Below, piece by piece: positions 1 through 64,000 of a stretch of 64,000 nucleotides of DNA. The notes under the pieces are model-generated. The model had not been told where the DNA came from. It ran no database searches and saw nothing but the letters and a program-made list of their open reading frames with translations. Position numbers and translations under genes: made by a program. The DNA is from Tsukamurella conjunctivitidis (GTDB lineage Bacteria; Actinomycetota; Actinomycetes; Mycobacteriales; Mycobacteriaceae), in the NCBI RefSeq assembly GCF_007858475.1, contig NZ_VIGX01000005.1, positions 62,001 to 126,000 on the forward strand. The letters are read 5' to 3'. Every line of letters begins with the position of its first letter. The first letter of the stretch is position 1.

Positions 1-800
1 TGCCCGACGACCGCGTCGTGCTCATCTCCACCGGATCGCAGGGTGAGCCCCTGGCCGCGCTCTCGCGGATGGCGCGTGGCGAGCACCGCAACATCACCAT
101 CTCGCCGAACGACCTCGTCGTGCTGGCGAGTTCGCTCATCCCGGGCAACGAGAACTCCGTCTTCGCGGTGGTCAACGGCCTGTCGAAGCTGGGCGCGAAG
201 GTGATCACGCAGCAGAGCGCGAAGGTCCACGTCTCCGGTCACGCCAGCGCGGGCGAGCTGTTATACCTCTACAACGCGGTGCGTCCACGCAACGCGATGC
301 CCGTGCACGGCGAATGGCGCCACCTGCGCGCCAACGCGGCGCTGGCCGAGGCCACCGGCGTGCCGAAGGACCGGATCATGCTCGCCGAGGACGGCGTCGT
401 GGTGGACCTGGTCGGCGGCGTCGCGAAGATCGTGGGGCAGGTGCCCGTCGGCCACGTTTACGTGGACGGCAGCTCCGTGGGTGACGTCGGCGAGTCGACG
501 CTCTCGGATCGCCTCGTCCTGGGCGAGGGCGGCTTCATCGCGATCACGGTCGCGATCGACGAGGAGGGCAACGCCGTCAGTAAGCCCGAGGTCTCGGGCC
601 GCGGCTTCTCCGACGACCCGACGGCTCTCAAGGAGGCGGAGCAGATCGTCGAGGACGTGATCGCCGACCTCGCGGCCGAGGGCGTCAAGGAGGCGCACCG
701 CATCGCTCAGGGTGTTCGACGGGCCGTGGGCCGGTGGGTCGACAAGGCCTACCGTCGCCGCCCGATGATCGTCCCCACCGTGATCGTGGTGGGGGAGTAG
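1..800 (+). CDS. rnj: Ribonuclease J, C-terminal part (5' end outside window)
   Basis: RNase J is a metallo-beta-lactamase/beta-CASP ribonuclease with 5'-exo and endonuclease activity in RNA processing and decay. Only about the last 265 codons are present; the frame is already open at the first base. Visible beta-CASP signatures are the HVSGHAS stretch and PVHGEWRHL, whose histidines belong to the metal and active-site region. They are followed by the usual C-terminal domain ending in an Arg-rich tail (RRRPMIVPTVIVV). Position upstream of ftsK matches the mycobacterial order (Rv2752c, recalled). The gene ends before a long hairpin that separates it from a convergent operon. Confidence 0.93.
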   Translation, partial: PDDRVVLISTGSQGEPLAALSRMARGEHRNITISPNDLVVLASSLIPGNENSVFAVVNGLSKLGAKVITQQSAKVHVSGHASAGELLYLYNAVRPRNAMPVHGEWRHLRANAALAEATGVPKDRIMLAEDGVVVDLVGGVAKIVGQVPVGHVYVDGSSVGDVGESTLSDRLVLGEGGFIAITVAIDEEGNAVSKPEVSGRGFSDDPTALKEAEQIVEDVIADLAAEGVKEAHRIAQGVRRAVGRWVDKAYRRRPMIVPTVIVVGE

Positions 801-807
801 GGAACAT

Positions 808-861
808 CTTCCGAAGCGTTCTGCGACGTTCCCTCGGGGGAGTCGCAGAACGCCGGGGAAG
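808..861. terminator. Long near-perfect hairpin, likely bidirectional terminator
   Basis: A perfect 12-bp stem (816-827 with 842-853) is extended outward by CTTCC/GGAAG (808-812 with 857-861) across a 3-nt internal loop, and inward by TCCC/GGGA around a TCGG loop. It lies between rnj (+) and the secreted-protein operon (-), which converge here. There is no U-tract, as is common in actinobacteria. Confidence 0.7.
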
Positions 862-871
862 GTGCTCGGAG

Positions 872-1456
872 CTACGGCTGGCGCTCGATCTTGCCGATCT
901 GCGCGCGGAACAGCCGCCAGAAGGTGTCGTAGTCCGCCGGACGCGGGCTCGCGTCCACCACCACCTGCACGGTCACGCCGCGGACCTCGGCCCACCCGTT
1001 CAGTTCCTCGCCGCGCGACGCCGTGCCCGCGATCATGTGGTACCGGGTGAACTCCGGCGGCGTGGCGATCAGCAGCGGGAGATCGACGTTCGCGCTCGAC
1101 CGGCAGGCGTCCATCACCGTCCGGATGGGGGCGACGAGGGCACGATCGGTGAGCTCGACGGACGCGTAGGTCTTGTCCCGGAAGGCCATCGCCTCGGTCG
1201 ACCGCGACCCCGCCGCGGCGGCCATCATCCGTGCGCCGGCCGACTCGCACCCGTCGTCCGTGAGGCCGGATGCTCTGGTCGGCGCCCGGTTGACGGTGTG
1301 CGTGACCCGGTAGGACGACCCGGTGCCGATCGGGAACTCGGCCGCCGTCAGGATCGCTCGGGAGGGATCGACGGGTGCCGCGGAGCCGGCCGCCGGAACC
1401 GCAGCGGTCATGGCCAGCGTCAGCGCGCAGGCTGCGGCGGACCGTCGGATGATCAC
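872..1456 (-). CDS. Secreted protein, third gene of a three-paralogue operon
   Basis: Function is not recognised. The 194-residue product has a Sec signal peptide (basic MIIRR, hydrophobic stretch, AxA-type site near GSAAP at about residue 27). It shares a pattern with the two upstream genes: AAPV.P near the mature N-terminus, then A.FP.G...YR, two cysteines (DDGC and MDAC) that could form a disulfide, RGV, and a C-terminal FW..FRAQIGKIE box. The GTG start overlaps the stop of the upstream gene by 4 nt (GTGA), so translation is probably coupled. The layout loosely recalls extracytoplasmic sensor domains such as PknH_C; I could not confirm this. Confidence 0.75.
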   Translation of the reverse strand: MIIRRSAAACALTLAMTAAVPAAGSAAPVDPSRAILTAAEFPIGTGSSYRVTHTVNRAPTRASGLTDDGCESAGARMMAAAAGSRSTEAMAFRDKTYASVELTDRALVAPIRTVMDACRSSANVDLPLLIATPPEFTRYHMIAGTASRGEELNGWAEVRGVTVQVVVDASPRPADYDTFWRLFRAQIGKIERQP

Positions 1457-2025
1457 GGCTGGCGTTCCACCTTCGCGATCTGGGCGCGGAGGACCTGCCA
1501 GAAGCCGTCGAGATCGGCGGGGCCCCCGTCGCGGTTGGTAGTTCCGGCCAACACGGTCACGCCGCGGACATCAACCGCTCCTTGGTACATGGTCCCGCCG
1601 ACCCCGATGAGCATCGGACGGAGATGAGCAAGGTCGTTCGGCGTCGGTAGGGTCGTCATCCGCACACCGTCCTCGGCCAGGCAGACGCGCCAGTAGTCCG
1701 TGGTCTCCTTGGTGGTCGGTCGATCGGCGACTCCCGCGGCCAGGAAACCTCCCCCGCGCCGAACAACGGCCTGTGTCTGCCGCATTCCGGCGAGGCCGAG
1801 GTCCTGATCGAACGCGATCTTCGCGCACTGGGAGGGATCCGCCGGTGCAGAAGGACGGCTGACCGTCTGGGTCGACGTCCTGTAGGCGGTACTCCCCGCC
1901 GGGAATTCGTGCGCGGCGAGGACGGCCTTCGCCGGGACGACCGGGGCCGCGTGCGCGACCGCGGGCAGCCCGACGGCGGCGAGGACGGCCACCGTCGACC
2001 CGGCGAGAGCGCCGCCCAATCGCAT
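1453..2025 (-). CDS. Secreted protein, second gene of a three-paralogue operon
   Basis: Unrecognised 190-residue secreted protein. ATG at 2025 was chosen because it directly begins a typical signal peptide (MRLGGALAGS, hydrophobic core, site near AHAAP) and overlaps the stop of the upstream gene by 1 nt (TGATG). The mature part has the family pattern: A.EFPAGS.AYR, two cysteines (SQC and RVC), RGV, and C-terminal FWQVLRAQIAKVE. Similarity to its neighbours is low outside these anchors, so the duplications look old. Confidence 0.75.
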   Translation of the reverse strand: MRLGGALAGSTVAVLAAVGLPAVAHAAPVVPAKAVLAAHEFPAGSTAYRTSTQTVSRPSAPADPSQCAKIAFDQDLGLAGMRQTQAVVRRGGGFLAAGVADRPTTKETTDYWRVCLAEDGVRMTTLPTPNDLAHLRPMLIGVGGTMYQGAVDVRGVTVLAGTTNRDGGPADLDGFWQVLRAQIAKVERQP

Positions 2026-2630
2026 CAGCGCGCCGCCTCGACCTTCTTGATCTGCGCGCGGAAGACCTCCCAGAAGCGGGCGGTGTTCGCGGGAGTGTCG
2101 CTGAGCCCGCGGACGTAGACGTTGACGGTGTAGCCGCCCGCGTCGGCGGCGCCCTCGATGGCACTGGCCCGCTCGTCGGTCCCGTAGGTGATGACCGCGG
2201 GGTTGTACCGCGCGAGGTCGCCGGGCACGGGGACCTCGGCGACGCGCCCCGAGCACGCCTGTGCCGTCGCGCGCCACAGACCGCCCTGGACGGGGGAGAT
2301 GACGCCCGTCGTCATGAACGAGTAGCCGTTGCGGGCGGAGGCCGCGGCGGACTGGGCGTTCGCGTTCGCGCCGTTGAGCCGGTTCGCGGCGTCGAGGCAG
2401 GGCTTCGGGGCGCCGGGCTTGAGGGTGACCGCATCGCCACTGATCTTGCCGGTGCGGTAGTCGACCGAGCCCGCGGGGAACTGCGCCTGCGTCAGGACCA
2501 GGGACGGGGCCACGGGCGCGGCGGACGCCGCGGGCGCGGCGAGGGCCGAGCCCGCGGCGACGGCGGCGAGGAGCGCGGTGGTCGAGGCGAGACGCGTGCG
2601 GCGGGACGTCGACATTGAGTTCGCAATCAT
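2025..2630 (-). CDS. Secreted protein, first gene of a three-paralogue operon
   Basis: Unrecognised 201-residue secreted protein that leads the operon. ATG at 2630 is preferred over the internal ATG at 2615 because a TATACT -10 hexamer ends 7 nt before it, giving a leaderless start. It has a twin-Arg-free signal peptide with a long Ala-rich hydrophobic core and an ASAAP cleavage site. The mature domain has AQFPAGS.DYR, cysteines in KPC and QAC, RGL, and the C-terminal FWEVFRAQIKKVE box shared with both downstream genes. The family suggests a soluble exported or cell-wall protein. Confidence 0.75.
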   Translation of the reverse strand: MIANSMSTSRRTRLASTTALLAAVAAGSALAAPAASAAPVAPSLVLTQAQFPAGSVDYRTGKISGDAVTLKPGAPKPCLDAANRLNGANANAQSAAASARNGYSFMTTGVISPVQGGLWRATAQACSGRVAEVPVPGDLARYNPAVITYGTDERASAIEGAADAGGYTVNVYVRGLSDTPANTARFWEVFRAQIKKVEAAR

Positions 2631-2637
2631 GCGGTGA

Positions 2638-2643
2638 AGTATA
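2638..2643 (-). promoter_or_regulatory. -10 hexamer TATACT, leaderless promoter of secreted-protein operon
   Basis: On the minus strand, TATACT is followed by 7 nt and then ATG at 2630, so transcription should start at or next to the start codon. Confidence 0.65.
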
Positions 2644-2716
2644 GGACACTTCGTTTTGATTTCAGTACGAAGTACGGGAGCTCGTGCGCGCCCTGCGGCA
2701 CCCGGCCCGACGGGGC

Positions 2717-2722
2717 TAGGGT
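2717..2722 (+). promoter_or_regulatory. -10 hexamer TAGGGT, leaderless promoter
   Basis: TAGGGT ends 7 nt before the GTG at 2730 of the MDMPI-family gene. This supports that start over in-frame codons further upstream. Confidence 0.55.
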
Positions 2723-2729
2723 GGCCGGT

Positions 2730-3347
2730 GTGAAGCCTGCTCGGAGTGAACGCGCCGCCCTCGTCGACGCGGCGCGCGCCGCCGGACCCGATGCCCCGAC
2801 TCTCTGCGGTGACTGGACCGTGCGGGAACTGCTCGCACACCTCATTCTCCGCGAGGGGCGCCCCGATGCGATGGCAGGCATCCTCGTGCGCCCGCTCGCC
2901 GGGTACACCGAGCGGGTGCAGGCCGGTATCGCGGCCCGACCGTTCGACGATCTGCTGGACACCGTCGCGGGCGGGCCCCCGCGCCTGTCGCCGTTGCGTC
3001 TGGTCGACGACCAGGCGAACCTGGGCGAGTACTTCGTCCATACCGAGGACATTCGGCGGGCCGCCCCGGGGTGGACGCCGCGCGCGCTCGACAAGCGGGT
3101 CGAGCGCGGCCTGCACGACGTGGTCGCACGGATCGCGCGCGTGACGATGCGGGGTGCGCCGCTGCGTATCAGTCTCACCACGGAGGAGGGCACCGTCGCC
3201 GCGGCGGGGCGCGGGCCCGAGGTGGCGGTGATCGGCGCCATCGGCGAGGTCGCGATGTGGGCCTTCGGACGGGACGAGGCGCTGGTCACGTTCGAGGGAG
3301 CGGACGGCGACATCGATCTTCTCGGCTCGGTGGTCCGCTCGCTCTGA
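2730..3347 (+). CDS. TIGR03085-like DinB/maleylpyruvate-isomerase-fold protein
   Basis: A 205-residue cytoplasmic protein of the mycothiol-dependent maleylpyruvate isomerase/DinB superfamily, probably the actinobacterial TIGR03085 group. The N-terminal part has the family pattern: a helix (RSERAALVDAARAAGPDAPTL), the C-G-D-W-T-V-R-E-L-L-A-H-L motif with a potential metal-binding His, and a later GEYFVHTEDIRRA stretch with a second conserved His. The substrate is unknown. The start was chosen from a leaderless -10. It is divergent from the secreted-protein operon, with the two leaderless promoters about 75 bp apart. Confidence 0.8.
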   Translation: MKPARSERAALVDAARAAGPDAPTLCGDWTVRELLAHLILREGRPDAMAGILVRPLAGYTERVQAGIAARPFDDLLDTVAGGPPRLSPLRLVDDQANLGEYFVHTEDIRRAAPGWTPRALDKRVERGLHDVVARIARVTMRGAPLRISLTTEEGTVAAAGRGPEVAVIGAIGEVAMWAFGRDEALVTFEGADGDIDLLGSVVRSL

Positions 3348-3409
3348 CGACCCGCCGCCCGTCCTGCTGTTACATGTGTGGCACTTGATACGGATGGGGT
3401 TAGTGTCGA

Positions 3410-3415
3410 TAGACT
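3410..3415 (+). promoter_or_regulatory. -10 hexamer TAGACT before ftsK
   Basis: TAGACT ends 6 nt before the ftsK ATG at 3422, which fits a leaderless transcript. Confidence 0.6.
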
Positions 3416-3421
3416 GCCCCC

Positions 3422-6064
3422 ATGGCATCGAAGACCACCACCCGCGCGCGCGGCGCCGCGAACTCCCGCTCCGGCGGCGCTCGGACCAGCCGCGCCGCGA
3501 GCCCGACGCGCAGCCGCCAGGCCGCCCCGCGCTCCCGCGGCAAGCAGGGCGCCGCGGCCCCCAAGGCCGCCCCGGGTGGTGGGGGAGTGGCCCGTGGTCT
3601 CGGCGCAGGGTGGAAACTGCTGGCCAAGGGGGTCGGCGGCGCCGTTCGCACCGGTAGCCGCGCCGGCGACGCCGAGCCCGCGACCGGCGCGACCGGCGAC
3701 GTGACCCCGCCGAAGCCGACGCACTCGCGCGACGGTCTCGCGCTCGCCCTCTTCGCCGTCGCGATCATCCTCGGTGCCGCCGTCTACTTCGATGCCGGCG
3801 GGCCCGTGGGCTCGTTCTTCTCGACGGGCGTCCGCGCGGTCGTCGGCTGGTTCGCAGTGCTCGTCCCGCCGCTGGCCATCGCGCTCGGCGTGATCATGAT
3901 GCGCCGACCCGACAACCCGTCGGCCCACGTGCGCCACCGCGTCGGCGGCGCCCTCATCGTGCTGCCCTTCCTCGGCCTGCTGCACATCGCGTCGGGCGGA
4001 CCGTCGACCTTCGACGACCGCGCGGCCGCCGGCGGCTACCTCGGCTACGTCGTGGGCGGACCGCTCACCGACGGGTTCACCGCGTGGATCTCCGTGCCCC
4101 TGCTGGTCCTGGTCGCGGCCTTCGGCCTGCTACTGGTCAGCGGCATGACGGTGCGCGAGATCGTCGACCGCCTCAAGTTCTACTTCGGTGTCGACATGCG
4201 TGAGCAGTACGGCGACGAGGAGCCCCTCGACGACGAGGACCTCGACTCGCCCTTCGCGGCCTTCGACTCCGGTCGCGCCGACACCGCGACCCGCGCGCTG
4301 ACCCCGTACGGCGATCCGTACGACAACTACCCGGCAGATCCCGAGCCGCCCAAGCGCGGCCGCCGCCGCACGACGGCGGACGCGGACGAGCCCGCACCGT
4401 CGGACCAGGTGACGGCACCCATCGCGCCCGATCCCGCCCCGTCCGAGGAGCCGACGGTCGAGGTTGCCCCGGCGCCCAAGCCGCGCCGCGCCGCGGTGGT
4501 CAAGGACCACACGCCGCCACCCGCTCCGAAGGCGACGGAGTTCACCGTGGCCCGCACCATCGACAGCGAGGACTACATCCTGCCGCCCGCCGACCTGCTC
4601 ATCGAGGGCGAGCCGGCCAAGGCGGGGACCAGCGCCAACGACGCGATGATCGACGCGATCAGCGGCGTCATGGAACAGTTCAAGATCGATGCGGCCGTCA
4701 CCGGCTACACGCGTGGCCCGACGGTCACGCGGTACGAGCTCGAGCTCGGCCCCGGCGTCAAGGTCGAGAAGGTCACGCAGCTGCACCGCAACATCTCGTA
4801 CGCGGTGGCGACCGACAACGTGCGCCTGCTGGCGCCGATTCCGGGCAAGTCCGCCGTGGGCATCGAGGTGCCGAACACCGACCGCGAGATGGTCCGCCTG
4901 GCCGACGTGCTGGCTTCGGACAACACGCGCAAGGACACGCACCCCCTCGTGATCGGCCTCGGCAAGGACATCGAGGGCGAGATGGTCAATGCCAACCTCG
5001 CCAAGATGCCCCACCTGCTGGTCGCCGGTTCGACGGGCTCCGGCAAGTCGAGCTTCGTGAACTCGATGCTCGTCTCGCTGCTCGCGCGCGCGACGCCCGA
5101 CGAGGTGCGGATGATCCTCATCGACCCGAAGATGGTCGAGCTGACGCCGTACGAGGGCATCCCGCACCTCATCACGCCCATCATCACCGACCCCAAGAAG
5201 GCCGCCGCCGCGCTGGCGTGGCTGGTCGAGGAGATGGAGCAGCGGTACAAGGACATGCAGGCCTCGCGCGTGCGGCACATCGACGACTTCAACCGGAAGG
5301 TGCGCTCCGGGGAGATCACGACGCCGCTCGGGTCGGAGCGCGTCTACCGGCCGTACCCGTACATCGTCGCCATCGTCGACGAGCTCGCCGACCTCATGAT
5401 GACCGCGCCGCGCGACGTCGAGGAGGCGATCGTCCGGATCACGCAGAAGGCGCGCGCCGCCGGCATCCACCTGGTGCTCGCGACGCAGCGGCCGTCGGTG
5501 GACGTCGTGACCGGCCTGATCAAGACCAACGTCCCGTCGCGCCTGGCCTTCGCCACGTCGTCGCTGACGGACTCGCGGGTCATCCTCGATCAGCCCGGCG
5601 CCGAGAAGCTGATCGGTATGGGCGACGCGCTGTTCCTGCCGATGGGCGGCAAGTCGACCCGTATGCAGGGTGCGTTCATCACGGACGAGGAGATCACCTC
5701 CGTCGTCGACTTCGTGCGCAACCAGGCCGAACCCGAGTACGCCAACGGCGTCACCGAGACGAAGGTCGAGAAGAAGGACGTCGATCCCGACATCGGCGAC
5801 GATCTGGACGTCTTCCTGCAGGCCGTCGAGCTGGTGGTCTCGTCGCAGTTCGGCTCGACGTCGATGCTGCAGCGCAAGCTGCGCGTCGGCTTCGCGAAGG
5901 CCGGCCGCCTCATGGACCTCATGGAGTCGCGCGACATCGTCGGGCCGTCGGAGGGATCGAAGGCGCGCGACGTGCTGGTCACGCCGGACGAGCTGCCCGG
6001 CCTGATGGTGATGTTGCGCGGCGGCGGCGATGTCGCTCAGGAAGCCGACGAACCGGACTTCTGA
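3422..6064 (+). CDS. ftsK: DNA translocase FtsK/SpoIIIE
   Basis: An 880-residue septal ATP-dependent DNA pump that clears and segregates chromosome termini during division. Domains in order: a basic Ala/Arg/Ser-rich N-terminus (1-100), about four membrane helices (roughly 105-240), an acidic/Pro-rich linker (255-375), the RecA-like motor with Walker [11 protein letters not shown] (535-544) and Walker [14 protein letters not shown], and a C-terminal gamma winged-helix domain (from about 815, [17 protein letters not shown]) that reads polar DNA motifs. Length is normal for actinobacterial FtsK. The stop codon overlaps the promoter of the next gene. Confidence 0.97.
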
Positions 6065-6070
6065 TACAGT
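6062..6070 (+). promoter_or_regulatory. Extended -10 promoter overlapping the ftsK stop codon
   Basis: TGATACAGT reads as an extended -10 (TGN plus TACAGT), and its TG comes from the ftsK TGA. Transcription would start near 6077, about 9 nt before the riboswitch. No convincing -35 is seen. Confidence 0.5.
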
Positions 6071-6083
6071 CCTGCTTGCATGT

Positions 6084-6198
6084 GTGAGGGGAGTATCCCG
6101 CTCGCGGCGTGAACGTCAACACGGTGGATCGACATCCACCCGGGCGCGCCGGACCCGCTGACCGGGTCGGGAGAGACCTCCGGATCTGTACCGGAGGT
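6084..6198 (+). promoter_or_regulatory. yybP-ykoY (Mn2+) riboswitch with SD-sequestering hairpin
   Basis: The leader of the terC-family gene carries the yybP-ykoY hallmarks: GGGGAGTA (6088-6095), GTCAACAC (6115-6122), a helper hairpin GGTGGAT/ATCCACC (6123-6129 with 6134-6140), GACCCG/CGGGTC (6152-6157 with 6163-6168), and GGGAGAGACC (6169-6178). GAGG at 6086-6089 can pair with CCTC at 6177-6180 to close the aptamer. The same CCTCCGG (6177-6183) can instead pair perfectly with CCGGAGG (6191-6197), burying the ribosome-binding site. The sequence therefore shows two exclusive pairings. Known members sense Mn2+ and turn genes on; that part is family knowledge. Confidence 0.87.
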
Positions 6199-6205
6199 GT
6201 ATGCA

Positions 6206-7222
6206 ATGCAAGTTTCGGCTCTCGTCTGGATCGTCTCGATCCTGGTGGTCCTCGGGCTGTTCGTCTTCGACTTCTTCAGCCACGTGCGCACGCCGCACGA
6301 GCCCTCGCTCAAGGAATCCGGCTTCTGGTCGGCGGTCTACATCGGCATCGCGATCCTGTTCGGCATCGGCGTGTGGGCGGTGTCCGGGCCGCAGTACGGT
6401 GGGGAGTTCTTCGCCGGCTTCGTCACCGAGAAGGCGCTCTCGGTGGACAACCTGTTCGTCTTCGTCATCATCATGGCGAAGTTCGCGGTGCCCCGGATCT
6501 ACCAGCAGAAGGTGCTGCTCATCGGCATCGTGATGGCGCTGGTGATGCGCGCCGGCTTCATCGCCGTCGGCGCCGCCGCGATCTCCGCGTACTCCTGGGT
6601 GTTCTACATCTTCGGCGCGTTCCTGCTGTACACCGCGATCAAGCTGGTCAAGGAGGCGTCGTCGCCCGAGGGCCCGGTCGAGGACGAGAAGGAGCGCGAG
6701 GGCCGCGTCGCCGCGCTGTTCAAGAAGATCGTCCCCACCACGGAGACGTACGACGGCGACAAGCTGATCACGAAGATCGACGGCAAGAAGGTCGCCACCC
6801 CGCTGCTGCTGGCGCTGGTCGTCATCGGCTTCACCGACGTGCTCTTCGCGCTCGACTCGATCCCCGCGATCTACGGTCTCACCCAGGAGCCCTACCTGGT
6901 GTTCATGGCGAACGCCTTCGCGCTGATGGGCCTGCGCCAGCTGTACTTCCTCATCGGCGGCCTGCTCGACCGGCTGGTGTACCTGTCCTACGGCCTGTCC
7001 ATCGTGCTCGGCTTCATCGGTGTGAAGCTGGTGCTGCACGCGCTGCACGAGAACACGCTGCCCTTCATCAACGGCGGCCAGCACGTCGCGGTGCCGGAGA
7101 TCTCCACCGGCCTCTCGCTGTCCGTGATCCTGGGTGTCCTGGTGATCACCACCGTCGCCTCGCTGGTCAAGTCCCGGCGGGACGACAGGAAGGCCCTCGC
7201 GGACAAGGGCGCCGACGAGTAG
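6206..7222 (+). CDS. TerC/Alx-family membrane protein, probable Mn2+ exporter
   Basis: A 338-residue integral membrane protein with about nine helices. Recognisable TerC features are the acidic residues within membrane helices in FVTEKALSVDNLFVF (near residue 73) and GFTDVLFALDSIPAIYG (near 210), plus a cytoplasmic charged loop (PVEDEKEREGR). ATG at 6206 was chosen because GGAGGT (6193-6198) sits 7 nt upstream. Members behind yybP-ykoY riboswitches (E. coli Alx, B. subtilis MeeF) are linked to manganese export or metalation of exoenzymes, so this gene is likely involved in Mn2+ homeostasis rather than tellurite resistance. Confidence 0.9.
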   Translation: MQVSALVWIVSILVVLGLFVFDFFSHVRTPHEPSLKESGFWSAVYIGIAILFGIGVWAVSGPQYGGEFFAGFVTEKALSVDNLFVFVIIMAKFAVPRIYQQKVLLIGIVMALVMRAGFIAVGAAAISAYSWVFYIFGAFLLYTAIKLVKEASSPEGPVEDEKEREGRVAALFKKIVPTTETYDGDKLITKIDGKKVATPLLLALVVIGFTDVLFALDSIPAIYGLTQEPYLVFMANAFALMGLRQLYFLIGGLLDRLVYLSYGLSIVLGFIGVKLVLHALHENTLPFINGGQHVAVPEISTGLSLSVILGVLVITTVASLVKSRRDDRKALADKGADE

Positions 7223-7238
7223 TCGCGCGGGATCCCGG

Positions 7239-7964
7239 TCAGGGCATGACGCCGACGGCGACCGTCGCCTGCCGCTCGTCGTCGGCCTCGATGTACGTGT
7301 CGAGGCCGACGGCGCGCAGCGCCGCCACCGTGTAGGTGGCCTGCTGGCGCCCGGTCTCGATGAGCACCCGGCCGCCGGGGCGCAACCAGCGCGGCGCGTC
7401 CATCGCGATCCGGCGGTGCAGGGTCAGTCCGTCCGGCCCACCGTCGAGCGCCCGGTGCGGCTCGTTGTCGCGGGCCTCGGGCGGCATGGTCCGGATCGCC
7501 GCGGTGGGGACGTAGGGGGCGTTCGCCGCGATCACGTCGACGGTGCCGCGCAGCGTGCCGGGGAGCGGGGCGAACAGGTCTCCGACCAGCACCGTCGCCT
7601 CTGGGGCGTTGCGAGCGGCGTACTCGGCCGCGGTGCGGTCGACATCCGCGGCGTAGGTCTTCGCGGCGGCGGCCGTCGCGGCGACGGGCCCCGCGCCGCA
7701 ACACAGCTCGATCAGGACGCCGGATCCATCGGCCAGTTCGGACAGCAACTCCGTCCGCCGTCGGGGGACGAAGACGCCGGGACCGACGGTCAGTCGTCGG
7801 CCGCGGAACTCCACCCAACCCAGGAGGTGCTCGAGCGGCTCCCCGGCGCACCGTCGGCGGACGAGGGCCTCCAGGTCGGGCCCGGACGCGGCGACCTCCA
7901 GCAGTTCGGCCTCGCGTTCGGCGAAGGCGCAACCCGCCGCCCGCAGCTCACCGATCACATTCAC
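7239..7964 (-). CDS. PrmC/HemK-related methyltransferase (TIGR03704-like)
   Basis: A class I SAM-dependent methyltransferase related to the release-factor glutamine methyltransferase PrmC. It has the PrmC N-terminal region (GEPLEHLLGWVEF, then VGPGVFVPRRRTELL), SAM motif I LIELCCGAGPVA, and NAPYVP in place of the NPPY catalytic motif. NAPY is, from memory, usual in this side family. About 241 residues. The start is uncertain: GTG at 7964 begins the conserved region, a TTG at 7976 is also in frame. It converges on terC with only 16 bp between them. The true substrate is unknown; genuine prmC normally sits next to prfA. Confidence 0.8.
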   Translation of the reverse strand: MNVIGELRAAGCAFAEREAELLEVAASGPDLEALVRRRCAGEPLEHLLGWVEFRGRRLTVGPGVFVPRRRTELLSELADGSGVLIELCCGAGPVAATAAAAKTYAADVDRTAAEYAARNAPEATVLVGDLFAPLPGTLRGTVDVIAANAPYVPTAAIRTMPPEARDNEPHRALDGGPDGLTLHRRIAMDAPRWLRPGGRVLIETGRQQATYTVAALRAVGLDTYIEADDERQATVAVGVMP

Positions 7965-8239
7965 CGGTGGAGTCAATCACGGTTGGGCGTGATTCACCAC
8001 ACTTACCACACCCCGGTGAGGGCTGGTTCACCCTGTGCCAGGGAGCATCCGATCCGGTGAATACCGGCGACGTCCACACCGTCGCTTGCACACCGAAGTC
8101 GCCCACGGTGTTGGGCTGGACGCACGAGAGGTCGAGGAATTCGGCGACGCCCTCGTCGTCGTCGCGGCGCAGCGCATCGTCGTGGGCGGTGTCGCGGTCG
8201 GAAACGGTAGCGCGCAGAGCCGCGGATTCCGGGTACCGA

Positions 8240-8245
8240 TAGGCT
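8240..8245 (+). promoter_or_regulatory. -10 hexamer TAGGCT before pgsA
   Basis: TAGGCT ends 7 nt before the GTG start at 8253, a leaderless arrangement. Confidence 0.6.
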
Positions 8246-8252
8246 GATCGGC

Positions 8253-8831
8253 GTGAGTGCAACGGACGGCGTGCAGCCCGCGAGCACACCTGTCTCGAAC
8301 GTCAACGTCGCGAACGGGTTGACGGTGCTCCGGATCGTACTCGTCCCCGTCTTCCTCGCGGCGCTGTTCGTCGACGGCGGTCATTCGACGACGTGGCGCT
8401 GGATCGCCTTCGCGATCTTCGCGGCCGCCATGATCACCGATCGCGTGGACGGGCAGATCGCCCGCCGCTACGGCCTGATCACCGACTTCGGCAAGCTGAT
8501 GGACCCCATCGCCGACAAGGCCCTCACCGGCGCCGCCTTCGTGGGCCTGTCGGTGCTGGGGGAGTTGCCGTGGTGGATCACCCTGGTGATCCTCGCGCGC
8601 GAGTTCGGCATCACGGCCTTCCGCTTCGCCGTCATTCGCGACGGTGTGATCCCCGCGAGCCGCGGCGGCAAACTCAAGACCCTCCTGCAGACCCTCGCGA
8701 TCGGCCTGTATCTGATGCCGCTGCCGGCGTGGATGGATCTGCCCAGCCAGATCATGATGGGCGCGGCCGTCGTCGTCACCGTCGCGACCGGCATCGACTA
8801 CCTGCTCAGCTGGTGGCGTGGGCGCAGGTGA
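8253..8831 (+). CDS. pgsA: CDP-diacylglycerol-glycerol-3-phosphate 3-phosphatidyltransferase
   Basis: A 192-residue integral membrane enzyme of phospholipid synthesis that makes phosphatidylglycerol phosphate from CDP-diacylglycerol and glycerol-3-phosphate. The full CDP-alcohol phosphatidyltransferase signature is present: D63, D66-G67, A70-R71, G80, D84 and D88 with the correct spacing. Several hydrophobic helices follow. It overlaps cinA by 14 nt and lies two genes before clgR, as in mycobacteria (pgsA3, Rv2746c). Placement beside the psp genes fits a role in keeping anionic lipid at the membrane. Confidence 0.93.
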   Translation: MSATDGVQPASTPVSNVNVANGLTVLRIVLVPVFLAALFVDGGHSTTWRWIAFAIFAAAMITDRVDGQIARRYGLITDFGKLMDPIADKALTGAAFVGLSVLGELPWWITLVILAREFGITAFRFAVIRDGVIPASRGGKLKTLLQTLAIGLYLMPLPAWMDLPSQIMMGAAVVVTVATGIDYLLSWWRGRR

Positions 8832-9321
8832 CGCCGCACGCCTCGTAGCCGCCCTCGCCGAGCGCGGCGAGACGGTCGCGTCCGCGGAGTCGCTCACGGC
8901 CGGCCTGTTCGCCGCCACGATCGCCGACGTCCCCGGCGCCAGCGCCGTGCTCCGCGGCGGTCTCATCGTCTACGCGACGGATCTCAAGGCGAGCCTGGCC
9001 GGCGTCCCGTCGGGCGAGCTGAACCGCAACGGGCCCGTCCACCCGGACACCGCCCGCGCGCTCGCCGACGGTGCTCGCTCGCGCTGCGGCGCGGACTGGG
9101 GCGTCGGGCTCACCGGCGTCGCCGGCCCGGCCGAACAGGACGGCGTGCCCGTCGGCACCGTCCACCTCGGTTTTTCCGGCCCGTCGGGCACCACGGTCAC
9201 CACCGTGTGGCTGGACGGCGACCGTGCGCGCGTCCGCCGAGGAGCGGTCGAGACCGCGCTGCGGGGGCTCCTCGATCGGGTTTCGGCGAATCGGGAACCT
9301 TCTGGGCCCTCCCCGCGTTGA
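8818..9321 (+). CDS. CinA C-terminal-domain protein (nicotinamide-nucleotide amidohydrolase PncC)
   Basis: A 167-residue single-domain CinA family member. PncC deamidates nicotinamide mononucleotide to nicotinate mononucleotide in pyridine-nucleotide salvage. Conserved blocks are [21 protein letters not shown] (residues 22-42), [16 protein letters not shown], and [22 protein letters not shown]. The N-terminal MoCF-like half of long CinA proteins is absent. The GTG start lies inside the end of pgsA, so the two are probably co-translated. The 3' end overlaps the promoter of clgR. Confidence 0.9.
9294..9320 (+). promoter_or_regulatory. Sigma-E/ECF-type promoter of clgR
   Basis: GGAAC (9294-9298) and CGTTG (9316-9320) are 17 bp apart. 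This is the GGAAC/CGTT arrangement of the mycobacterial sigma-E/sigma-H class. Transcription would start near 9326, leaving a 24-nt leader with the clgR ribosome-binding site. In M. tuberculosis clgR is a known sigma-E target. Confidence 0.6.
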
Positions 9322-9349
9322 CTGGACAGATACCAAGACGGAGGTGAGC

Positions 9350-9625
9350 ATGGCTCTACTGCTTCGCGAGGCGATCGGCGAGAACCTGCGCAAGACCCGG
9401 GTGCGCCAGAGTCGCACCCTGCGGGACGTGTCCTCGGCGGCACAGGTCAGCCTCGGCTACCTGTCGGAGGTCGAGCGCGGTCAGAAGGAGGCGTCCAGCG
9501 AGCTGCTGGCCGCGATCTGTGGCGCGCTGGCGATCGACGTGGCCGATGTGGTGGCGCAGGCCAGCGTGTCGATGCGCCCGATCCCCACGATGGTGATCCC
9601 CGCGCCGGCGCTCGCCGCCGCCTGA
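9350..9625 (+). CDS. clgR: XRE-family transcriptional regulator ClgR
   Basis: A 91-residue activator of Clp protease and psp genes in actinobacteria. An XRE helix-turn-helix covers most of the protein ([27 protein letters not shown], roughly residues 23-50). The short C-terminus ends ALAAA, a hydrophobic tail of the type Clp proteases recognise, and ClgR is itself a Clp substrate in relatives. GGAGGT at 9340-9345 sets the ATG at 9350. Its place between pgsA and pspA matches mycobacteria (Rv2745c). A hairpin follows before pspA. Confidence 0.93.
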
Positions 9626-9640
9626 CCCTGAGAAGAACGG

Positions 9641-9674
9641 TCCGCGGATTCGGGGATTTCCCCGGACCCGCGGA
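9641..9674 (+). terminator. Hairpin between clgR and pspA
   Basis: TCCGCGG (9641-9647) pairs with CCGCGGA (9668-9674), and CGGGG (9651-9655) with CCCCG (9660-9664) around an ATTT loop. The stem is about 14 bp with one mismatch. It may terminate or attenuate clgR transcription and so uncouple pspA from it. Confidence 0.6.
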
Positions 9675-9788
9675 TCAGGGCGGCGCGACGGGCCCGTTAC
9701 CCGATAGATTGGTGAGTACGAGTCCGGCGTCGCCGGGCGGCCGGACGTGGATTCGGTGATGGACGTTCCAAGTGGAGGAGAACTGACG

Positions 9789-10604
9789 ATGGCTAACCCG
9801 TTCGTCAAGGGGTGGCACTACCTGATGGCGCTGTTCAACGCGAAGATCGACGAGAACGCCGATCCCAAGGTCCAGATCCAGCAGGCGATCGAGGACGCGC
9901 AGCGACAGCACCAGGCCCTGTCGCAGCAGGCGGCCGCCGTCATCGGCAACCAGCGGCAGCTGGAGATGAAGCTGAACCGACAGCTCGCCGAGGTCGAGAA
10001 GCTGTCCGCCAACACGCGTCAGGCCGTGCAACTCGCCGACCAGGCCACCGCCGCCGGTGACGCCGCCAAGGCCACCGAGTACACGAACGCCGCCGAGGCC
10101 TTCGCCGCGCAGCTGGTGACCGCCGAGCAGAGCGTCGAGGACCTCAAGGGGCTGCACGACCAGTCGCTGCAGGCGGCCGGCCAGGCCAAGCGCGCCGTCG
10201 AGCAGAACGCCATGCAGTTGCAGCAGAAGCTCGCCGAGCGCACCAAGCTCCTGAGCCAACTGGAGCAGGCGAAGATGCAGGAGCAGGTCTCCGCGTCGCT
10301 CAACCAGATGGGCCAGCTGTCGGCCCCGGGCAACACCCCGAATCTGGACGAGGTCCGCGAGAAGATCGAGCGTCGCTACGCCAACGCCCTCGGCTCCACC
10401 GAGCTCGCGCAGAACTCGGTGCAGGGTCGCATGGCCGAGGTGCAGCAGGCCACCGTGCAGATGGCCGGCCACTCGCGACTCGAGCAGATCCGCGCATCGA
10501 TGCAGGCCAGCGGCCAGATCCAGGGCGCCCCGGCGGCGCCGCAGGCCGCACCCGCGCCGCAGACCCCGCAGCAGGCCCCGAACCCGAACCTGCAGAATCC
10601 CTGA
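9789..10604 (+). CDS. pspA: PspA/IM30 (Vipp1) family membrane-stress protein
   Basis: A 271-residue, almost entirely helical coiled-coil protein. PspA-family proteins bind stressed inner membranes and stabilise them as ESCRT-III-like assemblies. It has an N-terminal helix ([26 protein letters not shown]), then long Gln/Ala/Glu-rich heptads, and a Pro/Ala/Gln-rich tail. GGAGGAGAA just upstream fixes the ATG at 9789. It sits between clgR and pspM as in M. tuberculosis (Rv2744c, the 35-kDa antigen). Confidence 0.93.
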
Positions 10605-10617
10605 GACACGAGGAACC

Positions 10618-11487
10618 ATGACCGACCAGCGAGGCCGCTACCGCACCGACTTCTCGGCGGTGGCGGCCTCCGCTGGTCGTATGGCCGCCTCCGCGATCAC
10701 CGCGGCGTCCACCGCCATGGAGACCGCCGCCCGCGCCGCCGATGAGGCGCGCGACAAGGCCGCCCGCCGGAAGGATCCGAAGGCGGCGCATCAGCGTTCG
10801 ATCAAACAGGCCCGGTACACCGTGAACAGCTGGGCCGCCACCACCTCCACCTCCGCGGTCGTCGCCGTCGGCGGATTCGCGGCGGCCGCGCCCGTCGTCG
10901 GCGGCACCGCCACCGCCGTCACCGCGCTCGTCGCCGTACCGGCCGGCTACGCCGTGCGGAAGCTGCGCCGGCTGCGGCGCACCCCGCCGCCGCCCCGCAC
11001 CTACGCCCGACGCGCCGTCCCCGGCCGGTCCTCGGCGCTCCACGGCCCCGTCCGCGCCCTCGCCGACGCCGAGCAGGAGTTCCTGGCGCTCATGGCGGTG
11101 CTCACGCGCTCCGGCGCGCTTCCTGCCGATGCGCTGAGCGAGCTCGACGACGACGCCGAGACCTCGGCCGACGCGATCGTCGCCTACGCCGAGCAACTCG
11201 CCGACCTGGAGCGCGTCGTGGCCGGCGGCGGGAGTTCCGCCGCGTACCTGCGCGAGACCTTCGACGAGGGCCTGGCGAGCCTGGACGAGGGCGTCGACGC
11301 CTACCGCGAGATGGTCCGGTCGGCCGCCACGACGGTGGCCGCTGCGCGCCGGTCCCTCGGCTCGCCCGCCCGGTTCGACGAGCTCAGCTACGCGACGCCC
11401 CGCCTGCAGGAGACCGCCGAGCGGCTGCGCGCCTGGGCCTACGGCATCGCCGCGCTGCCGCCCGTGCCGGATCCCCACCGCTGGTGA
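10618..11487 (+). CDS. pspM: PspM-like membrane partner of PspA
   Basis: A 289-residue protein at the place of M. tuberculosis PspM (Rv2743c), a membrane protein that recruits PspA. An Ala/Arg-rich N-terminus is followed by two close hydrophobic segments (roughly 62-80 and 85-108, SAVVAVGGFAAAAPVVGG and TAVTALVAVPAGYAV). A long charged helical C-terminal domain (EQEFLALMAVLTRS..., SLDEGVDAYREMVRSAATTVAAARR) follows. It begins 13 nt after pspA, so they form one operon. Identification is mainly positional plus architecture. Confidence 0.75.
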   Translation: MTDQRGRYRTDFSAVAASAGRMAASAITAASTAMETAARAADEARDKAARRKDPKAAHQRSIKQARYTVNSWAATTSTSAVVAVGGFAAAAPVVGGTATAVTALVAVPAGYAVRKLRRLRRTPPPPRTYARRAVPGRSSALHGPVRALADAEQEFLALMAVLTRSGALPADALSELDDDAETSADAIVAYAEQLADLERVVAGGGSSAAYLRETFDEGLASLDEGVDAYREMVRSAATTVAAARRSLGSPARFDELSYATPRLQETAERLRAWAYGIAALPPVPDPHRW

Positions 11488-11612
11488 TCCGCTCTCGGGG
11501 TTAACCCCCAAATCTCCCTGAAACCGCAGCTCAGAGCGTGACTTCCGCGCTCTCGCAGGGGCAGTATGGAGAACGAAGAAGTCATCGAAAACTCCCCGAA
11601 AGGTGCACCGCA

Positions 11613-11783
11613 ATGTTCTGGAAGATCCTCGGCGCCATCGTCGCCATCTGGCTCGTACTGATGGTGGCCTCGGCGATCATCAAGTCGCTGTTCCCGCTCG
11701 CGATCATCGCGCTGGTGATCATCGGTATCGTCACGGTGGTCAAGTGGCTGAGCTCGGGGAAGAAGACTCCGAGCACGTTCTAG
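11613..11783 (+). CDS. Small two-helix membrane protein in the psp locus
   Basis: A 56-residue protein that is almost all membrane: a first helix at about residues 4-23 (ILGAIVAIWLVLMVAS), a short SLFP turn, and a second helix at about 29-45 (ALVIIGIVTVVKWL), ending in a basic tail. AAAGGT lies 8-9 nt upstream of the ATG. It occupies the position that pspN has downstream of pspM in mycobacteria, but here it is separate from the DUF3046 gene to which PspN is fused in M. tuberculosis. A role in PspA anchoring is an inference from position only. Confidence 0.75.
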   Translation: MFWKILGAIVAIWLVLMVASAIIKSLFPLAIIALVIIGIVTVVKWLSSGKKTPSTF

Positions 11784-11845
11784 CGGGGTTCCTCCCGCGT
11801 GCGCCCCACCGCGGGGCGTGCCGACGGCTCTGCGAAGGAGTGCGG

Positions 11846-12988
11846 GTGCGCGTAGCGATCGTCGCGGGATCCGAGGCCGGGCATGCACTGCCCGGCCTCG
11901 CGCTCGCTCTCCGCCTCAACGGTGCCGGTCACGAGTCCGTCGTCTTCACCGGACGACAGTGGCGCGACGTCGGCACCCGGTACGGCGTCGACACCCGCGA
12001 GCTCCCCGGCCTGGCCGCCCGACCCGGCGACGACGACGCCGACGCCGGATCCAAGATCCACGGCCGCGCCGCGTACATCGCCACCTGCGTTCTGCCCGGT
12101 ATCGAGGACTTCCGTGCGGACCTCGTGGTCGCAGACATCCTCACACCCGGCGGCGGTATGGCCGCCGACCTCCTCGGCCTGCCCTGGCTGGAACTCAGCC
12201 CGCACCCCCTCTACCGCCCTTCCAAGGGCCTCCCACCTCTCGGATCGGGCCTCGCCCCCGCGCAGACTCCCCGTGAGCTGCTCCGCGACGCGGTGCTCCG
12301 CGCCTTCACCGCCCGCGACATCCGCAACGGCCGCCGTCAGCGCGCGCAGGCGCGCGTCGGCATCGGACTCCCGTCCCACGACGGCGGCCCGGCAGGCCGG
12401 CTCGTCGCCACCATTCCCGCTCTGGAGGTGCCCAGGCCGGATTGGCCGGCGCGCACACACCTCGTCGGGCCCCTGACCCTGGAACCGACGGACGAGCCGT
12501 GCCCCGTTCCCGACGGCGCCGGCCCGCTCGTGATGGTCGCACCGTCGACCGCAGCCACGGGGGAGCAGAACCTCGCCGAGATCGCCGTCGACGGCCTGCG
12601 GGGCGAGGGCGCGCGGCTCGCGGTGAGCGGACTCAACCCGCCCGCGTTCGACGAGCCCTGGGTCGCCAGCGGCTTCGGCCGTCAGGACGACCTCGTCGCC
12701 CGCGCCGACGCGGTCATCTGCGGCGGCGGGCACGGAATGCTCACCAAAGCGCTCACGGCCGGCAAGCCCGTCGTCGTCGTGCCCGGCGGCGGCGACCAGT
12801 GGGAGCTCGCGAACCGCGTCGCGCGACAGGGGAGCGGCGTACTCGTGCGCCCCGCGACCGCAGAGGCGATCCGCGCGGGCGTGCGGCGCGTCCTCGACGA
12901 GCCCGCGTACGCCCGCGCTGCACGGAGCGCCGCCGCGAGCGCGCACCGCGTCGCGGACCCGGTGCTCGTGTGCGAGGCATATCGGTAA
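11846..12988 (+). CDS. UGT/MGT-like nucleotide-sugar glycosyltransferase (Rv2739c-like)
   Basis: A 380-residue GT-B fold glycosyltransferase. The N-terminal domain begins with the acceptor-side strand VRVAIVAGSEAGHALPGLAL and includes GHESVVFTGRQW. The C-terminal donor-binding domain has AVICGGGHGMLTKALTAGKPVVVVPGGGDQWELANRV, the UDPGT-like motif with conserved H, G and D-Q residues. GAAGGAG (11834-11840) sets GTG 11846. It sits between the psp genes and DUF3046, as Rv2739c does. Acceptor and sugar are unknown; an envelope glycolipid role is possible. Confidence 0.85.
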   Translation: MRVAIVAGSEAGHALPGLALALRLNGAGHESVVFTGRQWRDVGTRYGVDTRELPGLAARPGDDDADAGSKIHGRAAYIATCVLPGIEDFRADLVVADILTPGGGMAADLLGLPWLELSPHPLYRPSKGLPPLGSGLAPAQTPRELLRDAVLRAFTARDIRNGRRQRAQARVGIGLPSHDGGPAGRLVATIPALEVPRPDWPARTHLVGPLTLEPTDEPCPVPDGAGPLVMVAPSTAATGEQNLAEIAVDGLRGEGARLAVSGLNPPAFDEPWVASGFGRQDDLVARADAVICGGGHGMLTKALTAGKPVVVVPGGGDQWELANRVARQGSGVLVRPATAEAIRAGVRRVLDEPAYARAARSAAASAHRVADPVLVCEAYR

Positions 12989-12991
12989 CCT
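12986..12991 (+). promoter_or_regulatory. -10 hexamer TAACCT before DUF3046 gene
   Basis: TAACCT ends 6 nt before GTG 12998 and overlaps the stop region of the glycosyltransferase gene. This predicts a leaderless transcript independent of the upstream gene. Confidence 0.55.
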
Positions 12992-12997
12992 GGTGCG

Positions 12998-13189
12998 GTG
13001 CGCCTCACCGACTTCCGCGAACTGCTCTACGCCGAGTTCGGCACCCTGCGTGGCGATACCCTGATGCGCGATCACCGGCTCGCCGACTACGGCGTCACCG
13101 GCGACCAGGCCATCGAATCCGGTGTGGATCCAAGGGACGTGTGGCGGGCTCTGTGTTCCGAGTTCGACGTACCACGGTCCCGCTGGTAG
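12998..13189 (+). CDS. DUF3046 domain protein
   Basis: A 63-residue protein that is the whole DUF3046 domain: MRLTDFRELLYAEFG, a central LARDH-like RDHRLADYG, and C-terminal GVDPRDVWRALCSEFDVP. Function is unknown. In M. tuberculosis a free copy (Rv2738c) precedes recA and another copy is fused to PspN. Here recA is 8.5 kb away because other genes lie between. The small size is normal for the family. Confidence 0.9.
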   Translation: MRLTDFRELLYAEFGTLRGDTLMRDHRLADYGVTGDQAIESGVDPRDVWRALCSEFDVPRSRW

Positions 13190-13204
13190 CCGGGGCCGCG
13201 GGCG

Positions 13205-16200
13205 CTACTCCTGCGGCGTCGGGCCCGGGGACCACAGGCCGGAGCGCGTGAGTTCCGTCCGGCCCAGCTGCGCCGCGGGCGCGTCGACGTAGGGCACGTA
13301 CCGCTCGAGCGCACCCCACTCCCGGCCCCAGTCGTGGTTCAGGTAGGTCGGTACCGTCTGCGCCTTGGCGAGCAGCAGCGCCCAGCCGAGCGGGCCGCCG
13401 GCGTCGCCGCCCTGCCACGTCGTGGTGGCCGCGGCCGCGAGGTCCCGCTCGGGCAGGATCCGCCACTGCGGCTGCTCCGCGACGCCGCCGTTCTCACGCC
13501 ACTGCCGCTGGCACGGGAACCCGATCCCGGCGCCCCAGTCGACGAGCGTGGGGTCGTCGCCGAGCAGTTCCTGCAGCGTCTCGAGCTTCGGTGCACGCGG
13601 CGGCGTGTACGCCACCCAGGTGTTCTCCGACGGTGCCGTGATCGTCGCGCGAACGCGGACGGCGGTCGCGCCGGCGGGGACGGTCTCGGCCGGGACGCGG
13701 AGGTTGCGCCAGGCGGGCGCCGGGCCGATGTCGATCGGCGTGACCGCCCCGTTCGGGGTGATCGCACCGGTGCCGGAGCCGAACTCGAGCTGCAGGTCTC
13801 CGGGGCCGAACCGGCCGGCGACGCTGATCGTCAGGAGCCGGTCGATCCCGCCCGCGGGCAGCGCGTACCAGCTGGAGATCGCGCGCGCGGAGTGCTGCGG
13901 ACCCGTCTGCCGGCTGCCGATCACCGGCACGCGCGCCGGGTCGAGCCCGAAGGGCAGGGCCGCGGTGGAGCCGTTCACACCGGGCGCGTCGAGGGTGCCG
14001 CCGCCAGTGCCGCCCGTGTTCGACGGGGTGTTGTCGGCGTCGCCGGTGCGCACCAGGTCGGCGGCGCCGCGCGAGCTCGAGCTGAGGCTGCCGGCGATGC
14101 CGTTGGGCGTGAAGTTCGCATTCAGTTCGCCGACCAGCGGATCGGGCGCGGTGCCGAGCGGCGCGAGGACACCGGCGGTGGCGTCGCGCTCGACGAGGAC
14201 CTCGTCGGCCATGCCGCAGGGCTGGCCGGCGAGCGAGCGCAGGTTCTGCTGCCCGTACGAATACGCGGGCCGCTGAATCATGATCGACGCGACGTTGGTG
14301 GCGCCGATCATCGCGATGATCAGCGTCGCGACCAAGGTGATCGGCGTTGCGAAGCCGGGCAGACGCCCAGCGATCTCGGGCACCCGTGGCGACCAGCCGG
14401 TCACGTGCACCACGAGCGCCGCGGCCAGCAGCAGCACCGTGAGCGCGCCGAAGACCGTCGCGATCTTGACGCCCGCGACGGTCGGCTCCGCGCCGCCCCA
14501 CGGGATGCCGAAGTTGCCCGGGTAGAACCAGCCGTTGGTGGTCTCGAAGGCCAGGGTCGCGCAGCCCGCGACCGAGGCAAGGGCGAGCAGCCGGAACTGC
14601 GGGCGACGGATGGTGCGCGGCCCGACGGCGACGACCGCGATCGCCGCGACCATCGCGCCGAGCGTCGCGAAGGCACCGAAGTGGTGGGTCCACTTGGTCG
14701 GGTTGAAGGCCATGACCAGCAGCGAGACGCCGATCGCGGCGACCACGCGGCGCGCCGGTCCGGTGGCGATGCCGGGGATCCGCCGTCGCCACAGCAGCAG
14801 CGTCGCGACGATCGCGGACCCGAGGAACAGGGCGAGCATCGCGTACCGTCGGGCGACGGAACCGTTGGGGTTCTGCTGGAACAGGGCCTCGTAGCGGATG
14901 ATCTCGCGGTGCCAGGGCTCGCTCGGCCCGACGTCGCCGAGGAGCTTGGTCGACTGCAGCATCTCGACGAGTCCGTGATCGGCGAAGACGAGGAAGAGCA
15001 CCGACGCCCCGGCGGCCGCGAGCGTCAGCAGTGTCGCGGCGTAGCCGTTGGCCTTCACGTGCGCGACCACGGCCTTCCACAGCGGCGCCGCCGCGACGAG
15101 GAAGACGACGAACGCGAAGCTGCCCGTGGGGGCCGCGGAGACGGTGAGCCCGGCGACGACCAGGCCCACGCCGGCGGGCGCGAGGCGCCGGGTCGCGATG
15201 CTGCGTTCGACCAGGCACCACGTCACGACGGTGCCGACCGCGACGATCGGCTCCGGGCGCAGGCCGGGGTTGTAGGTCAGCCAGAAGAGGGTGAAGACGG
15301 CCGCCATCGCCCACAGCGCCCGCGAGTAGTCCCCGGGCGCGCGTCGCTTGCTCAGCCCGAGCCGGGGCAGCACCTCCCGGGAGAGCAGGAACCAGGCGAG
15401 GATGCCCGAGAGCAGCGCCGGCAGGCGCAGCCAGGGACTCGACACACTGAGATCTGCCATCCAGGAGACGACGTAGAAGGGCATGCCGAACGGGGCGTAG
15501 GGCGCGTCGTAGTACCGGAAGACCTCGGGCATGTAGCCGGAGTGCGGCGCGGCCTTGATCATGCCCAGGATGTAGCCGTCGTCCGACGTCGGCGCCCCGA
15601 CGATGTGCCAGGCCAGGAGGCTGCCGATGACCGCGACGTCGGCGAGGCGCACGTGCAGCCAGCGGCGGGGGAGCAGGCCGCTGCGGCGCCGGCCGTCGGC
15701 GCGGTCGAGCAGGGCCAGCGCCAGCAGCGAGACGACGACGCAGGCCACGCCCACGAGGATCGCGATCCCCTTGAGCATTGACGGCGACGAGGTGTACCGC
15801 GAATCGACGTCGATCGTCACCGTCGGCGTCGGACCCTGCAGGTCGGCCGGGAGATCGGAGAAGACGCCCACGACCTGCGGCCGCAGGTCGCCGCGGACGT
15901 CGCCCTGCCCCGAGATGCCGGTGGCCGCGGCGAAGGCGTGATCGGCGTCGATCGTGATCCGCAGCTCGCCGCACCGGCCCAGGTCGGCGCGGGGCACGGT
16001 GTGCACCAGCGCGCCCCGGGAGCGGACCGTGAGCGCCTCGCCGTCCACGGTGACGTACAGCCCGGCGGTCCGGGCCCGGTCGCCGGCCGGCGGGGGCGTC
16101 GTGGCCGCCAGCACCGTCTGCTTGTCCGACGGTGCCGCCGCCGCGACCGCGCAGGGGATGGTCGCGTCCACCTCCAGGGGCTTGTACATCGTCAGCGGCG

Positions 16201-16345
16201 CGGTGACCGGCGCGAGCGATCCGGACTGCGGCCAGTCGATCGTGACCGCGGTCTGCTTGATCGGCAGCAGGGGCGTCGCGATCGCGAGCACCAGGCCGAT
16301 CAGGCCGGCGACGACGGCGGCGATCCGGGCGATTCGGAGGTTCAC
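13205..16345 (-). CDS. emb: Arabinosyltransferase of the EmbA/B/C family (orphan copy)
   Basis: A 1046-residue polytopic glycosyltransferase (GT-C, GT53) that adds arabinose from decaprenyl-phospho-arabinose to arabinogalactan or lipoarabinomannan. An N-terminal helix (7-27), a periplasmic domain (30-190), a run of membrane helices (about 191-680) and a C-terminal carbohydrate-binding region are visible. The catalytic-loop motif SDDGYILGM (254-262) is intact, with D255/D256. M262 corresponds to EmbB Met306, the common ethambutol-resistance site. No other emb gene is adjacent, so this is not the embCAB operon. The GTG start has a leaderless -10. Confidence 0.92.
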   Translation of the reverse strand: MNLRIARIAAVVAGLIGLVLAIATPLLPIKQTAVTIDWPQSGSLAPVTAPLTMYKPLEVDATIPCAVAAAAPSDKQTVLAATTPPPAGDRARTAGLYVTVDGEALTVRSRGALVHTVPRADLGRCGELRITIDADHAFAAATGISGQGDVRGDLRPQVVGVFSDLPADLQGPTPTVTIDVDSRYTSSPSMLKGIAILVGVACVVVSLLALALLDRADGRRRSGLLPRRWLHVRLADVAVIGSLLAWHIVGAPTSDDGYILGMIKAAPHSGYMPEVFRYYDAPYAPFGMPFYVVSWMADLSVSSPWLRLPALLSGILAWFLLSREVLPRLGLSKRRAPGDYSRALWAMAAVFTLFWLTYNPGLRPEPIVAVGTVVTWCLVERSIATRRLAPAGVGLVVAGLTVSAAPTGSFAFVVFLVAAAPLWKAVVAHVKANGYAATLLTLAAAGASVLFLVFADHGLVEMLQSTKLLGDVGPSEPWHREIIRYEALFQQNPNGSVARRYAMLALFLGSAIVATLLLWRRRIPGIATGPARRVVAAIGVSLLVMAFNPTKWTHHFGAFATLGAMVAAIAVVAVGPRTIRRPQFRLLALASVAGCATLAFETTNGWFYPGNFGIPWGGAEPTVAGVKIATVFGALTVLLLAAALVVHVTGWSPRVPEIAGRLPGFATPITLVATLIIAMIGATNVASIMIQRPAYSYGQQNLRSLAGQPCGMADEVLVERDATAGVLAPLGTAPDPLVGELNANFTPNGIAGSLSSSSRGAADLVRTGDADNTPSNTGGTGGGTLDAPGVNGSTAALPFGLDPARVPVIGSRQTGPQHSARAISSWYALPAGGIDRLLTISVAGRFGPGDLQLEFGSGTGAITPNGAVTPIDIGPAPAWRNLRVPAETVPAGATAVRVRATITAPSENTWVAYTPPRAPKLETLQELLGDDPTLVDWGAGIGFPCQRQWRENGGVAEQPQWRILPERDLAAAATTTWQGGDAGGPLGWALLLAKAQTVPTYLNHDWGREWGALERYVPYVDAPAAQLGRTELTRSGLWSPGPTPQE

Positions 16346-16353
16346 GATCAGTC

Positions 16354-16359
16354 AGGGTA
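16354..16359 (-). promoter_or_regulatory. -10 hexamer TACCCT of emb
   Basis: On the minus strand, TACCCT lies 8 nt before GTG 16345. This is consistent with a leaderless or near-leaderless emb mRNA. Confidence 0.45.
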
Positions 16360-16435
16360 TCGGCCCGGCGCGGCGGCTCCGGTCGGCGCGCGGCGCGTCG
16401 CCCGAGACGGCTGTGAAATACGCCGTCCCAGCGGC

Positions 16436-16441
16436 TATGCT
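16436..16441 (+). promoter_or_regulatory. -10 hexamer TATGCT of the indolepyruvate oxidoreductase gene
   Basis: TATGCT lies about 70 nt before the start codon. Transcription from about 16448 would give a roughly 62-nt leader that contains an 8-bp hairpin. Confidence 0.45.
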
Positions 16442-16460
16442 GTGACCACCGACACAGCCC

Positions 16461-16493
16461 GTGCCTGGTTCCGCCACCCCTGGACCCAGGCAC
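16461..16493 (+). promoter_or_regulatory. Leader hairpin of the indolepyruvate oxidoreductase gene
   Basis: GTGCCTGG (16461-16468) is perfectly complementary to CCAGGCAC (16486-16493) across a 17-nt loop. It lies in the predicted 5' leader, 17 nt before the start codon. No riboswitch class is recognised. Confidence 0.4.
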
Positions 16494-16509
16494 AACGAGA
16501 GAAAGCACG

Positions 16510-19500
16510 GTGGTTTCAGTGACCCTTGACGCCAATTCGCCGATCGAGAAGCTCCCCGGCGGCGCCGACGCCACGCAGGCGGGCCGGCACGACGCCGATC
16601 CCCGGGGTGGGCAGTCCGCCTCGGTCGAATCCTTCTCGCTGGACGATCGGTACACGCGCGAAGAGGGCACGATCTACCTCACGGGCATCCAGGCCCTGGT
16701 CCGCATGGTGCGGGACCGGGCACGGCTCGATCGCCGCCAGAATCTCAAGACGGGCTCGTTCATCTCCGGCTACGAGGGTTCGCCGCTCGCGGGCTACGAC
16801 CTGGAGATCGCCAAGCGCACGAAGTACCTCAAGGACTTCGACACCGTGCACCGCCCCGGCCTCAACGAGGAGCTGGCCGCCACGTCGGTCATGGGTTCGC
16901 AGATCGCCGCGCAGGTCGGCCACCTCGATCGCGGCCTCGCCGGAGTGACCGGCTACTGGTACGGGAAGGCCCCGGGGCTCGACCGTGCGACGGACGCGCT
17001 GCGGCACGCCAACATGATCGGCACCCACCCGACCGGCGGCGCCGTCGCCCTCGTCGGCGACGACCCGGGCGCCAAGAGCTCGACGGTGCCCTGCGCCTCG
17101 GAGATGGCGCTGGCCGACCTCTACATGCCGATCCTCTACCCTGCCGATTCGCAGGACATCCTCGACCTCGGCGTGCACGCCGCGATCATGTCGCGTGTGT
17201 CGGGGCTGTGGACCTCGCTGAAGATCTCCGCCCACGTGGCGGACGGCTCGTCGACCGCCGACGTGCACCCCGATCGCATCCTGCCCGTCTACGGCGACCT
17301 CGGCACCAGCCCGCACGTCCCGTCCGGCCAGCTGCTAGGCGCGAAGCTCATGGAGCTCGAGCAGAACCAGCTCACCGTCCGGATGCCGCGCGCCACCGAG
17401 TACGCCCGGATCAACCGGCTCAACCGGATCACCGTGCGCTCCAGCGACGATCGGATCGGCATCGTCTGCGCCGGGAAGACCTACCTCGACGTGCGCGAGT
17501 CGTTGCGGCTCATCGGCATCGAGGACGATGATCTCAACCGCCTCGGCATCCGCATCCTCAAGATGGGCATGGTCTATCCGTTCGAGCGGCAGATCCTGCA
17601 CGAGTTCATCGACGGGCTCGACGAGGTGATCGTCGTCGAGGAGAAGCGCGACTTCCTCGAGACGATGATGCGCGACATCCTCTTCCGCCACCCCGTCGCG
17701 CCGAACATCGTCGGCAAGGCCAACGAGGACGGCTCCACGCTGTTCTCCCGCTTCGGCGAGCTGGACGTCGACTCCGTCTCCCGTGGCCTCGCCCAGCGCC
17801 TGGCGCGCGTGCACAAGGTGCCCGCCGCGAAGGACTGGCTGGACCGCAAGGCCCAGGTGCGGACCCGCATCGAGCTGCCGCTCGCGGCGCGCAGCCCGTA
17901 CTTCTGCTCGGGCTGCCCGCACAACACGTCGACCAAGGTCGCCGACGACACGCTCGTCGGCGCCGGCATCGGCTGCCACGCCATGGTGCTGCTCATGGAC
18001 CCGCAGCAGGTCGGCGACATCACCGGCGTGAGTCAGATGGGCGGCGAGGGCGCGCAGTGGGTCGGCATGGCCCCCTTCGTCACCGAGAAGCACTTCGTGC
18101 AGAACATCGGTGACGGCACGTTCATGCACTCGGGTTCGCTGGCGCTGCGCCAGTCCGTGGCCTCGGGCGAGCGGATCACCTACAAGCTGCTGTTCAACGG
18201 CACCGTCGCCATGACGGGCGGCCAGGACCCGGTCGGCGAGATGACGCTCCCGCAGATCTGCACCCTGCTGCTGGCGGAGCGCGTCACCAAGGTCGTCGTC
18301 ACCTCCGACGATCCCAAGCGCACCAAGTCCCTCGGCCTGCCGAAGGGCGTCGAGGTCCGCGACCGCGCCGACACGCTCGACGTGCAGCGGGAGCTGGCCG
18401 AGGTCGCCGGCGTCACCGTCCTCGTGCACGACCAGCACTGCGCCGCGGAGAAGCGGCGCAAGCGCAAGCGCGGCAAGTACCCGACGCCGAACCAGCGCGT
18501 GGTCATCAACGAGCGCATCTGCGAGGGCTGCGGCGACTGCGGCCAGAAGAGCAACTGCCTCTCGGTGCACCCGGTGGAGACCGAGTTCGGACGCAAGACC
18601 CGCATCGACCAGAGCTCCTGCAACCTCGACTTCTCCTGCCTCAAGGGCGACTGCCCGTCGTTCGTGACGGTCACCCCCGGCGAGGTCGGCAGGGTCCGCA
18701 AGTCGGTGCCCGACATCACCGCCGAGTCGATCCCGCAGCCGAAGAAGGCCCGCCGCGAGGCGGACGGCATGGCGATCCGCGTCACCGGCATCGGCGGCAC
18801 GGGCGTGGTCACGGTCTCGCAGATCATGGCGACCGCCACGGTGCTCGACGGTCACTCGGCGCGCACCGTCGACATGACCGGCATGGCCCAGAAGGGTGGC
18901 GCCGTCGTCTCGGACATCAAGGTCTCCGCGACGTACGTCGATCAGGCCGCGAAGGTCGCCTCCGGCGACTGCGACGTGTACCTGTCCTGCGACAGCCTCG
19001 TCGGCGTCGACCCGGCGAACCTCAAGGTCGCCTCGCCGGAGCGCACCACGTCGATCGTCTCGACCACCGAGGTGCCCACCGGGCAGATGGTGATCGACAC
19101 GTCGGTCGGCTACCCGGATGCGCGGAGCATCCACGAGGCCATCGATCGGGCGTCGCTGCGCACCGTCTACCTCGATCCGGGCGACCTGACGCTGCAGCTC
19201 TTCGGTGACGAGCAGTACGCCAACCTGTTCATGGTGGGCGCCGCGTTCCAGACCGGTGCCCTGCCGATCAGCTCGGAGTCGCTCGAGCGGGCCATCGAGC
19301 TCAACGGCGTGGCCGTCGAGAAGAACCTGCAGGCCTTCCGCCGCGGCCGCCAGTCGGTCTCGGACCCGGCGGGCGTGAAGGCCGCGATCGACGCGCTGCA
19401 CCCGATCCCGGCGCCGGCCCCCGTGAGCGTCTTCGCGCAGGGGCTCGTCTCGGTGCTCGACGGTGGCTCGGAGGAGCTGCTGCGCCAGGTGGGCCTCCGC

Positions 19501-20103
19501 GTCGATGAGCTGGTCGCGTACCAGGACAAGGCGTACGCCGAGCGGTACGTCGCCGACGTCGCCCGCGTCTTCCGCGCCGAGAAGGACTGGGGTTCGGAGG
19601 ATCTCACCGCGGCCGTCGCACACAATCTGCACAAGCTGATGGCCTACAAGGACGAGTACGAGGTGGCCCGGCTCTCGCAGGACGCCGGCTTCGCGGCGCA
19701 GGTCGCCGACGAGTTCGGTGCCGACGCCAAGAAGGCGATCCGCCTGCACCCGCCGACGCTGCGCGAGATGGGCCTGAAGAACAAGCTCGCGCTGGGCGAG
19801 TGGGTGAACCCGGGGATGAAGACGCTGGCGAAGATGAAGCGTCTGCGCGGCACCAAGCTCGACGTCTTCGGCATGACCGAGATGCGCCGCATGGAGCGCA
19901 CGCTCATCGCCGAGTACCGCGCGCTCGTGGGCCTCATGATCGCCGCCGCCGAGGGCGGCCGCGTGACCGAGGCGCAGCGGGATCAGGTCGTCGCGCTCGC
20001 CGAGCTGCCCGACATGGTCCGCGGCTACGAGTCGATCAAGACGGGCAACGTGGAGAAGTACCGCGCCGCCGTCCAGGCGCAGCTGGAGAAGCTGGGCTGG
20101 TAG
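16510..20103 (+). CDS. Indolepyruvate ferredoxin oxidoreductase, fused IorA-IorB type
   Basis: A 1197-residue thiamine-diphosphate and iron-sulfur enzyme that oxidatively decarboxylates aryl-pyruvates or similar 2-oxoacids to acyl-CoA with ferredoxin. In order: a pyrimidine-binding domain (GYEGSPLAGYDLEI near residue 90), CSGCPHNTST at about 467-475, a TPP-binding domain (IGCHAMVLLMD, MGGEGAQWVGMAPF), a cysteine-rich segment starting CEGCGDC (671-677), and a C-terminal gamma domain (GIGGTGVVTVSQIMA) plus a helical extension. All parts are in one chain, as in other aerobic actinobacteria and proteobacteria. GTG 16510 was taken as start; GTG 16519 is possible. Confidence 0.9.
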   Translation: MVSVTLDANSPIEKLPGGADATQAGRHDADPRGGQSASVESFSLDDRYTREEGTIYLTGIQALVRMVRDRARLDRRQNLKTGSFISGYEGSPLAGYDLEIAKRTKYLKDFDTVHRPGLNEELAATSVMGSQIAAQVGHLDRGLAGVTGYWYGKAPGLDRATDALRHANMIGTHPTGGAVALVGDDPGAKSSTVPCASEMALADLYMPILYPADSQDILDLGVHAAIMSRVSGLWTSLKISAHVADGSSTADVHPDRILPVYGDLGTSPHVPSGQLLGAKLMELEQNQLTVRMPRATEYARINRLNRITVRSSDDRIGIVCAGKTYLDVRESLRLIGIEDDDLNRLGIRILKMGMVYPFERQILHEFIDGLDEVIVVEEKRDFLETMMRDILFRHPVAPNIVGKANEDGSTLFSRFGELDVDSVSRGLAQRLARVHKVPAAKDWLDRKAQVRTRIELPLAARSPYFCSGCPHNTSTKVADDTLVGAGIGCHAMVLLMDPQQVGDITGVSQMGGEGAQWVGMAPFVTEKHFVQNIGDGTFMHSGSLALRQSVASGERITYKLLFNGTVAMTGGQDPVGEMTLPQICTLLLAERVTKVVVTSDDPKRTKSLGLPKGVEVRDRADTLDVQRELAEVAGVTVLVHDQHCAAEKRRKRKRGKYPTPNQRVVINERICEGCGDCGQKSNCLSVHPVETEFGRKTRIDQSSCNLDFSCLKGDCPSFVTVTPGEVGRVRKSVPDITAESIPQPKKARREADGMAIRVTGIGGTGVVTVSQIMATATVLDGHSARTVDMTGMAQKGGAVVSDIKVSATYVDQAAKVASGDCDVYLSCDSLVGVDPANLKVASPERTTSIVSTTEVPTGQMVIDTSVGYPDARSIHEAIDRASLRTVYLDPGDLTLQLFGDEQYANLFMVGAAFQTGALPISSESLERAIELNGVAVEKNLQAFRRGRQSVSDPAGVKAAIDALHPIPAPAPVSVFAQGLVSVLDGGSEELLRQVGLRVDELVAYQDKAYAERYVADVARVFRAEKDWGSEDLTAAVAHNLHKLMAYKDEYEVARLSQDAGFAAQVADEFGADAKKAIRLHPPTLREMGLKNKLALGEWVNPGMKTLAKMKRLRGTKLDVFGMTEMRRMERTLIAEYRALVGLMIAAAEGGRVTEAQRDQVVALAELPDMVRGYESIKTGNVEKYRAAVQAQLEKLGW

Positions 20104-20121
20104 CCCTCCGTCCCTCGTGTT

Positions 20122-20162
20122 CGACGGTGACCGTCCCTCGCTTCGAGGGGCGGTCACCGTCG
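20122..20162. terminator. Bidirectional hairpin terminator
   Basis: A 12-bp perfect stem CGACGGTGACCG/CGGTCACCGTCG (20122-20133 with 20151-20162) is continued by CCCTCG/CGAGGG and followed by TTT. It separates two convergent genes. A near copy lies at 52433-52474. Confidence 0.85.
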
Positions 20163-20177
20163 TTTCCGGGTACGGCG

Positions 20178-20600
20178 TCAGGGATGCATTCGCGCGCCCT
20201 TCGTGATCCGGTCGACAGCGTTCTTCGGCCCGTGGACACCGATCCCGACGAGATCCAGTTCGTCGGTGCCGACCGCCTCGACCGCGGCGCGGTTGTCCCT
20301 GTCGTTGCCTGTCGAGAAGAGATCCCGCGTGAAGATGGAAATGACCAGACCTCGCCCCAGCGCTCGCGTGTGCGCGGTGCGGAGGGTCTCGGCATCGCCC
20401 TCGAAGACGAGGACGGGCTGACGGAACATGGGGAGGTACGCGACACCGTCGGCGTCGGCGTAGGGGGCGCCGACGATCTCCGGGACAGTGGCGGCGATCC
20501 CGCTGACGAGGAATGCTGTGGTGTTGAGGCGCTGCCAGCCGGCCAGATCGTCGCGGAGCAGCACCGCGATCTTGGTGTCGAATCGAATCGTCTCGGTCAT
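20178..20600 (-). CDS. DUF2000 family protein
   Basis: A 140-residue soluble protein of the DUF2000 family (peptidyl-tRNA hydrolase II-like fold). It has the family pattern: KIAVLLRDDLAGWQRLNTTAFLVSGIA near the N-terminus, DADGVAYLPMFRQPVLVFEGD in the middle, and LDLVGIGVHGPKNAVDRITKGAR at the C-terminus. No catalytic function is established. It is divergent from an AraC regulator 51 bp away, the usual pairing for this family, which suggests control by that regulator. Confidence 0.85.
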   Translation of the reverse strand: MTETIRFDTKIAVLLRDDLAGWQRLNTTAFLVSGIAATVPEIVGAPYADADGVAYLPMFRQPVLVFEGDAETLRTAHTRALGRGLVISIFTRDLFSTGNDRDNRAAVEAVGTDELDLVGIGVHGPKNAVDRITKGARMHP

Positions 20601-20639
20601 GCACCCAGGATCGTCATCGCGCGGCTCCGGATTCTTGTA

Positions 20640-20645
20640 CATACT
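20640..20645 (+). promoter_or_regulatory. -10 hexamer CATACT of the araC-family gene
   Basis: CATACT ends 6 nt before the ATG at 20652, giving a leaderless start for the regulator. Confidence 0.45.
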
Positions 20646-20651
20646 TGATGA

Positions 20652-21455
20652 ATGTCCGCGGAGTCGACCGTAGCCTGGCGTCCCCGCGTCGAAGGAGTCG
20701 CCGAAGTGTTCCGGGCGCATTTCGAGGAGCACGCCTATCCGATGCACACGCACGAGGTGTGGACGTTGCTCACCGTGGATCGGGGGCGCATCGGGTACGA
20801 GCTCGACGGCGAGCGGTGCGATTCGTCGACGCGGTCGGTGACGCTGCTGCCGCCTCACGTCGCGCACGACGGCCACAGCCTCACGGCGGGCGGTTTCGAC
20901 AAGCGCGTGATCTACCTGGAGTCGCGGATGCTCACCGGGATCGGTCGCGCCGTCGGTACGCCGACGCTTCTGGACGGTCCGCTTCGGCGGCGCGTCGACC
21001 AGCTCAACCGAGCGCTCGCCGCGCAGGGCGAGGAGTTCGAAGCGGAGAGCCGGCTCGCCCTGATCGTCGAACGGTTGCAGTGGCACCTGGACCGAAATCC
21101 AGAGCCGGCGCGGGCGCCGCGGAATCGGTCCCTCGCGCATGCCCTCCGGGATCTGCTCGACGGCAGTGTCAGGGAGGGCATGACCTTGGAGGCGGCCGGA
21201 CGTGCGCTCCACGTGGACCCGACGCACCTGGTCAGGGAGTTCTCGAAGGAGTTCGGACTCCCGCCGCATCGGTATCTCATCGGCCGGCGGGTCGAGCTCG
21301 CGCGCCGGATGCTGCTGGCCGGCGGCGCTCCGGCGGACGTGTCGGTGGAGGCGGGGTTCCACGACCAGTCGCACCTCAACCGGCACTTCAAGTCGATGGT
21401 CGGGACGACACCCGCACGCTTCGCGCGGAGCGGGGGAAGAGCAGCTCGGAGGTGA
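20652..21455 (+). CDS. AraC-family transcriptional regulator with cupin sensor
   Basis: A 267-residue regulator. An N-terminal AraC_binding cupin (roughly 15-100; HAYPMHTHEVWTLLTVDRGRIGYELDG) senses a ligand. The C-terminal double helix-turn-helix (about 165-262) has MTLEAAGRALHVDPTHLVREFSKEFGLPPHRYL and DVSVEAGFHDQSHLNRHFKSMVGTTPARF. It is divergent from the DUF2000 gene, which is its likely target. The ligand is not known. Confidence 0.9.
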   Translation: MSAESTVAWRPRVEGVAEVFRAHFEEHAYPMHTHEVWTLLTVDRGRIGYELDGERCDSSTRSVTLLPPHVAHDGHSLTAGGFDKRVIYLESRMLTGIGRAVGTPTLLDGPLRRRVDQLNRALAAQGEEFEAESRLALIVERLQWHLDRNPEPARAPRNRSLAHALRDLLDGSVREGMTLEAAGRALHVDPTHLVREFSKEFGLPPHRYLIGRRVELARRMLLAGGAPADVSVEAGFHDQSHLNRHFKSMVGTTPARFARSGGRAARR

Positions 21456-21514
21456 TTTCGTCCCGACGGTACGGCGTCGTCCGATCGATGTGCGGCGTGT
21501 CGCGCGTTCGATGC

Positions 21515-21542
21515 TTGCTTCGAACGCAGGTTCGCCTATAGT
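21515..21542 (+). promoter_or_regulatory. SOS-controlled promoter of recA
   Basis: A -35 TTGCTT (21515-21520) and a -10 TATAGT (21537-21542) are 16 bp apart. The spacer holds an actinobacterial SOS box, CGAAC-N4-GTTCG (21521-21534), a perfect match to the LexA consensus core. LexA bound here would block RNA polymerase. Confidence 0.8.
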
Positions 21543-21600
21543 CGTCGGTGTTCGACGTGAAAGTGAGCCGGCGAGAGCGCGCCCGATGCGGATGCGAAAC

Positions 21601-21623
21601 TTGTCAGAGGGTCCCTCTAGCGT
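21601..21623 (+). promoter_or_regulatory. RecA-NDp/PafBC-type promoter of recA
   Basis: TTGTCAGAG (21601-21609) and TAGCGT (21618-21623) match the LexA-independent DNA-damage promoter TTGTCRGTG-N8-TAGNGT in spacing and in all fixed positions except two. With the upstream SOS promoter, this reproduces the two-promoter arrangement of mycobacterial recA. Confidence 0.7.
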
Positions 21624-21689
21624 CCGTAGCAACAGTAGAACCCAGCGCCGCGGCACTTCCCAGCCTCGGCCCGAAGGACGGAGAGTCCC

Positions 21690-22739
21690 ATGGCACCTGC
21701 ACCCGCGGATCGCGATAAGGCCCTCGAGCTGGCGCTCGCCCAGATCGACAAGAGCTACGGCAAGGGCTCCGTCATGCGCCTCGGAGACGAGGTGCGCCAG
21801 CCCATCGCGGTGATCCCCACCGGATCCATCGCGCTGGACGTGGCGCTCGGCATCGGCGGCCTCCCGCGCGGCCGCGTCATCGAGGTCTACGGCCCGGAGT
21901 CCTCGGGTAAGACCACGGTCGCCCTGCACGCGGTCGCGGAGGCGCAGGCCAACGGCGGCATCGCGGCCTTCATCGACGCGGAGCACGCGCTCGACCCCGA
22001 CTACGCCGCGAAGCTGGGTGTCGATACCGACGCCCTGCTCGTCTCGCAGCCCGATACGGGTGAGCAGGCGCTGGAGATCGCGGACATGCTGATCCGCTCC
22101 GGCGCGCTCGACATCATCGTGATCGACTCGGTGGCGGCCCTGGTGCCCAAGGCCGAGATCGAGGGCGAGATGGGCGACAGCCACGTCGGCCTGCAGGCCC
22201 GCCTCATGAGCCAGGCGCTCCGCAAGATGACCGGCGCCCTGAACAACTCGGGCACCACCGCCATTTTCATCAACCAGCTGCGCGAGAAGATCGGCGTCAT
22301 GTTCGGCTCGCCCGAGACCACCACGGGCGGTAAGGCGCTGAAGTTCTACGCCTCGGTGCGCCTGGACGTGCGCCGGATCGAGACCCTCAAGGACGGTACG
22401 GACGCCGTGGGTAACCGCACCCGCGTCAAGGTCGTCAAGAACAAGGTCTCGCCGCCGTTCAAGCAGGCCGAGTTCGACATCATCTACGGCCAGGGCATCA
22501 GCCGCGAGGGCTCCATCATCGACATGGGCGTCAACGAGGGCTTCATCCGCAAGTCCGGCTCCTGGTACACCTACGACGGCGATCAGCTGGGGCAGGGCAA
22601 GGAGAACGCCCGCAAGTTCCTGGTCGAGAACCCGGACGTCCGCGACGAGATCGAGAAGCGGATCAAGGAGAAGCTGGGTGTGGGTGCCGACATCACCGTC
22701 GAGGCCGACGAGATCGCTCCCGCGCCCGTCGACTTCTAG
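21690..22739 (+). CDS. recA: Recombinase RecA
   Basis: A 349-residue DNA strand-exchange ATPase and coprotease for LexA self-cleavage. Walker [10 protein letters not shown] is at 68-76, Walker [11 protein letters not shown] near 140, loop L2 ([22 protein letters not shown]) near 192-213, and the acidic C-terminus is normal. It is uninterrupted: there is no intein like that in M. tuberculosis RecA. GGAGAG precedes the ATG. Two DNA-damage promoters lie in the 234 bp upstream. recX follows after 6 nt. Confidence 0.98.
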
Positions 22740-22745
22740 GTCGCC

Positions 22746-23348
22746 ATGGACTACGCCGACGACGAGATCGTCTCGCGGGGCCGGCGCCGTGGGCGCCGTC
22801 CGCGCGATGACGGCGACGCGAGCGGCGATCGGCAGCAGGCCGAACAGGACCCGGTCAAGCGCGAGGCGCTGGCCCGGGACCTGATCTACCGCGCCCTCGG
22901 GATGCGGGACCACTCGCGGGCGGAGCTGCGCAACAAGCTCGCCCGCCGCGGATTCGACGAAGAACTCACCGAGCGGATGCTCGACAAGTTCGTCGCAGCC
23001 GGGCTGATCGACGACGCCGCGTTCGCGCAGCGCTGGGTGCAGTCCCGCCACCAGTTCTCCGGCCGCGGCCGAAGGGCCCTGGCGCAGGAGCTGCGCACCA
23101 AGGGCGTCGGTGACGAGGAGGCGTCCGCAGCGCTCGATACCGTCAGTCGCGAGGACGAACGGGAACGGGCCGTGGAACTGGTGGAGCGCAAGCTCGCTCG
23201 CGTCGAGGTGCCGGAGGACCGGATGGAGCGGGACAAGCTCACGCAGAGGCTGGTCGGAATGCTCGGGCGCCGTGGCTACCACCCGTCGCTGGCGTTGTCG
23301 GTCGTGCTCGACGCGATCCGCGAGAAGGCGGACGCGCAGCAGGAATAG
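22746..23348 (+). CDS. recX: Regulatory protein RecX
   Basis: A 200-residue negative modulator of RecA filaments, co-transcribed with recA. After a charged Arg/Asp-rich N-terminal extension (1-37) come the three-helix repeats typical of RecX: LIYRALGMRDHSRAELRNKLARRGF, GLIDDAAFAQRWVQSRHQFSGRGRRALAQELRTKGV, and the C-terminal RLVGMLGRRGYHPSLALSVVLD. Length is normal for actinobacteria. Confidence 0.95.
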   Translation: MDYADDEIVSRGRRRGRRPRDDGDASGDRQQAEQDPVKREALARDLIYRALGMRDHSRAELRNKLARRGFDEELTERMLDKFVAAGLIDDAAFAQRWVQSRHQFSGRGRRALAQELRTKGVGDEEASAALDTVSREDERERAVELVERKLARVEVPEDRMERDKLTQRLVGMLGRRGYHPSLALSVVLDAIREKADAQQE

Positions 23349-23410
23349 CCGCGCAGGCCGGTAGTACGACGGATGTGCACACGATCCACGGGAGAGATCC
23401 CCTGCGAAGT

Positions 23411-23440
23411 GAAGCCCTCGGAGATCCCTCCGGGGGCTTC
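23411..23440 (+). terminator. Terminator hairpin after recA-recX
   Basis: A 13-bp stem (23411-23423 with 23428-23440, one G-T pair) closes on a 4-nt ATCC loop. It lies 62 nt after the recX stop. The rest of 23349-23631 holds nothing I can name. Confidence 0.75.
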
Positions 23441-23631
23441 GCTGTGCGTCCACCCGTCGCTCCACGGTCTGGCACGCGGGAGCGGCGCCGGGTAGCGTCT
23501 ACTGCCATGACTGCCGGAACGGCCACGGGCCACGCACGGACGGGTGATCCGGCGAACGGTTGACGGCGCGCTCTCCGCCGTTCGGAATCAGGTGACCCAC
23601 AATCCCGATTCCGAACCCGAAAGAGATTCCC

Positions 23632-24006
23632 ATGCCCGCACGTTTCAACCACACCATCATCTTCGCCACGGACAGCGACGAATCCGCCGCGTTCTACCGC
23701 GACTACCTCGAGGCGCGCCCCGCCGAGTCCTGGGGACCGTTCACCAACCTCGAGATCGAGGACGGTGTCCTGTTGCAGATCGCGTCGCCGCCGATCGACA
23801 TCCAGCCGCAGCACTACGCCTTTCTCCTCGACGACGATCACTTCGACCGCGCGTACGCACTCGTGACAGCGCGCGGGGTCGACCACGCCGCCGACCCGTT
23901 CTGGAAGGAGCCGGGCCGCATCAACCACGGGCACGGCGGCCGCGGCTTCTACCTCCGCGATCCCGCGGGGCACGGAATCGAACTGCTCACCAGCCCGTAC
24001 CTGTGA
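23632..24006 (+). CDS. VOC-family (glyoxalase-fold) protein
   Basis: A 124-residue cytoplasmic protein with the vicinal-oxygen-chelate fold. Two babab modules are visible: FNHTIIFATDSDESAAFYRDYL at the N-terminus and HYAFLLDDDHFDRAYALVTARGV, ending GRGFYLRDPAGHGIELLTSPY. Potential metal ligands are H6, H65 and the Glu near residue 118. The substrate is unknown; similar proteins include dioxygenase-like and resistance proteins. It stands alone between recX and the convergent glu operon. Confidence 0.85.
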   Translation: MPARFNHTIIFATDSDESAAFYRDYLEARPAESWGPFTNLEIEDGVLLQIASPPIDIQPQHYAFLLDDDHFDRAYALVTARGVDHAADPFWKEPGRINHGHGGRGFYLRDPAGHGIELLTSPYL

Positions 24007-24009
24007 CGA

Positions 24010-24972
24010 TCAGCGGGCTGCGCACGGCGCGCTCGTCGCGGCGAGGAAGCCGAGGTCTCCTATACCGTCCACCAGCCGGTCCGGGCCGCCGTCCCGCTCC
24101 ACGGTCCGGCCGGCCTCCTCATCCCCGACGGCGCGTCGCAGGGCACGCTCCCACTCACCGGAGGCGAGCATCGAGCGCAGCGCGGCGTTGACCGCGTCGC
24201 GGGCGGCGTCGTCACCGTGGGCGAGCCCCACGCCGTAGCGTTCGACGGACAAGGGCGCGCCGGCGGTACGCAGCCGGCCGTCGACGCAGGTATCCCTCGG
24301 TACGAGCATGTCGACCAGGCGGAAGGCGTTCGGGCGTTGGGCGGCGAAGCCCGCGAGGATCACCTCGTCGGTGGTGAACGCGTCGACGGCGCGGCGTGCC
24401 AGAGCGTCCGCACAGGCGGAGTAGCTGTCGTACTCGATCAATCGGACGCCGGGAAGCAGCGCGGCGACGGTCCGGGCCGACGTCGACCCCGTCACCGCGC
24501 AGAGCGTGCGGTCGCGCCCCAGATCCGAGACGGTGCCTACGGCCGACTCGTCCCCGCGCACGAGCAGTCCCTGCCGGGTCGTCAGGTACGGCCCCGCGAA
24601 GGTCACCGCGGCGGCCCGGGCGGCGTCGATCGAGTACGAGGCGACGATCGCGTCCACCTCGCCGTTGTCGATGAGCCGTTCGCGCTGCGGGGTCGGGCTC
24701 TCGCGCCACGTGATCCTCGGCTCGGGCTTCCCGCGGGAGGCGGCCACCGTCCGAACGACGTAGCGGGCGATGTCGATGTCGAAGCCCGCGTAGTCTCCGC
24801 CGGCGCCGCGTAGGCCGAGGCCCGGCTGGTCGGCCTTCACGCCGAGGATGACGGCACCGTCGTCGATGGACCGCAACAGGCTCCGCGGGGAGGGTCCCGA
24901 ACACGCGCAGAGCGCGGCCATGAGCACCGTCACCAGTGCTACGGCCGCGCTCGCGCGGGGTCTGGAGGGCAC
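24010..24972 (-). CDS. Second glutamate-type ABC substrate-binding lipoprotein
   Basis: A 320-residue family 3 solute-binding protein and the last gene of the glu operon, 5 nt after the permease stop. The signal peptide ends in LCAC, a weak lipobox with Cys at -2. The mature region has VILGVKADQPGLGL, GFDIDIARYVV, ITWRESPTPQRERLIDNGEVDAIVASYSI and TFAGPYLTTRQGLLV, as in the first binding protein. It lacks the long C-terminal tail of that protein. Having two binding proteins in one operon suggests wider substrate range or a second affinity. Confidence 0.85.
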   Translation of the reverse strand: MPSRPRASAAVALVTVLMAALCACSGPSPRSLLRSIDDGAVILGVKADQPGLGLRGAGGDYAGFDIDIARYVVRTVAASRGKPEPRITWRESPTPQRERLIDNGEVDAIVASYSIDAARAAAVTFAGPYLTTRQGLLVRGDESAVGTVSDLGRDRTLCAVTGSTSARTVAALLPGVRLIEYDSYSACADALARRAVDAFTTDEVILAGFAAQRPNAFRLVDMLVPRDTCVDGRLRTAGAPLSVERYGVGLAHGDDAARDAVNAALRSMLASGEWERALRRAVGDEEAGRTVERDGGPDRLVDGIGDLGFLAATSAPCAAR

Positions 24973-24977
24973 GGCGG

Positions 24978-25925
24978 TCAGTCGCCGTAGTCCTGCCGCA
25001 GATCCTTGTGCTTCGGGTCCGGATGGGTGGTCTCCATGACCTCCTTCGACATGAGCCCGGGTTCGGGAAGCGCGTGCGGTGGATCGAGGATCAACTTCTT
25101 CTTGCGACCCTCGCGCAGGTTCTTCTCGATGTTCGACGCCAGCGCCGAGAGCCCGAAGTTGATGAGGATCATGATGATCGCCACCACGATCAGCGACGGG
25201 ATCACGTTGCCCCATTCGTTGCCCGCCTGGATGCCGGACTTCACGACCTCGATGTAGCCGATCTGGTAGCCCAGCGCGCTGTCCTTGAGCGCGATGACCA
25301 TCTGCGAGATCAGCGCCGGCAGCATGGCGGCGACGGCCTGCGGCAGCAGGATCAGGCGCATCGTCTGGGTCTTGCGCAGCCCCAGCGCCTTCGCCGCCTC
25401 GAACTGGCCCTGCGGCAGCGAGTTGATGCCCGACCGAAGGATCTCCGCGATCACCGAGCCGTTGTACAGGGTGAGACCGAAGACCACCGCGAAGAACGCG
25501 ATGTAGTCCGAGGTGAACACCTTGTACACGCCGAAGACGATGTACAGGAAGTAGATCAGGATCAGCACCGGGATCGCGCGGAAGAACTCCACGATCGCAC
25601 CCGTCGCCCAGCGCACCGACCGGTGGTCGGAGAGCCGGCCGATGCCGAGGAAGGCGCCCATGATCATCGCGAGGATGATCGACGCCAGAGCGGCCTTGAA
25701 GGTGCCCCACAGGCCGGGGAGGATGTACGTGCCCCAGTAGTTCGTGTCGACGAAGGGCTCGAGCTTCTCCTGATCGAACTGGCCGTTCGCCGCGAAGGTC
25801 GTGATCACCCACGCGAACAGGGCCACCAGCACCACGATGAAGACCACCGCGATGATGTTGTTGCGCACCCGGGCCTTGGGGCCCGGCGCGTCGTAGAGAA
25901 CGGTCGACGTGGACTTCGTGCTCAT
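24978..25925 (-). CDS. gluD: Glutamate ABC transporter permease (GluD-like)
   Basis: A 315-residue HisM-family permease. It has an N-terminal cytosolic tail, about six membrane helices, and the EAA loop [22 protein letters not shown] that contacts the ATPase. A hydrophilic C-terminal tail rich in Lys/Asp/Pro (from about 268) is long for the family but typical of GluD. The ATG overlaps the end of gluC by 4 nt. Confidence 0.9.
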
Positions 25926-26602
25926 CGCTTCACCGCCAGACGCTTGGCGAAGTAGCCGAAGACGGCTCCCTCGAACAGAGTGATCACCATGAAGCAGGCC
26001 GCGAAGATCACGAAGATCAGGACCAACTGATCGCTGTGCAACTCGAGTTGTTCCTTCATCAGCAGTGCGGCCTCACCGACGCCGATGATCGACGCGATCG
26101 TGGTGTTCTTCGTGAGCGCGATGAGCACGCTGCCCATCGGCGCGATCACCGCACGGCCGGCCTGCGGCAGCACGATGAGCTGGAAGACCTGCATGAACGA
26201 CAGACCCAGCGAGCGGGCCGCCTCGGCCTGGCCCAGCGGCACGGTGTTGAAGCCGGAGCGCAGGGTCTCGCAGACGAAGGTGGCCGTATAGGCGATGAAG
26301 CCGATCACCGCCAGCCAGAAGTTGTTGTTCTCGGTGAAGTCGGGCCCGTCCGGAACCAGTGCGAGCGCCATGTTCTGGTAGAGGCCGAGCGACAGGAACA
26401 GGATGATCAACGTCAGCGGAGTGTTGCGGATGATGTTGACGTACCAGGTACCGAACACCCGCATCGCCGGGACCGGCGAGACGCGCATGCCCGCGAGGAT
26501 CGTGCCCCAGATGGTGGCACCGATCGCGGACCAGAAGGTGAGCTTGATGGTCACCCAGAAAGCCGGCCACAGCTGCGGCCCGAGGTCTTCCCACATGCTC
26601 AC
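25922..26602 (-). CDS. gluC: Glutamate ABC transporter permease (GluC-like)
   Basis: A 226-residue HisM/GlnP-type permease with five or six helices and the EAA loop [22 protein letters not shown]. The GTG start at 26602 ([18 protein letters not shown]) was chosen because it overlaps the gluB stop as GTGA. A codon further upstream would run deep into gluB. Confidence 0.9.
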
Positions 26603-27815
26603 GCACCTACCTTCGTGCACCAGGTCCGCGGGTCGGACTGCGGGGCCGTCGCGGGCTTACCGTCGGGCCCGGGGAGCGGCTTCCCATCGGGCCCCGGGAG
26701 GGGGACCTCCTTCGGCAGCAGCCAGGTCTGATCGCCGGGGACGGCGACGAGGACCGACTTCGGCTTGCCGCCGTCGACCGGGCGTCCCTGGTCGATCATG
26801 GTGTTCGCGTACTCGCCGAGGTTCTCCCGCAGCGCCTTGAACAGTTCGTTGTCGGGGTTGGCGTAGGCCAGCCCCGTGAACGTGGAGACGGCGGTCGTGG
26901 GGACCACGCACGTCGGGACCGAGGGGACGGCCTCCGCGTCGTAGGTGGCGGTGCCCTGCTCGCCGAGCATCATCTGCCGGAGCGCCTTGTTGACCTGGCT
27001 CAGCGCCTCTCCATCACCCTTGCGCAGGCCGATGCCGTAGCGCTCGGTGGAGAACTGGTCGCCCTTCTTCTTCTCGGTCTTGGTGCCCGTGCTGCTGGTC
27101 AGGGTCACGTCCTTCGGGTAGGTCATCGGGACGATGTCGAACTCGCCCGGGTACTTGGCCTGGAAGCCGGCGAGGATCGTCGCATCGGTGGTGAGGGCGT
27201 CCAGCACGCCGCGGCGCACACCCTCGACGCACGAGGCGTAGCCGTCGTACTGCTGCAGCTGGACGTTCGGCAGTGCCGCCTTGACGTTGATCGCCGACGT
27301 GGAACCCGAGACCGAGCACAGCTTCCGGCCCGAGTTCAGGTCCTCGAGGCTCCGGATCGGGTTCGAGGTCTTCTTGCTCACCAGGAGTGCCTGATAGGTG
27401 GTCAGATAGGGTCCGGCGAAGGTCACCTTCTTGGTGCGGGCGGCGCTGATCGAGTAGGTGGCGGCGATCATGTCGACCTCGCCGTTCTCGATCATCCGCT
27501 CGCGCAGGGGAGACGGGGTCTCCTTCCACGTGATCTTGGGCTCCGACCAGCCGTTGTTCTTGGCGATCTGCTTGATCACGAACTCCGAGACGTCCACGTC
27601 GGAGCCCGAGTGCGACTTGTCCGGGTTGCGGTTCGCGAGGCCGGGCTGGTCGTACTTGGTGCCCAGCACCACGTCGCCGTTCTTGATGGAGTCCAGCAGG
27701 CTGCGCGGTGTGTCCGTGCCGCACGCGGAGAGGAGGGGGACGGTCACGAGTGCGGCGGCGACGGCCGCGACCGCGCCCCGCCACCGTCGAGTTCGAGTGC
27801 TCTGCGGTGATGTCA

Positions 27816-27816
<1 letters not shown>
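26599..27816 (-). CDS. gluB: Glutamate ABC transporter substrate-binding lipoprotein (GluB-like)
   Basis: A 405-residue lipoprotein with a clear lipobox (LSAC, about residue 32). The SBP_bac_3 domain runs from about 45 to 290 (VVLGTKYDQPGLANRNPDKS, GSDVDVSEFVIKQIAK, ITWKETPSPLRERMIENGEVDMIAATYSI). It is followed by a roughly 100-residue C-terminal extension with two adjacent copies of LPGPDGKP. Family members are usually 270-300 residues, so the tail is unusual. The ATG overlaps the gluA stop by 1 nt. Confidence 0.9.
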
Positions 27817-28583
<767 letters not shown>

Positions 28584-28589
28584 TGCCCG

Positions 28590-28595
28590 AGCCTA
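28590..28595 (-). promoter_or_regulatory. -10 hexamer TAGGCT of the glu operon
   Basis: On the minus strand, TAGGCT ends 6 nt before the gluA ATG at 28583. The operon mRNA should be leaderless. Confidence 0.6.
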
Positions 28596-28677
28596 GGAGT
28601 TCCGACGTTTCGATCACGTTAACTCGGGCGGATTGGTCCCGGAAATCTGTGAAGCGGGGTGATTTGCCCTCGCCGAT

Positions 28678-28683
28678 TATCCT
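28678..28683 (+). promoter_or_regulatory. -10 hexamer TATCCT of miaB
   Basis: TATCCT ends 6 nt before the miaB GTG at 28690, giving a leaderless start. It is divergent from the glu promoter about 85 bp away. Confidence 0.6.
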
Positions 28684-28689
28684 GGTGGG

Positions 28690-30201
28690 GTGATCGACGC
28701 AGCCCCTGCCAGCCGAACGTACGAGGTCCGCACCTACGGGTGCCAGATGAACGTGCACGATTCCGAGCGCCTCTCGGGTCTGCTCGAGGACGCCGGGTAC
28801 GTGCGTGCGGACGGCGGCGAGCAGGCCGATCTCGTGGTCTTCAACACCTGTGCCGTGCGGGAGAACGCCGACAACAAGCTGTACGGCAACCTCAGTCACC
28901 TCGCCCCGATCAAGAGGGAGCGGCCCGGCATGCAGATCGCCGTCGGCGGCTGCCTCGCGCAGAAGGACCGCGGGACCGTCGTGAAGAAGGCTCCGTGGGT
29001 CGACGTCGTCTTCGGCACCCACAACATCGGCTCCCTGCCGACGCTGCTGGAGCGTGCGCGTCACAACGAGAAGGCCGAGGTCGAGATCAAGGAGGCGCTC
29101 GACGCCTTCCCGTCGACGCTGCCCGCGCGGCGCGAAAGCGCCTACGCCGGGTGGGTGTCCATCTCGGTGGGTTGCAACAACACCTGCACCTTCTGCATCG
29201 TGCCGAGCCTGCGCGGCAAGGAGGTCGACCGGCGCCCGGGCGACATCCTCGCCGAGGTGCAGGCCCTCGTCGACCAGGGCGTCTCCGAGGTCACGCTGCT
29301 CGGCCAGAACGTCAACGCCTACGGCGTCAACTTCGCGGACCCCGATCTCGGCCGCGACCGCGGCGCCTTCGCCGACCTGCTCCGGGCGTGCGGCCGCATC
29401 GAGGGCCTCGAGCGCGTCCGGTTCACCAGCCCGCACCCGGCCGAGTTCACCGACGACGTGATCGACGCGATGGCGGAGACCCCGAACATCTGCCCGCAGC
29501 TGCACATGCCCTTGCAGTCGGGTTCCGACCGCGTGCTCAAGGAGATGCGGCGCAGCTACCGCAGCACCAAGTTCCTCGGCATCCTCGACAAGGTCCGCGA
29601 GCGGATCCCGCACGCCGCGATCACCACCGACATCATCGTCGGGTTCCCGGGGGAGACGGAGGAGGACTTCCGGGCCACGCTCGACGTCGTCGAGAAGGCC
29701 CGGTTCAGTTCCGCGTTCACCTTCCAGTACTCGATCCGGCCGGGTACCCCGGCCGCGGACCTGCCCGAGCAACTGCCGAAGAAGGTCGTGCAGGAGCGCT
29801 ACGACCGGCTCATCGCGCTGCAGGAGCGGATCACGCTCGAGGAGAACCGGAAGCAGGTCGGCCGCCGGGTCGAACTCCTGGTGGCGCTCGGCGAGGGCCG
29901 CAAGGACGCCGAGACCAAGCGCATGTCGGGTCGCGCGCGGGACGGCCGGCTCGTGCACTTCGCCGGCGACGAGAGCATCCGTCCGGGCGATGTCGTCGAG
30001 GTCGTGATCACCGGCGCCGCTCCGCACCACCTCGTCGCGGACGACGGCGTGCTCAGCCACCGCCGCACGCGCGCCGGCGACAACGTCGAGGCCTCGATCA
30101 CCCCCGTCACGGCGCCCGTCGGGGTGGGGCTGGGCCTGCCGCCCGTCGGCCGCCCCGCACCCGCCGCAGCGCCCGCGTCCGCGGGGTGTTCGTCCTGCTG
30201 A
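28690..30201 (+). CDS. miaB: tRNA-2-methylthio-N6-dimethylallyladenosine synthase MiaB
   Basis: A 503-residue radical-SAM methylthiotransferase that adds the ms2 group to i6A37 of tRNA, acting after MiaA. The N-terminal UPF0004 domain has its three cluster cysteines C18, C54 and C88. The radical-SAM motif is C162-x3-C166-x2-C169 (GCNNTCTFC). A TRAM domain follows (about 370-440), then an extra Ala/Pro-rich tail ending GCSSC. miaA lies 5 kb downstream on the same strand. Confidence 0.97.
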
Positions 30202-30246
30202 CAGGCTCTACGACGACCTGTAGGAGACAACGCCCGGCGCGGGGTG

Positions 30247-30252
30247 GACAAT
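30247..30252 (+). promoter_or_regulatory. -10 hexamer GACAAT
   Basis: GACAAT ends 7 nt before the ATG at 30260. This favours that codon over the in-frame ATG at 30251, which the hexamer overlaps. Confidence 0.45.
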
Positions 30253-30259
30253 GGAGGCC

Positions 30260-30886
30260 ATGAACGCCGACAGTGAGAACCCCCGGAGCGCCGAAGAGCT
30301 GGAGAGCCTGCGCTCCCAGGTCGAGTCGGTCGAGCGCAAGCTCGCCGGCGAGTTCCAGGTCAGTCCGCGGATCCTGGTGGCCGCGATCGCCGTGGTCGCG
30401 GTGATCGGCTCGCTCGCTCTGCCGCACACCGGTTCGGTCACGGGCATCGAGATCATCACCGGCGATCCGCACATCGACGGCAGCTCGTTGGTCATCGTGT
30501 CGAAGATCTTCGTCTGGCTCGAGGTGCTGTTCGGCGTCTTCGCGTCCGGCGCGGCGTTGCTGACCCGTCGCTGGGTGCTGTCCGTGATCGCCGGCGCGGG
30601 ATGCGGCGTCTCGATCGTCTTCGGCCTGCTGTCCGTCTGGTCGCGGCAGACCCCGGGCCTGCACGGCGAACCGCCGACGGGCGCGGGAATCGGCCTGTTC
30701 CTCGGCTGGTTCGCCATGATCGTGCTCGCCGTCGTGTGGATCAAGACGATCTGGGCGCGGACCCCGTACCAGCTCGCCGCCGAGCAGGAGCGCCGCGACG
30801 CCGCGCAGGAGTGGGACGAGTTCGCCCGGTCCAACCGGATCGGCAACCAGCCGCCGCGCCCGCAGCGTCCCACCGACCAGGCCTAG
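30260..30886 (+). CDS. Four-helix membrane protein (Rv2732c-like)
   Basis: A 208-residue protein with a helical N-terminal cytosolic segment (AEELESLRSQVESVERKLAGEFQ). Four membrane helices follow: ILVAAIAVVAVIGSLAL, VSKIFVWLEVLFGVFASGAALL, WVLSVIAGAGCGVSIVFGLLSV, and GIGLFLGWFAMIVLAVVWI. A charged tail has PYQLAAEQERRDAAQEWDEFARSNR. Function is unknown. The place immediately after miaB is shared with mycobacteria. It converges on the AAA ATPase gene with a 4-bp gap. Confidence 0.8.
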   Translation: MNADSENPRSAEELESLRSQVESVERKLAGEFQVSPRILVAAIAVVAVIGSLALPHTGSVTGIEIITGDPHIDGSSLVIVSKIFVWLEVLFGVFASGAALLTRRWVLSVIAGAGCGVSIVFGLLSVWSRQTPGLHGEPPTGAGIGLFLGWFAMIVLAVVWIKTIWARTPYQLAAEQERRDAAQEWDEFARSNRIGNQPPRPQRPTDQA

Positions 30887-30890
30887 CCGG

Positions 30891-31724
30891 TCAGTCCTCG
30901 CCGTGGATCCGGGCCCGCAGGCGCCGGATCAGCTCGCGTTCGTCCTCCGGCGAGACGGTGCGCTCGGGCTCGGCACCGGTGTCGACGGTGCGCGTGACGA
31001 GCTCGTCGAGGTAGGTCTCGGGATGCTCCAGGAAACGTCGCCAGTGCCGGACCAGCGCCAGGTCGCGCCACGCGGCAGGGGCCGGACCGTTCGGCGTCAT
31101 CTCGACGATCTGCGCGCCGGGCAGAGCCGTCAGGACCGGAGAGTGCGTCGCACAGACGATCTGCGAGCCGCTGTCGCGCATCTGGCCGAAGAGCGCGACG
31201 AGCCGTAGGCACGAATGGAACGACAACGCCGACTCGGGCTCGTCGAAGACGTAGAAGCCCGGCTCGGTGAGCATCGCCTCGAAGATGCTGAAGAAGCCCT
31301 CGCCGTGGCTCCGGACATCGACGTCGTCCCAGTAGCCGTAGCGCCCGCCGAACCGCTCGTTCATCTCGAGCACGGTCTCCGCCCGGAGGAAGAAGCCGTG
31401 CCTGCGCGTCCGGGGGCCCCGGCGCATCGCCAGGCCCCGGTGGGTCAGGCCGAGGAGCAGTGCCTCGCCCAGCGGCGTCTTCTCGGTGCCGAGGTTGCCG
31501 CCCAGGACGGCGGCCCGGCCACCCCGTGCGTCCAGCCCGAACTGCTCCGCGACGGCCTCGACGAGGGTCGACTTACCGGATCCGTTCTCCCCGACGACGA
31601 AGGTCACCGGGGCGGTCAGTGGTAGCGGCGCGCCTCCGATGAGGGGCTTGAGCGCGGGCACCTCGCGCACCCAGCGGGGGAGGCCGGCGCCGGACGCGCC
31701 GACCGAGATCCGCTCGACGAACAC
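30891..31724 (-). CDS. AAA-family ATPase (SbcC/RecF-like P-loop)
   Basis: A 277-residue P-loop ATPase of the ABC/SMC-like AAA_21/23 group. Walker A VVGENGSGKST is near 41-51, Walker B FYVFDEPESALS near 165-176, and the switch motif CATHSPVL near 196-203. The coiled-coil arm is missing, so it is a compact head domain. GTG 31724 gives a start 20 nt after the DUF349 gene stop, so the two genes are probably one operon. Comparable ATPases act in nucleic-acid handling or as standalone effectors. No specific role can be assigned. Confidence 0.8.
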   Translation of the reverse strand: MFVERISVGASGAGLPRWVREVPALKPLIGGAPLPLTAPVTFVVGENGSGKSTLVEAVAEQFGLDARGGRAAVLGGNLGTEKTPLGEALLLGLTHRGLAMRRGPRTRRHGFFLRAETVLEMNERFGGRYGYWDDVDVRSHGEGFFSIFEAMLTEPGFYVFDEPESALSFHSCLRLVALFGQMRDSGSQIVCATHSPVLTALPGAQIVEMTPNGPAPAAWRDLALVRHWRRFLEHPETYLDELVTRTVDTGAEPERTVSPEDERELIRRLRARIHGED

Positions 31725-31744
31725 GGTCCCGCCGCGACGACCGG

Positions 31745-33130
31745 CTACCGGTCCTCGATCGCGCCTTCGGCGGCGTCGGCCCACTCCCGCCACTGCTGGG
31801 CCTGCTCGCGCAGCCGCACGGCGTCCTTGGTCTTGCCGGCCTTCTCTGCCTTCTCGGCCTGCTCCTCGAACTGGGCGACGCGGTCCCGGAACTGCGCGGC
31901 GCGCGCCGCGGCCTCGGGATCGGTGCGGCGCCACTGGGTGTCGTCGGCGGCCTTGATCTTCTTCTCCAGGGCGCGGATCCCCGCCTCCAGCGAGCCCATC
32001 TGCTCGCGCGGGACCTTGCCGATCGCCTCCCACTTGTCCTGCAGCTCGCGCAGGGCCGACTTCTGGGCGCCGAGATTCTGCGCGGACTCGATCCGCGGGG
32101 TGTACTCGTCGAGAAGGGCCTGCTTGGCCCTGCCGTTCTCCGCGAACTCGGCGTCGCGCTCGCCGGCGGCGGCGTTGCGGGCGGAGAAGAACTCGTCCTG
32201 GATGCCCTTGAACCGGGCCCAGAGAGCGTCGTCGGCGTCGCGCGGCGCGCGGCCGGCCGCCTTCCACTTCGCGAGCAGGTCGCGGAACTTCGCCGAGGTC
32301 TCGCCCCACGACGTGTCGTTCTTGAGCTTCTCCGCCTCGGCGATCAGCTCCTCCTTGCGCGCCTTCGCGCCGGCGCGCTCGCGGTCGAGCTCGGCGAAGT
32401 GCGCGCCGCGACGCTTGTTGAACGCGTCGCGGGCCTTGGAGTAGCGCTTCCACAGCGCGTCGTCGGTCTTGCGGTCGACGCCCTTGATCGTCTTCCACTC
32501 GTCGAGCAGCGCGCGCATCCGGTCGCCGGCGGTCTTCCACTGGGTCGCCTCGGCCGCGATCTGCTCGGCCTCGGCGGCCAGCGCCTCCTTGCGCGCGATG
32601 CCCTCGGAGCGGTTCTTCTCCCGGTCGGCCTGCGCCGTCACGATCGCCGTGTCCGCGCCGGTGAGCAGCGCGCCGACGCGGGATGCGAGGGCGTCGAGGT
32701 CGCCGACGACCGCGGCGGTGGGCAGCGAGTCGGCGATCTGCTGGGCGGCGGTGCGGATCTTCTTCGGGTCGCCCGTACCACTGGCGAGGCGCTCCTCGAG
32801 CACCTCGATCTCGGTGGCCAGCTCGTCGTACTTGCGGCCGTAGTGGGCGAGGCCCTCGGCGGATTCGCCGGCCTGCCAGGACCCGACGGCGCGCTCGCCG
32901 CCCGAGGTCACCACGTAGACGGTGCCGTCGTCGTCGACCCGGCCGTGCTTGCTCGGATCGGACGCCGGCCGCGTGCGCGGCGCGCTCTGCGCCGCTGCGG
33001 GGGCGTGCGGGCGCGGGCCCCCGGGCCGGGGGCCGGGGTGCGGCTTGGGGCCGGGCCGGGCGCCCGGAGTGGGCTTCGGGGCGGCGCCCTCGATCGGAGT
33101 GGTCTCGGCGATCGGGTCGTTCTCGGCCAC
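31745..33130 (-). CDS. DUF349 repeat protein
   Basis: A 461-residue cytoplasmic protein (Rv2731-like by position). The Pro/Ala-rich low-complexity N-terminus (1-60) precedes a helical region with three DUF349 repeats of about 70 residues. Each is marked by W+..G+.PR: LLDEWKTIKGVDRKTDDALW, LLAKWKAAGRAPRDADDALW and LQDKWEAIGKVPREQMG. The protein is strongly helical and charged, probably coiled-coil. The function of DUF349 is not established. It is followed in the same operon by an AAA ATPase. Confidence 0.88.
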   Translation of the reverse strand: MAENDPIAETTPIEGAAPKPTPGARPGPKPHPGPRPGGPRPHAPAAAQSAPRTRPASDPSKHGRVDDDGTVYVVTSGGERAVGSWQAGESAEGLAHYGRKYDELATEIEVLEERLASGTGDPKKIRTAAQQIADSLPTAAVVGDLDALASRVGALLTGADTAIVTAQADREKNRSEGIARKEALAAEAEQIAAEATQWKTAGDRMRALLDEWKTIKGVDRKTDDALWKRYSKARDAFNKRRGAHFAELDRERAGAKARKEELIAEAEKLKNDTSWGETSAKFRDLLAKWKAAGRAPRDADDALWARFKGIQDEFFSARNAAAGERDAEFAENGRAKQALLDEYTPRIESAQNLGAQKSALRELQDKWEAIGKVPREQMGSLEAGIRALEKKIKAADDTQWRRTDPEAAARAAQFRDRVAQFEEQAEKAEKAGKTKDAVRLREQAQQWREWADAAEGAIEDR

Positions 33131-33242
33131 GGGGTTCCCCTTCGTCTGCGCCGCGCGTCACGGCTGCCGGTCGTCATGGACCCGCACAGCGCGCGGGCCC
33201 GGATCCATTGAAGCACTCCGCGGCCGTCCCGGCGCGATCGAT

Positions 33243-33248
33243 TAGCGT
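33243..33248 (+). promoter_or_regulatory. -10 hexamer TAGCGT
   Basis: TAGCGT ends 7 nt before the GTG at 33256, a leaderless start for the three-gene run containing miaA. Confidence 0.5.
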
Positions 33249-33255
33249 TCTTCCC

Positions 33256-33876
33256 GTGCATCCGTCCCAGCGCGACCACCGGCCCGTCGCCGTGATCCCC
33301 GGCGCCCCGCTGCTCGTTCCGGAGCTGGTGGGCGCTCCCGGCGATCCGGACGCCGATCGGCTGCGTAGTGCGGCACTCGGAGCGGGCGCCTGGCTCGGTG
33401 CCCGCGCCCGCACCTGGCGTGTCGTGTCCTCCGTCCCCCTGACCAGGGACGACGAGGCGCCGGCGGGGACCTTCGCCGGTTTCGGGGCCGACGTCATCGT
33501 CACCGCGGGGCCCGGCGGACCGTCGAACGACCTGCCGCCGAGCCCGTCCTGGCCGGTGCCGCTGCTGATCGCCGCCTGGCTGCGGGGTGCCTCCGCCCCG
33601 TCGGTCCGCCTCGTCGAAGGGGACGCGGAGGCGGAGGGACTGCTCTTCGTTCTCGACGGTCCGAACACGCTCACCGCCCGTGCGCCCGGCGGCCACCGTC
33701 CCGAGGACGGTGCCGTCTTCGACATGCAGGTCGCCGCCGTCGCCGAAGGCGGCCCCGTCGACGGGCTCGACGAGGGATGGCGGGCACTGGCCCGCGCCGT
33801 GGCGGGAGGGGCCGAGGTGCTCTACCGCGACGCACCCTTCGGCGTCGGGTACCTCGTGGCCACCGGGGGAGCGTGA
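33256..33876 (+). CDS. Class III extradiol dioxygenase (LigB)-like protein, Rv2728c-like
   Basis: A 206-residue protein related by fold to the LigB subunit of class III extradiol dioxygenases. The N-terminal [16 protein letters not shown] and later [31 protein letters not shown] are the recognisable blocks. The His pair that binds iron in true dioxygenases is not clearly present, so enzymatic activity is doubtful. It overlaps miaA by 1 nt (TGATG), as its homologue does in mycobacteria, which indicates translational coupling. Confidence 0.75.
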
Positions 33877-34820
33877 TGACGCCGACCGCGGGCGTCTCCG
33901 GCACCGTGCGCCCCATCGCCGTCGTCGGCCCCACGGCCACCGGGAAGTCGGATCTGGCACTCGATCTGGCGGAGCGGCTGGACGGCGAGATCATCAACAT
34001 CGACGCCATGCAGATGTACCGGGGCATGGACATCGGCACCGCGAAGCTGCCCGTCGCGGAGCGGCGCGGTATCCCGCACCACCAGCTCGACGTGCTGGAC
34101 GTGACCGAGACCGCGACCGTCGCCGCGTACCAGGAGCGGGCCCGCGCCGACGCCGAGGCGCTGCTCGCCGCCGGACGCACCCCGGTCATCGTCGGCGGGT
34201 CCATGATGTACTTCCAGGCCCTGCTCGACGAGTGGCGCTTCCCCGCGACCGACGCGGCCGTGCGCGCGCACTTCGAGGACAGGCTCGCCGAGATCGGCCC
34301 CCTGGCTCTGCACCGAGAGCTCACCGCGCTCGACCCCGCCGCCGGGGCGAAGATCCTCCCCACCGACGGCCGGCGCATCGTGCGCGCCCTCGAGGTCGTC
34401 ACGATCACGGGGGAGCCCTTCGCGGCGTCGGCGCCGGCGATCGGGCCCGCCCGCTGGGACACCGCGATCGTGGCCTTGGACCGCGACACCGAGGAGCTCG
34501 ACGCCCGGATCGACCTGCGCACGCGCCTGATGTTCGAGTCGGGGCTGGTCGACGAGGTGCGCGGGCTCGAGGAGCGGGGTCTGCGCGAGGGCGTCACCGC
34601 AGCGCGCGCGATCGGCTACGCGCAGGTGCTCGCCGCGTTCGACGGCGAGTACGACCTCGAGCAGGCGCGAGAGCTGACCTTCATCGGCACGCGCAGGTAC
34701 GTGCGTCGGCAGCGGTCCTGGTTCCGGCGCGACCCCCGCGTGGTCTGGCTCGACGGTGCCGACCAGGACCTGGTCGGCGCCGCCCTCGCGGCGCACGCCG
34801 CCCCGGTGTGGCGGCCGTGA
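33876..34820 (+). CDS. miaA: tRNA dimethylallyltransferase MiaA
   Basis: A 314-residue enzyme that prenylates A37 of UNN-decoding tRNAs, giving i6A, the substrate of MiaB. The P-loop GPTATGKSD (near 18-26), the DMAPP/tRNA motif [29 protein letters not shown], and the C-terminal [22 protein letters not shown] tRNA-binding stretch are intact. ATG 33876 overlaps the previous stop. Confidence 0.96.
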
Positions 34821-34828
34821 GGCGCCCG

Positions 34829-34834
34829 TAGACT
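34829..34834 (+). promoter_or_regulatory. -10 hexamer TAGACT of dapF
   Basis: TAGACT ends 7 nt before the dapF ATG at 34842 and starts 8 nt after the miaA stop. dapF can therefore be transcribed on its own. Confidence 0.6.
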
Positions 34835-34841
34835 GGTCCGC

Positions 34842-35708
34842 ATGACCGCAGTCGACTTCCTCAAGGGCCACGGTACGGAGAACGACTTCGTGATCCTGCC
34901 GGACCCGGGTGTCGACATCGACCTCACGCCCGAGCTCGTGACCGCCCTCTGCGACCGCCGCGCCGGCATCGGGGGCGACGGCGTGCTGCGCGTCGCCCGC
35001 GCCGGCGACCTCCTCGACGCGGGCGTCCTGGACGCGGTGCCCGAGGGCGTGACGCGCAGCGACTGGTTCATGGACTACCGCAATTCCGACGGCTCGATCG
35101 CCGAGATGTGCGGCAACGGCGTCCGCGTCTTCGCCCACTTCCTCGCGGCCTCCGCGCTGGTCGCCGGGGAGACGTTCGTCGTCGGCTCGCGGGCGGGGGC
35201 CAAGCCCGTCCGCGTGCACCACGCCGATCCCGAGGCCGCCGACGTCGCGGTGTCCATGGGGGTCCCGCGCGTCTTCGGAACGTCGTCGGCGGGCGTCGAC
35301 GGCCGCGACCTCGCGGGCATCGCCGTCGACGTGGGGAACCCGCACATCGCCTGCGTCGTCCCGGGGCTCACCGAGGAGGCCCTCGCGGCGCTCGACGTGG
35401 CGAGCGCGCCGACCTTCGACCACGGCCTGTTCCCGCACGGCACGAACGTCGAGGTCCTGACCCCCTTGGTCGACGGCGCCGTCCACATGCGTGTCCACGA
35501 GCGCGGCTCGGGCGAGACCCGGTCCTGCGGCACGGGCACCGTGGCCGCCGCCGTCGCCGCGCTGCGATCCGTCGGGCGGGAGACCGGTGCGGTCGACGTG
35601 CACGTGCCCGGCGGCGTCGTCACCGTCACCGTCGATACCGACGGTGCCGTGCTCCGCGGCCCCAGCCGCATCGTCGCGTCCGGGACGGCGCGGCTCTCCG
35701 CGCTCTGA
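34842..35708 (+). CDS. dapF: Diaminopimelate epimerase
   Basis: A 288-residue cofactor-independent racemase that turns LL- into meso-diaminopimelate for lysine and peptidoglycan. Both active-site thiols are present: C90 in [12 protein letters not shown] and C229 in [11 protein letters not shown]. The substrate loop [14 protein letters not shown] near the N-terminus matches the family. Length is normal for actinobacteria. Confidence 0.96.
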
Positions 35709-35772
35709 GCGGTTTCGCCCTGCGAAAACTCGCGTGACCCGTACCGCCGCCACGTGCGAGAATGGGTCGCAT

Positions 35773-37191
35773 ATGACACAGACAGACACCTGGGAACCGA
35801 CGGATCCGCATCAGCCGACCATCGGAGAACTCCAGCTCCAGGAGCGTTCCTCGCTCCGCCGCGTCGTCGGCCTCTCGACCGAGCTCGACGACGTCACCGA
35901 GGTCGAGTACCGGCAGCTTCGTCTCGAGCAGGTCGTGCTCGTGGGCGTGTGGACCTCCGGCTCCGCGGCACAGGCCGACGCCTCGCTCGCCGAGCTCAAG
36001 GCACTCGCCGAGACCGCGGGATCCGCGGTGCTCGAGGGCGTGATCCAACGGCGTGACCGGCCGGATCCCGCCACCTACATCGGCTCGGGCAAGGCCCACG
36101 AGCTGCGCGAGGTCGTCCTCGCGACGGGCGCCGACACCGTGATCTGCGACGGCGAGCTCACCCCGGCGCAGCTCAACGCGCTGGAGAAGGTGGTCAAGGT
36201 CAAGGTCATCGACCGCACCGCCCTCATCCTCGACATCTTCGCCCAGCACGCCACCTCCCGCGAGGGCAAGGCGCAGGTCAGCCTCGCGCAGATGGAGTAC
36301 ATGCTCCCCCGGCTGCGCGGCTGGGGCGAGGCGCTCTCCCGCCAGGCCGGCGGCCGCGCGGGCAGCAACGGCGGCGTGGGCCTGCGCGGTCCCGGTGAGA
36401 CGAAGATCGAGACGGATCGTCGTCGGATCCGCGAGCGGATGGCGAAGCTGCGCCGCGAGATCAAGGGCATGAAGCAGGCCCGCGACACCAAGCGCGGCGC
36501 CCGCCGCCGCTCGGGCGTGCCGGCCGTCGCGATCGCCGGGTACACGAACGCGGGCAAGTCGAGCCTGCTCAACGCGCTGACCGACGCGGGCGTTCTCGTG
36601 CAGAACGCGCTGTTCGCCACGCTCGATCCCACCACCCGGCAGGGCGTTCTCACCGATGGCCGCGATGTGGTCTTCACCGACACCGTCGGCTTCGTGCGGC
36701 ACCTGCCGACCCAACTCGTCGAGGCCTTCCGGTCGACGCTGGAGGAGGTCGTCGACGCCGACCTGCTGCTGCACGTCGTCGACGGCAGCGACGTGATGCC
36801 CCAGCGGCAGATCGACGCGGTCCGCCAAGTGCTGCGCGAGGTGGCGGGGGAGCGGGAGGCGTCGCTGCCCCGGGAGCTGCTCGTGGTCAACAAGATCGAC
36901 GCCGCCGATCCCGTCGTGCTGGCCCAGCTGCGGGTCGCGCTGCCCGACGCCGTCTTCGTCTCCGCGCACTCGCGCGAGGGCATCGACGAACTGCTGGAGC
37001 GGATGACGCAGCTGATCACGGCGGGGGACGTCGAGGTCACGGCGCTCCTGCCGTACGACCGCGGCGATCTCGTGGCCCGGGTCCACGCCGAGGGCACGAT
37101 CCTCACCACCGAGCACGTGGCCGAGGGCACCCGGATCACGGCGCGCGTGCCGGGCGCTCTCGCCGGATCACTGTCGCCCTTCGCGGCGTAG
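35773..37191 (+). CDS. hflX: Ribosome-associated GTPase HflX
   Basis: A 472-residue GTPase that splits or rescues stalled ribosomes under stress. The HflX N-terminal domain ([10 protein letters not shown]..., [17 protein letters not shown]) and a coiled-coil linker with [17 protein letters not shown] are followed by the G domain: G1 [11 protein letters not shown]3 DTVGF and G4 NKID. The C-terminal domain resembles other actinobacterial HflX. ATG 35773 was chosen over longer in-frame codons because these would extend into dapF. Confidence 0.95.
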
Positions 37192-37207
37192 CGCGCACAA
37201 TCGACGG

Positions 37208-37861
37208 ATGAGTCCCACGGCGTCGAAGCCCGTCCTGTCCGTCACGACGCGGGCGGCCCTGTCGGTAGTGATCGGCGCGGTGGCCGGCGGATCGGTCGGC
37301 GCGCTGGTCGACGCCACGCTCGGCGTGCTCGTCGGGATCGGTGCCGCGGCGGCGGTCTTCGTGGCGACGGGGTGGGCGACGCTGTGGCCGCTCGACGCCG
37401 GGTCCACCCGTGCCACGGTGCAGCGGGAGAACTTCCGGCCCCGGGTCGCCGAGGTCGTCGTGGCGGTGATCGCGCTCAGCGGCCTCGTCGCGATCGTGGC
37501 GCTGCTCGTGGCGGGACGGTCCGGTCACAAGGACGCCGGTGCGGCCGCCGCGCTGTTCGCCGCGTTCGCGGTGTGGGCGGCGCTGCACCTGACCTACGCG
37601 ACCCAGTACGCGGCGCAGTACTACGGCGATCCCGGCGACGAGCCGGGCGGGATCGACTGGAACGCCGACGAGGCCCCCGCGTACCGCGACTTCTTCTACT
37701 TCAGCTACAACCTGGGCATGACGTACCAGGTGTCGGACACGTCCGTCTCCTCGCAGGGGATCCGCAGCGTGGTGCTGCGCCACTGCCTGTTGTCGTACGT
37801 CTTCGGGACGCTGATCCTCGCCACCGCGATCAATCTCGTGGTGGGCATCGTCTCCGGTTAG
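37208..37861 (+). CDS. DUF1345 membrane protein
   Basis: A 217-residue integral membrane protein with five predicted helices. It carries the DUF1345 signature: [46 protein letters not shown], and C-terminal [24 protein letters not shown]. Function is unknown. It begins 16 nt after hflX and has a possible -10 (CACAAT, 37196-37201) of its own. Its stop overlaps the stop of the convergent TetR gene by 4 nt. Confidence 0.88.
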
Positions 37862-38433
37862 CCGGTGGCCCCGTCGAGAAGGAGCTCGACGACGGCCGTC
37901 GCCTTGCCGGGCTGCGGCGGCGTGCCGATGATCATGTCGGACCACAGGAAGGACTCCGCGAGCCGGACGACGGCGTAGGCGAGGTCGGCGCGGGCGACGC
38001 CGTGGGTACCGTCGGACGGCGGGACGGCGAGGTCGGCCAGCCAGTCCTCGACCCACGCGATGAGCCGCTCCTGCACCACGCTGCCGCCGGACTGCAGCAC
38101 CCGCATGGCGAATTCGGGCTCGTCCGCGGCGAATCCGGCCAGCGGGGGATAGTCGCGGACCTCGTGCGCCAAACGGGTGAAGGAGCGCAGGAAGGCCGCG
38201 CGGTCGCGGACGGGTTCGGCGGCCTCGACGCGGGCGATCGCCTGTGCGATGCCCAGCCAGATCGCCTCGCCCACCACGTGCTCGCGCCCGTCGAACCAGC
38301 GGTAGAGCGTGGCCCTGCCGATCCCGGAGGCCTGTGCGAGCTGCCCCAGATCGACCCGGCGGCCCTCGCGGAACCACTGCGCGGCGAGACGGATCACCTC
38401 GGACTGCTTGTCAGTCCGCGACGGATGAGACAT
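37858..38433 (-). CDS. TetR-family regulator (QsdR-like)
   Basis: A 191-residue repressor. The N-terminal helix-turn-helix is [25 protein letters not shown] (about 28-52). The ligand domain (60-191) resembles the QsdR/TetR_C group, with [19 protein letters not shown] near the end. It is divergent from two acyl-CoA dehydrogenase genes that it probably controls, and an inverted repeat lies across its own start codon. Confidence 0.88.
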
Positions 38434-38449
38434 ACTCCTATTTTGTCTC
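38427..38449. promoter_or_regulatory. Inverted repeat, likely TetR operator
   Basis: GAGACA (38427-38432) and TGTCTC (38444-38449) form perfect 6-bp arms around 11 bp. The site covers the start codon of the TetR gene and the TATTTT stretch that could be a -10 for the acyl-CoA dehydrogenase operon. Binding would repress both. Confidence 0.55.
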
Positions 38450-38484
38450 GCCAGTGCGAGGGTGTCAACGAGGGGAAGACCCGG

Positions 38485-39717
38485 ATGGATGTGACGTTCA
38501 CAGCGGAGGAAGAGGCCTTCCGTGCCGAGGTGCGGGAGTTCCTGGATACGCACCTGACCGACGATCTGCGCGCGGCGGGTGATCTCGCCACCAGCGTCTA
38601 CTCCGACCACGAGGCGAGTCTGCAGTGGCAGGCGATCCTGCACGAGCGGGGCTGGGCGGCGCCCGCGTGGCCGGTCGAGTGGGGCGGCTGCGACTGGTCG
38701 GTCGCGCAGCACTACATCTTCGCCCGCGAATCCGTGCTGGCGGGCGCGCCCTTCCTGTCGCCGATGGGGATCCGGATGGTCGCGCACGCGATCGTCAAGT
38801 TCGGGACCTCGGAGCAGAAGAACTTCTTCCTGCCCGGCATCCTCGACGCCTCGGTCTTCTTCTGCCAGGGCTACTCCGAGCCGGAATCGGGATCGGACCT
38901 GGCCTCGTTGTCGATGCGCGCGGAGTCCGACGGCGACGACCTCGTGCTCACCGGCTCGAAGATCTGGACCACTCACGCCCGCGAGGCGAACTGGATGTTC
39001 GCCCTGGTGCGCACCTCCAAGCAGGAGCGCAAGCAGCAGGGCATCACGTTCCTGCTCCTCGACATGACGGTGCCCGGCATCGAGATCCAGCCGCTCGTCA
39101 TGGCCTCGGGCGAGGAGGTGCAGAACGTCGTCTTCTTCGACAAGGTGCGGGTGCCGAAGGCCAACGTGCTCGGGAAGATCGACGAGGGCTGGACCGTCGC
39201 CAAGTACCTGCTCGAGTTCGAACGCGGCGGCGGCGCCTCGGCGCCGTGGCTGCAGGTCTCGCTCGACCGGCTCGCGTCGCAGGCGGAGGGCGTTCCCGGA
39301 CGCGCTGGTCGGCCGCTGTCCGAGGACGACGACTTCCGGCTGGGCCTCGCGGAGCTGCGTGCCCGCGTCGACGTGCTGGAGATCCTCGAGCACCGCTCAC
39401 TCGCCGTGCTCTCGGCGGGAGGTAACCCGGGCACCGCGGCCTCGATGCTCAAGATCCTCGGCACCGAGCTGAGCCAGGCGATCACCGAGTTCATCCACAA
39501 GAGCGCCGGCCCGCGCGGACGCGTCTACCAGCCACACGTCACGCGGCCCGGCGGCCCGGTGGTCGAGTATCTGCCGCCCGCGGGCGGCGCGCACAGCGGC
39601 GACCTGTGGCAGGCCGTCGCGCCGCTGCGCTACTTCAACGATCGTGCGGGCTCGATCTACGCGGGCTCCAACGAGATCCAACGGAACATCCTGGCGAAAG
39701 CGGCATTGGGGCTGTAG
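38485..39717 (+). CDS. Acyl-CoA dehydrogenase (FadE20-like position)
   Basis: A 410-residue FAD-dependent acyl-CoA dehydrogenase. It has the N-terminal helical domain (MDVTFTAEEEAFRAEVREFL), the FAD/substrate motif FCQGYSEPESGSDLASL (about 134-150), TGSKIWTTHA, and the C-terminal signature YFNDRAGSIYAGSNEIQRNILAK. Substrate chain length cannot be told from sequence. It is followed with no gap by a second dehydrogenase, a pairing seen for heteromeric acyl-CoA dehydrogenases of steroid and branched-chain catabolism in actinobacteria. Confidence 0.92.
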   Translation: MDVTFTAEEEAFRAEVREFLDTHLTDDLRAAGDLATSVYSDHEASLQWQAILHERGWAAPAWPVEWGGCDWSVAQHYIFARESVLAGAPFLSPMGIRMVAHAIVKFGTSEQKNFFLPGILDASVFFCQGYSEPESGSDLASLSMRAESDGDDLVLTGSKIWTTHAREANWMFALVRTSKQERKQQGITFLLLDMTVPGIEIQPLVMASGEEVQNVVFFDKVRVPKANVLGKIDEGWTVAKYLLEFERGGGASAPWLQVSLDRLASQAEGVPGRAGRPLSEDDDFRLGLAELRARVDVLEILEHRSLAVLSAGGNPGTAASMLKILGTELSQAITEFIHKSAGPRGRVYQPHVTRPGGPVVEYLPPAGGAHSGDLWQAVAPLRYFNDRAGSIYAGSNEIQRNILAKAALGL

Positions 39718-40866
39718 ATGGACTTCACACTCACCGACGAACAGACGATGCTGCGCGACGCCGTGCGGTCGTATCTCGCGGGCCGGTACCCGCTGGTCGA
39801 GTCGCGGAGCGCCGCGCGCTCGGCGGAGCGCTGGCAGCCCGCGGTCTGGGCGGCCTTCGCCGCGGATCTGGGGATCCTCGCCGCGACGCTGCCCGAGAGC
39901 GTGGGCGGACTCGGCGGAGGGCCCGAGGAGATGATGGTGATCGCCGAGGAACTCGGTGGCGCACTGGTGGTCGAGCCCTACATCGGGACCGCCGTCGTAG
40001 GCGCGGCCCTGCTGCGCGGTGCCGGCGGCGCGGCGGCCGACGCGGTGTGCTCCGCCATCGCCGAGGGCGAGGCGCGGATCGCCTTCGCGCTCACCGAGCC
40101 CGACTCCGGACGCGAGCCCTGGGACATCGGGACGGCGGCCGTGCGCGACGGTGACGGCTACGTCCTGACCGGTGCCAAGATCGTGGTCGCGGACCTGCCG
40201 CTGGCGACGCACCTCATCGTCGCCGCGCGCACGTCCGGCGAGCGGCTCGATCGTGACGGGCTCTCCCTGTTCCTGCTCGAGGTCGACGCCGCGGCACCGC
40301 CGGCCGGCATCGCCGCGCAGTACTACCGGACGATCGACGATCACCAGACGGGCGATCTGGTGCTGGACGACGTGCGTGTTCCGGCGTCCGCGCTGCTCGG
40401 CGCCGAGGGCGGCGCCTGGCAGGTGATCGAGCGCGCACTCGACGACGGGACCGCGGCGGTGTGCAGCGAGGCGGTCGGGATCATGCGGCGGGTCGTCGCG
40501 GAGACCGTCGAGTACGCCAAGCAGCGGCGCCAGTTCGGAGTGCCCATCGGCTCCTTCCAAGCGCTGCAGCACCGCATGGTCGACATGTCGCTCGAGCTGG
40601 AGCAGGCCGTCGCGGCGACCTACCTCGCGGTGCTCAACCTCGATGCCGACCCGAAGGTACGACGACGAGCCGTCTCCGCGGCGAAGATCACGATCGCGCG
40701 GGCGGCCCGGTTCGTCGGACAGAACGCGGTCCAGTTGCACGGCGGCATGGGGATGACCGAGGAGCTCGCGATCGGCCACTGCTTCAAGCGCCTCACCGCG
40801 ATCGAGACCGAGTTCGGTTCCGCGATCGATCATCTGCGCCGGTACGCCGACGCGACCGCCGGCTAG
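39718..40866 (+). CDS. Acyl-CoA dehydrogenase, partner subunit
   Basis: A 382-residue acyl-CoA dehydrogenase-fold protein whose ATG follows the previous stop directly. It has FALTEPDSGREPWDIGTAAV in place of the usual YTEPGAGSD motif, TGAKIVVADL, and a C-terminal LHGGMGMTEELAIGHCFKRLTAIE. The weaker FAD motif fits the non-catalytic or half-site subunit of alpha2beta2 dehydrogenases. This is inference; a homodimeric enzyme remains possible. Confidence 0.88.
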   Translation: MDFTLTDEQTMLRDAVRSYLAGRYPLVESRSAARSAERWQPAVWAAFAADLGILAATLPESVGGLGGGPEEMMVIAEELGGALVVEPYIGTAVVGAALLRGAGGAAADAVCSAIAEGEARIAFALTEPDSGREPWDIGTAAVRDGDGYVLTGAKIVVADLPLATHLIVAARTSGERLDRDGLSLFLLEVDAAAPPAGIAAQYYRTIDDHQTGDLVLDDVRVPASALLGAEGGAWQVIERALDDGTAAVCSEAVGIMRRVVAETVEYAKQRRQFGVPIGSFQALQHRMVDMSLELEQAVAATYLAVLNLDADPKVRRRAVSAAKITIARAARFVGQNAVQLHGGMGMTEELAIGHCFKRLTAIETEFGSAIDHLRRYADATAG

Positions 40867-41702
40867 GCCGTGGTCGTCACCGCGGCGGCGGCGCGGCGGA
40901 CGGCGGCCCGGACCGGTGCCGGCACGCGGTCGCCGACGGTGACGGCGAGCGCGATGGGTGGCATGACCGGCATGGTCTCGACGGCGACCAGGCCGTCGGT
41001 CGCGTCGATGGCCGGGAGCAACGTGACCCCGAGACCGCTGCGAGCGGCCGAGTACAGGCCCGCGAGGTTCGCGGCCTCGGCCGCGACGACGTAGTCGATC
41101 CCGTGGCGCGCGAGCGCATCCGCGGCCGGCGCGCGCAGGACGCAGGGATCGTCGAAGAGGAGGACGGGCACCGCGTCGGCGGGATGCTCCCAGTCCCTGG
41201 CCGCGTACCAGTGCAGAGCGATGGGGCCGACGGCGTCCGGGTGATCGATCGGCGCGAGGAAGACCGCCACGTCGGCGAAGCCGTGCTCCACGGCACCCGC
41301 GACCTGCGCGCTGCGGTCGAACCGGAACTGCGCGGTCCACCCGCCGGGGAGAGAGCCGAAGCCGCGGCTCAGCTCGGGGATGAGGCGATCGGCGCCGTGC
41401 TCGGTGGCGGACACGGACAGTGTGCGGGTCGTGGGGGAGGAGAGCGCGTGCACTGCGGCGTCGTGCGCATCGAGGATCGTCTGGGCGTGCCCGAGGAGGC
41501 GGTTGCCGTGGTCGGTGAAACGGACACCGCGCCCCGCCTTCTCGACGATCGAGCCGCCGGTGGACTTCTCGAGTCTGCGCAGGTGGGCGCTGACGGTGGA
41601 CTGCGTCAGGTGCAGCGCCTCGGCCGCGCGGTGGACCCCGCCGCAGCGGGCGATCGCGACGACACTGCGAAGGGGGACGATGTCCAGGATCGGATCGGCC
41701 AT
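40863..41702 (-). CDS. LysR-family transcriptional regulator
   Basis: A 279-residue regulator. The N-terminal winged HTH is HRAAEALHLTQSTVSAHLRRLEKSTGGSIVEKAGRGVRFTDHG (about 24-66), and a two-lobed effector domain follows. ATG 41702 was chosen from a leaderless -10 (TATCGT). It is divergent from the EamA transporter, its probable target. The 3' end overlaps the acyl-CoA dehydrogenase stop by 4 nt. Confidence 0.9.
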   Translation of the reverse strand: MADPILDIVPLRSVVAIARCGGVHRAAEALHLTQSTVSAHLRRLEKSTGGSIVEKAGRGVRFTDHGNRLLGHAQTILDAHDAAVHALSSPTTRTLSVSATEHGADRLIPELSRGFGSLPGGWTAQFRFDRSAQVAGAVEHGFADVAVFLAPIDHPDAVGPIALHWYAARDWEHPADAVPVLLFDDPCVLRAPAADALARHGIDYVVAAEAANLAGLYSAARSGLGVTLLPAIDATDGLVAVETMPVMPPIALAVTVGDRVPAPVRAAVRRAAAAVTTTA

Positions 41703-41708
41703 GAATGA

Positions 41709-41714
41709 ACGATA
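41709..41714 (-). promoter_or_regulatory. -10 hexamer TATCGT of the lysR gene
   Basis: On the minus strand, TATCGT ends 6 nt before ATG 41702, a leaderless start. The adjacent 41715-41755 holds repeated ATC/GAT steps (ATCAATCGTGATCGTCAAT) that could be LysR operator half-sites. Confidence 0.5.
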
Positions 41715-41773
41715 ACGACGATCAATCGTGATCGTCAATCATTGTTGGACGCGCGGCCCCTGCGCGTTCGACG

Positions 41774-42718
41774 ATGACCGGCATGAGAATCCCTCCGGTG
41801 CTCGCAGTCTCGGTCGTCGTCCTGTACGCCTTCGGCTACCCGCTCGGCGCCCTCGGCGTCGCCGCCATGAGTCCGTTCCTTCTGCTGCTCCTGCGGTTCG
41901 CGATCTCCGGTGTCCTGATGTTCGGCGTCGTGCGGATCACGGGCCGACGGAATCCGACGGGCGCGGCCCTGGGCCACGCCGTCGTCGTGGGTCTCCTGGC
42001 GCAGGCCACCCAGTTCATCGGGTGCTACCTCGGCCTGCGTGCCGGGGTGCCCGCCGGGGTCGCGGCACTCATCATCGGCGTCAATCCCGCGCTCACCGCC
42101 GTGGTGGCCCGGGCCGTCCTGCACGAGCGGCTCACGGTGCGCCGGACACTCGCCGCTGCGCTCGGCCTGGCGGCGGTCGTCACGGCCTGCTGGTCGACGG
42201 TGCCGGCGCTGGCCCACGCGGGAGCCGGCATGGGCTTCACCCTCCTCGGGCTCGTGGGCATCGCGGTGGGCGGTGTCTACCAGCAACGATTCTGCCGTGA
42301 CGTCGACCCGGTGGCGGGAAACGCGGTGGGCATGCTCGTCGCCGCCGTACCCGCGGGGTTCCTGACAGTCGCCTACGGCGCCACCGTGGCGCATCCCGTG
42401 CAGGGCGCGGTCGTACTCGTCCTCATGGTGCTGCTCAGTTCGATGACCGCGACCACGCTGTATCTGCGAGTGATCGGCCTCGCGGGTGCCAGTGGTGCCG
42501 CAATGCTCTTCGCCGTGATCCCCTCGGTGTCGGCGCTGTTCGCCTTCCTGATGCTCGGCGAGCCCGTGCACCCCGGCGTGGTCGCGGGGCTACTGCTCGG
42601 CAGCGCCGCCTGCGCCGTCGCCTCTCTCGGAGGACGACGAACGCCGGCCCCCGACCAGGTGGTCGACGAGCCGGCGCTGTCGGAAACGGGAGCGGTCAGA
42701 TGCGGCGCATCACGGTGA
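41774..42718 (+). CDS. EamA/DMT-family exporter
   Basis: A 314-residue membrane protein with ten helices in two EamA repeats (about 10-140 and 155-285), typical of drug/metabolite exporters for amino acids or metabolites. The first repeat starts at [14 protein letters not shown]-like residues. ATG 41783 is an equally possible start. The last 23 nt overlap the end of lexA on the other strand. It is divergent from a LysR regulator. Confidence 0.88.
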
Positions 42719-43406
42719 CGACCTTGCCGAGGATCACGGCGTCGTTGCCGTGGATCGGGTCGAACGCGGGATTGTGCGGCATCAGCCACACGTCGCGACC
42801 GGTCCGGCGGAAGGTCTTCACGGTGGCCTCGCCGTCGAGCATCGCCGCCACGATGTCGCCGTTCTCGGCGACGGACTGCTGCCGGACGACCACCCAGTCC
42901 CCGTCGCAGATGGCCGCATCGGTCATCGACTCGCCGACCACCTTGAGCAGGAACAGTGAGCCCTCGCCCACGAGTTCGCGGGGGAGGGGGAAGATCTCCT
43001 CGACCGCCTCCTCCGCCAGGATGGGGCCGCCCGCCGCGATGCGTCCGAGCACCGGTACGAAGGCGGGCTCCGGCATCCGATCCTCGTCCTCCATGACCTT
43101 CTGGATCACCTGCGCGGTGCGCTCCTCCGCGCCCTGAACGTTGACCGCGCGGGGACGGTTCGGGTCGCGGTGCAGGAAGCCGAGGCGCTCGAGCGTACGG
43201 AGCTGATGGGCGACGGACGAGGTGGACGTGAGGCCGACCTCGTCGCCGATCTCCCGGATGCTCGGCGGGTATCCGCGGTCGCGGACGGACCGCCGGATCA
43301 CCTCCAGGACCTGCTTCTGACGACGGGTGAGGTGATCCTCGGAGACGTTGCCCTGTGCGTCGCGGAAGCGCTTGTCCCGGTGCTGGACCTGTCGTTCATC
43401 TGTCAT
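42696..43406 (-). CDS. lexA: SOS repressor LexA
   Basis: A 236-residue repressor and self-cleaving protease. The N-terminal winged HTH has [27 protein letters not shown] (48-74). The cleavage site is A125-G126 (RIAAGGPI), the catalytic serine S160 (VGESM) and the general base K197 (GEATVKTF). GAGGAG precedes ATG 43406. A LexA box over its -35 shows autoregulation. The N-terminus carries about 25 extra residues compared with E. coli, as in actinobacteria. Confidence 0.96.
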
Positions 43407-43440
43407 GTGTCGCTCCTCACGCCCGTTCGGTTCCGACTCC

Positions 43441-43469
43441 ACTGTAGTCCAGGCCGGACGTGCTGACAA
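43441..43469 (-). promoter_or_regulatory. Sigma-A promoter of lexA
   Basis: On the minus strand, TTGTCA (-35, 43464-43469) and TACAGT (-10, 43441-43446) are 17 bp apart. The SOS box overlaps the -35. Confidence 0.75.
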
Positions 43470-43481
43470 ACATCTGTTCGA
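43466..43481 (-). promoter_or_regulatory. SOS box of lexA
   Basis: On the minus strand, CGAACAGATGTTTG matches the mycobacterial LexA consensus CGAACRNRYGTTYG at every position. It overlaps the lexA -35. Confidence 0.85.
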
Positions 43482-43528
43482 GAAATTTCCCCGCGTGTCT
43501 TCCCCTCGCTCGAGGGGTGTGGTAGAAA

Positions 43529-43544
43529 TCGAACAGAAGTTCTC
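43529..43544 (+). promoter_or_regulatory. Second SOS box, LysM-gene side
   Basis: TCGAACAGAAGTTCTC differs from the consensus in the right half-site. It follows a possible -10 (TAGAAA, 43523-43528) and lies 118 bp before the LysM gene start. Confidence 0.6.
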
Positions 43545-43594
43545 TCGAACACTTGCACGCACTTCGGTGTGACTGGTGGGGCTGGATTGAAAAC

Positions 43595-43614
43595 TTGTCA
43601 GTCCCCTCCGATAG
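43595..43614 (+). promoter_or_regulatory. PafBC/RecA-NDp-like promoter of the LysM gene
   Basis: TTGTCAGT (43595-43602) is followed, at the exact consensus spacing, by TAG (43612-43614). The GT at the end of the -10 is missing. A sigma-A reading is also possible: TTGAAA (43587-43592), 17 bp, GATAGA (43610-43615). Confidence 0.5.
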
Positions 43615-43661
43615 ACCTGTGGGTGAGCGAGAAGGAACCGCTACCGACTTCAGGAGAGACC

Positions 43662-44294
43662 ATGACCGCGATCATCGATCGAGACGTCATCACTGCAGCA
43701 CAGGAGGCCGCCGCGGAGGCGCAGGCGCTGGTGCGGCACGGCTCCGCAGCTGCGGGCCGGCGCGGTGCCACCCGGGCCCGCGGGGTCTCGCCGCGGCTGG
43801 CGCGCAGTCGTTCCGTGGACGTCGCTTCGTCTTCGATCACCTCGTCGAACGACGTTCTCGACGGCGGGATTCGAACGGAGCCGGCGGCGGTCCGCGTGAC
43901 GGGTGCACGCGGATCCGCCCGGCGGACCGTCGAACGCCCGGGCGTGCGTTCCGCGGCGCGCCGTGCACCCCGCGGCTACTCGCGGGCCGACGGCTGCGCC
44001 CGCCGGGCGCCCGGCCCGTCGCTCGCCGCGTGTGTGCTGTTCGCCACGGGCGTGTTCGCCGGCCTGCTGGTGCTCTTCGGCGGGTCCTCTTCCGCGGAGC
44101 CGACGCCGACCGCGGCGCAGCCCGCCCTGACCTCGATCGTGACGGTCCGCACGGGGCAGAGCCTCGAGCAGATCGCCCGTGAGATCGCGCCCGACCGCGC
44201 CCAGGCCGCCGTCGTCGCGGAGATCGCGGAGATCAACGGCCTGCGGGACGGCCGCGTGCACGCCGGCCAGACCCTCATCACGCCCCGGTACTGA
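43662..44294 (+). CDS. LysM-domain cell-wall protein, ChiZ (Rv2719c)-like
   Basis: A 210-residue protein with a long basic cytosolic N-terminus (1-120, Ala/Arg-rich), one membrane helix (about 123-143, [20 protein letters not shown]), and a C-terminal extracytoplasmic LysM domain (about 158-210, [16 protein letters not shown] and [18 protein letters not shown]). The M. tuberculosis homologue ChiZ is a DNA-damage-induced division inhibitor that binds the wall. Its location opposite lexA with SOS and PafBC-like sites supports the same role. AGGAGA sets the start. Confidence 0.85.
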
Positions 44295-44508
44295 CCGCCA
44301 CCCACGAGCGAAGGAGACGCAGATGACCACCCGCATGGTGATAGTGGATTCCCGGCAGGGCGGGCGCTCGGCCCACCTCGACAACGTGGTGCCGTTCCCG
44401 CGCCGAGTATTCTCGGAGTCGAGATCGCGGGGCACGGCGGTGGCAGGGGCCACCGTGCTGCAGCTGCCCCGCCGGACGTCCGAGCGCAGCCGCGCGGGAG
44501 GTGGACCG

Positions 44509-44982
44509 ATGTACTGCCCGTTCTGCAAGAACGAGGACACCAGGGTGGTCGATTCGCGCGTCTTCGACGACGGTCAGGGGATCCGCCGGCGCCGCTCGTG
44601 CAACGAATGCGGGCGCCGCTTCACCACCGTCGAGAGCGCCGTCATGGCCGTCGTCAAACGCAACGGCGTCACCGAGCCCTTCAGCCGCGAGAAGGTCGTC
44701 AAGGGCGTGCGGCGAGCGTGCCAGGGACGGGATGTGGCGGAGGACGACCTGCACAAGCTCGCACAGCAGGTCGAGGAGACCATTCGCGCGATGGGCGTGG
44801 CCGAGGTGCCCGCGAACGAGGTCGGCCTCGCGATCCTGGGGCCGCTGCGCGACCTGGACGAGGTGGCCTATCTGCGCTTCGCCTCGGTCTATCAGAGCTT
44901 CTCGTCCATCGAGGACTTCGAGGCCGCCATCCGCGACCTCCGCACCCGCGCCGCGGCGGCGGACCCCACCGACGCGGCCTGA
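44509..44982 (+). CDS. nrdR: Transcriptional repressor NrdR
   Basis: A 157-residue repressor of ribonucleotide reductase genes that senses ATP/dATP. A zinc ribbon (CPFC near 3-6, CNEC near 32-35) precedes the ATP-cone domain ([27 protein letters not shown]). GGAGG 8-12 nt before ATG 44509 supports the canonical start. The frame is open upstream, however, and another ATG at 44323 has its own strong ribosome-binding site (AAGGAG). A 219-residue form with a 62-residue N-terminal extension is therefore possible. Confidence 0.93.
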
Positions 44983-45016
44983 TCCGGCGCGACCGGCCCG
45001 CGGATGCGCCGGGTGC

Positions 45017-48000
45017 TCAGGTCAGCGCCGCGATCGCGGCCAGCACCTTCTTCTCCGAGACCGAGCCGACGGTGCCCAAGGACTGGGCGAACAGGCTGAC
45101 CCGGAGTTCCTCGATCATCCAGTGCACCTGTTCGTGCGCGGCATCCCTGCGGTGCTCGGGCAGCGCGTCCAGCTTCGCGGTGAGGGCGCCGTAGACGCGG
45201 TCGAGCGTCGACATCCCGCGGTCGTCCCTGTCGATGGATCCCGGGAGCGCCGCCCACCGCGCGGCGGCGCCGGCCACGTACCGGGGAAGGTGCTGCAGGT
45301 GCGCCCCGGGCGTCGCGGCGACGAAGCCGGGGAAGAGCAGCGAGTCGAGTTGCTCCGCGATGTCGTCCGCGGCCTCCCGGAGTGCCGGGGGAGCCGCAGC
45401 GATGGCCCCGCGTACCTCGGTCGCGGTCGCCACCGCCGCGGCCACGTGTGCGAAGTCCTGTTGCGCCTCGGCGCCGAGCCCGGCGCGGACCGTCGCGGTG
45501 AGGGCGGCGAACTCGTCGGGGGTCCAGGCGAGACCCGCGCCGGCGCGGAGATCGGTGATCGCGCGCCGGCGGCAGTCCGCGACGAGATCCATCGGGGTCG
45601 CGTACGGGCTCTGCGAGAGCGCGAGCCGTTCGCGCTGCCCGACCGATTGCAGCACCGACTTGTGCGCCGCGGGGAGCGCGTGTCCGAGGAGCACGTCGAG
45701 GCCCGCACCCATGAGCACGGCCTGCTCGCTCTCGGCGGCCACCACCTTGACGCCGACGGCGTCACCATCGGGGTAGAGCGTGCCGAAACCGGTGACGCGG
45801 CTGCCGCGGACCTCGGTGTCGATGGTGCGCGGCACGTCCCCGAGCGTGTCCGCGGTCCACTGCTTCGCAGGTGCCCGCTCGTACGCGCCGGCACGGCTGG
45901 AAAGATCCTGCTGCACGGCGGCGCCGAGGGAGCGCTTCAACGCGTCGAGATCCTTGCCGGAGCCCAGGACGCGGCCGTCGTCGCCGATCACCGTGAAGGT
46001 CACGCGCAGGTGATCGGGGATCGCGGCGAGGGAGAAGTCGCCGGCGCGGATGACGGTGCCGGACAGCTGGGTCAACTCGCGCGCGAGCCCCTCCATGAGC
46101 GGCTCGGCCCGGGGCGTCAGGCGCGCGAGCGCCGCGGCCGCGAAGTCCGGCGCGGGCACCACCTCGCGGCGCAGTTGCTTCGGTAGCGACTTGATCAGCG
46201 CCACGGCCAGTTCCTCGCGCATCGCGGGCACGAGCCACTCGAAGCCGTCGGCGCGGACCGTCGCGAGGTCCTTGACGGGGATCCGGGCGGTGACGCCGTC
46301 ATCGGCGGCACCCGGCTCGAAACGGTACTTCAGCGGCACCTCGATACGGCCCTGCAGCCACGAGGTGGGGTAGGCCTCCGCGGTCACATCGGCGGCGCCG
46401 TCCCCGAGGAGATCGTCCGCGGTGAAGTCCAGCAGGTCGGGTTCGGTCCTCGAGGCCTTCTTCCACCACGAGTCGAAGTGCCGTGCCGAGACGATGCCCT
46501 CGGGCACCCGCTTGTCGTAGAAGTCGAACAGCCCGTCCTCGTCGACGACGATGTCGCGGCGTCGCGCTTTGTCCTCCAGATACTCGGCGTCGTCGAGCAA
46601 AGCCCGGTTGCGCGCGAAGAACGGGTGCCGGGTGCGCCATTCGCCCTGGACCAGTGCGTGCCGCAGGAACAGCTCCCGAGCGGCCACCGGGTCGATCCGG
46701 CCGAAGTTCACCGTGCGGTCGGCGACCAGCGGCACGCCGAAGAGCGTGACGCGCTCCTTGGCGAGTACCGCCTCGCGCTTGGTCGACCAGTGGGGCTCGG
46801 AGTAGTGGTGCTTGGCCAGCGGTCCGGCGAGCTTCTCGGCCCACTCGGGCTCGATCCTGGCGACGGTCCTGGCGAAGAGTCGCGAGGTCTCCACGAGCTC
46901 GCCGGCCATGACGAACCGCGGCGGCTTCTTGGAGAGCGCGGAGCCGGGGAAGACCAGGAACTTGGCGCCTCGCGCGCCGAGGAACTCCCTGCCGTCCGGT
47001 TCGCGCAGTCCGATCTGGGACAGCAGCCCGGCGAGCATGGCCTGATGGATCAGGTCGGGCGACGGTGCCGGTTCCCGGCCCAGGGACTCCAGTTTCCACC
47101 CGAGGTCCCGGCAGATCTGCCGGAGCTGGCCCTGGAGGTCCTGCCATTCGCGGATGCGCACGTAGTGCAGGAACTCGCGCTGGCATTCGCGGCGGAAGGC
47201 GCTCGAACTCACTTCGGCCCGGCGCTCGCCGAGGTGCCGCCACAGGTTCAGGTACGAGAGGAAGTCCGAGGTGGGGTCGGCGAAACGCGCGTGTTGCGCA
47301 TCGGCGGCCTGGCGGTGCTCGGCCGGCCGCTCGCGCACGTCCTGGATCGATAGGCCGGCGACGATGACGAGGACCTCCGGCAGGACACCGAACTCGCGCG
47401 CCGCGACCAGCATCCGCGCCATCCGCGGATCCACGGGCAGGTCCGCGAGTTGGCGGCCGACGGCGGTGAGCCGCTTGTGCCCCTCGGAGCGGCTGCTGCT
47501 ACCGGCCCCGCTCGCTCCGCTCCCGGCGACCTCGAGAGCCCCCAGCTCCTCCAGCAGCGCCGTGCCGTCGCGGACGGCCCGCTCGTCGGGCGGCTGGACG
47601 AAGGGGAAGGCGGAGACCTCGCCCAACTCGAGCGCGGTCATCGACAGGATGACCGACGCGAGGTTCGTCCGCAGGATCTCGGGATCGGTGTAGACGGGCC
47701 GCGCGTCGAAGTCGTCCTCCGAGTACAGCCGAATCGCGATGCCGTCGGAGGTGCGGCCGCAGCGACCGGAGCGCTGCTGCGCCGAAGCTTGCGAGATCGG
47801 CTCGATCGGTAGCCTCTGCACCTTGGTGCGCACCGAGTACCGGGAGATGCGCGCCGTGCCCGTGTCCACGACGTACTTGATGCCGGGCACCGTCAGCGAG
47901 GTCTCGGCCACGTTGGTGGAGAGCACGATCCGGCGCCCCGTGTGCGGGGCGAAGACACGGTGCTGCTCCGCGGACGACAGGCGTGCGTACAGCGGCAGGA

Positions 48001-49033
48001 TCTCGACGGCGCCGTGTCGTCCGGCGGATCCGCGGGATCCGTACTTCGCCTCCAGTGCCTCGGCGGCGTCGCGGATCTCGCGCTCGCCGGAGAGGAAGAC
48101 GAGCACGTCGCCGGGCGCCTCGCGGGAGAGCTCGTCGATGGCGTGCACGATGCCCGTGACCTGGTCGAGGGGTTCCGCATCGTCGGTCATCTCGTCGAGC
48201 GGGCGGTACCGGATCTCCACCGGGTACGTGCGGCCGCTGACCTCGATCACGGGAGCGGACGCACCGTCGGGCCGCGCGAAGTGGGCGGCGAACCGTTCCG
48301 GCTCGATGGTGGCGGAGGTGACGATGACCTTGAGATCGGGCCGGCGGGGGAGGAGCTGCCGCAGGTAGCCCAGCAGGAAGTCGATGTTGAGGCTGCGCTC
48401 GTGCGCCTCGTCGATGATGATCGTGTCGTAGTCGCGCAGCAGCCGGTCGCGGGTGAGCTCCCGGAGCAGGATGCCGTCGGTCATGAGCTTGACCGAGGTC
48501 TTCGGAGAGACCTTGTCAGTGAATCGGACCGCGTATCCGACGGTGTCGCCGAGCTCCGTCGTCGTCTCCTCGGCGATGCGCTCCGCGACGCTGCGGGCGG
48601 CCAGCCGGCGGGGCTGGGTGTGGCCGATCATGCCGCGCACGCCGCGGCCGAGCTCGAGACAGATCTTGGGCAGCTGCGTGGTCTTCCCCGAGCCGGTCTC
48701 GCCCGCGAGGATGATCACCTGGTTCTCGGTGATGGCCTTCGCGATCTCGTCGCGGCGGGCGCTCACCGGCAGGTTCTCCGGGTAGACGATGGCCGGCACC
48801 GCCGCCTTCCGCACGGCGAAGCGTTCGCGGGCCGCCGCGACGTCGCGCTCGAGACGCGCCAGGTCGGAGTCCTTCGCGCGCTTGATCTTCCCCCGCAGGC
48901 GGGTCTCGTCGCGGAGGGTCACAGCGGGTGCGGCATCGGTGCCGAGCGCGGCGTACAGATCACGCTTCGAGGGAGAGGGGAGCTGCGCCGCGTCTGCGCC
49001 GCGTCGTGCGGTGCGCGTCTCGTGCTCAGTCAT
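45017..49033 (-). CDS. hrpA: ATP-dependent RNA helicase HrpA
   Basis: A 1338-residue DEAH-box helicase. Walker A GETGSGKTT is at 111-119, DEAH at 208-211, SAT motif VTSATIEPERF near 259, followed by the helicase C domain with motif VI QRSGRCGR, HA2 and OB domains, and the long DUF3418 C-terminal region characteristic of HrpA. E. coli HrpA acts on mRNA processing and collided ribosomes. Length is as expected. The promoter is shared with the divergent aminotransferase gene. Confidence 0.95.
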   Translation of the reverse strand: MTEHETRTARRGADAAQLPSPSKRDLYAALGTDAAPAVTLRDETRLRGKIKRAKDSDLARLERDVAAARERFAVRKAAVPAIVYPENLPVSARRDEIAKAITENQVIILAGETGSGKTTQLPKICLELGRGVRGMIGHTQPRRLAARSVAERIAEETTTELGDTVGYAVRFTDKVSPKTSVKLMTDGILLRELTRDRLLRDYDTIIIDEAHERSLNIDFLLGYLRQLLPRRPDLKVIVTSATIEPERFAAHFARPDGASAPVIEVSGRTYPVEIRYRPLDEMTDDAEPLDQVTGIVHAIDELSREAPGDVLVFLSGEREIRDAAEALEAKYGSRGSAGRHGAVEILPLYARLSSAEQHRVFAPHTGRRIVLSTNVAETSLTVPGIKYVVDTGTARISRYSVRTKVQRLPIEPISQASAQQRSGRCGRTSDGIAIRLYSEDDFDARPVYTDPEILRTNLASVILSMTALELGEVSAFPFVQPPDERAVRDGTALLEELGALEVAGSGASGAGSSSRSEGHKRLTAVGRQLADLPVDPRMARMLVAAREFGVLPEVLVIVAGLSIQDVRERPAEHRQAADAQHARFADPTSDFLSYLNLWRHLGERRAEVSSSAFRRECQREFLHYVRIREWQDLQGQLRQICRDLGWKLESLGREPAPSPDLIHQAMLAGLLSQIGLREPDGREFLGARGAKFLVFPGSALSKKPPRFVMAGELVETSRLFARTVARIEPEWAEKLAGPLAKHHYSEPHWSTKREAVLAKERVTLFGVPLVADRTVNFGRIDPVAARELFLRHALVQGEWRTRHPFFARNRALLDDAEYLEDKARRRDIVVDEDGLFDFYDKRVPEGIVSARHFDSWWKKASRTEPDLLDFTADDLLGDGAADVTAEAYPTSWLQGRIEVPLKYRFEPGAADDGVTARIPVKDLATVRADGFEWLVPAMREELAVALIKSLPKQLRREVVPAPDFAAAALARLTPRAEPLMEGLARELTQLSGTVIRAGDFSLAAIPDHLRVTFTVIGDDGRVLGSGKDLDALKRSLGAAVQQDLSSRAGAYERAPAKQWTADTLGDVPRTIDTEVRGSRVTGFGTLYPDGDAVGVKVVAAESEQAVLMGAGLDVLLGHALPAAHKSVLQSVGQRERLALSQSPYATPMDLVADCRRRAITDLRAGAGLAWTPDEFAALTATVRAGLGAEAQQDFAHVAAAVATATEVRGAIAAAPPALREAADDIAEQLDSLLFPGFVAATPGAHLQHLPRYVAGAAARWAALPGSIDRDDRGMSTLDRVYGALTAKLDALPEHRRDAAHEQVHWMIEELRVSLFAQSLGTVGSVSEKKVLAAIAALT

Positions 49034-49039
49034 TTGCTC

Positions 49040-49046
49040 TATTTTA
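49040..49046. promoter_or_regulatory. Shared -10 element of two divergent leaderless genes
   Basis: The 18-bp gap between the hrpA and aminotransferase start codons holds TATTTTA. Read forward, TATTTT (49040-49045) ends 6 nt before ATG 49052. Read in reverse, TAAAAT (49046-49041) ends 7 nt before ATG 49033. Both starts would be leaderless, and the two open complexes cannot form together. Confidence 0.7.
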
Positions 49047-49051
49047 GGCCT

Positions 49052-50305
49052 ATGAGCGGACAGGGACCCACGACCTCATCGGCACTCTGGCACGGCTTCG
49101 CGGACATGGGGGCCGTGCAGCGCGACGGTGCCTTCGTCTTCGCGCGCGGCGAGGGCGCCCATGTCTTCGACACCGATGGCAATCGCTACCTCGACGCGAC
49201 CGCCGGCCTGTGGTTCGCCAACGTCGGGCACGGTCGCGCCGAGGTCGCCGACGCGGTGCGCGAGCAGCTGCTCAAGGTCGCGCACGTGACGGGCTTCGGT
49301 GACGCGGCCACCGACACGACGGTGGCGCTGGCGAACCGCCTGCAGTCGATCGCCCCGGTCCCGGACAGCAAGATCTTCTTCACCTCCGGCGGATCCGATT
49401 CGGTCGACTCGGCGATCAAGCTCGCCCGCCGCTACTGGCAGGAGATGGGCCGGCCGGAGAAGAAGCTCATCGTCGGGCGCTCGAACGCCTACCACGGCAT
49501 GCACGTGGGCGGCACCAGCCTGGGCGGTATCCCGGTCAACGCCGAGGGCTACGGCGGCGTGCTCTTCGACGACACCGCGACGGTGGCGTGGGACGACGCC
49601 AAGGAGCTCCTCGGTCTCATCGAGCGGGTCGGCGCCGACGCGATCGCGGCGTTCGTGGCCGAGCCGGTGATCGGTGCCGGCGGTCTGCTGCCGCCGCCCG
49701 AGGGCTACCTGCGCGAGGTGCGCGACATCTGCCGCGAACACGACGTCCTGTTCATCGCCGACGAGGTGATCACGGGCTTCGGTCGCATCGGCGGCGCCTG
49801 GTTCGCGTCCAGCAGGTTCGACCTGCAGCCCGACCTGATGACCACCGCGAAGGGGCTCACCAGCGGGTACGTGCCGATGGGCGCCCTGTTCGTGGCGCCG
49901 CGCGTGGCGGAGCCGTTCTACTCCGGCGGTGTGTGGTGGCGGCACGGTTACACCTACGGCGGGCACGCGGCGGCCGCCGCGGCGTCGATGGCGGTCCTGG
50001 ACATCATGGAGCGGGAGAACCTCCTCACGGAGGCGCTGCGCCTCGAGTCCACCCTCCTGCGGGAGCTCTCCGGTCTCGCCGACCACCCGAAGGTCAAGGA
50101 CGTGCGGGGCGGCGTCGGCGCCGTCGCGGGGGTGCAGCTGCACGAGCCCGCGGAGGCCATGGCGATGGTGAAGAAGCTGCGGGCACAGGGCGTCTCCGGC
50201 CGCGCCGCGGGCCTGGGCACGCTCCAGTACTCGCCGGCTCTGATCACGACGGACGAGCAGGTCGCCGAGATCGCCGCGGCGACGAGGCGGGCGCTCGACG
50301 CCTGA
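49052..50305 (+). CDS. Class III (omega) aminotransferase
   Basis: A 417-residue PLP enzyme of the ornithine/beta-alanine-pyruvate aminotransferase group. The PLP lysine is K267 (TTAKGLTSGYVPMG), with D237 (FIADEVITGFGR) holding the pyridine nitrogen and the phosphate loop FFTSGGSDSVDSAIKLAR (109-126). Typical substrates are terminal amines such as putrescine, beta-alanine or GABA; the true one cannot be told. The start is leaderless. Confidence 0.92.
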   Translation: MSGQGPTTSSALWHGFADMGAVQRDGAFVFARGEGAHVFDTDGNRYLDATAGLWFANVGHGRAEVADAVREQLLKVAHVTGFGDAATDTTVALANRLQSIAPVPDSKIFFTSGGSDSVDSAIKLARRYWQEMGRPEKKLIVGRSNAYHGMHVGGTSLGGIPVNAEGYGGVLFDDTATVAWDDAKELLGLIERVGADAIAAFVAEPVIGAGGLLPPPEGYLREVRDICREHDVLFIADEVITGFGRIGGAWFASSRFDLQPDLMTTAKGLTSGYVPMGALFVAPRVAEPFYSGGVWWRHGYTYGGHAAAAAASMAVLDIMERENLLTEALRLESTLLRELSGLADHPKVKDVRGGVGAVAGVQLHEPAEAMAMVKKLRAQGVSGRAAGLGTLQYSPALITTDEQVAEIAAATRRALDA

Positions 50306-50420
50306 CCCGGGGTTTCCGGCGCCTCGCCTTCGTGGTCGGCGCCGGGCCGGGCCGGGGCGGAGCCGGGGTCAGTTGCAAGGGGTTGCATCGCGTTTGTGAC
50401 CGATTCAAACCCCCGGGGAA

Positions 50421-50436
50421 TGTGGTCCGTGCCACA
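50421..50436 (+). promoter_or_regulatory. CRP/GlxR-like palindrome
   Basis: TGTGG (50421-50425), six bases and CCACA (50432-50436) form the CRP-family TGTGN-N6-NCACA palindrome. It overlaps CACACT (50433-50438), a -10 that ends 7 nt before GTG 50446. Binding should repress the acetate-symporter operon. Confidence 0.5.
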
Positions 50437-50445
50437 CTTTCGCAC

Positions 50446-50790
50446 GTGAACGAAGAGGATACGGCTGCGGTCTATCAGCGCGCCTACGACAGCAAGGAAT
50501 TCCACGAACTCCGGAGTCGGTTGGCGCGCTTCGTCATCCCGGTCTCCGTCGCGTTCCTGACCTGGTACGTCCTGTACGTGCTGCTCGCCACGTACGCGCA
50601 CGACTTCATGAGCCAGAAGCTGTTCGGCAACATCAACGTCGCGCTGGTGATGGGCCTGGGGCAGTTCGTCACCACGTTCGCGATCACCTGGGCGTACGTC
50701 CGGTTCGCGAACACGACCATCGACCCGATGGCAACCGAGCTGCGCGAGCACATCGAGGGCGAGCTCAAGGACGGGGAGGCGGGCAAGTGA
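50446..50790 (+). CDS. DUF485 small membrane subunit of monocarboxylate symporter
   Basis: A 114-residue protein with two membrane helices (about 32-53, FVIPVSVAFLTWYVLYVLLATYA, and 66-90, VALVMGLGQFVTTFAITWAYV). The DUF485 pattern has SxEFxxLRxRxxRFVxP and YVRFAN. The soluble tail is acidic. Family members are encoded with and support acetate/pyruvate symporters (YjcH-ActP, MctB-MctC). It overlaps the next gene by 4 nt (GTGA). Confidence 0.9.
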   Translation: MNEEDTAAVYQRAYDSKEFHELRSRLARFVIPVSVAFLTWYVLYVLLATYAHDFMSQKLFGNINVALVMGLGQFVTTFAITWAYVRFANTTIDPMATELREHIEGELKDGEAGK

Positions 50791-52421
50791 CCGATCTCCT
50801 CGCGTTCGATCCACGGAAGATCGAGGTCGGCCAGCAGGTCGGCTCCACGACGCTGAACATCCTCATCTTCCTGCTGTTCATCGGCGTCACCATGGGCCTG
50901 GTCATCAAGGCGAGCCGCACCACGAAGAAGGCGACCGACTTCTACACCGGCGGCGCCACGTTCACCGGCCCGCAGAACGGCTTCGCCATCGCCGGTGACT
51001 ACCTCTCGGCCGCCAGCTTCCTCGGCATCTGCGGCGCCATCGCCGTGCAGGGCTACGACGGCTTCCTGTACTCGATCGGTTTCCTCGTCGCCTGGCTGGT
51101 CGCGCTCCTGCTCGTCGCCGAGCGGCTGCGCAACGTCGGCAAGTTCACCATGGCCGATGTGCTGAGCTTCCGGCTCAAGCAGCGCCCCGTGCGGATGGCC
51201 GCCGCACTCGCGACCCTCACGGTCTCGCTGTTCTACCTGATCGCGCAGATGGCCGGCGCGGGTGGCCTGGTCTCGCTGCTGCTCAACATCAAGGGCACCA
51301 CGGGCCAGGCGATCGTGGTCGCCGTCGTCGGCGTCCTGATGATCCTGTACGTACTGGTCGGCGGCATGAAGGGCACCACCTACGTCCAGATGGTCAAGGC
51401 CGTGCTCCTCGTCGGCGGCGCGCTGCTGATGACCCTCATGGTGCTCGCCGCGGTCAAGGGCAACTTCTCGGATCTGCTGCAGAAGGCGATCGACGGCAGC
51501 ACGTCGGGCGAGAAGATCATCGAGCCCGGACTCAAGTACGGCAAGACCGAGACCACCAAGCTCGACTTCATCTCGCTGGCGCTGGCGCTCGTTCTCGGCA
51601 CCGCGGGCCTGCCGCACGTGCTGATGCGATTCTACACCGTGCCCACGGCGAAGGAGGCGCGGCGCTCGGTCACCTGGGCGATCGGACTGATCGGCGCGTT
51701 CTACATCTTCACTCTGGTGCTGGGCTTCGGCGCCGCGGCGTACGTCGGTGCCGACGTGATCGCCAAGGCCCCCGGCGGCGTCAACTCCGCGGCACCGCTG
51801 CTCGCGTTCTCGCTCGGCGGCACCATTCTCATGGCGGTCATCTCGGCGGTCGCCTTCGCGACGATCCTCGCCGTCGTCGCCGGCCTCGCGATCACCGCGT
51901 CGGCCAGCCTTGCGCACGACATCTACAACGGCGTGATCAAACACGGGAAGGCGTCCGAGGAGTCGCAGGTGCGGGTCTCGCGGATCACCGTGGTCGTGAT
52001 CGGCATCGTGTCGATCATCCTCGGGATCGGCGCGATGGGGCAGAACATCGCCTTCCTCGTGGCCCTGGCGTTCGCCGTCGCGGCCTCGGCGAACCTGCCG
52101 ACGATCCTGTTCTCCCTGTTCTGGCGGAGGTTCAACACCACGGGCGCGGTGCTCTCGATGTACGGCGGGCTCATCTCGGCGATCGTGCTGATCGTCTTCT
52201 CGCCCGCCGTCTCGGGGAAGCCGACGTCGATGTTCAAGTCGCTCGACTTCCACTGGTTCCCGCTCGAGAACCCGGGCCTGGTGTCGATCCCGATCGGCTT
52301 CGGCCTCGCCGTCCTCGGCACGCTCTTCGGCAAGCCGGATACCGAGCTCGCCGACAAGGCGGTCGAGATGGAGGTCCGCTCGCTCACCGGTGTCGGTGTC
52401 GAGAAGGCCATCGATCACTAG
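50787..52421 (+). CDS. mctC: Cation/acetate (monocarboxylate) symporter, MctC/ActP-like
   Basis: A 544-residue sodium:solute symporter-family protein with about 13 helices. Characteristic blocks are DFYTGGATFTGPQNGFAIAGDYLSAASFLG (near 51-80), GTAGLPHVLMRFYTVPTAKEARRSV (near 271-295), and AFATILAVVAGLAITASASLAHDIYNGV. It takes up acetate, propionate or pyruvate with a cation. In C. glutamicum the equivalent pair is mctB-mctC. A strong hairpin terminator follows. Confidence 0.92.
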   Translation: MTDLLAFDPRKIEVGQQVGSTTLNILIFLLFIGVTMGLVIKASRTTKKATDFYTGGATFTGPQNGFAIAGDYLSAASFLGICGAIAVQGYDGFLYSIGFLVAWLVALLLVAERLRNVGKFTMADVLSFRLKQRPVRMAAALATLTVSLFYLIAQMAGAGGLVSLLLNIKGTTGQAIVVAVVGVLMILYVLVGGMKGTTYVQMVKAVLLVGGALLMTLMVLAAVKGNFSDLLQKAIDGSTSGEKIIEPGLKYGKTETTKLDFISLALALVLGTAGLPHVLMRFYTVPTAKEARRSVTWAIGLIGAFYIFTLVLGFGAAAYVGADVIAKAPGGVNSAAPLLAFSLGGTILMAVISAVAFATILAVVAGLAITASASLAHDIYNGVIKHGKASEESQVRVSRITVVVIGIVSIILGIGAMGQNIAFLVALAFAVAASANLPTILFSLFWRRFNTTGAVLSMYGGLISAIVLIVFSPAVSGKPTSMFKSLDFHWFPLENPGLVSIPIGFGLAVLGTLFGKPDTELADKAVEMEVRSLTGVGVEKAIDH

Positions 52422-52432
52422 GTCTTCGCGCT

Positions 52433-52474
52433 CGACGGTGCCCGTCCCTCACTCTCGAGGGGCGGGCACCGTCG
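52433..52474. terminator. Bidirectional hairpin terminator
   Basis: A perfect 12-bp stem CGACGGTGCCCG/CGGGCACCGTCG (52433-52444 with 52463-52474) is continued by CCCTC/GAGGG and followed by TT. It separates convergent genes and is a near copy of the hairpin at 20122-20162. Confidence 0.85.
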
Positions 52475-52482
52475 TTCCCGGG

Positions 52483-53304
52483 TCAGAGCGGGACGACCTC
52501 GCTGCCCGCGACCTCGTCGGTGCGCAGCGTGACGTCCAGCGCCGCGATGCGGCCGTCGGGGGTGAAGGTCACGTCGCCGAGCAGCAGGTAGCCGGGCGCT
52601 TCGGGCAGCCGCACGGTGTAGCCGAGCACGCCGTCGATCAGCGCGACCAGGGCCGTCTTCGCCTTGAACAGGAAGGCCTCGGCGATGGCCGGCGCCCCGA
52701 CGAGCACCGACGAGGCGTCGTCGGTACGGGTGCGGAAGACCGCGTCGGGGTCGAGCAGGTCGACGAGCGCGGTGAAGTCGCCGTCGCGTGAGGCCGCGAG
52801 GAAGGCGCGCACCGCGTCGGCGCGCGCGGCGTCCGGCCGGGGCGTGCCCGCGACGCGGCGGCGCGCCCGGCTCGCGAGCTGGCGGGTCGCGGCGGGGCTC
52901 TTCCCGAGGACCGCCGCCACGTCGTCGAAGGGGACGGCGAAGACGTCGTGCAGCACGAAGGCCACGCGCTCAGCGGGCGCCAGGTCGTCGAGCACTGCAC
53001 CCATCGCCGCGCCGACGGACTCCGCGAGCTGCACCTCGGTGTCCGGCGACGGCCCTGGATCGACCGGGTCGACGTCGTCGAGCGGCGCGGTCTCGCGGCG
53101 GGCGCGCAGGCGGTCGAGGCAGATGCGGGAGACCACGGTGGTGAGCCACGCGGTCGGGCTGTCGACGGTGCCGTCCCCATCCGCCCGGTCGGCGCGCAGC
53201 CACGCCTCCTGCACCGCGTCCTCCGCGTCCGCGGCCGAGCCGAGCATCCGCGTGGCCACCGCGATGAGCCGCGGCCGCGCTGCTTCGAAGTCGTCGAGAT
53301 CCAT
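52483..53304 (-). CDS. ECF sigma factor with SnoaL-like C-terminal domain (ECF41/SigJ type)
   Basis: A 273-residue extracytoplasmic-function sigma factor. Region 2 (RLIAVATRMLGSAADAEDAVQEAWLR, 11-36) and region 4 (VAFVLHDVFAVPFDDVAAVLGKSPAATRQLASRARRR, about 112-148) are followed by a C-terminal SnoaL-like domain of about 110 residues. In the ECF41 family this domain takes the place of an anti-sigma factor. It is divergent from an AhpD-like gene, the standard ECF41 partner, with matching promoter motifs on both strands. Confidence 0.92.
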   Translation of the reverse strand: MDLDDFEAARPRLIAVATRMLGSAADAEDAVQEAWLRADRADGDGTVDSPTAWLTTVVSRICLDRLRARRETAPLDDVDPVDPGPSPDTEVQLAESVGAAMGAVLDDLAPAERVAFVLHDVFAVPFDDVAAVLGKSPAATRQLASRARRRVAGTPRPDAARADAVRAFLAASRDGDFTALVDLLDPDAVFRTRTDDASSVLVGAPAIAEAFLFKAKTALVALIDGVLGYTVRLPEAPGYLLLGDVTFTPDGRIAALDVTLRTDEVAGSEVVPL

Positions 53305-53305
53305 C

Positions 53306-53332
53306 TGTCACATCCTCCGTCGTCGATCCGTC
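53306..53332 (+). promoter_or_regulatory. ECF41-type promoter of the AhpD-like gene
   Basis: TGTCACA (53306-53312), a 16-bp spacer and CGTC (53329-53332) match the published ECF41 promoter exactly. Transcription would begin about 45 nt before ATG 53384. Confidence 0.8.
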
Positions 53333-53340
53333 ATGGAGGT

Positions 53341-53367
53341 GACGGGGTGATCGCCCCGAGTGTGACA
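53341..53367 (-). promoter_or_regulatory. ECF41-type promoter of the sigma-factor gene (autoregulation)
   Basis: On the minus strand, TGTCACA (53367-53361), 16 bp and CGTC (53344-53341) mirror the promoter on the other strand. The sigma factor can activate its own gene. Confidence 0.75.
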
Positions 53368-53383
53368 GACGAAGGAGACCACG

Positions 53384-53842
53384 ATGACCGCACGGATGAC
53401 CAACCCCGCCTTCACCCTCCCCGGCGCGATGGACGCGCTGACGAGGCTGGGAGAGGCGGTGGCCGCCTCGGGACTCTCGCCCGAGTTGCTCGAGCTGGTG
53501 AACATGCGGGCGAGCCAGCTCAACAGCTGCAGCACCTGCCTCGACGGGCACTGGCGGATGGCGCGCAAGCACGGCGCCTCCGACGACAAGCTCTTCGCGG
53601 TCGGCGCGTGGCGGCACACGCCTTACTTCTCCGATGCCGAGCGCATCGCGCTGGAGCTGACGGAGCAGCTCACCGCGCTCGCCGGCAACCCCGACGCGGT
53701 GCCCGACGAGCTGTGGGACGCCGCCGCGGACGAGTTCGATGCGGCCCAGCTGGCCGCGCTCGTCCTCGCCATCGGGCAGATCAATCTGTGGAACCGCGTG
53801 AATCACGCCACCCGCCAGGAAGCGGGTTCTTGGAGGCCTTGA
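53384..53842 (+). CDS. Carboxymuconolactone decarboxylase/AhpD-like protein
   Basis: A 152-residue all-helical AhpD-fold protein with the redox motif C49-S-T-C52 and H56 (CxxCxxxH), as in AhpD alkylhydroperoxidases. Such proteins are the COE-type targets of ECF41 sigma factors. Its peroxidase substrate and reductant are unknown. GAAGGAG lies upstream of ATG 53384. The 232 bp after the gene (53843-54074) hold no convincing gene or RNA. Confidence 0.9.
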   Translation: MTARMTNPAFTLPGAMDALTRLGEAVAASGLSPELLELVNMRASQLNSCSTCLDGHWRMARKHGASDDKLFAVGAWRHTPYFSDAERIALELTEQLTALAGNPDAVPDELWDAAADEFDAAQLAALVLAIGQINLWNRVNHATRQEAGSWRP

Positions 53843-54061
53843 TGCACCGAGGTTCTCCGACGATCAGAGGAGGCGTGCGGCCACCCAGCCGCCTCCGTCT
53901 CGTCAGTGCTCGAGCTCGACGAGGTGTTCGGCAGCAGTACCTGGTCGACGGCTCCCCGCTGCACTTCGTGGACGAACTCCTCGTACCAGGTTTCGCGCCC
54001 GCCCGCCGGGTCGTTAGGCGCTCTCAGGGTGACGGTGCAAAGGACGGGCGATCGACCGGAT

Positions 54062-54067
54062 TAGACT
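54062..54067 (+). promoter_or_regulatory. -10 hexamer TAGACT of oxyR
   Basis: TAGACT ends 7 nt before ATG 54075, a leaderless start. Confidence 0.6.
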
Positions 54068-54074
54068 CATAGGC

Positions 54075-54995
54075 ATGTCCGATCAGCCCTACCAGCCGAC
54101 CCTCGCGCAACTGCGCGCCTTCGTCGCAGTGGCACGCTCGCGCCACTTCGGGACCGCGGCGACGTCGCTCGGCGTGAGCCAGCCGTCGCTATCCCAGGCG
54201 CTGGCGTCGCTCGAGGCGGGACTCGGTGTGCAGCTGGTGGAGCGCAGCACGCGCAAGGTGCTGATCACCGAGGCGGGGATGGCGCTGTTGGAGCAGGCCT
54301 CGGTGATCGTCTCGTCCGCCGCGGAGCTGGTGAGTTCGGCGGCCGGTCTCACCGGGGAGCTCCGCGGCACGCTCCGGCTCGGGATGATCCCGACGGTCGC
54401 CCCGTACCGGCTGCCCCGCCTCCTGCCGCAGCTCCGGGCGGAGGTGGAGGACCTGGCGGTCACCGTCGTCGAGGACCAGACGGCGCGCCTGCTCGACGCC
54501 CTCCGCTCCGGACGGATCGACGTCGCCGTCCTCGCGTTGCCGGTGCACAGCGCGTCCATCGCCGAGATCCCTCTTTACGACGAGGAATTCGTTCTGGTCG
54601 TGCCGCCCGGGCATCCGCTCGCGGGCCGCGACGACCTCACCGCGGACGACCTCTCCGGCCTGCCGCTCCTTCTCCTCGATGAGGGGCACTGCCTGCGTGA
54701 CCAGGCGCTGGACCTGTGCCGGCAGGCGGAGGAGGGCGTCGGTGTCATGGGCGACACCCGCGCCGCCTCGCTCGCCACGATCGTGCAGTGCGTCTCCGGC
54801 GGCCTCGGCGTGACGCTGCTGCCCGAGCCCGCGGTCGCCGTCGAGCTCCGCGGCACCGACCTGGCGACGGCGCGGTTCGCCGCGCCCGCGCCGGGCCGGC
54901 GGATCGGCCTCGCCTACCGGGCCTCCAGCGCGAAGACCGAGGGCTTCACCCGCCTCGCCGAGATCGCCCGCGCCGCCGCCGAATCGCCCCTGTGA
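54075..54995 (+). CDS. oxyR: OxyR-like LysR-family peroxide sensor
   Basis: A 306-residue LysR-type regulator. The HTH is HFGTAATSLGVSQPSLSQALASLE (24-47). In the effector domain GHCLRDQALDLC supplies C206 and C215, the same nine-residue spacing as E. coli OxyR C199/C208, with the conserved GHCL context. These cysteines form the redox switch. No ahpC or katG is adjacent, which is unusual for actinobacterial oxyR. The nearest redox gene is the AhpD-like one 232 bp upstream. Confidence 0.88.
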   Translation: MSDQPYQPTLAQLRAFVAVARSRHFGTAATSLGVSQPSLSQALASLEAGLGVQLVERSTRKVLITEAGMALLEQASVIVSSAAELVSSAAGLTGELRGTLRLGMIPTVAPYRLPRLLPQLRAEVEDLAVTVVEDQTARLLDALRSGRIDVAVLALPVHSASIAEIPLYDEEFVLVVPPGHPLAGRDDLTADDLSGLPLLLLDEGHCLRDQALDLCRQAEEGVGVMGDTRAASLATIVQCVSGGLGVTLLPEPAVAVELRGTDLATARFAAPAPGRRIGLAYRASSAKTEGFTRLAEIARAAAESPL

Positions 54996-55016
54996 CCTCA
55001 CAGAATCCGGCGTAGC

Positions 55017-55264
55017 ATGGCCCCCTGCGACCCGCCCGCACCTCCAGTCGCTGGGGGAGTGGGACGCCTTGAGGTAGGACTCGTCGTCGTACACGGAGAT
55101 TCAGGTGGGGGCCCGACTACTGGATCGTCGATCTCGACGGCACCGACGTGCGTCTCGAGATACTCACCCTCGTCGACGGCTGGTACGAATCATCCTCGTA
55201 CACAGGCGTCGCCGAGACGGCGGAGCCCTTCGTCGTCCGGCTGGACCTCGATGCCCTGCGCTGA
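55017..55264 (+). pseudogene. Decayed Uma2-family endonuclease fragment
   Basis: Pieces of an Uma2 (DUF820) protein are visible in different frames within 250 bp. An N-terminal-like SLGEWDAL is at about 55052-55075, then LVVVHGDS at 55080-55103 in another frame, then an in-frame C-terminal part from 55115 to the stop at 55262-55264: DYWIVDLDGTDVRLEILTL, GWYESSSY, and EPFVVRLDLDALR. Intact Uma2 proteins are about 190 residues, so over half is missing. Uma2 genes are multi-copy and restriction-endonuclease-like. Confidence 0.6.
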
Positions 55265-55268
55265 GCGC

Positions 55269-55274
55269 TAGCCT
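55269..55274 (+). promoter_or_regulatory. -10 hexamer TAGCCT
   Basis: TAGCCT ends 6 nt before ATG 55281, a leaderless start for the cysteine-hydrolase-like gene. Confidence 0.55.
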
Positions 55275-55280
55275 GGGCGC

Positions 55281-55850
55281 ATGGCTTCCGACCGTTCCGT
55301 CCTCCTGCTCATGGACTATCAGCGCGGCATCGTCGACGGTGCCGAGCGCGCCGGCGCGGCCGCGCTCGGGTCCGCCGCACGCGCCCTGTCGTCGGCGCGG
55401 GACCACGGCGTCCCCGTGGTGCACGTGCGCGTGGCCTTCCGGCCCGACTACCCCGAGATCCCACCGACGAACCGGGCTTTCGCTCCGATCCGGGAGGGCG
55501 GCGACTCGATGACCGAGGTGTCGCCGCTGACCGCCATCGTCCCCGAAGTGGCGCCGCTGCCGGGGGAGCCCGTCGTGGTCAAGCGCCGGTTCGGAGCGTT
55601 CAGCGGCAGCGATCTGGACGTCGTCCTGCGCGGCCTGCGGGCCGACCACCTGGTGCTCGCGGGCATCTCGACGAGCGGCGTCGTGCTGTCGACGGTCCGC
55701 TACGCGGGCGATCTCGACTACCGCCTCACGGTGCTCTCCGATGCGTGCGCCGACCACGACCCCGAGGTGCACCGCGTGCTGGTGCGCAAGGTCTTCCCGC
55801 GCCAGGCCGAGGTGCTCGCCGTCGACGAGTGGATCGAGTTCCTGGGCTGA
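55281..55850 (+). CDS. Isochorismatase-family protein lacking the catalytic cysteine
   Basis: A 189-residue cysteine-hydrolase fold protein. D12 (LLLMDYQRGI) and K101 (VVKRRFGAFSGSDLD) of the Asp-Lys-Cys triad are present. The nucleophile position in the AGxxTxxC motif reads AGISTSGVVLST, with Val134 where cysteine is expected. It cannot act by the normal thiol mechanism, so it may be a binding protein or use another chemistry. The remaining structure (YRLTVLSDACADHDPEVHR) is well conserved, which argues against simple decay. Confidence 0.88.
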   Translation: MASDRSVLLLMDYQRGIVDGAERAGAAALGSAARALSSARDHGVPVVHVRVAFRPDYPEIPPTNRAFAPIREGGDSMTEVSPLTAIVPEVAPLPGEPVVVKRRFGAFSGSDLDVVLRGLRADHLVLAGISTSGVVLSTVRYAGDLDYRLTVLSDACADHDPEVHRVLVRKVFPRQAEVLAVDEWIEFLG

Positions 55851-56579
55851 TCAGCGGCGCGGCCGCTTGCCGGGCCCGCCCTTCGTCGCCCCCGGCTTCT
55901 TCCCGGCCGCGGCGCGCGCCGCCTGCTTGGCGAGCGTCTTCTCCCGCGCGGTGCGCTTGGGGGCCGGTTCCGCGCGGCCGCGCGAGGAGCCGGCCTTCCG
56001 TCCGCGGACGACGCCGATGAACTCCGCGACCGCCTCGGCCTGCTCACCCTCCGGGACCGCGAGCACCACGGGGGAGCCGGGCGCATCGGTGATGGGCCGG
56101 TAGGTGAGGTCCTTGCGATGATGCAGCCGGGCGAGCGACTGCGGCACGATGAGCGCGCCCAACCCGGCGGCGACGAGCTCGATCGCGGCCTCCGTGGTGT
56201 CCGGCCGATGCTCGACCGGTACGCCCGGGGCGCCGTCCCAGCGCAGGGCGTCGTCGCGGGGGAGCACGGTCGGCTCGTCGTCGAGATCGGCGGCCGTGAG
56301 CTCGTCCGCGGCGGCCGCGTGGTGGTCCTTCGGCACGACGGCGACCACCTGTTCCTCGTACAGCGCGATCGTCGCGAGCCCGTCCGTCTCCGCGGGCAGG
56401 CGCAGCAGCGCCAGGTCGACGGCGCCGTCGCGAACCGCGCCCGCCGCCTTCGCGGCCTCGACGGGGACGAGGACGAGACGGACGTCGGGATGCCGCTCGC
56501 CCCAGATGCGTGCCCATTTGGCGGGCGTGGCGCCGGGGACGTAGCCGAGCCGTAGGTCCGGCGGGAGCGATGAGGTCAC
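55851..56579 (-). CDS. Stand-alone LysR-type substrate-binding domain with basic tail
   Basis: A 242-residue protein with a LysR_substrate domain (about 8-190; LRLGYVPGATPAKWARIWGERHPDVRL, GLATIALYEEQVVAVVPKDH) and no helix-turn-helix. The last 45 residues are Lys/Arg/Ala/Gly-rich (GRAEPAPKRTAREKTLAKQA... to GKRPRR), resembling histone-H1-like DNA-binding tails. The protein could therefore contact DNA through its tail instead of an HTH. It is divergent from DUF5997, with both starts leaderless within a 29-bp gap. Confidence 0.85.
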   Translation of the reverse strand: MTSSLPPDLRLGYVPGATPAKWARIWGERHPDVRLVLVPVEAAKAAGAVRDGAVDLALLRLPAETDGLATIALYEEQVVAVVPKDHHAAAADELTAADLDDEPTVLPRDDALRWDGAPGVPVEHRPDTTEAAIELVAAGLGALIVPQSLARLHHRKDLTYRPITDAPGSPVVLAVPEGEQAEAVAEFIGVVRGRKAGSSRGRAEPAPKRTAREKTLAKQAARAAAGKKPGATKGGPGKRPRR

Positions 56580-56585
56580 GGCATG

Positions 56586-56591
56586 AGATTA
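56586..56591 (-). promoter_or_regulatory. -10 hexamer TAATCT of the LysR-effector gene
   Basis: On the minus strand, TAATCT ends 6 nt before GTG 56579. Its opposite-strand partner -10 begins 5 bp away. Confidence 0.55.
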
Positions 56592-56595
56592 CCGA

Positions 56596-56601
56596 TAGGC
56601 T
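56596..56601 (+). promoter_or_regulatory. -10 hexamer TAGGCT of the DUF5997 gene
   Basis: TAGGCT ends 7 nt before ATG 56609, a leaderless start. Its close packing with the opposite promoter should make the two mutually exclusive. Confidence 0.55.
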
Positions 56602-56608
56602 GGTCGGC

Positions 56609-57001
56609 ATGAGCAGGCCGAACGCACAGTCCATGAAACCCGCGACCGCGGCGAAGAAGCTGGACGTGTACCTGCCCGCCACGCCGGCCCAGTTCCAGGA
56701 GAACTCGATCACCCGCGACGAGTTGGCGGCGCTGCAGGCGGAGCCGCCGCAGTGGCTGCAGGACCTGCGGAAGAACGGGCCGCACCCGAAGAACCTCGTC
56801 GCGGCCCGTCTGGGCGTGTCGATCTCGGGCCTCCAGCGCGCCGGAGTCGATGCGGCGATGACCTCCGAGCAGATCGCCGCTCTGCTCGCGGATCCGCCGC
56901 AGTGGCTGGTCGACGAGCGAGCGGGTCTCGATGCGGTGCGCGCCGAGGAGCAGCGCGTCGCCGAGGCGCGCGCGGCTCGTAACCGCCCCCGGCGGAAGTA
57001 G
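56609..57001 (+). CDS. DUF5997 family protein
   Basis: A 130-residue protein with the DUF5997 pattern: KPATAAKKLDVYLPATPAQF, TRDELAALQAEPPQWLQDLRKNGPHPKNLVAARLGVSISGLQRAGV, and a second EQIAALLADPPQWLVDERAG. The two PPQWL motifs suggest an internal duplication. AARLGVSISGLQRAG resembles a helix-turn-helix. The C-terminus is basic. Function is unknown. It often neighbours the LysR-effector protein, which suggests the two work together. Confidence 0.88.
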   Translation: MSRPNAQSMKPATAAKKLDVYLPATPAQFQENSITRDELAALQAEPPQWLQDLRKNGPHPKNLVAARLGVSISGLQRAGVDAAMTSEQIAALLADPPQWLVDERAGLDAVRAEEQRVAEARAARNRPRRK

Positions 57002-57159
57002 GTCCGCGGCGGCTGCAGGCCGAGCCGCGCTCCGCCGCACGGGCGGACCAGCGCACGGATTCCTCCGATCGGGCACCGGCGCACGCGCTCATGTGTACGC
57101 TGTGAACATGACGCGCCGCCCCAGGCGCGCCGTGGAGACACCGGAGAGAGTGAGCCGCC

Positions 57160-57627
57160 ATGTCCGAGCAAATGTCCGCCACCCGAGTCATCCCCGCCAG
57201 CCCCGAGCGGGTCTTCGCCGTCCTCGCCGATCCGGCGCACCACCAGGACATCGAGCCCACGGACTGGGTGCGCACAGCGGTGGACTCCGCCCCGCTCGAT
57301 CACGTCGGGCAGATGTTCTCGGTGAACATGTACCTCGAGCAGGCGGGCGGCGACTACGTCATGGAGAACAAGGTCTCCGCCTTCGAGCCCGGCCGCACCA
57401 TCGGCTGGCTGCCCGGCCAGACCCCGGCCGGCGGCGAGTGGGAGGCCGGCGGCTGGTGGTGGCGGTACGACCTGGCACCGTCGGGCGACGGCACCGAGGT
57501 CACGCTGACCTACGACTGGACCGACACTCCGCAGTCCTTCCGGGACTTCGTCGGCGCCATGCCGCCGTTCCCGCCCGAGTATCTCGATCAGTCCCTCGCG
57601 GGCCTCGATGCGGTGGCTCGCGGCTGA
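57160..57627 (+). CDS. SRPBCC-family (START-like) protein
   Basis: A 155-residue polyketide_cyc2-type SRPBCC domain that binds hydrophobic ligands. The typical start TRVIPASPERVFAVLADPAHHQDIEP and the final helix with YLDQSLAGLDAVARG are present, along with a Trp-rich strand (GGWWWRYDL). No catalytic role can be named. The gene ends 1 bp before the stop of the convergent helicase gene. Confidence 0.87.
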   Translation: MSEQMSATRVIPASPERVFAVLADPAHHQDIEPTDWVRTAVDSAPLDHVGQMFSVNMYLEQAGGDYVMENKVSAFEPGRTIGWLPGQTPAGGEWEAGGWWWRYDLAPSGDGTEVTLTYDWTDTPQSFRDFVGAMPPFPPEYLDQSLAGLDAVARG

Positions 57628-57628
57628 T

Positions 57629-60124
57629 TCAGCCCGCCACGACTTCGACGTCCACGAGCGCGACGTCGCCGCGCTCGTCGGACGCGGGCAGGTCGACGAC
57701 GGCGGTGATCGCCCAGCCGTGGTCGCCGTCGGGATCGGCGATCGTCTGGCGCACCCGCCACGCCCGCGGCATCGAGGTGTCGAGCGAGAAGAGCTGCGGC
57801 CCACGGGCGTCCGCGCCGGTGAGGATGTCGTCGTACTCCTCGTAGTAGTCGTCGAACGCCGCGTACCAGTCGACGCCCGGGTCCATCGCGTCCAGCTGGT
57901 CGTACTCCTCCTCGGCGACGAGTTGGACACGGCGGAACAGTGCGTTGCGCACCATCACCGCGAACGCCCGCTCGTCCGAGGTCAGCGACGTGGAGCGCCC
58001 GATCTCCGGCGCGGAGGCGTGGGCCTGCACCGGGTCCGGGGAGGTCATCTCCTCCCACTCGTCGACGAGCGAGCTGTCCACGTACCGCACGAGCGCGCCG
58101 AGCCAGGCGATGTAGTCGTCGAGCTCGGGTGTGCGGGCCGTTTCCGGGACCGTGTGCCGCAACGTGCGGAAGGCGTCCGAGAGGTACCGCAGCACCGCGC
58201 CCTCCGACCGGCCGAGCTGGTACTTCGAGACCAGGTCGTTGAAGGTCATGGCGCGTTCGATCATTTCGCGCACCACCGATTTCGGCGAGAGCTCGAACTG
58301 CGTCACCCAGGCGTGTCCGGCCGCGTAGGTCGCGAACGCGGGGACCAGCAGGTCCTCCAGCGGCTTCGGGTAGGTCACGTCCTCGAGTAGTGCCATGCGC
58401 TCGTCGTAGTCGATGCCGTCGGCCTTCATCTCCGCCACCGCCGCGCCGCGCGCCGCGTTCTGCTGCGCGCGGAGCACCGGCCGGGGGTCGTCGAGCACCG
58501 ACTCGATCACCGAGATCACGTCGAGCGCGTAGTCGGGTTCTTCGGGGTCGAGGAGCTCCAGCGCGGCCAGGGCGAACGGCGCGAGGGGCTGGTTCAGGGC
58601 GAAATCGGGCTGCAGCTCGACGGTGAGCCGCGCGTGCCGGCCGTCCTCGTCGGGCTCGGCGAGCCGCTCGACGACGCCGCCGGACTCCAGGCCGCGGAAC
58701 AGAGTGATCGCGGTGCGGATGTGCCGCAACTGATTCCGACGCGATTCGTGGTTGTCCTCCAGGAGGTGCCGCATCGACTCGAAGCAGTTCTGCGGCCGGG
58801 CGATCACGTTGAGGAGCATCGAGTTGGTCACGGAGAACCGGGAGGCCAGAGGCTCGGGATCGGCTGCTACGAGTTTCTCGAAGGTCGCCTTGCCCCACGA
58901 GACGAAGCCCTCGGGCGGCTTGCGGCGCTGGACGCGTTTGAGTTTGGCCGGGTCCCCGCCCGCCTTGGCCTCGCGGCGCGCGTTCTCGATCTCGTGGTCC
59001 GGTGCCGCCACGACGACGGTGCCCATCGTGTCGAATCCGGCGCGCCCGGCGCGGCCGGCGATCTGGTGGAACTCGCGCGCCCGCAGGTGGCGGGTGCGGT
59101 TCCCGTCGAACTTGGTGAGCCCCGTCAGGTAGACGGTGCGGATGGGCACGTTGATGCCGACGCCGAGCGTGTCGGTGCCGCAGATGACCTTGAGCAGCCC
59201 GTCCTGGGCCAGCTTCTCCACGAGGCGCCGGTAGCGGGGGAGCATGCCGGCGTGGTGCACGCCGATGCCCGAGCGGATCAGCCGTGAGAGCGTCTTGCCG
59301 AAGCCCGTCGTGAACTGGAAGTCCCCGATCGCCGCCGCTATCGCGGCTTTCTGCTCCTTGGTGGCGAGCGGCAGTGACATCAGTGCCTGCGCCCGCTCGG
59401 CCGCCGCCTGCTGGGTGAAGTGCACGACGTAGACCGGCGCCTGGTGGGTGGTGACCAGCTCGACGATCTGATCCTGGACGGGCATCGTCGAGTAGGAGAA
59501 GTGCAGTGGTACCGGGCGTTCCGCTCCGGCCACGAGTACGGTCTCGCGCCCCGTCCGCCGGGTGAGGTCCTCCTCGAAGAAGGACGTGTCGCCGAGCGTC
59601 GCCGACATCAGGACGAACTGCGCGCGGGGGAGCTCGATGAGGGGCACCTGCCACGCCCAGCCGCGATCGGGCTCGGAGTAGTAGTGGAACTCGTCCATCA
59701 CCACCTGCGCGATGTCGGAGCCGGCGCCCTCGCGCAGCGCGACGTTGGCGACGATCTCGGCGGTGGCGCACACGATCGGCGCGTCGGCGTTCACCGCGGC
59801 GTCGCCCGTGACCATGCCGACGTTCTCGGTGCCGAAGACCTCGCACAGGGCGAAGAACTTCTCGCTGACCAGGGCCTTGATCGGCGCGGTGTAGTAGGTG
59901 CGGCGGCCCTGCGCGAGCGCGGCGAACTGGGCACCCATCGCCACCAGGGACTTGCCGGAACCGGTGGGCGTCGCGACGATCACGTTCGCGCCCGAGCACG
60001 CCGCGATCAGTGCCTCCTCCTGGGCGGGGTACAGCGTGATGCCGCGATCCTCGGTCCATTCCAGGAAGGCCTCGAAGACCGCGTCGGCCGTCGGATCAGC
60101 CGGCAGCAGGTCGATGAGGTTCAC
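57629..60124 (-). CDS. Ski2-like DEAD/DEAH-box RNA helicase with DUF3516
   Basis: An 831-residue superfamily 2 helicase. Walker A ATPTGSGKS (near 50-58), motif II DEFH (near 135-138), SAT motif LMSATLGD, and motif VI HQIAGRAGRAGFDT are intact. The roughly 400-residue C-terminal region matches DUF3516, found with actinobacterial helicases of this type. It is related to HelY/Mtr4-like helicases but shorter. Probably acts in RNA processing. The GTG start has a leaderless -10 (TAGAGT). Confidence 0.9.
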   Translation of the reverse strand: MNLIDLLPADPTADAVFEAFLEWTEDRGITLYPAQEEALIAACSGANVIVATPTGSGKSLVAMGAQFAALAQGRRTYYTAPIKALVSEKFFALCEVFGTENVGMVTGDAAVNADAPIVCATAEIVANVALREGAGSDIAQVVMDEFHYYSEPDRGWAWQVPLIELPRAQFVLMSATLGDTSFFEEDLTRRTGRETVLVAGAERPVPLHFSYSTMPVQDQIVELVTTHQAPVYVVHFTQQAAAERAQALMSLPLATKEQKAAIAAAIGDFQFTTGFGKTLSRLIRSGIGVHHAGMLPRYRRLVEKLAQDGLLKVICGTDTLGVGINVPIRTVYLTGLTKFDGNRTRHLRAREFHQIAGRAGRAGFDTMGTVVVAAPDHEIENARREAKAGGDPAKLKRVQRRKPPEGFVSWGKATFEKLVAADPEPLASRFSVTNSMLLNVIARPQNCFESMRHLLEDNHESRRNQLRHIRTAITLFRGLESGGVVERLAEPDEDGRHARLTVELQPDFALNQPLAPFALAALELLDPEEPDYALDVISVIESVLDDPRPVLRAQQNAARGAAVAEMKADGIDYDERMALLEDVTYPKPLEDLLVPAFATYAAGHAWVTQFELSPKSVVREMIERAMTFNDLVSKYQLGRSEGAVLRYLSDAFRTLRHTVPETARTPELDDYIAWLGALVRYVDSSLVDEWEEMTSPDPVQAHASAPEIGRSTSLTSDERAFAVMVRNALFRRVQLVAEEEYDQLDAMDPGVDWYAAFDDYYEEYDDILTGADARGPQLFSLDTSMPRAWRVRQTIADPDGDHGWAITAVVDLPASDERGDVALVDVEVVAG

Positions 60125-60132
60125 TCATCTCA

Positions 60133-60138
60133 CTCTAC
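60133..60138 (-). promoter_or_regulatory. -10 hexamer TAGAGT of the helicase gene
   Basis: On the minus strand, TAGAGT ends 8 nt before GTG 60124. Confidence 0.4.
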
Positions 60139-60157
60139 GGGCCGCGATCGTGGCCGC

Positions 60158-61126
60158 TCAGCCCAGCTCCTGGGCGGGTGCGGCGACGGCGACGCCGGCG
60201 GCCGAGCGGAGCCCGTCGCGCAGGTGCGTCCGCGCCAGCCGGGCCGGGGTCGTCGACGTCAGGAAGTCCGTGAGCACGGCGAGGAAGCGATCCGGGGCCT
60301 CGGTCATGGGGAAGTGCCCGACGCCGTCGAAGACCTCCACCCGCGCCGCGGGCAGCGCCTCCCGGAGGACCTCGGCGTGCGAGGCGGGGATGATCGAGTC
60401 GTCGGCGCCCCAGGCCACGAGCGTCGGCACCTCGGCGGTCAGGTAGCAGCGGTCCCGCATCGTCACCACCTGCCCGCGCAGGTCCACCACGGACCGCAGG
60501 GTCCGGGCGAAGGCGTGGGGGGACGCGGTGTTCGGCATCCGATCGAGCGCACGGAGCAGTTGGGCCGCGTCGGGGCGCACGGGGCTCGGCACGGCCGCCG
60601 CCGCGAGGAGTGCGGCCGCCAGGACCTGCTTGGCGCCCGGGAGGGCGGTGAGCGCGACGACCTGCTCGGCGAAGGGCAGGGAGAGGAGCCGCAGGAGCGG
60701 CGAGACGTCGTGATCCACCCCGCCGGGCGCGACGAAGGCGATGCGCTCGACCATCTCCGGGAATTGGTAGGCGAACTGCCCGGCGACCCCGCCGCCCAGC
60801 GAATGGCCGACGATCGAGACGCGCTCGATACCCAGGTAGCACAGCAGATCGCGCATGCCGTTGGCGAACGCCGCGACCGAGTAGTCGGCGCGCGGACGGT
60901 CGGAGAGGCCGTGTCCGAGCAGGTCCGGGGCGATCACGGTGAACCGGTCGGTGAGCGGCGCGAGGACCAGGTCCCACACCAGCGAGTTGTCGCCGATGCC
61001 GTGCAACAGCAGGACGGCGGGTCCGGTACCGCCGATCCGGTAGGCGCGACGGTGGCCGTGGATCGTCGCGAAACACAGGTCGGGTACGTACGGGCGCGCC
61101 CGGAAGGGCAGAACGTCGGAACTCAT
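60158..61126 (-). CDS. Alpha/beta hydrolase, tandem paralogue
   Basis: A 322-residue alpha/beta hydrolase. The oxyanion motif LLLHGIGDNSLVWD (near 39-52), nucleophile elbow GHSLGGG (S near 108), D in VAWGADDSIIP, and H in GVGHFPMTE complete the triad. It is a clear tandem paralogue of the gene just upstream; both share IHGHRRAYRIGGTGPA. GAGGAGG sets the ATG at 61126. A palindromic operator lies between the two genes, so this copy may be regulated separately. Confidence 0.9.
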   Translation of the reverse strand: MSSDVLPFRARPYVPDLCFATIHGHRRAYRIGGTGPAVLLLHGIGDNSLVWDLVLAPLTDRFTVIAPDLLGHGLSDRPRADYSVAAFANGMRDLLCYLGIERVSIVGHSLGGGVAGQFAYQFPEMVERIAFVAPGGVDHDVSPLLRLLSLPFAEQVVALTALPGAKQVLAAALLAAAAVPSPVRPDAAQLLRALDRMPNTASPHAFARTLRSVVDLRGQVVTMRDRCYLTAEVPTLVAWGADDSIIPASHAEVLREALPAARVEVFDGVGHFPMTEAPDRFLAVLTDFLTSTTPARLARTHLRDGLRSAAGVAVAAPAQELG

Positions 61127-61140
61127 CGCGGCCTCCTCGT

Positions 61141-61159
61141 CACTGACGTCTCGTCAGTG
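61141..61159. promoter_or_regulatory. Perfect 19-bp palindrome, TetR-type operator
   Basis: CACTGACG (61141-61148), TCT, and CGTCAGTG (61152-61159) form an uninterrupted operator-like inverted repeat. It lies 15 bp before the ATG of the downstream hydrolase. The TGACG/CGTCA arms resemble TetR-family sites. No tetR gene is adjacent. Confidence 0.55.
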
Positions 61160-61194
61160 TGGGCGGGCGTGATTACGGTCCGGGCCTTCGCCGG

Positions 61195-62124
61195 TTACGC
61201 CGGCGTTTCGGCCTCGGCGTCGAGGTCGGCGTCACGACGCAGCGCGGTCTGCAGGTCGGCCACGGTGAGCCGCGCGGGCGCGGTCCCGTCGATGAAGTCG
61301 GTCAGTACCGTGAGGAACCGCTCCGGGTCGCTGCGGAACGGGAAGTGGCCGGCACCGTCGAAGATCTCCAACCGCGACGACGGCAATGAGGCGTGCAGCA
61401 GGTGGGCGTGCTCGACGGGGATGATCGGATCGTCCGAGCCCCACACGACGAGCACCGGCACCGTCTCGGCGACGTACGTGCGGTCGAGCATCGTCACGAC
61501 CTGCCCGAGCGGGTCGACGACCGCGCGCAGGGTTCGGGCGAAGGCGCGCGGGGTGCCGGCGTGCGGCAGGCCGGCGAGGACGCGAGCACATTCGGCGTTG
61601 TCGATGAAGAGCCGGTGCGGCACGCGGCCGAGCAGCTCCAGGGCGGCGCTCGCGATGGGCACCGCACCGGGGAGGGCGAGCGAGCGGATCGCGATCTCGG
61701 ACAACGGCAGCGAGACTGCGCGGAGCACGGGGGAGACCGAGCGCGTGACGCCTCCCGTGTTGACGAAGACGAGGCGCTCGACCATCTCGGGGTACTGGTA
61801 GGTGAACTGGCCGGCGATGCCGCCGCCCAACGAGTGCCCGACCAGGGTGGCGCGCTCGACGCCCAGATAGAGGAGAAGGTCGCGCATGGCGTTCGTGAAG
61901 GCGGGCAGCGAGTAATCGGCGCGCGGGCGCCCTGACAGGCCGTGCCCGAGCAGGTCGGGCACGATCACCGTGTACCGCTCGGCGAGGCGGTCCAGGATCG
62001 GCTCGAACGTCGACGAGTTGTCGGCCATCCCGTGGATGAGCAGCAGGGCGGGCCCGGTGCCCCCGATCCGGTAGGCCCGGCGGTGGCCGTGGATCAGCGC
62101 GACGCGCTGACGCACCTGGGTCAC
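61195..62124 (-). CDS. Alpha/beta hydrolase (Rv2715-like)
   Basis: A 309-residue alpha/beta hydrolase with LLLIHGMADNSSTFE, nucleophile GHSLGGG, Asp in VVWGSDDPIIP and His in GAGHFPFRS. GTG 62124 overlaps the PAC2-gene stop as GTGA, so the two are translationally coupled. In mycobacteria a hydrolase (Rv2715) also adjoins the PAC2 gene. The substrate is unknown. Confidence 0.9.
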   Translation of the reverse strand: MTQVRQRVALIHGHRRAYRIGGTGPALLLIHGMADNSSTFEPILDRLAERYTVIVPDLLGHGLSGRPRADYSLPAFTNAMRDLLLYLGVERATLVGHSLGGGIAGQFTYQYPEMVERLVFVNTGGVTRSVSPVLRAVSLPLSEIAIRSLALPGAVPIASAALELLGRVPHRLFIDNAECARVLAGLPHAGTPRAFARTLRAVVDPLGQVVTMLDRTYVAETVPVLVVWGSDDPIIPVEHAHLLHASLPSSRLEIFDGAGHFPFRSDPERFLTVLTDFIDGTAPARLTVADLQTALRRDADLDAEAETPA

Positions 62125-63056
62125 GAGGCGTCGCCGTTCTCGCCCTCGTCGCCGGCCTGCTCGGCGAGGAAGGCCTCGAACTCGCTGGCCAGGTCGTCGC
62201 CGGTCGGAATCGCCTCGCCGTCGGCGATGAGCAGCTCGCGCGGCTGCGTGGCGGCCTCGTCGTACTGCTGCTCGAGCGCCTCGACCACCGAGGAGATCTC
62301 CGAGCTGGACGAGACCTGGGCGTCGATCTGCTCGCGCAGTTCCGCAGCCTCCACCGAGAGCTCGCCGTCGGGCAGTTGGAGGCCGACGGAGCTGCGGAGC
62401 GCGCCCAACATGCCGAGGACGGCTTCGGGGTAGTCGTTCTGCGCGAGGTAGTGGGGCACGTGCACCGACAGGCCCAGCGTGTCGTAGCCCTTGTCTGCCA
62501 TGCGCAGCTCGAGCAGTCCGGCGGCGCTGCCGGGCAGGCGCATGGTGCCGCCGTCCCATGAGCGCAGCTCGCTGCGCAGCTCCGGCTTGTTGCCGTGCGC
62601 GGTCACCGGCACGGGCCGGGTGTGCGGCACGGCCATCGGGATCGCGTGCAGGCCCACGACGGTGCGCACGCCGAACCGCTCGGCGAGGCCGGCGACGGCG
62701 CTGACGAAGCCGTTCCATCGCAGGTCGGGTTCGGCACCGGCGAGGAGGAGGAAGGGCTTACCGGACGAGTCGCGCACAGCGTAGAGGTTGAGCTCGGGCT
62801 CGTCCACGCCGGTGAAACCGTCCTCGAAGGTCATCGGGGGGCGGCGCGAGCGGTAGTCGATCAACTCGTCGACGTCGAAGGACGCGACCAGCTCGGTGGT
62901 GAGGTTGTCCTTGAGGTGCTGCCGGAGCAGCCGCAGCGCGTGCCCCGCGTCGGCGTAGCCGTCGAGCGCGTGCACCAGTACGGGGCCGTTGCCGTCGGTG
63001 TCCGAGACCGAGGGACCGGGGAACTCCAGTTCGTACATGTGGGACTGCTCGTCCAT
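62121..63056 (-). CDS. PAC2-family protein (Rv2714-like)
   Basis: A 311-residue protein of the proteasome-assembly-chaperone 2 superfamily. Recognisable blocks are PVLVHALDGYADAGHALRLLRQHL (near 25-48), DVDELIDYRSRRPPMTF, GLHAIPMAVPHTRPVPVTAHG, and LSVHVPHYLAQNDYPEAVLGML. The C-terminus is acidic. Actinobacterial members form PAC2-like folds, but chaperone activity is not shown. GAAGGAG sets ATG 63056. Confidence 0.9.
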   Translation of the reverse strand: MDEQSHMYELEFPGPSVSDTDGNGPVLVHALDGYADAGHALRLLRQHLKDNLTTELVASFDVDELIDYRSRRPPMTFEDGFTGVDEPELNLYAVRDSSGKPFLLLAGAEPDLRWNGFVSAVAGLAERFGVRTVVGLHAIPMAVPHTRPVPVTAHGNKPELRSELRSWDGGTMRLPGSAAGLLELRMADKGYDTLGLSVHVPHYLAQNDYPEAVLGMLGALRSSVGLQLPDGELSVEAAELREQIDAQVSSSSEISSVVEALEQQYDEAATQPRELLIADGEAIPTGDDLASEFEAFLAEQAGDEGENGDAS

Positions 63057-63161
63057 GCGCTACTCCTTCACCGTGCCGCCCCGCGAGGGGGAGCTACCAG
63101 TTTTCCACGAGTGACAACCTCGCGTGCATCGTGTCGATTCCCCGTGGCCGCGTGTTTCCGC

Positions 63162-63587
63162 TCACGGCGTAACCGCGGAGGCCAGGAATCGTGCCACCGC
63201 TGCGGCCTCGTCGGGCGTGAGGGCGGCGGCCGCGGCGCGGATCGGGCCGAGGAAACGGGCGAAGAAGCCCTCGCCGATGTCCCGGGCGCGGGAGGTGACC
63301 AGCAGCCGTACGCGGCGCCGGTCGCCGGGGTCGGGGCCGCGTTCGACGAGGCCGGCGGCGGCGAGGCGGTCGACGAGGGCCGTGCAGGCCGCGGAGCTGA
63401 GCTGCAGCTCACCGGCGAGCGCGCCCGGCGTCGCGGGGGCGTCGGCACGCTCGAGATCGAGCAGGACGATCAGCGCCCGGATGTCCGTCGTGCCGAGGTC
63501 GTACCGCCCGCCGAAGGCGGCGATCTCCTGCTCCCAGCGCAGGGCGGCCGCCCGCAGTGCGTGCACGAGATGGTCGTTGTCGCTCAC
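63162..63587 (-). CDS. MarR-family regulator
   Basis: A 141-residue winged-helix repressor. The recognition region is GALAGELQLSSAACTALVDRLAAAGLVERGPDPGDRRRVRLLVT (about 54-98), with the DRR wing typical of MarR. It is divergent from an alpha/beta hydrolase 59 bp away. A palindrome between them is the probable operator. The inducing ligand is unknown. Confidence 0.9.
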   Translation of the reverse strand: MSDNDHLVHALRAAALRWEQEIAAFGGRYDLGTTDIRALIVLLDLERADAPATPGALAGELQLSSAACTALVDRLAAAGLVERGPDPGDRRRVRLLVTSRARDIGEGFFARFLGPIRAAAAALTPDEAAAVARFLASAVTP

Positions 63588-63608
63588 GGGGCGAGGATAT
63601 CAACTACC

Positions 63609-63621
63609 TTGAGTATCAAGT
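63609..63621. promoter_or_regulatory. MarR-type operator palindrome
   Basis: CTTGA-GTA-TCAAG is a perfect inverted repeat in the MarR/hydrolase divergent gap. It is placed to control both genes. Confidence 0.6.
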
Positions 63622-63646
63622 ATCTCGATGATCGAGAGGAATGAGA

Positions 63647-64000
63647 TGGAATCCGAGCTCGCCGATGCCTACGCCACCGTGCTGCGGGACTGGGGCGTGC
63701 CCGTGCGGCGCCTCGTCGTCGACGGTGACCTCGCCCGCACCCAGGTGCTCAGCTGCGGCCCGGACGACGCGCCGCCGCTGCTGTGTCTGCCCGGTGGTGG
63801 TGGTACCGCTGCCGTGTGGTTCGCGCAGGCAGCGGACCTGGCGCAGCGATTCCGGGTGATCGCCCCCGACCTGCCGGGCGATGCGGGCGGCACCGAACGC
63901 CGCACCTTCCGCACTCGGGCCGATTGGCCGGCCTGGATCGACGAGGTCCTCGACGGTGTCGGCGCTCCGGCCGCCGCGGTACTCGGTCATTCCTACGGCG
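63647..64000 (+). CDS. Alpha/beta hydrolase, N-terminal part (3' end outside window)
   Basis: The first 118 codons of an alpha/beta hydrolase. The oxyanion-loop block LLCLPGGGGTAAVWFAQAADL is near residues 45-65, followed by VIAPDLPGDAGG, and the nucleophile elbow begins as LGHSYG at the window edge. AGAGG lies just upstream of ATG 63647. Control by the divergent MarR regulator is likely. The rest of the gene is outside the window. Confidence 0.88.

Follow-up and report, generated by a model that had tools for sequence, protein, structure and literature searches.

What lies in the short interval between ftsK and terC, and how would it act on the gene that follows? The question arises in a window of 64,000 nucleotides of Tsukamurella conjunctivitidis DNA, the whole stretch analysed here, where ftsK (3422..6064, recognised as an ORF and by protein search) is the upstream neighbour of terC (6206..7222), both on the + strand, as are all the window features located below. 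The first-pass annotation had claimed a yybP-ykoY core in 6062..6206, a hairpin masking the Shine-Dalgarno sequence (SD), and a promoter locking the downstream gene to ftsK.

A complete yybP-ykoY aptamer of 100 nt was indeed found between the two genes, at 6084-6183, both from the sequence and with R1, a covariance model of our own, and its core motifs are where they had been claimed: GGGGAGUA (6088-6095), CGUCA (6114-6118), CCGG (6140-6143), and GAGACC (6173-6178). The P1 5′ arm GAGG (6086..6089), which pairs with 6177-6180, is followed by the 5′ side of L1 in the metal-binding core (6090..6095) and by the P2 5′ arm (6096..6099), which pairs with 6169-6172, both arms being placed by alignment, covariation, and pairing. 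The P3 5′ arm (6105..6111, pairing with 6145-6151), the P4 hairpin (6123..6140), and the P5 hairpin (6153..6167), a further arm of the junction, were placed by alignment, R1, and covariation; the 5′ side of L3, including CGUCA with A6118, was placed at 6112..6122 by the alignments. The structure is completed by the P2 3′ arm GGGA (6169..6172; pairing and R1) and by the segment 6173..6180, made of the L1 3′ side GAGA and the P1 3′ arm CCUC. Two features of the class are, thus, present in the window: the L1 core GGGGAGUA ... GAGACC between P1 and P2, and the L3 core CGUCA..ACG / CCGG between P3 and P4. The L1 motifs recur among the 175 hits of R1 (GGGGAGTA in 168, GAGACC in 167), which, contrary to the 22 leaders used for training, were not chosen by these motifs. 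By analogy with the solved aptamers (PMC6754395), A6118 of CGUCA is a candidate for the discriminator adenosine. By motif, we take it to lie opposite the L. lactis / X. oryzae adenosine.

R1 gives the window element 113.7 bits (an E-value of 2.6e-25 over the 64 kb, the runner-up having 10.3 bits), a score to be read knowing that this leader is itself part of the training set, so that independent support has to come from covariation and from relatives. Every pair modelled by R1 forms in the window sequence, and the folding of 6080-6215 is modestly above shuffles (z -2.38; 8 of 200 shuffles equally good). The training set comprises 22 actinobacterial leaders, 21 of them from a DNA search of 61 genomes (matching in 22, and in 15 of the 16 within the genus Tsukamurella) and one from the locus L001, selected with core motifs as the criterion and without regard to neighbouring genes. 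On the alignment of these leaders (A1), helices P1-P5 set by hand leave 98.2% of the cells paired, as opposed to only 40-51% when the helices are slid along it; both partners change in 17 of the 25 pairs, no shuffle out of 500 attains any of the five measures, and RNAalifold returns the same helices. A second alignment of 83 distinct rows (A2), fitted to the R1 model, is 97.5% paired, with 20 of the 25 pairs changed on both sides. Covariation is strong in P3, P4, and P5, which vary widely. In each of P1 and P2, a single pair varies on A1, the change being confined to one sequence, and two pairs vary on A2. Core and SD types were counted only where they pair, and hence were excluded from the covariation evidence. 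The covarying helices of the class, P1-P4 and the junction arm, were all recovered.

At E <= 0.01, R1 E-values being rough, the model has matches in 247 of the 298 order genomes and in 61 of the 296 phylum genomes; a search of 167 loci yielded 175 hits, corresponding to 172 distinct leaders. It also finds E. coli alx (46.2 bits, E 5.1e-10, model positions 1-100) and E. coli mntP (17.5 bits, E 0.0043, the P3-P4 part being unaligned), so that the actinobacterial element is linked to members already tested and, through alx, is homologous to an experimentally known one. The window element is a member of the known yybP-ykoY class, well conserved, apparently intact, and individually ordinary.

The check proposed in the first-pass annotation, a search with the Rfam model RF00080, came out differently: it gave no match in the window over the gathering cut-off and none at E <= 10, and its best score in the same genome was 10.2 bits, at another place. 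That negative holds as a search result but not as a refutation, since E. coli alx is missed as well (no match at E <= 10); E. coli mntP reaches 41.6 bits versus a cut-off of 45. In the printed consensus of the Rfam release 15 copy, GGGGAGUAGC is unpaired, and P1 and P2 are absent from the model. Nine of 14 control genomes match at E <= 10, three, E. coli among them, at E <= 0.01, and two over the cut-off; on the order, the figures are 5 of 298 genomes at E <= 0.01 and 0 of 298 over the cut-off. We, thus, set RF00080 aside as a membership test because the E. coli control failed, even though two of the 14 control genomes exceed the cut-off. A negative from a copy that is devoid of the outer stems and misses alx says little, and we judge the miss to be a weakness of this copy of the Rfam model.

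The gene downstream is terC, as previously annotated: an ORF opening at an in-frame ATG at 6206, 8 nt after GGAGG, whose protein matches PF03741 at 174 bits. The element, thus, stands upstream of a gene of Mn2+ homeostasis, the role ascribed to the TerC family. The 172 distinct leaders precede genes for TerC (135), UPF0016/GDT1 (14), P-type ATPases (11), exchanger-like proteins (4), peptidase M50 (2), and one other protein (L062), with none for the remaining 5, targets being assigned by similarity to references drawn from the same set. The Pfam search covered a single reference for each of GDT1, the ATPase, the exchanger (L140), and M50, plus the window TerC; for two of the four exchanger-like loci, the reference is L075, which we labelled by eye. 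Of the five leaders left without a target label, three lie where a contig ends, L167 is GDT1-like by eye, and L125 has no assignment.

Some of these other leaders deserve a mention of their own. The same genome holds a second R1 leader (L001:1503-1690, 66 bits) before a GDT1 antiporter gene (PF01169), in which a long hairpin resembling a terminator can be formed with the P1 3′ arm, leaving the SD outside. Another GDT1-type leader (L183:501-760) carries a classic terminator-like AGACCTTTGGC..GCCAAAGGTCTTTTTT that has the P1 arm in common. Two or three R1 leaders lie close together in L110, L043, L103, L105, L121, L128, and L247, and the three terC-like genes of L110 apparently have one each. 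A peptidase M50 protein, with a CBS domain as well in L163 (Pfam), is the unexpected target in L163 and L171, and in L062 (1501-2522) the leader is followed by a 283-aa protein with no Pfam match at E <= 0.001.

In the window, the SD GGAGG (6193..6197; sequence and pairing) is contained in a hairpin at 6176..6198, supported by pairing and leader counts, where ACCUCCGG (6176-6183) pairs with CCGGAGGU (6191-6198) across a loop of 7. The masking hairpin previously described is, thus, present, with a length of 8 bp instead of the 7 first given. Within its 5′ arm lies CCUC 6177-6180, the same P1 3′ arm that pairs with GAGG 6086-6089 in the closing stem, so that this part of the claim is borne out and the hairpin and P1 are mutually exclusive.

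In 118 of the 135 terC leaders, the best helix between the arm and the stretch of at most 24 nt ahead of the start reaches 6 bp or more; 121 carry a complement to the P1 arm that begins 7-20 nt before the start codon, 14 have none, and GGAGG occurs in 110. For all the counts given here, start codons were picked by a script favouring starts with an SD. Shuffled targets reach the median SD-helix score in 0.4%. Swapping arms between loci gives a score of 19.3 versus 20.8 for their own, with extension pairs clearly above swaps at the third position only; this control is weak because the arms are nearly invariant, and we, thus, added a background count. Two C’s directly precede GGAGG in 102 of the 110 terC leaders (spacing of 4-11 nt, TTG starts allowed) versus 9 of 134 background ORF sites (4-9 nt, ATG/GTG only, ORFs of at least 100 aa, taken from the window and every fetched locus except the two of E. 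coli). The p-value of this comparison is not literal, given the relatedness of the sequences and the slight difference in spacing rules. These two C’s are not part of a normal SD, and their count is the strongest evidence that the SD would be masked. A translational design before terC appears well supported.

Upstream of the aptamer, the promoter-like extended -10 element TGATACAGT (6062..6070) overlaps the ftsK stop TGA (6062-6064) and, as had been noticed, uses its TG. The motif TGnTAnnnT is kept in all 15 Tsukamurella loci and overlaps the ftsK TGA in 11 of them, the ftsK stops of L009, L012, L013, and L014 having been read directly from the sequence. In L013-L015, the ftsK stop (TAG or TAA) is a few nt upstream and the TG of the -10 is separate; in L016, the extended -10 is kept and ftsK was not found upstream. 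The proposal that terC is physically locked to ftsK does not survive these four exceptions, nor the separation of leader and ftsK elsewhere. Within 500 bp upstream, ftsK was found for 13 of the 172 leaders. Among 320 named terC relatives, the nine closest are from Tsukamurella (86-96% identity); 55 of the best 80 have an R1 leader and 25 do not, and ftsK is upstream of 33 of the former versus 11 of the latter. In this same best 80 of 320, all eight Nocardia terC genes (L198-L204, L207) stand beside ftsK with no R1 leader found, and none was found for L212, L214, L233, and L241 (Mycobacterium or Mycolicibacterium). We, thus, rejected the lock, since in other genera the leader and the ftsK neighbourhood each occur without the other. 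The variable stop-codon overlap beside a constant -10, together with the ftsK counts, shows that the -10 goes with the riboswitch rather than with the stop codon, and the coupling to ftsK is incidental. Across the 172 leaders, TAnnnT peaks 12-19 nt before the aptamer (77, versus 30 over offsets 20-79); at offsets 12-39, it is found in 80 leaders versus 22 in shuffles and is absent in 92, so a putative -10-like element at 12-19 nt is best described as a trend of the family.

Sequence and comparison, thus, support the aptamer, the SD hairpin, the strand they share, and a promoter-like element near the aptamer. Taken as a whole, the locus is very probably a Mn2+ riboswitch of the yybP-ykoY class that turns terC translation on, and the design that we infer as fitting best is a translational switch turned ON by Mn2+. 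Transcription would be driven by the extended -10 promoter where ftsK ends, and would start just before the aptamer. When Mn2+ is scarce, CCUC 6177-6180 would pair in the 8-bp hairpin, hiding the SD and leaving terC untranslated; Mn2+ binding between L1 and L3 would stabilise P1, which would then take CCUC, free the SD, and switch on terC, whose product presumably serves Mn2+ homeostasis. Nearest-neighbour energies, which include no tertiary or metal terms, are -61.8 kcal/mol for the OFF fold versus -49.1 for the ON fold; with OFF favoured by 12.7 kcal/mol, switching would need co-transcriptional folding or a large stabilisation by Mn2+. A 5′ hairpin GUGAGGGGA/UCCCGCUCGC, which might conceal P1 and P2 when the switch is OFF, is stable, averaging -11.1 kcal/mol over the 172 leaders and lying below -6 kcal/mol in 96.5% of them. 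We nevertheless set it aside, as locus-swapped tails give the same mean (-11.0); with shuffled tails the mean is -9.5 kcal/mol, some signal composition-wise.

The same aptamer could instead act mainly on transcription, by termination or through Rho, which we consider unlikely. Members with the same P1 arm do have terminator-like hairpins, with a T run in L183 and without a long one in L001, and Rho may also gain access to an mRNA that is not translated; in the window, however, no T run follows the hairpin 6176-6198, the SD itself is inside it, and 121 of the 135 terC leaders have the complement of the P1 arm 7-20 nt ahead of the start codon. We find it more doubtful still that Mn2+ is not the sole ligand, or that the leader responds instead to a different divalent ion or to alkaline pH: full activation of E. 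coli mntP takes both Mn and alkaline pH, as described for that leader (PMC9603457), but the L1/L3 core is kept here, including the candidate for the adenosine that contacts Mn2+ in the solved members (PMC6754395). A broken or vestigial leader that has lost switching is highly improbable: the computed energies do favour the OFF fold by a wide margin, but the window sequence forms every pair of the model, and the aligned Tsukamurella leaders share a conserved core.

The RF00080 copy misses the window element and, seemingly, most of its relatives (5 of 298 genomes of the order, versus 247 of 298 with R1), so Mn control in Actinobacteria may be under-annotated where RF00080 is relied upon. Such control is not unknown there: C. 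glutamicum terC had been annotated from Rfam by 2013 (PMC3890552). The main text of a 2022 survey of mycobacterial RNAs uses “riboswitch” seven times and “manganese” or “yybP” nowhere (PMC9569102), and no literature title on Tsukamurella riboswitches or on a M. tuberculosis manganese riboswitch/terC was about the window leader. With somewhat more doubt than belief, we propose that Actinobacteria hold a very common GC-rich subtype of Mn2+ riboswitch unseen by RF00080, whose leaders before terC follow one fixed translational plan, the promoter lying directly against the aptamer and the 3′ strand of P1 serving as anti-SD, and which is paired in one cell with a terminator-like version before a GDT1 antiporter; if true, one type of sensor would have two outputs within one cell.

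Among known systems, E. coli alx aligns with R1 over its full length, its P5 arm being 32 nt longer; we take Alx to be a TerC-family protein, and its database record names the product a Mn exporter. In the E. coli mntP leader, Mn is described as switching translation on (PMC9603457). The window element differs from alx and mntP in being GC-rich and in the ftsK gene that precedes it. C. glutamicum cg2157 shares the target gene terC with the window, a likeness drawn by annotation; its yybP-ykoY leader is given 49.13 bits with the Rfam of the time and a transcript start, seen by RNA-seq, 6 nt away from where the Rfam element begins, this being the one of three yybP-ykoY predictions for which a transcript is reported, the other two being given as not observed (PMC3890552). 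The aptamers of L. lactis yoaB and X. oryzae yebN are described as a four-way junction with a metal site between L1 and L3 and an invariable adenosine (PMC6754395). P1.1 has been described as a switch helix (PMC11087558). In X. oryzae, P1.1 is reported to act on an antiterminator, whereas in the window the P1 strand itself would mask the SD (PMC6754395 for X. oryzae).
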